22,503 nucleotides of DNA from a virus, in the IMG/VR virus record IMGVR_UViG_3300023184_005763, positions 1 to 22,503 of that record. One strand, 5' to 3'. The notes beneath the pieces were generated by a model, which saw nothing but the letters and a program-made list of their open reading frames with translations, ran no database searches and was not told the origin of the DNA. This document shows positions 1-22,503 of this stretch, one piece after another (positions within the stretch are counted from its first letter, which is position 1; each line of letters begins with the position of its first letter). The position numbers were made by a program, and so were the translations under genes.

Positions 1-1641
1 TTCTGTGATAGCAACCCCTGTAAACAATTTCCAATGTGAACGATCTGATACATGCTCAATAAGAGCGTCAATTATTCCTTGACCGTCCATTTCTTTTACT
101 GGATTGCCGTCTTTATAGAGAGTGTAAACATTTCCGCTGCCAGGAGAAGCATTCATTTCAATAACATAAGGTTTGCCGTTCACTACCACATGATCCACAC
201 CCACATAGTAGCACTTGCTGACTCCTGCCACTTTTTCCACAAGTTCAATTTCTTCTTTGCTTAGGTTGAAAGAACCACCCTTTGATCCACGAGCGATATT
301 GGTTCGGAAGTCTCCCTTTGCTTTGTCTCGTTTGGCACAAGCAAAAATCTTTCCGTTCAGAACAATGGAACGAACATCATTCTTGAAACCAGGAAGAAAC
401 TCTTGCAGAATAACTTCTGCGCCAAACTTCCACAAAGACTGCAACACAGAAAGCAGAGACTTCTCACTTTCAATAATGGAAACTCCGATACCTTCTGCTC
501 CTGTTATAGTCTTAACAATAACTGGATACTTGCCACCAATTGCTTTCATGGCATTCGCAACCGACTTTTCATCGGAAACAAATGCAGTTTTTGGATGTGG
601 AATATTATACTTGTTGAAAGCAAGAGCGGATTGCAATTTGTTTGCACACATCTCCATTGCTCCCTTTTCGTTTACCATAAACACACCATTGTTTTGCATA
701 ACCATTGCCAAACCCATTCCTATTTCAGAATTCATTACACCACCACGAACAAAACAAAGAGTATTTGACGGATCTATTTCTACCGTTTTACCTTCGCCGT
801 TTGTATTTTCTATAACAATTTTATCACCAGTAGACTTCATGGAATTGATATGGGCAAATTTCATCTTAATCGTGTGAAAAGTTATGCCTTTTTTCTTACA
901 CGACTTCTCCATCTTTTCAATAGTTGAACCGTCAGTGCTGCCTTCTGCAGATGTTAAGCACAATAAAACCACTTCAGACCCCTTTTCTTCCCATATCCAT
1001 TCCTCTTTTAATTGCATGGATTTGCGGATAGTTGAAAATAATTTGCGAGCATCGCTCTTGCTGACATGAGCAGGAACACCTTTGGAAAATTCGTCATAGT
1101 TATTGTCAAAAACTGCTTTACGCATTTTAGAAGCAGACATTCCCACAACACCAGCAGCATTATCGTCTCTTTCGCCAGCATTAATCACAGTAAACTGTGT
1201 GAATTTGTAACCTGATTTCTTTCGTGGATTTGGATCTACATATTTTTTAACTGTTTTGTACTCTGCCACATGATCCGCACCTGTAACAACCCATACCTTT
1301 TTGTAACCAGCATTGCTTAAAGTTTGCATGATAGCAAAAGGCCCGTTGGCAGTTTTGCCGTCAGGGCTCGTGAATGGTTTCGGCATTAGTTTAAATTTAG
1401 TTTTAGGAAAAAACTTGTTTAGAAATTCCATTTTGGTTTTTGCGTCAAGAGGATTCTTTTTAGGATCTTGACTGTACGAAACAAAAATGGTGTGATCTGC
1501 ACTATGCTTTGCTGCTTCTTGCATAACTCGGTCACACAAAAGTGCGTGACCTGTGGTGGGAGGATTAAACCGACCAACACCAATAACAATAGATTTCTCT
1601 GGTTTAGTTGCTTCAGAAATAGTTTGAGTTATTCTTTTCAT
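1..1641 (-). CDS. Cytidylyltransferase-like / RimK-like ATP-grasp fusion protein (3' end beyond window)
   Basis: The minus-strand frame is open from the ATG at 1641 to the left edge: 547 codons, no stop. Residues about 18-180 look like a nucleotidyltransferase of the HxGH superfamily (NMN/cytidylyltransferase type), with GRFNPPTTGH at 23-32 and MSASKMR at 168-174, the equivalent of the ISSTxxR motif. Residues about 330-535 look like an ATP-grasp ligase of the RimK type: KTITGAEGIGV at 377-387, QEF at 413-415, DVRSIVLNG at 422-430, RTNIARGS at 446-453 and the Mg-binding EMNASPG at 495-501. The first domain would transfer a nucleotide to a phosphorylated substrate; the second would form an ATP-dependent carboxylate-amine bond. 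Substrates are unknown. The ATG shares one base with the TAA of the upstream gene (TAATG), so translation is probably coupled. The region between the domains (180-330) is not recognised. The C-terminus is outside the window. Confidence 0.85.
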   Translation of the reverse strand, partial: MKRITQTISEATKPEKSIVIGVGRFNPPTTGHALLCDRVMQEAAKHSADHTIFVSYSQDPKKNPLDAKTKMEFLNKFFPKTKFKLMPKPFTSPDGKTANGPFAIMQTLSNAGYKKVWVVTGADHVAEYKTVKKYVDPNPRKKSGYKFTQFTVINAGERDDNAAGVVGMSASKMRKAVFDNNYDEFSKGVPAHVSKSDARKLFSTIRKSMQLKEEWIWEEKGSEVVLLCLTSAEGSTDGSTIEKMEKSCKKKGITFHTIKMKFAHINSMKSTGDKIVIENTNGEGKTVEIDPSNTLCFVRGGVMNSEIGMGLAMVMQNNGVFMVNEKGAMEMCANKLQSALAFNKYNIPHPKTAFVSDEKSVANAMKAIGGKYPVIVKTITGAEGIGVSIIESEKSLLSVLQSLWKFGAEVILQEFLPGFKNDVRSIVLNGKIFACAKRDKAKGDFRTNIARGSKGGSFNLSKEEIELVEKVAGVSKCYYVGVDHVVVNGKPYVIEMNASPGSGNVYTLYKDGNPVKEMDGQGIIDALIEHVSDRSHWKLFTGVAITE

Positions 1642-2864
1642 TACCAAGTCTTTGCTATGTTAAAGTTGTTTGCAGAAAATTCTCTTCTGTCTACTAATTT
1701 TACAACCTGACAAGTTTTACCGCACACTGCAACAAATCCTTCTGGAGCAGAGGACTTGTATCCACTTCCTGTGTCAACAAAGGTGGATACAGATTGTGTT
1801 TGTGCAAGTTTAGTAATAAGAACGCCCTTGGCAGAAGCAATCAGTGCGTGAAGAGCAAACAATTTGTCTATTTGCGATTCGTATGCTTTCAGAAATTTTA
1901 GAAAGGAATTCATCAATGCTGTTTTTTGTGCTTTGTTTGCTTCTTTTTTAAGTGCTTCTATCTCTTTGGTGAACCGTGTTTCCACAAACATTGCAAACGC
2001 TTTGGTGGATGCTGTGGCAGCACCAGTTCGTATAACACTATTTATATAAGTGGAAACATAGTCAGATACAGGGTTCTTTAAAAAAGAATCTAAAGCAGAT
2101 TTCAGACTCTTGGAATCTGCTTCTATCTTTGCTACTGTGGTAGTCATCTGCTTTATTTCAGAGGACTGTAGCAGAGCAGGAGACGATTTAGGAAGTGTTG
2201 GTATTTGTGCGTCAGCAATCCATACAGAGGTGGAAGTTCCCATAGGAACATTTCCTGCAGTCCACGAAGACCTTTCTTTCATGTCTCCGCCTGTGTATTT
2301 GGTGTGAAATACCACACCAAACTTTGCTGCTTTTACCACACCCCCAATAGGACTGTCCGTAGTAACCGCATAGGTGATTGTGTTGGGGCGAAAAGTAATG
2401 TATGACTTGCCTTCTATAGTTTCAGTTTTCTTGTCTGCTTGACTGAACAAGACATCACCCCATGCCATACCCTTGATGTTTAGTGGTTTCAGATACTTAA
2501 AGCAATCCAAAAGTTTAGGAACAAGACCACCTTCGTGATTTTTTTTAATATCTGCTTCCGAGTAGTTTAGTTTTGCTTCTTTGCTGAAAAAAGACTTGGT
2601 GGCAACAAAAAACTTGCCGTTTTCTGGATTAATACCAGCAATTACGGCAGGTGCACCATCCCATTTTGTGGATATATTAACAGCAGACGACCCACCCACC
2701 GATAGGGACGAGACAACATCTTTCATTATTTTAATGGAAGCAACCAATCCTGCGTAACCGTTCTCAAACATCCCGTCTTCTAGATGGCTAATATGACCAC
2801 CTTTATTGACTTTTAAGGACTCGGAAACCTCGCAGGTTTTTATAAAAGTAGATATTGACAGCAT
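1641..2864 (-). CDS. Conserved phage protein with KWDG nucleotidyltransferase-like motif
   Basis: This 407-residue protein resembles a family I recall from T4-like cyanophages (annotated there only as a domain of unknown function). Its N-terminal third has HISHLED at 24-30, STKWDGAPAVIAG at 65-77 and GKFFVATKSFF at 83-93, followed by GMAWGDVLF at 132-140 and KFGVVFHTKYTGG at 181-193. KWDG fits the KxDG motif I of covalent nucleotidyltransferases (ATP/NAD-dependent DNA and RNA ligases, capping enzymes), in which the lysine takes up the nucleotide; WGDV and GVVFH could stand for motifs III and IIIa. Motifs IV and V are not clear, so ligase activity is an inference. The C-terminal half (about 235-350) is helical and lysine-rich. 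The next gene downstream, the cytidylyltransferase/ATP-grasp fusion, overlaps by one base, which suggests a joint role. No ribosome binding site is visible; a T4-type late box ends five bases before the ATG. Confidence 0.85.
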   Translation of the reverse strand: MLSISTFIKTCEVSESLKVNKGGHISHLEDGMFENGYAGLVASIKIMKDVVSSLSVGGSSAVNISTKWDGAPAVIAGINPENGKFFVATKSFFSKEAKLNYSEADIKKNHEGGLVPKLLDCFKYLKPLNIKGMAWGDVLFSQADKKTETIEGKSYITFRPNTITYAVTTDSPIGGVVKAAKFGVVFHTKYTGGDMKERSSWTAGNVPMGTSTSVWIADAQIPTLPKSSPALLQSSEIKQMTTTVAKIEADSKSLKSALDSFLKNPVSDYVSTYINSVIRTGAATASTKAFAMFVETRFTKEIEALKKEANKAQKTALMNSFLKFLKAYESQIDKLFALHALIASAKGVLITKLAQTQSVSTFVDTGSGYKSSAPEGFVAVCGKTCQVVKLVDRREFSANNFNIAKTW

Positions 2865-2868
2865 ACGG

Positions 2869-2876
2869 TTATTTAT
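2869..2876 (-). promoter_or_regulatory. Candidate T4-type late promoter before the KWDG protein gene
   Basis: CATAAATA on the minus strand matches the T4-like late consensus TATAAATA at seven of eight positions. The box lies five bases before the ATG at 2864, so initiation at the usual distance would give a transcript with almost no leader. No -35 element is seen at a suitable distance, as expected for a late promoter. The site is short and unproven. Confidence 0.4.
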
Positions 2877-2914
2877 GCTAAATCAATACCTACCCTTATA
2901 AAAATATTTACAGA

Positions 2915-3271
2915 TCAACCTTTTAGAAACTGAGGAGTTTCTTGATTCATTTCCATATTGAAAAGATTGAGTTCTTCCTCTTCGTTCTTAATTACTGCAA
3001 AAACTTCTGTTTTAAAAGAAATTGTGTAAGTAACACCATTCTCTTCAATGGTGTCCAAGAACGATCCAACAATCACCTGATCTCCTTTGGTGATAGGGAA
3101 AGATTCTGGTTGACGAGCGAATGAGAAATTTCTGCCGTCTCCACCCACAGGTTGAGGTGCAAAATTAGGTTGACCCACAGCATAAACCTTGCCAACAAAG
3201 GTTTTTCCTGGCACTAAAGATTTTGCGTCATCAATCTGAACAATAATGTATTCACTGTTTGGAACTATCAT
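2915..3271 (-). CDS. GroES-like small protein (possible gp31-type co-chaperonin)
   Basis: A 118-residue protein if translation starts at the ATG at 3271. That ATG is preceded by GGAG (3281..3278) at six bases spacing, whereas the in-frame ATG at 3283 has no such site. The pattern fits a GroES fold: an early strand SEYIIVQIDD, then GKTFVGKVYAVGQ, a loop of about 25 residues rich in Gly, Pro and Phe, then KGDQVIVGSF and a final KTEVFAVI strand. This mirrors the GroES order of VIV, GxVxAVG, VGDxVxF and the closing DILAIVE strand. T4 gp31 (about 111 residues) replaces GroES in folding the major capsid protein; a similar role here is inferred. The acidic tail after the last strand is not typical of GroES. 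The gene follows the two tRNA genes on the same strand. A second GroES-like gene is at 21526..21795. Confidence 0.6.
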   Translation of the reverse strand: MIVPNSEYIIVQIDDAKSLVPGKTFVGKVYAVGQPNFAPQPVGGDGRNFSFARQPESFPITKGDQVIVGSFLDTIEENGVTYTISFKTEVFAVIKNEEEELNLFNMEMNQETPQFLKG

Positions 3272-3315
3272 AAGTTTCTCCATATTAAAAGGGGTTTAAG
3301 TGATCCGAATATTTA

Positions 3316-3391
3316 GTCGTAGTGGTGGGACTCGAACCCACATATCCACGATTATAGGTCGTGTCCTTCCTCCAGTTCAGGCACACTACGA
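3316..3391 (-). tRNA. tRNA, anticodon read as TAT (Ile, AUA codon), atypical loop
   Basis: The minus strand folds into a cloverleaf. The acceptor stem is TCGTAGT with ACTACGA (7 bp). The D arm has GG in the loop but a short 3 bp stem. The anticodon stem is CACGA/TCGTG with loop CCTATAA, the variable loop has five bases, and the T arm is GTGGG, TTCGAGT, CCCAC. Standard numbering gives anticodon TAT, but position 33 is C instead of the near-invariant T. The discriminator is C and no CCA is encoded, so CCA would have to be added after transcription. The gene lies 11 bases downstream of the next tRNA, on the same transcript. An AUA-reading tRNA would suit an AT-rich phage in a host with fewer AUA codons. 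Confidence 0.75.
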
Positions 3392-3402
3392 TATAAGTAA
3401 AA

Positions 3403-3476
3403 TGGATTGACTCGGATTCAAACCGAGGTATTCCCGATTATGAGTCGGGGGCATTAGGTCGCTATGCTATCAATCC
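3403..3476 (-). tRNA. tRNA, anticodon CAT (Met or lysidine-type Ile)
   Basis: A clean cloverleaf on the minus strand: acceptor GGATTGA/TCAATCC, D stem GCAT/ATGC with loop AGCGACCTA, anticodon stem CCCGA/TCGGG with loop CTCATAA, a five-base variable loop, and T stem CTCGG/CCGAG with loop TTTGAAT. The discriminator is A and CCA is not encoded. CAT could mean elongator methionine, or isoleucine if a host lysidine synthetase modifies C34; sequence alone does not decide. The acceptor starts with a paired G-C, which argues against an initiator tRNA. The T loop has T instead of C at position 56, and the D loop appears to have A instead of G at position 19. The gene ends eight bases after the helicase stop codon, so it is probably processed from the same transcript. 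Confidence 0.9.
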
Positions 3477-3483
3477 GTAAAGG

Positions 3484-4896
3484 TTAACTCCACTTTTCAA
3501 AGTTTCGTTTTTGCTTGAACTTGTCTTGAGATCGCTCACCAAAAGACTTAAACGCAGTTTCTTCTTCAGGTTCTTTTGTGGTACTAAGTTGAACCAAATC
3601 TCTCTGCGCCGATGCGTCAAGATCAAACAGTTTCATTCTGCTTCGGTCAATACCGATAACAAATCGTTTGTTTGTGGTAATTTCTGCGTAACGATTCTTT
3701 AGTTGTTTCACCATGATCTGACCCAATCCTTCAAGTTCTTCTGTGTTCACCAACGCAAACATAAAGTCTGCGGTTTGTGGCAAACCAAACGATTCACTCG
3801 TATCAGTAAGTTCCACATCACTGCTAGAAAACCCTGTTCGGTTGGTTTGTGTTGCGGTAAAGATTGGAACTCCTAATTCCACCGCAAGACCACGCAACTC
3901 CTCGGCGATAGCCTTGATAAAGGTGTAGGAATTAATGGTGGCACTCTGCTTCATTCTAGAGGAAGCACAGATGTTAAGGTAATCAATAAAGATAATCTCT
4001 GGAGAGAAGTCTCGTTTTAATCGCAATTCGTCTACTAAATGCTTGAAATGGGTAACACTTGCGGTTGCCGTAGGATACTCTTTAATAATAAGTTTACCTG
4101 CGGTTTGATCAATAATCCGTTTCATCTTTCGGTCAAAGATATCTTTAGGAAGAGCTCTAAGATCGTCTAACGGCGTATCCATAAGATTTGCGTCAATGCG
4201 TTCAGCAATTCGCTCTTCTGCCATCTCACAGGTAATATACAGAACATTCTTGCCTTGCATTAAACAGTTTGCCGCATGGTGACACAGGAATAGGGACTTG
4301 CCTACTCCTGTTCCTGCAAGACACACATTAAGTGTTTTGTAAGGAGTACCGTTGCCTGTAATCTTATTCATAAGGTCTAAATCAAACGCAATACGCTTCT
4401 CTACGGTGTGGTAGAAATCGTAACGCTTGTCTGCATCCTCAATAAAGTCGTGACCAATATGGGTATCAAAAGACACAGACAATGCCTTGGACAGGACTTC
4501 AGGAATGGCATTCGTGGTTTTCTCACCCTTTCCGTCAATAATCTGAATAGACTCCATAATAGCATTGTAGATTGCCTTGTCTTTACAGAACTGTTCGGTA
4601 TTGTCTAGCAACCACTGTGCGTTAATCTCCACATCTTCCTTGAAGCCTTTAACTATGGCTCTTACTGCTTTAAATTCAGAATCGGTCAGGGTTTCCCGCT
4701 TACCCAAGTCAATAAGCAGACTTTCCACTGTGGGAGGCTTGTTGTAGTTTGTGTAGAAGGCATTAATACACTCAAATACAACCTTTTCGTGTCTGTCTGT
4801 GAAATATTCGGTTTTTAAAAAAGGAAGAACCTTACGACTATACTCTTCATCTTTAACTAACGATCTTAGCACTAGGGTTTCTGTTCTGTCTGACAT
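3484..4896 (-). CDS. 41: Replicative DNA helicase, DnaB family (T4 gp41-like)
   Basis: A 470-residue protein, close to the length of T4 gp41 (475). The N-terminal helical domain (about 1-150) is followed by a RecA-like motor: Walker A AGTGVGKS at 194-201, ITCEM at 221-225 (DnaB motif 1a region), Walker B IIFIDYLN at 301-308, TATQTNR at 347-353 and the arginine-finger region near MKQLKNR. In T4 this hexameric 5'-3' helicase travels on the lagging strand with primase gp61. The C-terminal tail is charged (KFKQKRNFEKWS). A strong sigma70-type promoter (TTGACA, 16 bases, TATACT) stands so close that the predicted start of transcription is the A of the ATG; no ribosome binding site exists. The gene leads into the two tRNAs and the GroES-like gene. 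In T4, gene 41 is near uvsX; here about 12.7 kb separates them. Confidence 0.97.
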   Translation of the reverse strand: MSDRTETLVLRSLVKDEEYSRKVLPFLKTEYFTDRHEKVVFECINAFYTNYNKPPTVESLLIDLGKRETLTDSEFKAVRAIVKGFKEDVEINAQWLLDNTEQFCKDKAIYNAIMESIQIIDGKGEKTTNAIPEVLSKALSVSFDTHIGHDFIEDADKRYDFYHTVEKRIAFDLDLMNKITGNGTPYKTLNVCLAGTGVGKSLFLCHHAANCLMQGKNVLYITCEMAEERIAERIDANLMDTPLDDLRALPKDIFDRKMKRIIDQTAGKLIIKEYPTATASVTHFKHLVDELRLKRDFSPEIIFIDYLNICASSRMKQSATINSYTFIKAIAEELRGLAVELGVPIFTATQTNRTGFSSSDVELTDTSESFGLPQTADFMFALVNTEELEGLGQIMVKQLKNRYAEITTNKRFVIGIDRSRMKLFDLDASAQRDLVQLSTTKEPEEETAFKSFGERSQDKFKQKRNFEKWS

Positions 4897-4902
4897 AGTT
4901 GA

Positions 4903-4930
4903 AGTATACCTCGAATTAGCATTTTGTCAA
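4903..4930 (-). promoter_or_regulatory. Sigma70-type promoter of the gp41-like helicase, predicted leaderless
   Basis: On the minus strand TTGACA (4930..4925) and TATACT (4908..4903) are separated by 16 bases. Exactly six bases (TCAACT) follow the -10 box before the ATG at 4896, so the expected +1 is the A of the start codon. This would be an early promoter read by unmodified host RNA polymerase. The elements are seen directly; the start site is inferred from standard spacing. Confidence 0.75.
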
Positions 4931-4987
4931 GAATTTCTGTTGGTATTAATTATTATTTTCTAAACACCTATCCAAACATTTTTGAAA

Positions 4988-4995
4988 CATAAATA
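4988..4995 (+). promoter_or_regulatory. T4-type late promoter box for the plus-strand structural gene
   Basis: CATAAATA on the plus strand fits the late consensus of T4-like phages (N/TATAAATA). The start of transcription would fall near 5001, leaving a leader of about 44 bases with the ribosome binding site GGAG at 5034-5037 seven bases before the ATG at 5045. A second AT-rich stretch (TATATAAAA at 5011-5019) is a weaker alternative. The site shares the 148-base divergent intergenic region 4897..5044 with the helicase promoter; nothing else is recognised there. Confidence 0.55.
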
Positions 4996-5044
4996 CCCCT
5001 GATACTACCTTATATAAAAACCGCATTCAAATTGGAGAAAACAA

Positions 5045-6967
5045 ATGGCAACATATTACCACTGGGTCGGCGCAACCGCAAATTCCGTAGACAAATACGA
5101 CTGGAATATTGCAAGCAATTGGATTGTACAATCCACAGGAATTAACACCACAACTGCAAACACCACACCGTACTCAAGAGCAACTAGGTCTCCTATTGCT
5201 GGTGATAGTGTTATTATTGGTGAGACCTTTCACTGCTTGAGTCCTCTTTTGTTTGGAGGATTCTCTGGATCTACAGGCCATTCCGCAGGAGACTGGGGTA
5301 ATGGTTACACCGCTGGAGCAACCGCAGGCGGTATCAATCTAACTGTTCAAACTGACATGTTGGCAGCAAGTTCTATTGGATCGTGGAGTCAGATTGGTGA
5401 TCGATTAAGAAATCCAGATGGCACTTTTTATTACGGTCTTGCAATGGGTGGTGTTTGGGGTGCGTCGGGTTCTTTTAGTCAAAATATGACAGACGAAAAT
5501 TTCTTCTACTTACTACGCGCTGCAAATCCACATTTCCCAATGGGTACTTGGAATCGTTTAACTGGAGCTCCAACACGAGATGGTGTGGATGCAAACGAAA
5601 TGGCATTTTACGGTAGTTACGATGCGTTCTGCCAAACAGTTGGGTGCAATCATGTGGACGGAGAATACGGATCAAGAGCTACAAAATATCCGTTCCCATT
5701 CCTTGGTGGAGGTTTGACTGGTATGGCTCTTCAATGGGCATTAGGTCAATACCGTAAATCTTACTACGGTTACGGTTTAGGAAAAGGTGGAACTGCAAAT
5801 GACGCTTGGGTAGCTTCACGAAGTGATGCCGTCAACGCAGCAGCATTAAGAAATGCATGGATCGGTGGAGGCATATCGGGAAGTGCTGCTGCTCTTGCAG
5901 GAACAGCAAACCGTGCAGCAAACACTCCTTTGCGTTTGCGTATACAATCCTTGACTTTCCAAAATCCTGCCTATCAGGTCGGTGGCGAATCGATTAATAA
6001 TCCATTGTATGCAGACATTGATCTTGTTGGAGATAAGGCTGCAGACGGAACAATTGCGTCTACGATTTATATCAATCAACCCAAATGCACAAACCATGCC
6101 TTCCGCTTAGAGGGTGGAACCATAAGATCACTGAGTATTGTTGGTGATTCAAGTGTTGATGTGGTGGGTATGACTGCTGCCACTGTTAATTCTGAATACA
6201 CAAGTTACATTAGAAGTGACAGCACTTCTAGATTTGGTGGTTTAAGAATCAAACAAAACGCTTCCACAGATCGTTACAATACTTATTCAGGTTGGCACAT
6301 GGCAGGAATTACTTCAGGTGCAAGATATGCGGTTTGGGGTGCACAAGCAACTGCTGCAAATAAAGATGCAAATGCAGGTAAACTTATTTTGGAACAAGCA
6401 AATGCATATGATATAAATGCAAACCAAATACCAGGTGTAAGTTCCACTGCATATTTGAATCCTATGTTTGCTATCGGTGTTGTGGACGGTACTACAGGTC
6501 AAACTGGAGGAGCTGCAACTATCCCAACTATGGAAAGCAAGTCTGGTATGGATTTGGGTTCAGTATGGCAAATTCATTTTGCAGGTCCGGCCCTAATTCA
6601 ACGCATTGATGATTCGGGTAGCAATTATGTTGTTGCTAGTCCATTGGCAACAAAAACCAACTCGGTACAAGTTGGAACACTAAACGGTTCTAATGGTACT
6701 ATTGTTGATTTCCGAGCCAACCCTGATGTGGATAATATCTACTTTGGTGGAACAACAGGATCAGGAAATGCTATGAGAATTATAGGAGGAATTGTTTCTT
6801 TGGATGATACGGTTTCGATTATTCCTTCCAAGGGATGTTCGTTTGTCAACACCAAAACAGATGGTATCATTGACGGTCGTTCATCTCACAAGTCTGGTAA
6901 CACACAATTCAGTATATTTGGTGAATATGGTTCGATTGATGCTCCAGCACCTGCATCAGCACAGTAA
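5045..6967 (+). CDS. Putative virion structural or adhesin-like beta-rich protein
   Basis: A 640-residue protein and the only gene on the plus strand. It begins with YYHWVGA at 4-10, then WNIASNW at 20-26 and IAGDSVIIG at 51-59. This W..NW..P..GD.V.IG layout recalls the beta-strand modules of bacterial adhesins and some phage virion proteins. Residues about 60-110 are rich in Gly, Ser, Thr and Ala. The middle and C-terminal parts look like many short beta strands with regular Gly and Asn turns (for example RLRIQSLTF, RLEGGTIRSLSIVG, MRIIGGIVSLDDTVSI), compatible with a beta-helix. No signal peptide or membrane segment is visible, and the tail ends in an Ala/Pro-rich run. The ribosome binding site GGAG and a late box precede it. 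No enzyme motif was found, so a tail, fibre or capsid decoration protein is the best guess. The convergent glycosylation island ends 58 bases downstream. Confidence 0.7.
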   Translation: MATYYHWVGATANSVDKYDWNIASNWIVQSTGINTTTANTTPYSRATRSPIAGDSVIIGETFHCLSPLLFGGFSGSTGHSAGDWGNGYTAGATAGGINLTVQTDMLAASSIGSWSQIGDRLRNPDGTFYYGLAMGGVWGASGSFSQNMTDENFFYLLRAANPHFPMGTWNRLTGAPTRDGVDANEMAFYGSYDAFCQTVGCNHVDGEYGSRATKYPFPFLGGGLTGMALQWALGQYRKSYYGYGLGKGGTANDAWVASRSDAVNAAALRNAWIGGGISGSAAALAGTANRAANTPLRLRIQSLTFQNPAYQVGGESINNPLYADIDLVGDKAADGTIASTIYINQPKCTNHAFRLEGGTIRSLSIVGDSSVDVVGMTAATVNSEYTSYIRSDSTSRFGGLRIKQNASTDRYNTYSGWHMAGITSGARYAVWGAQATAANKDANAGKLILEQANAYDINANQIPGVSSTAYLNPMFAIGVVDGTTGQTGGAATIPTMESKSGMDLGSVWQIHFAGPALIQRIDDSGSNYVVASPLATKTNSVQVGTLNGSNGTIVDFRANPDVDNIYFGGTTGSGNAMRIIGGIVSLDDTVSIIPSKGCSFVNTKTDGIIDGRSSHKSGNTQFSIFGEYGSIDAPAPASAQ

Positions 6968-6992
6968 TTTAAATTTAGTTTTTATATAAGGC

Positions 6993-7022
6993 AAAAAACG
7001 ACTCCGAAAGGGGTCGTTTTTT
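6993..7022. terminator. Bidirectional intrinsic terminator between convergent genes
   Basis: A 13 bp hairpin with a GAAA loop: AAAAAACGACTCC pairs with GGGGTCGTTTTTT (one T-G wobble). It has a T run on the plus strand and, because the left arm starts with six A, also on the minus strand. It lies between the stop at 6967 (plus) and the stop at 7025 (minus), so it can end both transcripts. Confidence 0.9.
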
Positions 7023-7024
7023 AT

Positions 7025-7486
7025 TTACCCGAACTTGGTTTGGCAATCCCGAATATAATCAGAGCAAACTGCGTACTGCTCGGTTTGCCTGTATTCGGTT
7101 ACAGATTCCCTAGACAGAACAGGAATAATACAAAGGTTTGTCGGGGTATTAGTTAAGTCGTGAGACCAGATATAACCGTTACTTGTCAAGGTGTACGCAT
7201 CCGATTGGTGGCAAAAGAACCAAAAATCTATTCCGCATTCGGTGATCCACCGCAGTGCTTCCCAATCTTTAATGTGTATCCACAGTTTATGCTTTCGTTC
7301 CATTAACCATTCAGCACTTACTGCGTACTGGCAATAGTCGTGTCCTAGAAACAGTTGACTGTTTTGTAGACGCAAATCAATCTCCACATGTACCCCATAA
7401 TCTATTGCTTGTTGTATGTAACTTAAAGAGTTTTCTTGCTCTGCTATTATTCCATTTAGATTGCCACGATGTGATATATAAATCAT
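7025..7486 (-). CDS. Short GDPD-like phosphodiesterase domain protein
   Basis: A 153-residue protein with the main markers of glycerophosphodiester phosphodiesterases: SHRG at 5-8, QENS at 17-20 (equivalent to PENT), EIDLR at 35-39, GHD at 48-50 and HIKD at 71-74. In the family the His pair acts in acid-base catalysis and the Glu/Asp residues bind a divalent metal. It is much shorter than typical members (about 240-300), so the second half of the barrel seems reduced. Such short forms are known in surface polysaccharide clusters; the substrate here cannot be told. The ATG overlaps the stop of the HAD gene (ATGA) and has AGAGGA six bases upstream. This is the last gene of the island before the terminator. 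Confidence 0.75.
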   Translation of the reverse strand: MIYISHRGNLNGIIAEQENSLSYIQQAIDYGVHVEIDLRLQNSQLFLGHDYCQYAVSAEWLMERKHKLWIHIKDWEALRWITECGIDFWFFCHQSDAYTLTSNGYIWSHDLTNTPTNLCIIPVLSRESVTEYRQTEQYAVCSDYIRDCQTKFG

Positions 7487-7785
7487 TGTAATTCCTCTAT
7501 TCGTATACTACGATCTTCAATAAACAAATCATAGAACGGCTTGTCGCACCGCAATTCGTGGTGGTTTGCACCCCAACTGTTAAGTTGTTGTTTGGTTAAT
7601 GCGTACCAGTCAACACCACTCCTACTGCCTCTTGCCGTCCAATATACAATACGATTTCCTTCACTGTAAAGACGATTAATCTTTGCTATATTTTCGTAGT
7701 TAGGAACAGATTTGCTGTACTCTCTAGGGTTGTCAGGAGTTACACAAATAGTTTCATCAATGTCCACAAATATAGTTTTACCCAT
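7483..7785 (-). CDS. Small HAD-type phosphatase of the capsule/LPS biosynthesis type
   Basis: A 100-residue protein when started at the ATG at 7785, where the protein reads MGKTIFVDIDETIC; the longer frame from 7833 would add 16 residues of no family character inside the preceding gene. HAD motif I is FVDIDET (Asp8 and Asp10), motif II is YWTARG at 48-53, motif III is Lys82 in DKPFYD, and motif IV is IEDRS at 89-93. Asp8 would be the nucleophile that takes the phosphate. There is almost no cap domain, as in small capsule-linked HAD phosphatases acting on phosphosugars or phosphoglycerol. The start overlaps the nucleotidyltransferase stop by eight bases, and the end overlaps the GDPD-like gene by four. 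A role in removing phosphate from a sugar-phosphate intermediate is inferred. Confidence 0.8.
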   Translation of the reverse strand: MGKTIFVDIDETICVTPDNPREYSKSVPNYENIAKINRLYSEGNRIVYWTARGSRSGVDWYALTKQQLNSWGANHHELRCDKPFYDLFIEDRSIRIEELQ

Positions 7786-8602
7786 TATGGTACGCTTCCC
7801 AATACAAATAGCACCGAAGCAAATCGTCCTCATTCTTTACTTGTTTGCCTTTAAGGATAGTTGCCCATGCCGCAAAGTTTTCCACCTCTTCTGGTGTTCC
7901 AAACACAGTAACAAAAGGAGTGTCGTAGTATCCTACTCGCAATCCGTCCTCTAGGAGCAGATTGTAGACAAGAGTTACATAATACTCTCCGTTGTATTGA
8001 ATGTCCCGAACCACAGCAAGATCAAAATACTTTTTAATATCTGATCCTCGTTTAAAATAATACATTCCTGTGGACGCGTGTTCGTTCATCGGATTGTCTG
8101 TATAGCACGCCTTTTCCTTTATCTCGTCAATAAGTGGATATTCCCCTGCAGGTTTAACAAACGCCATCTTGGTGTTTGCAAGAGTATGAGGATGAAAATC
8201 TGTGTGAGTCAACACACAACCGTCCAAACGAGACCTAGCAACCGTTGCCAAAAAGTCTTGACGATCCCATATATGAGGATTGTCGCAATAAGAAACGATT
8301 ACTTGCTCGTCGTCCTGAATGTAATCGTATGCTGCTTTGACTGTATGAACAGGGCCTAATTTGTGTTGTGGCATAGAAATAATAACAGCATTTGGTTTTA
8401 AAGCAAGCAAAACCTCCCGCATATCTGTGGTTTCTAGATGAGTATCGTTGCATATAAAAACAAATTCATCACTAGAATCAAACATATCTAAAATGTATTC
8501 AATGATTCGTTTTCCGTTTACACGGATTAGGGGTTTAGGATCGGTATACCCCTTTTCAACAAACCGATTACCTGTTCCTGCCATTGGAATTATAATTTTC
8601 AT
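7778..8602 (-). CDS. Sugar-phosphate nucleotidyltransferase
   Basis: A 274-residue protein of the nucleotidyl transferase (GT-A-like) family. The signature is at the N-terminus: IIPMAGTGNRF at 4-14 (nucleotide-binding loop), then KGYTDPKPLI at 17-26 with the catalytic lysine at 23. LGPVHTVKAA at 82-91 and SYCDNPH at 104-110 follow; Asp107 would bind the metal. Such enzymes join a sugar phosphate with an NTP to give an NDP-sugar and pyrophosphate. Which sugar and nucleotide are used cannot be read from the sequence. A start with AAGG upstream is clear, and the preceding coiled-coil gene ends eight bases before it. Together with the kinase/aldolase and HAD genes it probably forms the donor-supply part of the island. 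Confidence 0.88.
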   Translation of the reverse strand: MKIIIPMAGTGNRFVEKGYTDPKPLIRVNGKRIIEYILDMFDSSDEFVFICNDTHLETTDMREVLLALKPNAVIISMPQHKLGPVHTVKAAYDYIQDDEQVIVSYCDNPHIWDRQDFLATVARSRLDGCVLTHTDFHPHTLANTKMAFVKPAGEYPLIDEIKEKACYTDNPMNEHASTGMYYFKRGSDIKKYFDLAVVRDIQYNGEYYVTLVYNLLLEDGLRVGYYDTPFVTVFGTPEEVENFAAWATILKGKQVKNEDDLLRCYLYWEAYHNG

Positions 8603-8610
8603 GATACGCC

Positions 8611-8751
8611 TTATTGTTGAGGATTTTGAACATGGACACGAACAAATTGATTTATGTATCGCTCCATATCTTTTATTTGTTGAACTAGAATTACTGCTTG
8701 GTATTTAAGTTTTTCTACTTCTTTTTTAATTTCTTCTAGTTCGTCCATCAT
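8611..8751 (-). CDS. Small coiled-coil protein, 46 residues
   Basis: A short gene between the kinase/aldolase and nucleotidyltransferase genes. It starts at the ATG at 8751, overlaps the upstream stop (ATGATG with TGA inside), has AAGAG about five bases upstream and ends with TAA at 8611. The product begins MMDELEEIKKEVEKL and continues as a charged, heptad-like helix up to about residue 35, followed by a short tail ending in NPQQ. It is not recognised as any family. The tight fit between two real genes, the good ribosome binding site and the absence of any other explanation for this gap support it. It could serve as an oligomerisation partner or adaptor, which is a guess. Confidence 0.65.
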   Translation of the reverse strand: MMDELEEIKKEVEKLKYQAVILVQQIKDMERYINQFVRVHVQNPQQ

Positions 8752-10172
8752 TTATTCTCTTGCAAAGATTTTCTGATTTTTTCTAACGGCATTGTAACCA
8801 ATTTTTGGATTTCGTCAACCCCTAAAAAATTAGGAGTAAGTGAAGACCCTTGAATAAGGTGAAGTATGTAATTATTGGTCAAGCATAATTCTGTGGGGAA
8901 AACCGCGGCATCAGGAAAAAGAGGAGGGTTCGTTTGAACCAAGTCCTCTTCCGAATCCACAAACGATTCTACATGAGATCCTAACCATCGTTTGCAACGA
9001 TTGTTTATTTCTTCGGTTAAACGGATTGCTTCTTTGCTGGTGCTTCCTCCAACAATAAGTCCGTGATTTTGTAAGAAAAAGATATTAGTATTAGGTTTAG
9101 GAGTTATGCGATTAACCAAATCAACTCCAGGAGTTGTGTACTCCACAAACTCGTAAGACATATCTGCAAAAATAGATTCTATTACAGTTTCAGATTCTTT
9201 GCTACACAACAGAGCATTTAAATGGATAGGATGTGTGTGAATAACCACCCGATTCGGCAAACTCATATGAAATCCTGTTTCCATTGACGGATTATGGTTT
9301 CCTGTTTTCTTTGACGCAGAAATATAACTAGAATAGTCTTGGTCAGAAACAAACTTGGGAAGAGTGGAACTTAGGATATCACACACGCAGAATCCGTGGT
9401 AAAGATTGACATCTGCCATCTTTGCTCCTGAAGACTTAATGATCAATCCTCCTGCTGACTTAACTGAAACATTTCCACCTCTACCTTGAACCAAAGTAGG
9501 TTCTAACGACAACCATTTGCATATATCCATGAATTGGGTTAGAGATTCGTAGAAATCTTTTACAAGAAGCATTAAATCGTCTCCTCTACCAGTAACACAA
9601 ACATACCAAAGAGATATGCTGCAATCTGCATTCTTTGTGAATTTTACTACGATATCTGCATTGTGTCTTTGCGGAGAGATATATTGTCGTTCGTCTACCT
9701 GTCGCCTTCGTATGGTGTCCCTAACTTCATTTTCAGTATATCCTCGTTTCTTAGTGTCTCTTTTTATTTTCCACTCAGTTTTTAACTGCTCGTCGGTGTC
9801 CACATAAATTTTAATATCAGCAAGTTCTAAAGTTGGTTTGTGATAGAGTGCGTGTAACCCTTCATAAATGATGTACGGTTTGGGGGTTAGGGTAACAAGA
9901 GAATCAAATTCTCCTGTGTCATGGTTGTATAAACGACGATCTATGCTACCACCCTTTTTCAGTGTGGTTAGGTGTGCATGACCCATATCTAAATTGTTAG
10001 ATTCAGGATGTAAATGTGTGGTTTTTTTCCAAGCAGGATTGTTTCGTTCCCACCGATGAAGATCGTCTCCACTCAGACACAAAGATTTGTTAGTTCCCAA
10101 AACACTTTGTATAATCTTTGAGATGGTAGTTTTACCAACACCAGAACTTCCTGATATACAAATAAGAGACAT
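8748..10172 (-). CDS. Kinase (uridine kinase/phosphoribulokinase type) fused to class II aldolase
   Basis: A 474-residue two-domain protein. Residues about 1-200 form a P-loop kinase: Walker A GSSGVGKTT at 8-16, SGDDLHRW at 34-41, YEGLHAL at 103-109 (like the EGLHP of phosphoribulokinases) and RRRQVDE at 155-161. Residues about 205-474 form a class II aldolase/adducin domain: GRGGNVSVK at 230-238, IKSSGA at 245-250, catalytic Glu candidate 298 in SMETGFH, Zn ligands His312 and His314 in HTHP, and the third His370 in QNHGLIVGG. The aldolase site therefore looks complete. A kinase that phosphorylates a sugar or aldehyde and an aldolase that cleaves or joins the product would make a channelled pair; the real substrates are unknown. 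The TAA of the upstream gene abuts the ATG directly, with AGGA ahead of it. Confidence 0.88.
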   Translation of the reverse strand: MSLICISGSSGVGKTTISKIIQSVLGTNKSLCLSGDDLHRWERNNPAWKKTTHLHPESNNLDMGHAHLTTLKKGGSIDRRLYNHDTGEFDSLVTLTPKPYIIYEGLHALYHKPTLELADIKIYVDTDEQLKTEWKIKRDTKKRGYTENEVRDTIRRRQVDERQYISPQRHNADIVVKFTKNADCSISLWYVCVTGRGDDLMLLVKDFYESLTQFMDICKWLSLEPTLVQGRGGNVSVKSAGGLIIKSSGAKMADVNLYHGFCVCDILSSTLPKFVSDQDYSSYISASKKTGNHNPSMETGFHMSLPNRVVIHTHPIHLNALLCSKESETVIESIFADMSYEFVEYTTPGVDLVNRITPKPNTNIFFLQNHGLIVGGSTSKEAIRLTEEINNRCKRWLGSHVESFVDSEEDLVQTNPPLFPDAAVFPTELCLTNNYILHLIQGSSLTPNFLGVDEIQKLVTMPLEKIRKSLQENK

Positions 10173-11087
10173 TTATACCATTCCTGCAATTTCTAGAATA
10201 CGCATCATTGCAGACTCTTGATCCTGATACGGACGATGACAGTGCAAATCCATATAACCTTTATTTCTCAATTTGTTTTCGTCGTAAACATAATCAGTTC
10301 CGTTCCATTGAGGAATCCACATGCCGTTTGCATCACGCAAGTTTCCTACACGATCAATCTTTCCGTCAAATATCGGATACTCTTTGCCGTAGAATCCATT
10401 AAATTTCTTTGCCTTTATTCCATACCAAATTTGTTCAGAAGTATATCCTTCCTCGGCAACCCAATATTGTCCGTGATTTACTAAAGACTTGTTTAAACTT
10501 GCTCTTGCATCCTCTTTAATCATGCCGTGAATTTTCAAATCTATGACTTTTTTAACTATTTCTTTAAACGACTTACCGTTAAAGAATAATTTTTCGTAAA
10601 GATGACCCTTTGCTATATGATAATGTCCAGGAAGATCGTATCCACCATTAACATACGATCCAAGTTTCATAAATGAGTCTGCAGGAATTCCTGGCATACC
10701 GTCCACTCTTCTGCCTGGACGCATCTGTGCAGTCAGGGTATAGTTTAAATGTGCGTATGCGTCTTCAGGAATACTTGGCAGGTCGTTTAAGAAGTATTCT
10801 GTTTGAAGTGGAATCTGATCCATATCTCCAATAATCCAAGTCTTATCTGGTTCTGTTTGTGGATGGTAGAATTTTCCAAATTGAATCTGAATAATTTCTG
10901 GTAAATCAGAATCAAACTTCATTTCTACTATTTCTCCATACTCCTCGGACATATTGCACTTTGTTTTGTCTCCGTACAGCAAACAAACAGGTTCTACCCC
11001 GAACTTAGTTTTCCAAACTTTAGACTGAATGTTCCACCAAGGACTAAACATTTCAGAACAACCAAATACTACTTTATCAATTTTCAT
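10173..11087 (-). CDS. Putative glycosyltransferase, unassigned family
   Basis: A 304-residue protein that I do not place in a named family. The N-terminal part looks like a GT-A nucleotide-binding half: VVFGCSEMF, then VCLLYGD at 34-40, and WIIGDMDQIPL at 84-94, where GDMD at 87-90 could be the metal-binding DxD. Downstream motifs include NGGYDLPGHYHIAKG and near the end LHCHRPYQDQES. No membrane segment is present, so it is likely cytoplasmic. It sits between the SDR and kinase/aldolase genes with a four-base gap upstream and a ribosome binding site AAAGGA. A glycosyltransferase role rests on the DxD-like motif and on context, not on clear homology. Confidence 0.7.
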   Translation of the reverse strand: MKIDKVVFGCSEMFSPWWNIQSKVWKTKFGVEPVCLLYGDKTKCNMSEEYGEIVEMKFDSDLPEIIQIQFGKFYHPQTEPDKTWIIGDMDQIPLQTEYFLNDLPSIPEDAYAHLNYTLTAQMRPGRRVDGMPGIPADSFMKLGSYVNGGYDLPGHYHIAKGHLYEKLFFNGKSFKEIVKKVIDLKIHGMIKEDARASLNKSLVNHGQYWVAEEGYTSEQIWYGIKAKKFNGFYGKEYPIFDGKIDRVGNLRDANGMWIPQWNGTDYVYDENKLRNKGYMDLHCHRPYQDQESAMMRILEIAGMV

Positions 11088-11091
11088 GGGA

Positions 11092-11898
11092 TTATCCTTT
11101 TGTTAGTGTTTTCAATTCTTTTACTGTTAAATCAATTAAATGATCAACATCATATTTTTTATTTCTTTTTGAAGAGTAGAACACATTTTTTCTATAGATT
11201 GAAGGTCTACTCGTATCCTCTTTCACCATTTCTCTATAATTTAGACCAGAGTGTGTATAAAGCAACTCTATAAAGTCCCCAACATGAACAACTCTGCCAG
11301 AACCAACTACCTCATCAACTCCTGACAAATTTTCAACACTAGCGTCTACAACCATCTGAGGATGAAGAAGTTCTCTGTAATACTGAACATCTCCAATTGA
11401 AATGGGAGTTTTGTTTATTATAGCCTTAAATATTTTACCAAACAGGAACTCTTGTGCTCTATACACACTATTAAAATTGAATGGATACAATACAGAAACA
11501 TTAGGATACTTTTTTTTGTCTCTTAGTATTCCACTAACAATTCGTTTAGAGTTGGTGTATATATTTTCATAAAAACAAAAAGGATCAGTTAATTGTATGG
11601 GGCCTGTTGTATTGTTCCAAAGTTCTGCTGTAGAATAATACACAATCTTATTTGAAACTTCTTTTAGATTATCTATTACATCTAAAGTTTTTTGGACATT
11701 AATAGACCAAAATAGTTCTTTTGTTTTTTCATCCGCAATTTCTGTAAGGTATGTTCTATGCTCACCAAAACAAATGTATACAGCATCCCACTTAGTTTTC
11801 TTTAGAGAATTTAAATCTATTTCTCTTGAAGAAATTTTTATATAATCCTCTGGAAAATAATGGGATAATTGAGATGTGCTACCCAATACTAGATTCAT
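11092..11898 (-). CDS. NAD(P)-dependent sugar epimerase/dehydratase (extended SDR)
   Basis: A 268-residue protein of the extended short-chain dehydrogenase type, a little shorter than usual (300-340). The Rossmann nucleotide loop is reduced to LVLGSTSQL at 3-11. YYSTAELW at 87-94 corresponds to the catalytic Ser/Thr strand, and YTNSK at 114-118 gives the YxxxK pair (Tyr114, Lys118). LHPQMVVDASV and VVHVGDF follow as in nucleotide-sugar epimerases and RmlD-type reductases. Such enzymes change the configuration or oxidation state of NDP-sugars. The exact reaction is not evident. A ribosome binding site GAAGG stands seven bases upstream. Base composition is noticeably AT-rich compared with the uvsX and polymerase genes, suggesting a separate origin. 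Confidence 0.8.
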   Translation of the reverse strand: MNLVLGSTSQLSHYFPEDYIKISSREIDLNSLKKTKWDAVYICFGEHRTYLTEIADEKTKELFWSINVQKTLDVIDNLKEVSNKIVYYSTAELWNNTTGPIQLTDPFCFYENIYTNSKRIVSGILRDKKKYPNVSVLYPFNFNSVYRAQEFLFGKIFKAIINKTPISIGDVQYYRELLHPQMVVDASVENLSGVDEVVGSGRVVHVGDFIELLYTHSGLNYREMVKEDTSRPSIYRKNVFYSSKRNKKYDVDHLIDLTVKELKTLTKG

Positions 11899-11908
11899 GG
11901 TAAAGCCT

Positions 11909-12508
11909 TCACAAGTTTACAGTTTTTAATTTTAGTTTCTGAATAATTTCTTTGTATTTTGCGTAATTTGGATGGATATACCAATCTTCAAAAATCCAAC
12001 CCTTGTGTAGATTATCAAGAGTTGCTTCGTGACCAACATTTTCCACCACTCTTATATAACCTTTCACAGACAAGAAGTTGAAAATATTTGACTTTAATTC
12101 TACAACTCCAGGATTTTGTGTGTACAAATTGTGTTCAATGGTGGCAACTTTAAATGTATATCCCGCATCCACGAAAGATTTAACTGCGTTAAAATCCTGA
12201 CCCTCAATATCAATAGACAGATAATCCACAATAGAAGGAACTCCATTCTCTTTAAGAATATCTCCTAATTTTCTTGTTGTGGAATTTCCATCACCAATCA
12301 TTGCAGTTACACAGATACACGATCTGTTTTTTATTCTATTCACATCACCGTCAACAACTATTCCCTTCCACCCTCTCTCTTCAAACAATAAACTATTACT
12401 TTCTGTTTTGGGATCATCACATCCTCCTCCAACATCAACGAAATATCCAATTTCTTGTTTGTTTAAAACAAGGTCAACAAAATCGTCTTGAGATGCTTGT
12501 GAATACAT
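11909..12508 (-). CDS. FkbM-family SAM-dependent methyltransferase (copy 2)
   Basis: A 199-residue methyltransferase. The start YSQASQDDF is typical of FkbM-like proteins. SAM-binding motif I is FVDVGGG at 23-29, followed by LLFEERGWKG and VVDGD at 51-55, and LSIDIEG at 97-103 corresponds to the conserved DIEG/DVEG strand. FkbM enzymes methylate hydroxyl groups of sugars or polyketides; in a glycosyltransferase cluster a sugar O-methyltransferase is the likely role. A second member of the family is at 15008..15628; the two share only the core motifs, so they are not a recent copy. AGAAGG stands six bases before the ATG, and the gap to the upstream gene is two bases. Confidence 0.85.
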   Translation of the reverse strand: MYSQASQDDFVDLVLNKQEIGYFVDVGGGCDDPKTESNSLLFEERGWKGIVVDGDVNRIKNRSCICVTAMIGDGNSTTRKLGDILKENGVPSIVDYLSIDIEGQDFNAVKSFVDAGYTFKVATIEHNLYTQNPGVVELKSNIFNFLSVKGYIRVVENVGHEATLDNLHKGWIFEDWYIHPNYAKYKEIIQKLKLKTVNL

Positions 12509-12510
12509 TT

Positions 12511-13389
12511 TTAACCTTCTGCGTTTATTGCTAGTGCGGCAACAACACTCTTTCTATACGGTTCGGGAACAATATCAATGCGATTTTTATCAATATACTG
12601 AGTATTATTAACAACACCCCCATGTTGATACGAAAATTCTTTAATACACCAAACTTTTTCTGATGGCATAAACATGGTAGAACCTAGCCATCGTATGCAA
12701 TGATCTCCCCATCGCTTATAGAAAATATTTCCTGTGGAATCTAGGTAATTGAAATAGTCTTGGTAATTTGTAGAGCGATAAAAATCCATATCAACTATTT
12801 CAAAATTTGTATAATAAACTTCCAAATTCCATTCAAACTTGCTGTTTAAAACACGAGATTTATTTTCTTCCATGAATTTCTTGGTGGTATCCCATAATCC
12901 TTCGCAGGCCCAAGGAGCATCGGACTCTTCCTTTTCCATAAATGCGTAATGATAATCATTTTCACGCATAACTTTAAATGGATCACGAGTAACCTTTGAC
13001 AAAATGAAAGAGTCAGAATCGAGCCGCATGTACCATTTATATTTGGCTAAAGCAGGATGATTGAATATTTTTCCACCATAGAATCTGCACATATGACGAT
13101 ATCCCATTCTAAATTGGTTTAGAGATGGTGAATACAAATTGGGGTCTTCTGAAATTCCTTCGGGTAAAGCAAATTCAATTCGTTCAAACTTCATGTTTGG
13201 CATAAAACCAAAAGACAGAGAAAATTCTGTCAACAAATTTGCAATGTCAGGTTTAGTTAAATCGTCGTAGAAAACTATAACAGGATAATTTTCTTCTTTA
13301 TTAAAATTGGTATATAGAAAGTTAATACTATGCTTAAATACCCATAGATCACTTTTTCTTGTCATGTATACAATTGCTGCGTTTTCCAT
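12511..13389 (-). CDS. GT15-like (fungal KRE2/MNT1-type) mannosyltransferase homologue, copy 2
   Basis: A 292-residue protein that resembles the catalytic domain of fungal alpha-1,2-mannosyltransferases of CAZy family GT15. The shared order is: RHMCRFYGG at 98-106 (fungal RYxxRFxSG), YMRLDSDSF at 120-128 (fungal YWRxEPD, metal/donor site), TNFEIVDMDFYRS at 194-206 (fungal SNFEIGDLDFFRS, with the proposed catalytic Glu), YFNYLD with YKRWGD at 224-229 (fungal YERWGD) and SYQHGG at 253-258 (fungal YQHTP). It lacks the N-terminal membrane anchor of the yeast enzymes, so it is probably cytoplasmic. The donor may be GDP-mannose by family analogy, which is inference. It lies directly after its paralogue at 13404..14363 and has AAGGA eight bases before the ATG. 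Confidence 0.82.
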   Translation of the reverse strand: MENAAIVYMTRKSDLWVFKHSINFLYTNFNKEENYPVIVFYDDLTKPDIANLLTEFSLSFGFMPNMKFERIEFALPEGISEDPNLYSPSLNQFRMGYRHMCRFYGGKIFNHPALAKYKWYMRLDSDSFILSKVTRDPFKVMRENDYHYAFMEKEESDAPWACEGLWDTTKKFMEENKSRVLNSKFEWNLEVYYTNFEIVDMDFYRSTNYQDYFNYLDSTGNIFYKRWGDHCIRWLGSTMFMPSEKVWCIKEFSYQHGGVVNNTQYIDKNRIDIVPEPYRKSVVAALAINAEG

Positions 13390-13403
13390 ATTATAAATCC
13401 TTT

Positions 13404-14363
13404 TTATTCACCCCAATTTAAACCATCAGATCCGCCTGCTCTATATCTATTCAATCCAAACAACAATCTTTCTTTTCTGCTGTAGTGTTGTTCGGGCGAA
13501 CCGTCCACCAAAACTAAAATGTTTTCTGGTATTTCTTTGTTTGGTAGTGCATCAAAGTTTCGTATCCATGCGTTGTGTTGATAAGTAATATCTTTTACTG
13601 CCCAAACTTTAGCAGGATCTAATAGCATCTTTACACCTAACCAATGAATAGGAGCATCTCCCCATCTTTTGTAGAACAGATTTCCAGTTTCGTCTAGTTG
13701 GTCAAAATATGCCATATACTTTTCTCCTCGGAAAAAAGAAAACTTGGCAATTTCAAAATTGGTATAGAATAATCTGCAAGACCATTTGCCGTCAACAATA
13801 CTGTCTTGCAAATCTTTAGACATAGGAATATTGTGAATTTTCATAAACTTTTCAGTTTCTTCCCACAACCCTTGAACCACACTAGGAACTTCTCCGTCTT
13901 CTGTAGACATGTAGGCATATTCTTTGTCGTTGGTTTTCATGTACTCAAAAGGATCATACTCAATAGGAGAGTACAGGTACGAGTCAGAATCCAATCTCCA
14001 ATAATAATCGTATTTCAGCAGGCGAGAGTCTCTATAGATTCCTCCTGAATGAAATCTGCACATATGCCGATACCCCATCCATGCTTCACTCAATGGGATC
14101 GTATACTTGCTTGGATCTTCAGAAATTCCTTCAGGCAACTCAAACTTTAAAATTTCAAATTTGATATTAGGAATAAATCCAACTTTTTTGTGAAGTTCCA
14201 CAAGCAAGTTTGCAATTGTTGGTTTGTCGATATCGTCATGGAATACCACAATAGGATATTCCTTAACATATTTAAAATTTGTACAAAGCATACTCAGACT
14301 ACGATACAGCAAAGGAACATCTCTCATACGAGACATATAAATTATTACAGCATTTTCAGCCAT
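13404..14363 (-). CDS. GT15-like (fungal KRE2/MNT1-type) mannosyltransferase homologue, copy 1
   Basis: A 319-residue paralogue of the next gene. Its matches to fungal GT15 are even clearer: GYRHMCRFHSGG at 97-108, YYWRLDSDSYLYS at 120-132, TNFEIAKFSFFRG at 201-213, YKRWGDAPIHWLG at 231-243 and TYQHNAW at 260-266. The fungal counterparts are RYxxRFHSG, YWRxEPD, SNFEIGDLDFFRS, YERWGDAPVHS and YQHTPY. The DxD-like SDS pair, the Glu in NFEI and the His in YQH, which are conserved in the fungal family, are all kept. The C-terminus has an extra basic tail. The two copies share almost all these motifs but differ widely in between, so the duplication is old. The ATG overlaps the upstream GT2 gene by eight bases, with GAGG eight bases ahead. 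Confidence 0.83.
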   Translation of the reverse strand: MAENAVIIYMSRMRDVPLLYRSLSMLCTNFKYVKEYPIVVFHDDIDKPTIANLLVELHKKVGFIPNIKFEILKFELPEGISEDPSKYTIPLSEAWMGYRHMCRFHSGGIYRDSRLLKYDYYWRLDSDSYLYSPIEYDPFEYMKTNDKEYAYMSTEDGEVPSVVQGLWEETEKFMKIHNIPMSKDLQDSIVDGKWSCRLFYTNFEIAKFSFFRGEKYMAYFDQLDETGNLFYKRWGDAPIHWLGVKMLLDPAKVWAVKDITYQHNAWIRNFDALPNKEIPENILVLVDGSPEQHYSRKERLLFGLNRYRAGGSDGLNWGE

Positions 14364-15027
14364 TGGTTAACCTCACTCTAGACATATTTTCTACGGAAAC
14401 AGGATTGCTTGGTCTTTGTGTTTCAGTTACACTAGGAGACCAGCTATAGTAACACATAACCTTGTCAATTACAAGCTCAGTTTTTGCTAATTTGCAAGCA
14501 TCAAGGGTGAATGCTGCATCTTCTGCCCAATTAGAATCTCCAAAAGAAACTGACTGAGCAATTTCTCGCTTCCACAAACACCACTGCCACGGTGGACGCT
14601 GGCAAGGAACGGTGTTTCCATTCTTATCCACAGACAACTGATCAAAAGGATGTACTTGGTTGTGTGATAGACTTGTCTTTACCAACCAAGTTTTTCCGTG
14701 CATGGTCGCTTCTTGGTTGTAACAAATAACATCAACATCTAAATCCTCAGTTATCTTTTCTCTTAGTGTGGAGATATAATCATCGGATACGGTATCGTCG
14801 TCATCTATTATACACACATATCTTCCTGTTGCCATGCTTAACAGTAAAGATTTCTTTCTGCCAATAGACATCATCTTGTTGTCCATTAAAGACAAAACTT
14901 CAACATCTTTGCCGTCACCAATCTGACCAATTAGTTTAGAATAAAGAGGTTGAAGATACATTCTCATACGACTAGGAATACTAGGAATGCATATGCTTAT
15001 TTTTACATCATTCATGTGTTTGTTCAT
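14356..15027 (-). CDS. GT2-type glycosyltransferase (copy 2)
   Basis: A 223-residue GT-A protein. ISICIPSIPSR at 10-20 is the first strand and nucleotide-binding region, and CIIDDDDTVSDDY at 72-84 contains the metal-binding DxD. MDNKMMSIGRKKSLL at 48-62 precedes it as in the paralogue at 16337..16951; the spacing of these motifs is identical in both proteins, with DDDD at 75-78. A conserved PCQRPPWQWCLW and NWAEDAAF (the ED of the acceptor region) follow. The start at 15027 overlaps the preceding FkbM gene by 20 bases; an internal ATG at 15015 is an equally possible start, since neither has a clear ribosome binding site. The sugar and acceptor are unknown. Confidence 0.85.
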   Translation of the reverse strand: MNKHMNDVKISICIPSIPSRMRMYLQPLYSKLIGQIGDGKDVEVLSLMDNKMMSIGRKKSLLLSMATGRYVCIIDDDDTVSDDYISTLREKITEDLDVDVICYNQEATMHGKTWLVKTSLSHNQVHPFDQLSVDKNGNTVPCQRPPWQWCLWKREIAQSVSFGDSNWAEDAAFTLDACKLAKTELVIDKVMCYYSWSPSVTETQRPSNPVSVENMSRVRLTNG

Positions 15028-15628
15028 GGAATTTTTTATTTATCCAAACCTCGTTGCAACCCAAAATCATATCAAGTTCAAAACCATTCACAGTTAATAT
15101 TTTTCTGCAATCTTCATTATCCTTGTTGGATTCGTGAGTTTCTATAACAATAATATACACTGGAACAGACCAATCAAAAGTTTTAAGAATAGCAAGTTCT
15201 CCACCCTCTACATCAACAATAAACAAATCAACTTTCTTTGGTTTGCCAATTTCTTCAAAAATTTTATAGAAAGGTTTACTTATAACAGTATAATTATCTG
15301 TGGCAACAATAGTTTTATCTATGTGAGTTTCCACAATTCCTCCACCAGAATCTCCACCGTTTCTTGAATTGAAAGTTACTTCTCCTTCAACTTCAGATAC
15401 AGCATACTCTAGTGTTGTGCAGTTCGGGCGATTCTCTTTTAACTTTTTAAATTGATTCTTTTCTGGTTCTATTAACAGACCAGTCCATCCTAAATGATCT
15501 TCAAAAAACTTAGTATTAGAATAGACTATTCCATCCATTGCACCAAGTTCTATAAAGTATCCGTTTTGGTAATTTAAATACTTTTTAAAAAGAACACTGT
15601 CTTCATATTGCTGTGAATAAAATTTCAT
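15008..15628 (-). CDS. FkbM-family SAM-dependent methyltransferase (copy 1)
   Basis: A 206-residue methyltransferase starting KFYSQQYED. Motif I is FIELGAMDG at 25-33, then LLIEPE at 51-56 (acidic end of strand 2, adenosine ribose binding) and FIVDVEGGE at 136-144 (strand 4), followed by VYIIVIETHES. It fits the FkbM group that methylates sugar hydroxyls. GGAGG lies upstream and the ATG overlaps the preceding gene's TGA (ATGA), so translation is coupled. It sits between two glycosyltransferase genes, which supports O-methylation of the same glycan. The end overlaps the next gene by 20 bases. Confidence 0.87.
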   Translation of the reverse strand: MKFYSQQYEDSVLFKKYLNYQNGYFIELGAMDGIVYSNTKFFEDHLGWTGLLIEPEKNQFKKLKENRPNCTTLEYAVSEVEGEVTFNSRNGGDSGGGIVETHIDKTIVATDNYTVISKPFYKIFEEIGKPKKVDLFIVDVEGGELAILKTFDWSVPVYIIVIETHESNKDNEDCRKILTVNGFELDMILGCNEVWINKKFHEQTHE

Positions 15629-16350
15629 ACTGCCTCCATATCAAAGTTCTTTTCTTTTCTTTCCAAGAACTTCTTTCTGTCAACAGTTTGACCTATCTGC
15701 ATATTTCTAATCATTAACTCATCGTGCCACGGTTTAAAATTGTGAAATATAGGACGACGATCAATATGCTTTAGTACAGATAGACGAGTGAACACAATAG
15801 TTTGTTCGTCGTCGCAAGACTCTGAGATATAATCTGGATGGTAGATATAACCAAACTTGTCGTAAAGTTTTCTGCCAATAACTGGCAAAGTAATCAAACC
15901 TTTCCAACCCTCTGCTCTGCCGTCTTCTTTAGTTTCTAATCTAGGATCAGTATTATAATTTATTGATCCGTACAAGTCAGGAAACTCCCGAATCATATCT
16001 TGAACGATTGTATCGTCCCAATTAGTTTCCATAGGTTCCATGTCATCTGCGGTGGATATAAGAATATCCCACGGAGTTATGGGAACATCCCTATTGATTG
16101 CGTCAATTTTACCTTTACTCTCTCCATAAGAATAGATAATATCAACAGTTTCAGATTTTTTATTGTCTAAAAATTTACGGAAGTGTGGATTGTTGCACAG
16201 CAAGTCATCCTTGTCCATACTAACCACTACTGTTATTTTGTGTTTACCTGATGCCTTACTAAGATACGCATCCAAATTCTTCATGAATTTATCGGGTCGT
16301 TGTCTTGTAGCATAATTTAATAACAAATGTTTTGAATCATTGTTTAGCAT
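15625..16350 (-). CDS. GT-A-type glycosyltransferase-like protein (copy 2)
   Basis: A 241-residue protein if started at the ATG at 16350, which has GGAAAG upstream and aligns with the start of the paralogue at 16935..17624; the ATG at 16380 would add ten residues inside the upstream gene and lacks a ribosome binding site. YATRQRPDKF at 13-22 matches [10 protein letters not shown] of the paralogue. VVVSMDKDD at 41-49 and ILISTADDMEP at 96-106 give the likely DxD-type site, and WDDTIVQDM and YDKFGYIYHPDY are shared too. The fold is inferred to be GT-A from this layout. The family is not assigned. The C-terminus ends in a charged helix. The stop overlaps the FkbM start (ATGA). Confidence 0.8.
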   Translation of the reverse strand: MLNNDSKHLLLNYATRQRPDKFMKNLDAYLSKASGKHKITVVVSMDKDDLLCNNPHFRKFLDNKKSETVDIIYSYGESKGKIDAINRDVPITPWDILISTADDMEPMETNWDDTIVQDMIREFPDLYGSINYNTDPRLETKEDGRAEGWKGLITLPVIGRKLYDKFGYIYHPDYISESCDDEQTIVFTRLSVLKHIDRRPIFHNFKPWHDELMIRNMQIGQTVDRKKFLERKEKNFDMEAV

Positions 16351-16951
16351 ATTGTATACTTTCCGATGTTCTGTCATCATATTGATAGTAGTGAAGTACT
16401 TTATCTAGGTGAGTTTCAGAAGTAACAAACGGATACATTCGTACACACCAATCAATATCTTCCCCATATGATGATGCACGAAACGGAACATTCTTTGCAA
16501 TCTTTGATGCCCATATACACATATGATACGGTGGTCGTTTAATATCTCCTAGAGTTCCGTCAGGATTCTGTTTGAGTCCTTCGTGCGGATTACCCATGCG
16601 GAAATCTACCATGAACTGTTTTCCGTTCACTGTGCAATGCTGCTCAAATGTAATAACATCAGCAGGAGATTCTCGCAGGGTTTTTATACAGGTTTCAATA
16701 TAATCCTCAGACACCGCATCGTCGTCATCTAGGAAAGCAATCCATTTTCCTCTTGCAGACTGAAGAAGTGCTTGTCGTTTCTCTCCAATAGACATACTCT
16801 TGTTGTCCACAAGACACAGGACTTCTACACAAACTTCATCACCTATTTGCTTTAAGAGTCGGTCATAAGTGGGTATAAGACAATTAGATAGTCTAGAAGG
16901 AATAGACAAAACTAATACACTCAGCAGAATTTGATTAGGAGGCGTTGGCAT
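16337..16951 (-). CDS. GT2-type glycosyltransferase (copy 1)
   Basis: A 204-residue GT-A protein and paralogue of 14356..15027. LSVLVLSIPSR at 10-20, VDNKSMSIGEKRQAL at 48-62 and AFLDDDDAVSEDY at 72-84 line up residue for residue with that copy. KRPPYHMCIW and SYGEDIDWCVRM carry the equivalent acceptor-side ED. It has no membrane segment. The start lies 17 bases inside the preceding gene and no strong ribosome binding site is visible, so re-initiation after the upstream stop is likely. It overlaps the downstream GT-A gene by 14 bases with the start preferred there. Confidence 0.86.
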   Translation of the reverse strand: MPTPPNQILLSVLVLSIPSRLSNCLIPTYDRLLKQIGDEVCVEVLCLVDNKSMSIGEKRQALLQSARGKWIAFLDDDDAVSEDYIETCIKTLRESPADVITFEQHCTVNGKQFMVDFRMGNPHEGLKQNPDGTLGDIKRPPYHMCIWASKIAKNVPFRASSYGEDIDWCVRMYPFVTSETHLDKVLHYYQYDDRTSESIQYAKQ

Positions 16952-17624
16952 TTTGAGTTAAACCAAAGTTGTTTGCTTTTCTAGTTTCGTAAACTTTTTG
17001 ATCGTGTGCGTACAGTTCTCGGTTTTCGTTGCGTTGATATAGGGCATCAACACCAATCTCAATCCAAAAATGACGAATAATGATGCGATCAATATAGGTT
17101 GTTTTCTCTAGTAGTCTACTAACATCGGTAAACTCATTATCACAATACACACTCAAGTATTCAGGGTTATAGATGTAACCAAAACGATCAAAATACTTTT
17201 TACCCATAATGGAAAGAGTGTTTAACCGTTCTTTTTGTTTGTCATCATTGTAATGAAGAACTCCATCTCCATCAGGATAATACTTTTCCATATCTTGAAC
17301 AATAATATCGTCATAGTTTTGCATTTGCGGAATCATATCGTCCGAAGCAAGCAGCAGAATATCGTAATCCTTTGCGTGTTCTAGATCCGCATTGATTGCT
17401 TGAATCTTAGTTTTAGAATTTCCCCAATACGCCTGAACAGATTCGCCCTGATTCTTTAACCAATTTCGTATACCCGTATTGTTCATACTAATATCATCTG
17501 TATCAAAAGATAATAGAAATTTAACATCGTGCTTGCCTGACAGCATAGACTTGTAGAGTCCAAACACTTCCATGAAACGAGCAGGTCTAGACCTACTTGG
17601 AAACTTAATTAGCAGTTTTGCCAT
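16935..17624 (-). CDS. GT-A-type glycosyltransferase-like protein (copy 1), first gene of the island
   Basis: A 229-residue protein related to 15625..16350. [11 protein letters not shown] at 7-17, FLLSFDTDD at 36-44, [11 protein letters not shown] at 89-99 (DxD-like acidic site), YDDIIVQDM and [12 protein letters not shown] are the shared blocks. The ATG lies within the end of uvsX (20 bases overlap) and has a very strong ribosome binding site, GAGGAGG, six bases upstream. So the whole island probably continues from the uvsX transcript, while translation of the first island gene is well supplied by itself. The sugar and acceptor are unknown. Confidence 0.8.
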
Positions 17625-18654
17625 CTTCTGCCTCCTCGTTTAAGCCGTATTTAAATTCTTTACCCACAGCAACCTCCAACTTGTCCATAATTTCCTGCGT
17701 AAAGAACTTTTCAGGATTCTCGTTAATTGTCTTTTCAAAGGTCTTGTCACCACTTGGCAACTCAATGCGAGTGGAAACTTTCTTGAAGATTTCATACTTG
17801 ATTGCAATATCAAGCAGACCGTAGTAACGATTCAATCCACTATCGTAATTAAGTTTCACATCCACCATCTTGTTCTCTTTGGTGAACCGACCCTTATGAA
17901 GTTTGCAGTGGATAATATTACCCACAACTTCTCCTTCAGAATCCTTGTCCTTGCGTTTGGACAGATACAAGATGGTGGATGCCGCATACTTCAGACCTTG
18001 ACCGCCAGACATTTCCTTGGTTGGATACATTGATCCCATTGAATCGTAGGTATGGTTGGTGAGAATAAGGGGAATGCCCGCTTCTCCCAACTTAATGGTA
18101 AGCACACGGAAGGTGCTTTTCACAACCTGCGCTCGTGTCATATCCTTTGTTTCCTTGCCTTCTGCCGTATCGTTCATCTCTTTAGTGGTGGAAAGCATAC
18201 CAAGAGAGTCTAGAACCACTAGCATTGGTTTCTTCTTGCTAGGATCTTGCTCAAGATACTTGTTTGCAATGGTAACCATTTGATTACGAAACTCCTCTAC
18301 TGTTGGTACAGGAAAGATGGCAACACGCTTGGTATCAATGCCACGACTTGTAATCATCTGTGAGGTAACCGCAGACTCTGTATCAAAGTACAGCACCACA
18401 GCATCCTTGCAATCGTCAAGAAACTTCTTAACCATACCAAGTGCAAAGTAGGTTTTGCCTGTTGCAGACTCTCCTGCAAGTGCAAGAATCTTGTTGTTTG
18501 GAATGCCACCATACAGACTGCCTGATACAAGTGCATTTAGTGCATATGATCCTGTATCAATAAATCCTGTGACATCACTGCCACCGATACCTTCGTCCGC
18601 AACTACTGCATACTTGTTACCCGAACTCTTAATAATATCATTAATAAAACTCAT
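17605..18654 (-). CDS. uvsX: UvsX-like RecA-family recombinase
   Basis: A 349-residue RecA-type strand exchange protein (T4 UvsX is about 390). The N-terminal part has [14 protein letters not shown] and GGIPNNKI, typical of phage UvsX. Walker A is GESATGKT at 61-68, the catalytic-Glu strand is YFDTES at 89-94, and Walker B is MLVVLDS at 144-150. [12 protein letters not shown] and [11 protein letters not shown] (DNA-binding loop 2 region) follow. It coats single-stranded DNA with UvsY help and drives recombination-dependent replication. The C-terminal tail is acidic (NEEAEDG). GGAGA (18666..18662) stands seven bases before the ATG, and a sigma70 promoter with extended -10 lies upstream. The gene end overlaps the first glycosyltransferase gene. 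Confidence 0.97.
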
Positions 18655-18674
18655 TGTGTATTCTCCATTGTATA

Positions 18675-18702
18675 ATTATATCACGGTTTCTGAATTAAGC
18701 AA
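18675..18702 (-). promoter_or_regulatory. Sigma70-type promoter of uvsX with extended -10
   Basis: On the minus strand TTGCTT (18702..18697) and TATAAT (18680..18675) are separated by 16 bases, and TGA directly precedes the -10 box (extended -10). The -35 box overlaps the polymerase stop codon. The predicted +1 at 18668 is the A of an ATG that opens a five-codon mini-ORF whose TGA overlaps the uvsX start. Confidence 0.7.
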
Positions 18703-21235
18703 ACATACTTTCCAAACTATTTGTCTCACGAATATGCCAACCAATCACATTTAAAATTGTCTTGAGGGGTTCTTCAAACGCCTTCTCAAACTGAGTATCG
18801 TAGTCAATGTATTTAGTTTCAATACCAAACTCTTTAGGAATTTCTGAAGGAAATGCTATAACTTTATCACGAATAGGATTGGGCAATTTAAGATATACAA
18901 ATTTAACCTTTTCCCCATCCCCGACTTTTGGATACTTCTTGGTTAATTTCTTTTCCTGCAACCAATAATTGTAAATTAACGCACCCTTCACAGCAATAGG
19001 TGTGGACTTGCGATAGATGGAAGTGTCGTCCCGATACTCTTTCATACCGTTGCATCCACGAGGAAACGCAATCTCTTCCAACGGTTTGTTGCAGAAGTCT
19101 GTTTTAAACTCGGCAACAAAGTCTACAAGTTCCTGCTCTGTTCCATTCATAATAAGTGAAATAGACTTTTTGAGTGCATCACGAACAATCTGTGGTGTGC
19201 TGCTGCGGGAGGTTTCAATACCCATAATCTTCATCTTGGGTTTGTCTAATAACACATCATTCTCTCCCATCCACACATTGAGCATATACCGTTTCTTAGC
19301 AGTCCATATACCTTTAGAGCAAATACCTTCCCGCTTCATGTTCATCTTTTGTGAGTATGCGTTTTGCTGTTCCGCAAGTTTGGCATACTGCCGATTGATA
19401 AACGGTTGCAGCACATCGTTACAGAACTTGTTTAGAAATACGGTAATCTTTTGCGGATCGGTTTCGGTTGGCAATACCTGCTTCACCAACACACCTAGAC
19501 GAAGATATACCGAGTCTGTATCACTTGCGACCACATAATCTGTGCCTGCCGTTTTGAGAGTCTTGTTTAAGTAACGATTCAAGCAACCCTCAATCCAACG
19601 AATAGACAACTGACCTGACAGGGTGATTGCTTCAGCAATTTCTAGATCGTAATATCTACACCATTGATTTCCCAAAGCACCGAATGCAGAATTAAGCTGA
19701 ATCTTACGAACTTGCTGAAAATTATAATATTTTGTAATAAGAAACTTTAGTTTCTGCTTCTCTTCTGTAGACCCGCCGTCACCGAGCCCTTCCAACTCCC
19801 GCTCCACATCCAACATCTTTTTCTTGTACGCCTTGCGTTCTGCGTACATGGTTTCCATTAGTTCAGGAAGAAACCCCTGCTTTTGTGTGGAGAATCCTAC
19901 ACAGTTGCCAGGAACAGTTACACCTTTAAATAGCATGGTGTCCAAGAAGTTTCCAATCTTTGGGTTGGAATTTCCTGCGGAGTGGTCTAACAGTTCGTCC
20001 ACCGTGAACTTGTTGCGTTCTCCGTAATTTGTTTTGGTTTCGGGACTAAGGTTGTATTGCATAATTAAATGCGGATACAAGGAATCCAAATCAAATGACA
20101 CCACCCAATCGTGCGAACCCACAATAGATTCTTTCACATACGCACCCGCAAACTTTTCCTCTTTGTCGTCACTCTTGGTCTTGAGTGGAATCACAATTTT
20201 CTTGTCGGTAAGGTGGTGGTAAATGATTGCATCCCATGTTCGCACCTGTGCAAACACATCATTGAGATTAACCTTGGCGTCATACGCCTGTGCCAAGCAC
20301 AACTCCAAGAGTTTAAGTTTGCCTTCAAGCATCTCAACAAGAGTTACATCGTGCAAGTTGTATTCCATGAACCGTTGAAAGTCCCGCTTATGAAACTCGT
20401 GAATAGTTCCTTCGTACTGCTTTTTGCGCTCTCCCAATTCCACTTGAACAATATGGTCAAGACGATACGACTCTCTTGTTACATAGGTAAACTTGCGGTA
20501 CATATCAAAGTAATCTAGAATGCAAATACCAAGAAGTTCGTACACTTCGTTTTTCTTCTGCATGACTTCAACTTCACGACAACGAATCTCCCGCCACGGA
20601 GACAATCGCATCGCTTCTTTTTCGTCAAACAGTCGAGTAATGCGGTTTACAAGATACGGAATATCAAAGAAATTAACATTCCATCCTGTGACCACATCAA
20701 TGTCAAACGCTTCCCATGCTGCAAGAAAGTCCTTGAGCATGGACTTCTCGTCCTCATACTCAAAGCATTTCACATCAGGAATGGAAAATTTACCTAATCC
20801 AAACACATACGCCTTACCACCAACCTTTACCGTGATTGCGTTTACTCGCTCAGAAGCAGTCTTGATGTTTGGGAATCCACCTTCTGACTCGGTTTCAATA
20901 TCAATATAAGCAATCCGCATACGACTTGTATCGTATTCTACTTTTTTAGGATACTCTTCACCAATATACTGGTACAACCATTCGGTGTTGCCGTATATCT
21001 CAAATCCTGTAACACCACGATGCTCTTTGATAAAGTCGTTGCACTCTCTGATAGTGCCTGGCTGATACGGTTCTACAAGTTTGCCGTCAAGAGTTTTCCA
21101 CTCGGTCTGTTGCTTTTTAGAAGTCACAAACACCGTTGGACGAAACGGAATTTTAGACATAACTCGTTTATCGTTCTCGTACCCTCGGTAGAGAATATTT
21201 GAACCCTTCACTGCAACATGAGTGTAGAATTTCAT
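18695..21235 (-). CDS. 43: DNA polymerase, family B (T4 gp43-like)
   Basis: An 846-residue polymerase (T4 gp43 has 898). The proofreading exonuclease is complete: Exo I YIDIETE at 110-116, Exo II NVNFFD at 186-191 and Exo III YNLHD at 292-296. Polymerase motif A is DLDSLYP at 382-388, motif B is KIQLNSAFG at 511-519 and motif C is SDTDSVYL at 571-578. The C-terminus ends in SLESMFA, which resembles the short hydrophobic tail by which gp43 binds the sliding clamp gp45. The start MKFYTHVAV fits the family. There is no ribosome binding site; a near-perfect sigma70 promoter places +1 on the start codon. The next gene is uvsX, as in the T4 gene neighbourhood, but genes 42 and 40 are not seen here. 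Confidence 0.98.
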   Translation of the reverse strand: MKFYTHVAVKGSNILYRGYENDKRVMSKIPFRPTVFVTSKKQQTEWKTLDGKLVEPYQPGTIRECNDFIKEHRGVTGFEIYGNTEWLYQYIGEEYPKKVEYDTSRMRIAYIDIETESEGGFPNIKTASERVNAITVKVGGKAYVFGLGKFSIPDVKCFEYEDEKSMLKDFLAAWEAFDIDVVTGWNVNFFDIPYLVNRITRLFDEKEAMRLSPWREIRCREVEVMQKKNEVYELLGICILDYFDMYRKFTYVTRESYRLDHIVQVELGERKKQYEGTIHEFHKRDFQRFMEYNLHDVTLVEMLEGKLKLLELCLAQAYDAKVNLNDVFAQVRTWDAIIYHHLTDKKIVIPLKTKSDDKEEKFAGAYVKESIVGSHDWVVSFDLDSLYPHLIMQYNLSPETKTNYGERNKFTVDELLDHSAGNSNPKIGNFLDTMLFKGVTVPGNCVGFSTQKQGFLPELMETMYAERKAYKKKMLDVERELEGLGDGGSTEEKQKLKFLITKYYNFQQVRKIQLNSAFGALGNQWCRYYDLEIAEAITLSGQLSIRWIEGCLNRYLNKTLKTAGTDYVVASDTDSVYLRLGVLVKQVLPTETDPQKITVFLNKFCNDVLQPFINRQYAKLAEQQNAYSQKMNMKREGICSKGIWTAKKRYMLNVWMGENDVLLDKPKMKIMGIETSRSSTPQIVRDALKKSISLIMNGTEQELVDFVAEFKTDFCNKPLEEIAFPRGCNGMKEYRDDTSIYRKSTPIAVKGALIYNYWLQEKKLTKKYPKVGDGEKVKFVYLKLPNPIRDKVIAFPSEIPKEFGIETKYIDYDTQFEKAFEEPLKTILNVIGWHIRETNSLESMFA

Positions 21236-21241
21236 ACGGTA

Positions 21242-21270
21242 ATTATACCACTAAGAGTTGCCTAAGTCAA
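21242..21270 (-). promoter_or_regulatory. Sigma70-type promoter of the DNA polymerase gene, predicted leaderless
   Basis: TTGACT (21270..21265), 17 bases, then TATAAT (21247..21242) with TGG before it (extended -10). Six bases (TACCGT) separate the -10 box from the ATG at 21235, the same distance as at the helicase gene, so +1 should be the A of the start codon. The -35 box lies in the 3' end of the preceding gene. Confidence 0.78.
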
Positions 21271-21529
21271 GTTGTTCTTTGAATTCTTCTAGACCGCACG
21301 GAGTCATAAAGATAGGAGTTCCTTCTCCTACCCACGCACCAATAATGTTATAGGTAAAGTATTCCCATGCGTCCTCTTTGCTCATGTTTTGTGTCATCAA
21401 GATACGAATAATCTTGTTGGTGTCGTACACAGCAAGACGATACGGAGTCTGTCCAAACCGTTCCGCATATCCAATAAACGCTTCGTCAAATCCGTCCACA
21501 GTAAGTGGTTGAGTTTCTTGTTCACTCAT
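21251..21529 (-). CDS. Small conserved phage protein of unknown function
   Basis: A 92-residue protein when started at the ATG at 21529, which overlaps the preceding TGA (ATGA); a start at 21556 would add nine residues inside that gene. The pattern MSKEDAWEYFTYNIIGAW followed by VGEGTPIF resembles a small protein I have seen in many tailed phages without assigned function. The rest has RLAVYDTNKIIRILM. No catalytic motif, membrane segment or signal peptide is visible. It ends 15 bases before the polymerase start, and its 3' end contains the polymerase -35 box. Confidence 0.75.
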   Translation of the reverse strand: MSEQETQPLTVDGFDEAFIGYAERFGQTPYRLAVYDTNKIIRILMTQNMSKEDAWEYFTYNIIGAWVGEGTPIFMTPCGLEEFKEQLDLGNS

Positions 21530-21795
21530 TGGTTTCTTTCTACAAGTGCGATCCAATCTTGATGCACAATATTATTTTTACCGTAACCTTGACCTTGAAT
21601 CTTAGAAATATCCCACATTACTCGATCACCGACTTTAATATCTTCGGTTACTTTGTCTCCAAGTGAAATAACTCTGCTCCAAAACATTTTACTTTTAGCC
21701 TTCTCGGTGTAGATAATACCTTCAGTGGTTTTCTTTTCACCTTCACCAACGGTTTGAACTTCAATCCATTTTCCGATTGTTCGTAATTTACTCAT
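21526..21795 (-). CDS. GroES-like co-chaperonin-type protein
   Basis: An 89-residue protein with the layout of GroES (about 95 residues): WIEVQTV at the start, TTEGIIYTEK in the place of the mobile-loop/GGIVL region, RVISLGDKV (GxVxAVG position), IKVGDRVMWD (VGDxVxF) and the final HQDWIALVE (ESDILAIVE). It would form a ring that caps GroEL or a phage chaperonin; the mobile loop is altered, so host partner specificity may differ. The ribosome binding site AGGAG is eight bases upstream, and the ATG overlaps the methyltransferase stop (ATGA). The downstream gene overlaps again by four bases, so the three genes form one unit. Confidence 0.75.
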   Translation of the reverse strand: MSKLRTIGKWIEVQTVGEGEKKTTEGIIYTEKAKSKMFWSRVISLGDKVTEDIKVGDRVMWDISKIQGQGYGKNNIVHQDWIALVERNQ

Positions 21796-22503
21796 TTTAT
21801 AAACTCCTGTAGTGTGTTAGGGACTTCATCTGCAATTCGTGATTCTGCTATCTTAATATATTGAGGATTCAATTCTGTGCCAATATAATTTCTGCCGTGC
21901 TGTAGTGCAACCACAGCAGTTGTGCCACTACCTGTGAACGGATCAAATACCGTGCAAGGAACTACTTCAGCATCTTTACATTTGCAGGAAGCCGCCCATC
22001 CTAAAGTTTTGGTGGAATTGTAACCTGCATCACCCTTACCGTTGATTTCTCCGTAAGCGCCTTTGTAGGTGTTGGGACGATATCGTGGATCTTCAGGAGG
22101 CAATTCGTTTCGCGCAATTCGTGTGCTTTCTACTTGTCGTTCCCACGGCGCACCACACTTAGAACAACATCCATGCTCACTTGTTCCTGCCAACACACAA
22201 GGTGTAATCAGGTCTTTAGGATAGGTTGCAAAGTGCGCGCCTCGGAATGGTTTGGTTGTAATAGTCCATACAGATCGCTTGTTGCGTTTGCCTGTGTCAA
22301 CAAAGGTGTTTCCCACATCTCCTCGTTTAGTTCCTTCTTGCACCTTTGCACCAAACGCTCGTGCGTTTTTCCTTGGTTTGGACATACTGTGTGGTGGTTG
22401 TCCTGGCGCACCGTCAACATTTTTGTGGGTATCTGATACTCCTCGCAACGATCTAGCATGGGTAGTTAATGCAGCAGGTTCTCTTATTACTTCATGGTCA
22501 AAG
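21792..22503 (-). CDS. DNA methyltransferase, N4/N6 type, C-terminal part (5' end beyond window)
   Basis: The frame is open to the right edge of the window, so the start is outside; about 236 residues are visible. SAM-binding motif I FDPFTGSGTT (186-195 of the visible part) stands near the C-terminus, followed by YIGTELNPQYIKIAESRI. Motif I after the target-recognition part means that the catalytic DPPY/NPPY motif must be upstream, the order of beta-class methyltransferases. A zinc-ribbon-like set CCSKCGAPW with CKC about 58 residues later lies between. VWTITTKPFRGAHFATYPKDL is the usual lead-in to motif I. It probably methylates adenine N6 or cytosine N4 in phage DNA, perhaps against host restriction. 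The target is unknown. Its stop overlaps the GroES-like start. Confidence 0.88.
   Translation of the reverse strand, partial: FDHEVIREPAALTTHARSLRGVSDTHKNVDGAPGQPPHSMSKPRKNARAFGAKVQEGTKRGDVGNTFVDTGKRNKRSVWTITTKPFRGAHFATYPKDLITPCVLAGTSEHGCCSKCGAPWERQVESTRIARNELPPEDPRYRPNTYKGAYGEINGKGDAGYNSTKTLGWAASCKCKDAEVVPCTVFDPFTGSGTTAVVALQHGRNYIGTELNPQYIKIAESRIADEVPNTLQEFIK

Follow-up and report, generated by a model that had tools for sequence, protein, structure and literature searches.

The ADP-heptose pathway (HldE/GmhB) employs a kinase, a HAD phosphatase and a nucleotidyltransferase in series on a sugar phosphate. The active-site residues of the aldolase FucA have known roles, and aldolases of the FBP type take substrates of 3S,4R (xylulose) configuration. 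In the haloarchaeal non-carboxylating pentose bisphosphate pathway, biochemical work has shown that ribulose-1,5-bisphosphate (RuBP) is converted by a HAD phosphatase to ribulose-1-phosphate (Ru1P), which a FucA homologue then cleaves to DHAP and glycolaldehyde (PMC9700705). Phosphoribulokinase (PRK) of M. hungatei binds ribulose 5-phosphate (Ru5P) and phosphate through Arg59, Tyr98, His100, His55 and Lys151, and ATP through Arg154 (Kono et al., PMC5241800), and the catalytic dyad of the plant enzyme is Asp/His (PMC9978339).

The window considered here, the whole 22.5 kb stretch of DNA that was analysed, is from a T4-like phage with a DNA polymerase approximately 50% identical to a cyanophage enzyme. 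It contains a gene joining a PRK-like kinase to a FucA-type aldolase, and bacteria of many phyla share this little-studied enzyme set with phages; no description of the kinase–aldolase pair or its operon was found in the literature searched, which was covered in part.

A kinase–aldolase fusion with both sets of active-site residues intact

The fusion reading frame (P0001; Table 1) is unbroken from an ATG at 10172 to a TGA at 8750–8748 on the minus strand. Its product matches PRK (PF00485; residues 3–182, E 2e-40) and Aldolase_II (PF00596; residues 214–396, E 6e-20, 72.3 bits against a cut-off of 22.2), and AlphaFold2 (AF2) gives a confident single model (mean pLDDT 93.6, pTM 0.91). In VIA-align comparisons the model matches phosphoribulokinase 9qko (Z 24.6, rmsd 2.0, 201 aligned) and 5b3f (Z 21.2), as well as class II aldolase 3m4r (Z 21.2, rmsd 2.6, 190 aligned) and FucA 2opi (Z 18.4). 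The first-pass annotation had proposed that both sites are intact, with His312, His314 and His370 as the expected Zn ligands and Glu298 as a candidate catalytic residue. These residues align with E. coli FucA H92, H94, H155 and E73 respectively, and no catalytic residue of either domain varies among 38 aligned fusions (the others 35–66% identical to P0001); the proposal is borne out, and the loss of activity residues that would have spoken against it is not seen.

Table 1. Coordinates of the fusion, its domains and neighbours in the window, and of the FBP-aldolase variant in bacterial loci
Feature	Coordinates	Strand	Details
Kinase–aldolase fusion P0001	8748..10172	-	474 aa, one ORF, PF00485 + PF00596
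PRK-like kinase domain	9627..10166	-	residues 3–182; P-loop G8–T16, dyad D36/H84
Class II (FucA/RhaD-type) aldolase domain	8985..9533	-	residues 214–396; Glu298, His312, His314, His370
Small ORF, 46 aa, helical-looking	8611..8751	-	read from sequence; ATG overlaps fusion stop codon
MobA/RmlA-like nucleotidyltransferase, 274 aa	7778..8602	-	PF12804, E 3e-11
Capless HAD phosphatase, ~100 aa (open frame reaches 7833)	7483..7785	-	phrog_1238; TIGR01689 EcbF-BcbF, weak score
Short GDPD-like protein, 153 aa	7025..7486	-	HRGN, EN, ExD and HD motifs conserved
Kinase + FBP-aldolase + epimerase	L206:9828-13709	-	epimerase fused; adjoins tandem nucleotidyltransferase
Kinase + FBP-aldolase + epimerase	L213:9775-13656	+	epimerase fused; adjoins tandem nucleotidyltransferase
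Kinase + FBP-aldolase	L211:9071-12618	-	epimerase is a separate gene; adjoins tandem nucleotidyltransferase

The invariant kinase positions include the P-loop (G8..K14), D36, H39, R43, Y82, H84, K135, R138, D139 and R143. By sequence alignment and motif position, R43, Y82, H84, H39, K135 and R138 are the equivalents of M. hungatei Arg59, Tyr98, His100, His55, Lys151 and Arg154, and all six are invariant in the phage and bacterial kinases alike; D36 and H84 correspond to the plant Asp/His dyad. E. coli Udk has Tyr at the H39 position and Arg at the K135 position. A profile of the kinase subfamily gives E ~1e-55 against phosphoribulokinases and 1e-21 against uridine kinases, and the NCBIfam scores are 199.9 bits for NF005655 (PRK; residues 3–182), under the curated 236, and 91.4 bits for TIGR00235 (uridine kinase), under its cut-off of 220.3. 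On these alignments the kinase is nearer phosphoribulokinase than uridine kinase, and a uridine kinase identity was rejected on the substrate residues (H39, K135) and the scores; of the two types that the first-pass annotation had named together, only the phosphoribulokinase type stands. The domain shares the P-loop, the Asp/His dyad, all of the published Ru5P and ATP ligands and the fold with PRKs of the Calvin cycle, with that of archaeal M. hungatei and with the 'cyanobacteria-specific PRK' (9qkn/9qko). However, it is only ~190 aa in length compared to ~290–350 aa for PRKs, with the match ending at residue 182 and the C-terminal part replaced by the aldolase, which starts near residues 205–214; it also departs from them in its glycan-gene context, and its activity is putative.

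The aldolase resembles FucA, RhaD and the aldolase domain of RhaD-ADH in its fold, its Glu and three His residues and its phosphate-binding motifs (GN.S, SG, PS.E), but differs in being joined to a kinase and in a conserved C-terminal extension of its own, with PD and E..R motifs, running from the end of the domain to residue 474. The position of Glu298 is occupied by Glu73 in FucA and by Asp76 in AraD, and an AraD (L-ribulose-5-phosphate 4-epimerase) identity was rejected on this Glu, in place of an Asp76-type metal ligand, and on the scores. The best NCBIfam models are bifunctional aldolase/dehydrogenases, including rhamnulose-1-phosphate ones, and related ketose-1-phosphate aldolases, which suggests that a ketose 1-phosphate would be the expected substrate. 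All of the scores are far below the curated cut-offs, which were set for longer proteins; for NF053831 (ribulose-1-phosphate aldolase, curated 300 bits) the window domain scores 24.6 and that of cyanophage S-SM2 49.7.

Recurrence in phages and a bacterial counterpart

Viral contigs were scanned with alignments of the kinase and of the nucleotidyltransferase, and domain HMMs were then run on all loci. Subfamily alignments were required, as a scan of viral contigs with the whole fusion as a single sequence gave no confirmed match; among phage records there is no fused homologue, and the matches are to host-like kinases or separate aldolases. The kinase and the aldolase are present in one ORF on 60 distinct viral contigs (window included), and the fusion is neither an error nor a matter of chance. 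A frameshift, sequencing error or assembly artefact joining two genes, which was raised at the outset as a danger to this reading, is excluded, because the same fusion occurs on all of these contigs, the frame is continuous and the model is single and confident; nothing was found in favour of such a join. Only one copy (L061) is split, and one inserted C is what separates it from its near-identical sister (L062).

The nucleotidyltransferase gene lies immediately downstream of the fusion on 56 of the 60 contigs, with a 4-base gene overlap in 54 of these, and within the fetched stretches a GDPD-like gene is found on 58 and a HAD gene on 41 of the 60. Contigs anchored on the nucleotidyltransferase contain that gene by construction, and as part of the set originates from that scan, the unbiased figure is that of the kinase-anchored fused contigs (L005–L024), where it is present in 19 of 20. 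In the window itself a 46-aa ORF occupies the interval that separates the fusion from the nucleotidyltransferase, whereas in most relatives no such ORF intervenes and the fusion gene runs straight into an overlap with the nucleotidyltransferase gene. Compared to the tandem proteins, the window nucleotidyltransferase is 46% identical to that of S-SM2, 43% to that of Bellamy and 37% to that of an E. coli plasmid. The phage HAD motifs (DxDET, T, K, D) are invariant in the alignment, and the AF2 model of the GDPD-like protein (pLDDT 96.2) has GDPDs as its best Foldseek matches, although weakly (E 4e-3) and over a protein of only 153 aa. The 11 promoter-like sites are no more than chance would give (10.9), and there are five weak terminator-like sites (1.9 expected).

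The bacterial comparison started from a plasmid search, which identified homologues in an operon of an E. coli IncR plasmid; homologues are also present at 80 loci in the genomes of bacteria belonging to many phyla. Clustering of neighbours gives an operon (L004:6022-13224 and L106–L185) with a tandem nucleotidyltransferase, GtrA, GT2, a GDPD-like protein, a membrane protein–kinase fusion, a HAD phosphatase and the aldolase. The membrane–kinase protein is ~690 aa, with an N-terminal membrane part (a weak GT87 match) and a C-terminal kinase, and in none of the 83 bacterial-type loci is the kinase fused to this aldolase. The phage kinases form one group among the bacterial ones in the tree (SH-aLRT 92), and because the only genuinely unfused phage kinase (L058) is nested within it, the simplest history would be a single fusion event, after which the aldolase was lost once.

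Genomes were also sampled by the tandem nucleotidyltransferase alone, which avoids anchoring on the kinase. The gene is rare, in ~1% of genomes, and among 11 new cases seven have this kinase and aldolase, two have a variant with an FBP-aldolase (see below), and two have neither within the fetched stretch. The first-pass annotation had pictured kinase and aldolase as supplying a sugar phosphate to the nucleotidyltransferase next door; such sequential chemistry fits their adjoining that gene (the 54 overlaps in phages, 9 of the 11 bacterial cases), but the HAD phosphatase was not foreseen. The composition of the operon points to pentulose chemistry, with the HAD phosphatase probably acting between or beside the kinase and the aldolase.

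NF053830 (ribulose-1,5-bisphosphate 5-phosphatase) is matched by each of the 24 HADs tested from the bacterial operons, and for the one member shown in full it leads the other models by 70 bits. The operon copy is the best NF053830 match in seven genomes (150–189 bits, against 43–65 for the next where listed). These scores are below the curated cut-off (e.g. 168 versus 330 bits), as are those of the aldolase for NF053831, and neither protein can therefore be given those names. The HAD of the phages is of a different, capless subfamily, and an RuBP phosphatase step in phages is thus an analogy. With its HAD closest to RuBP 5-phosphatase and its FucA-type aldolase, the bacterial operon is like the haloarchaeal pathway; unlike in haloarchaea, the source of RuBP would be a PRK-like kinase in place of ribose-1,5-bisphosphate isomerase, the set is embedded among nucleotidyltransferases and glycosyltransferases, and the phage HAD is of another subfamily.

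A replacement aldolase and the kinase-less cyanophages

In three genomes (G284, G437 and G468) the same nucleotidyltransferase has as its neighbour a P-loop kinase fused to a class II FBP-aldolase of unrelated fold, in which the motifs LDH, GTTHH and LHG are invariant. A ribulose-phosphate 3-epimerase is fused to it in G284 and G468 and is encoded by the next gene in G437. The HAD gene is absent from the three operons, and these genomes have no HAD at the NF053830 level of the operon copies; a search for a phage copy of the variant found none. Because FBP-type aldolases use the xylulose configuration, the epimerase would be needed with an FBP-type but not with a FucA-type aldolase. That the same pair of activities recurs in this setting with an aldolase of unrelated origin, accompanied by an epimerase for pentulose phosphates, is the most telling indication that successive pentulose intermediates may be the substrates of the kinase and the aldolase.

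Each of the two domains can occur without the other. The complete genomes of cyanophages S-SM2 and Bellamy, together with related contigs, have the nucleotidyltransferase, aldolase, HAD and GDPD genes without such a kinase, and one 108-kb contig has the kinase without the aldolase; obligatory channelling from kinase to aldolase is unlikely for this reason. Photosystem genes (psbA) are present on each of the six kinase-less contigs that are 67 kb or longer, and on none of 15 kinase-bearing ones, which is one arrangement in 54,264 if contigs are independent, which they are not. The correlation fits a kinase product that is already made by a photosynthetic, PRK-bearing host, but it may reflect no more than the cyanophages being a single clade. 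The simple expectation that PRK in the host makes a module kinase superfluous does not hold, since cyanobacterial operons retain the kinase although the host has PRK. PfkB/HldE-type kinases were considered as stand-ins for the missing kinase and are present in some aldolase-only cyanophages, but not all, and were therefore not accepted in that role.

A candidate pentulose bisphosphate route and its alternatives

The explanation that we favour, with moderate confidence, is a route that runs from Ru5P through RuBP and Ru1P to DHAP and glycolaldehyde and would feed into a building block activated with a nucleotide. The N-terminal PRK-like kinase would phosphorylate a pentulose 5-phosphate, most likely Ru5P, at C1 to give RuBP; the operon HAD would convert this to Ru1P (in the phages, by analogy); and the C-terminal zinc class II aldolase would cleave the ketose 1-phosphate between C3 and C4 to DHAP and glycolaldehyde. 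The set would feed a phage-encoded glycan pathway, with the adjacent nucleotidyltransferase making the activated precursor, and the route may be likened to the second half of the haloarchaeal pathway. This explanation starts from the fusion, the intact active-site residues, the operon membership, the bacterial counterpart and the non-homologous epimerase-bearing replacement; the substrate, the order and direction of the reactions, the role of the GDPD-like protein and the final product are the parts that we infer. In its favour are the conserved Ru5P ligands of the kinase, the Glu and the ketose-1-phosphate models of the aldolase, the NF053830 matches of the bacterial HADs, the epimerase-bearing variant and the presence of psbA on kinase-less contigs, although this last point may be a matter of clade. 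Against it, the NF053830 and NF053831 scores fall short of their cut-offs, the phage HAD is of another subfamily, cyanobacterial operons retain the kinase, cleavage leaves the nucleotidyltransferases and the GDPD-like protein unexplained, and the phage lineage of L058 lacks the aldolase.

A rival reading is modelled on ADP-heptose synthesis, which by analogy has the same series of kinase, HAD phosphatase and nucleotidyltransferase, although the kinase and nucleotidyltransferase are of other families there and the aldolase and GDPD-like protein are additional here. In such an order the aldolase would condense DHAP with a short aldehyde or remodel a sugar phosphate, the kinase would add a second phosphate, the HAD would remove the first, and the nucleotidyltransferase would form an NDP-sugar. 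The adjacency of the three genes in both phages and bacteria is consistent with this, and the bacterial GT2, GtrA and membrane part suggest a polyprenyl-linked sugar donor. We nonetheless regard it as rather improbable, as the HAD most resembles RuBP 5-phosphatase, the epimerase that accompanies the FBP-aldolase in the variant suggests a route fed by pentulose phosphates, and an aldose-making isomerase was not seen.

An unlikely alternative dispenses with the HAD altogether, with the fusion making RuBP from Ru5P and splitting it directly to DHAP and glycolaldehyde phosphate, and the HAD acting elsewhere. The joining of kinase and aldolase without the HAD would be accounted for, as would the 19 of 60 fused contigs in which the model found no HAD gene (which may be missed or diverged), and the FBP-type aldolases of the variant, whose operons have no HAD, normally take bisphosphates; FucA-type aldolases, however, are known on ketose 1-monophosphates, and the bacterial HAD resembles an RuBP phosphatase. 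It is more doubtful still that the kinase and aldolase act in separate steps, with co-expression or assembly as the sole reason for their fusion. Either domain can be absent from otherwise similar phage modules, and bacteria join the kinase to a membrane protein while the aldolase stays separate, but the independent fusion of the kinase to an aldolase of unrelated fold in the same operon setting argues otherwise.

Extending the favoured Ru5P–RuBP–Ru1P route, we tentatively suggest, as a possibility to which we give less weight than to the route itself, that an unrecognised non-Calvin RuBP module (a PRK-like kinase, an RuBP phosphatase and a Ru1P or bisphosphate aldolase), common to phages and many bacteria, supplies a small activated glycan unit, and that the viral genome provides a phosphoribulokinase, fused to the aldolase, except where the host is photosynthetic and already makes RuBP. 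If so, RuBP chemistry, usually associated with carbon fixation or nucleotide salvage, would also serve surface-glycan building and be carried by viruses, and the 'uridine kinase', 'phosphoheptose isomerase' and hypothetical labels in phage and plasmid records would be accounted for. The cyanophages, lacking a kinase that their hosts already have, suggest encoded metabolism matched to the host, and the multi-phylum operon gains testable substrates.

The phage glycan cluster in the window has other features. Two neighbouring genes (12511-13389 and 13404-14363, both minus strand) encode related-looking proteins, the first of which matches glycolipid 2-alpha-mannosyltransferase (GT15, PF01793, E 2e-44), whose family is known chiefly from fungi. 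Two FkbM-type methyltransferases (11909-12508 and 15008-15628, minus strand) are also encoded in the cluster, between the fusion and a UvsX-like gene. Elsewhere, one of the contigs with the kinase–aldolase fusion (L054, IMGVR_UViG_3300009181_000033) is of jumbo size at 297,894 bases.
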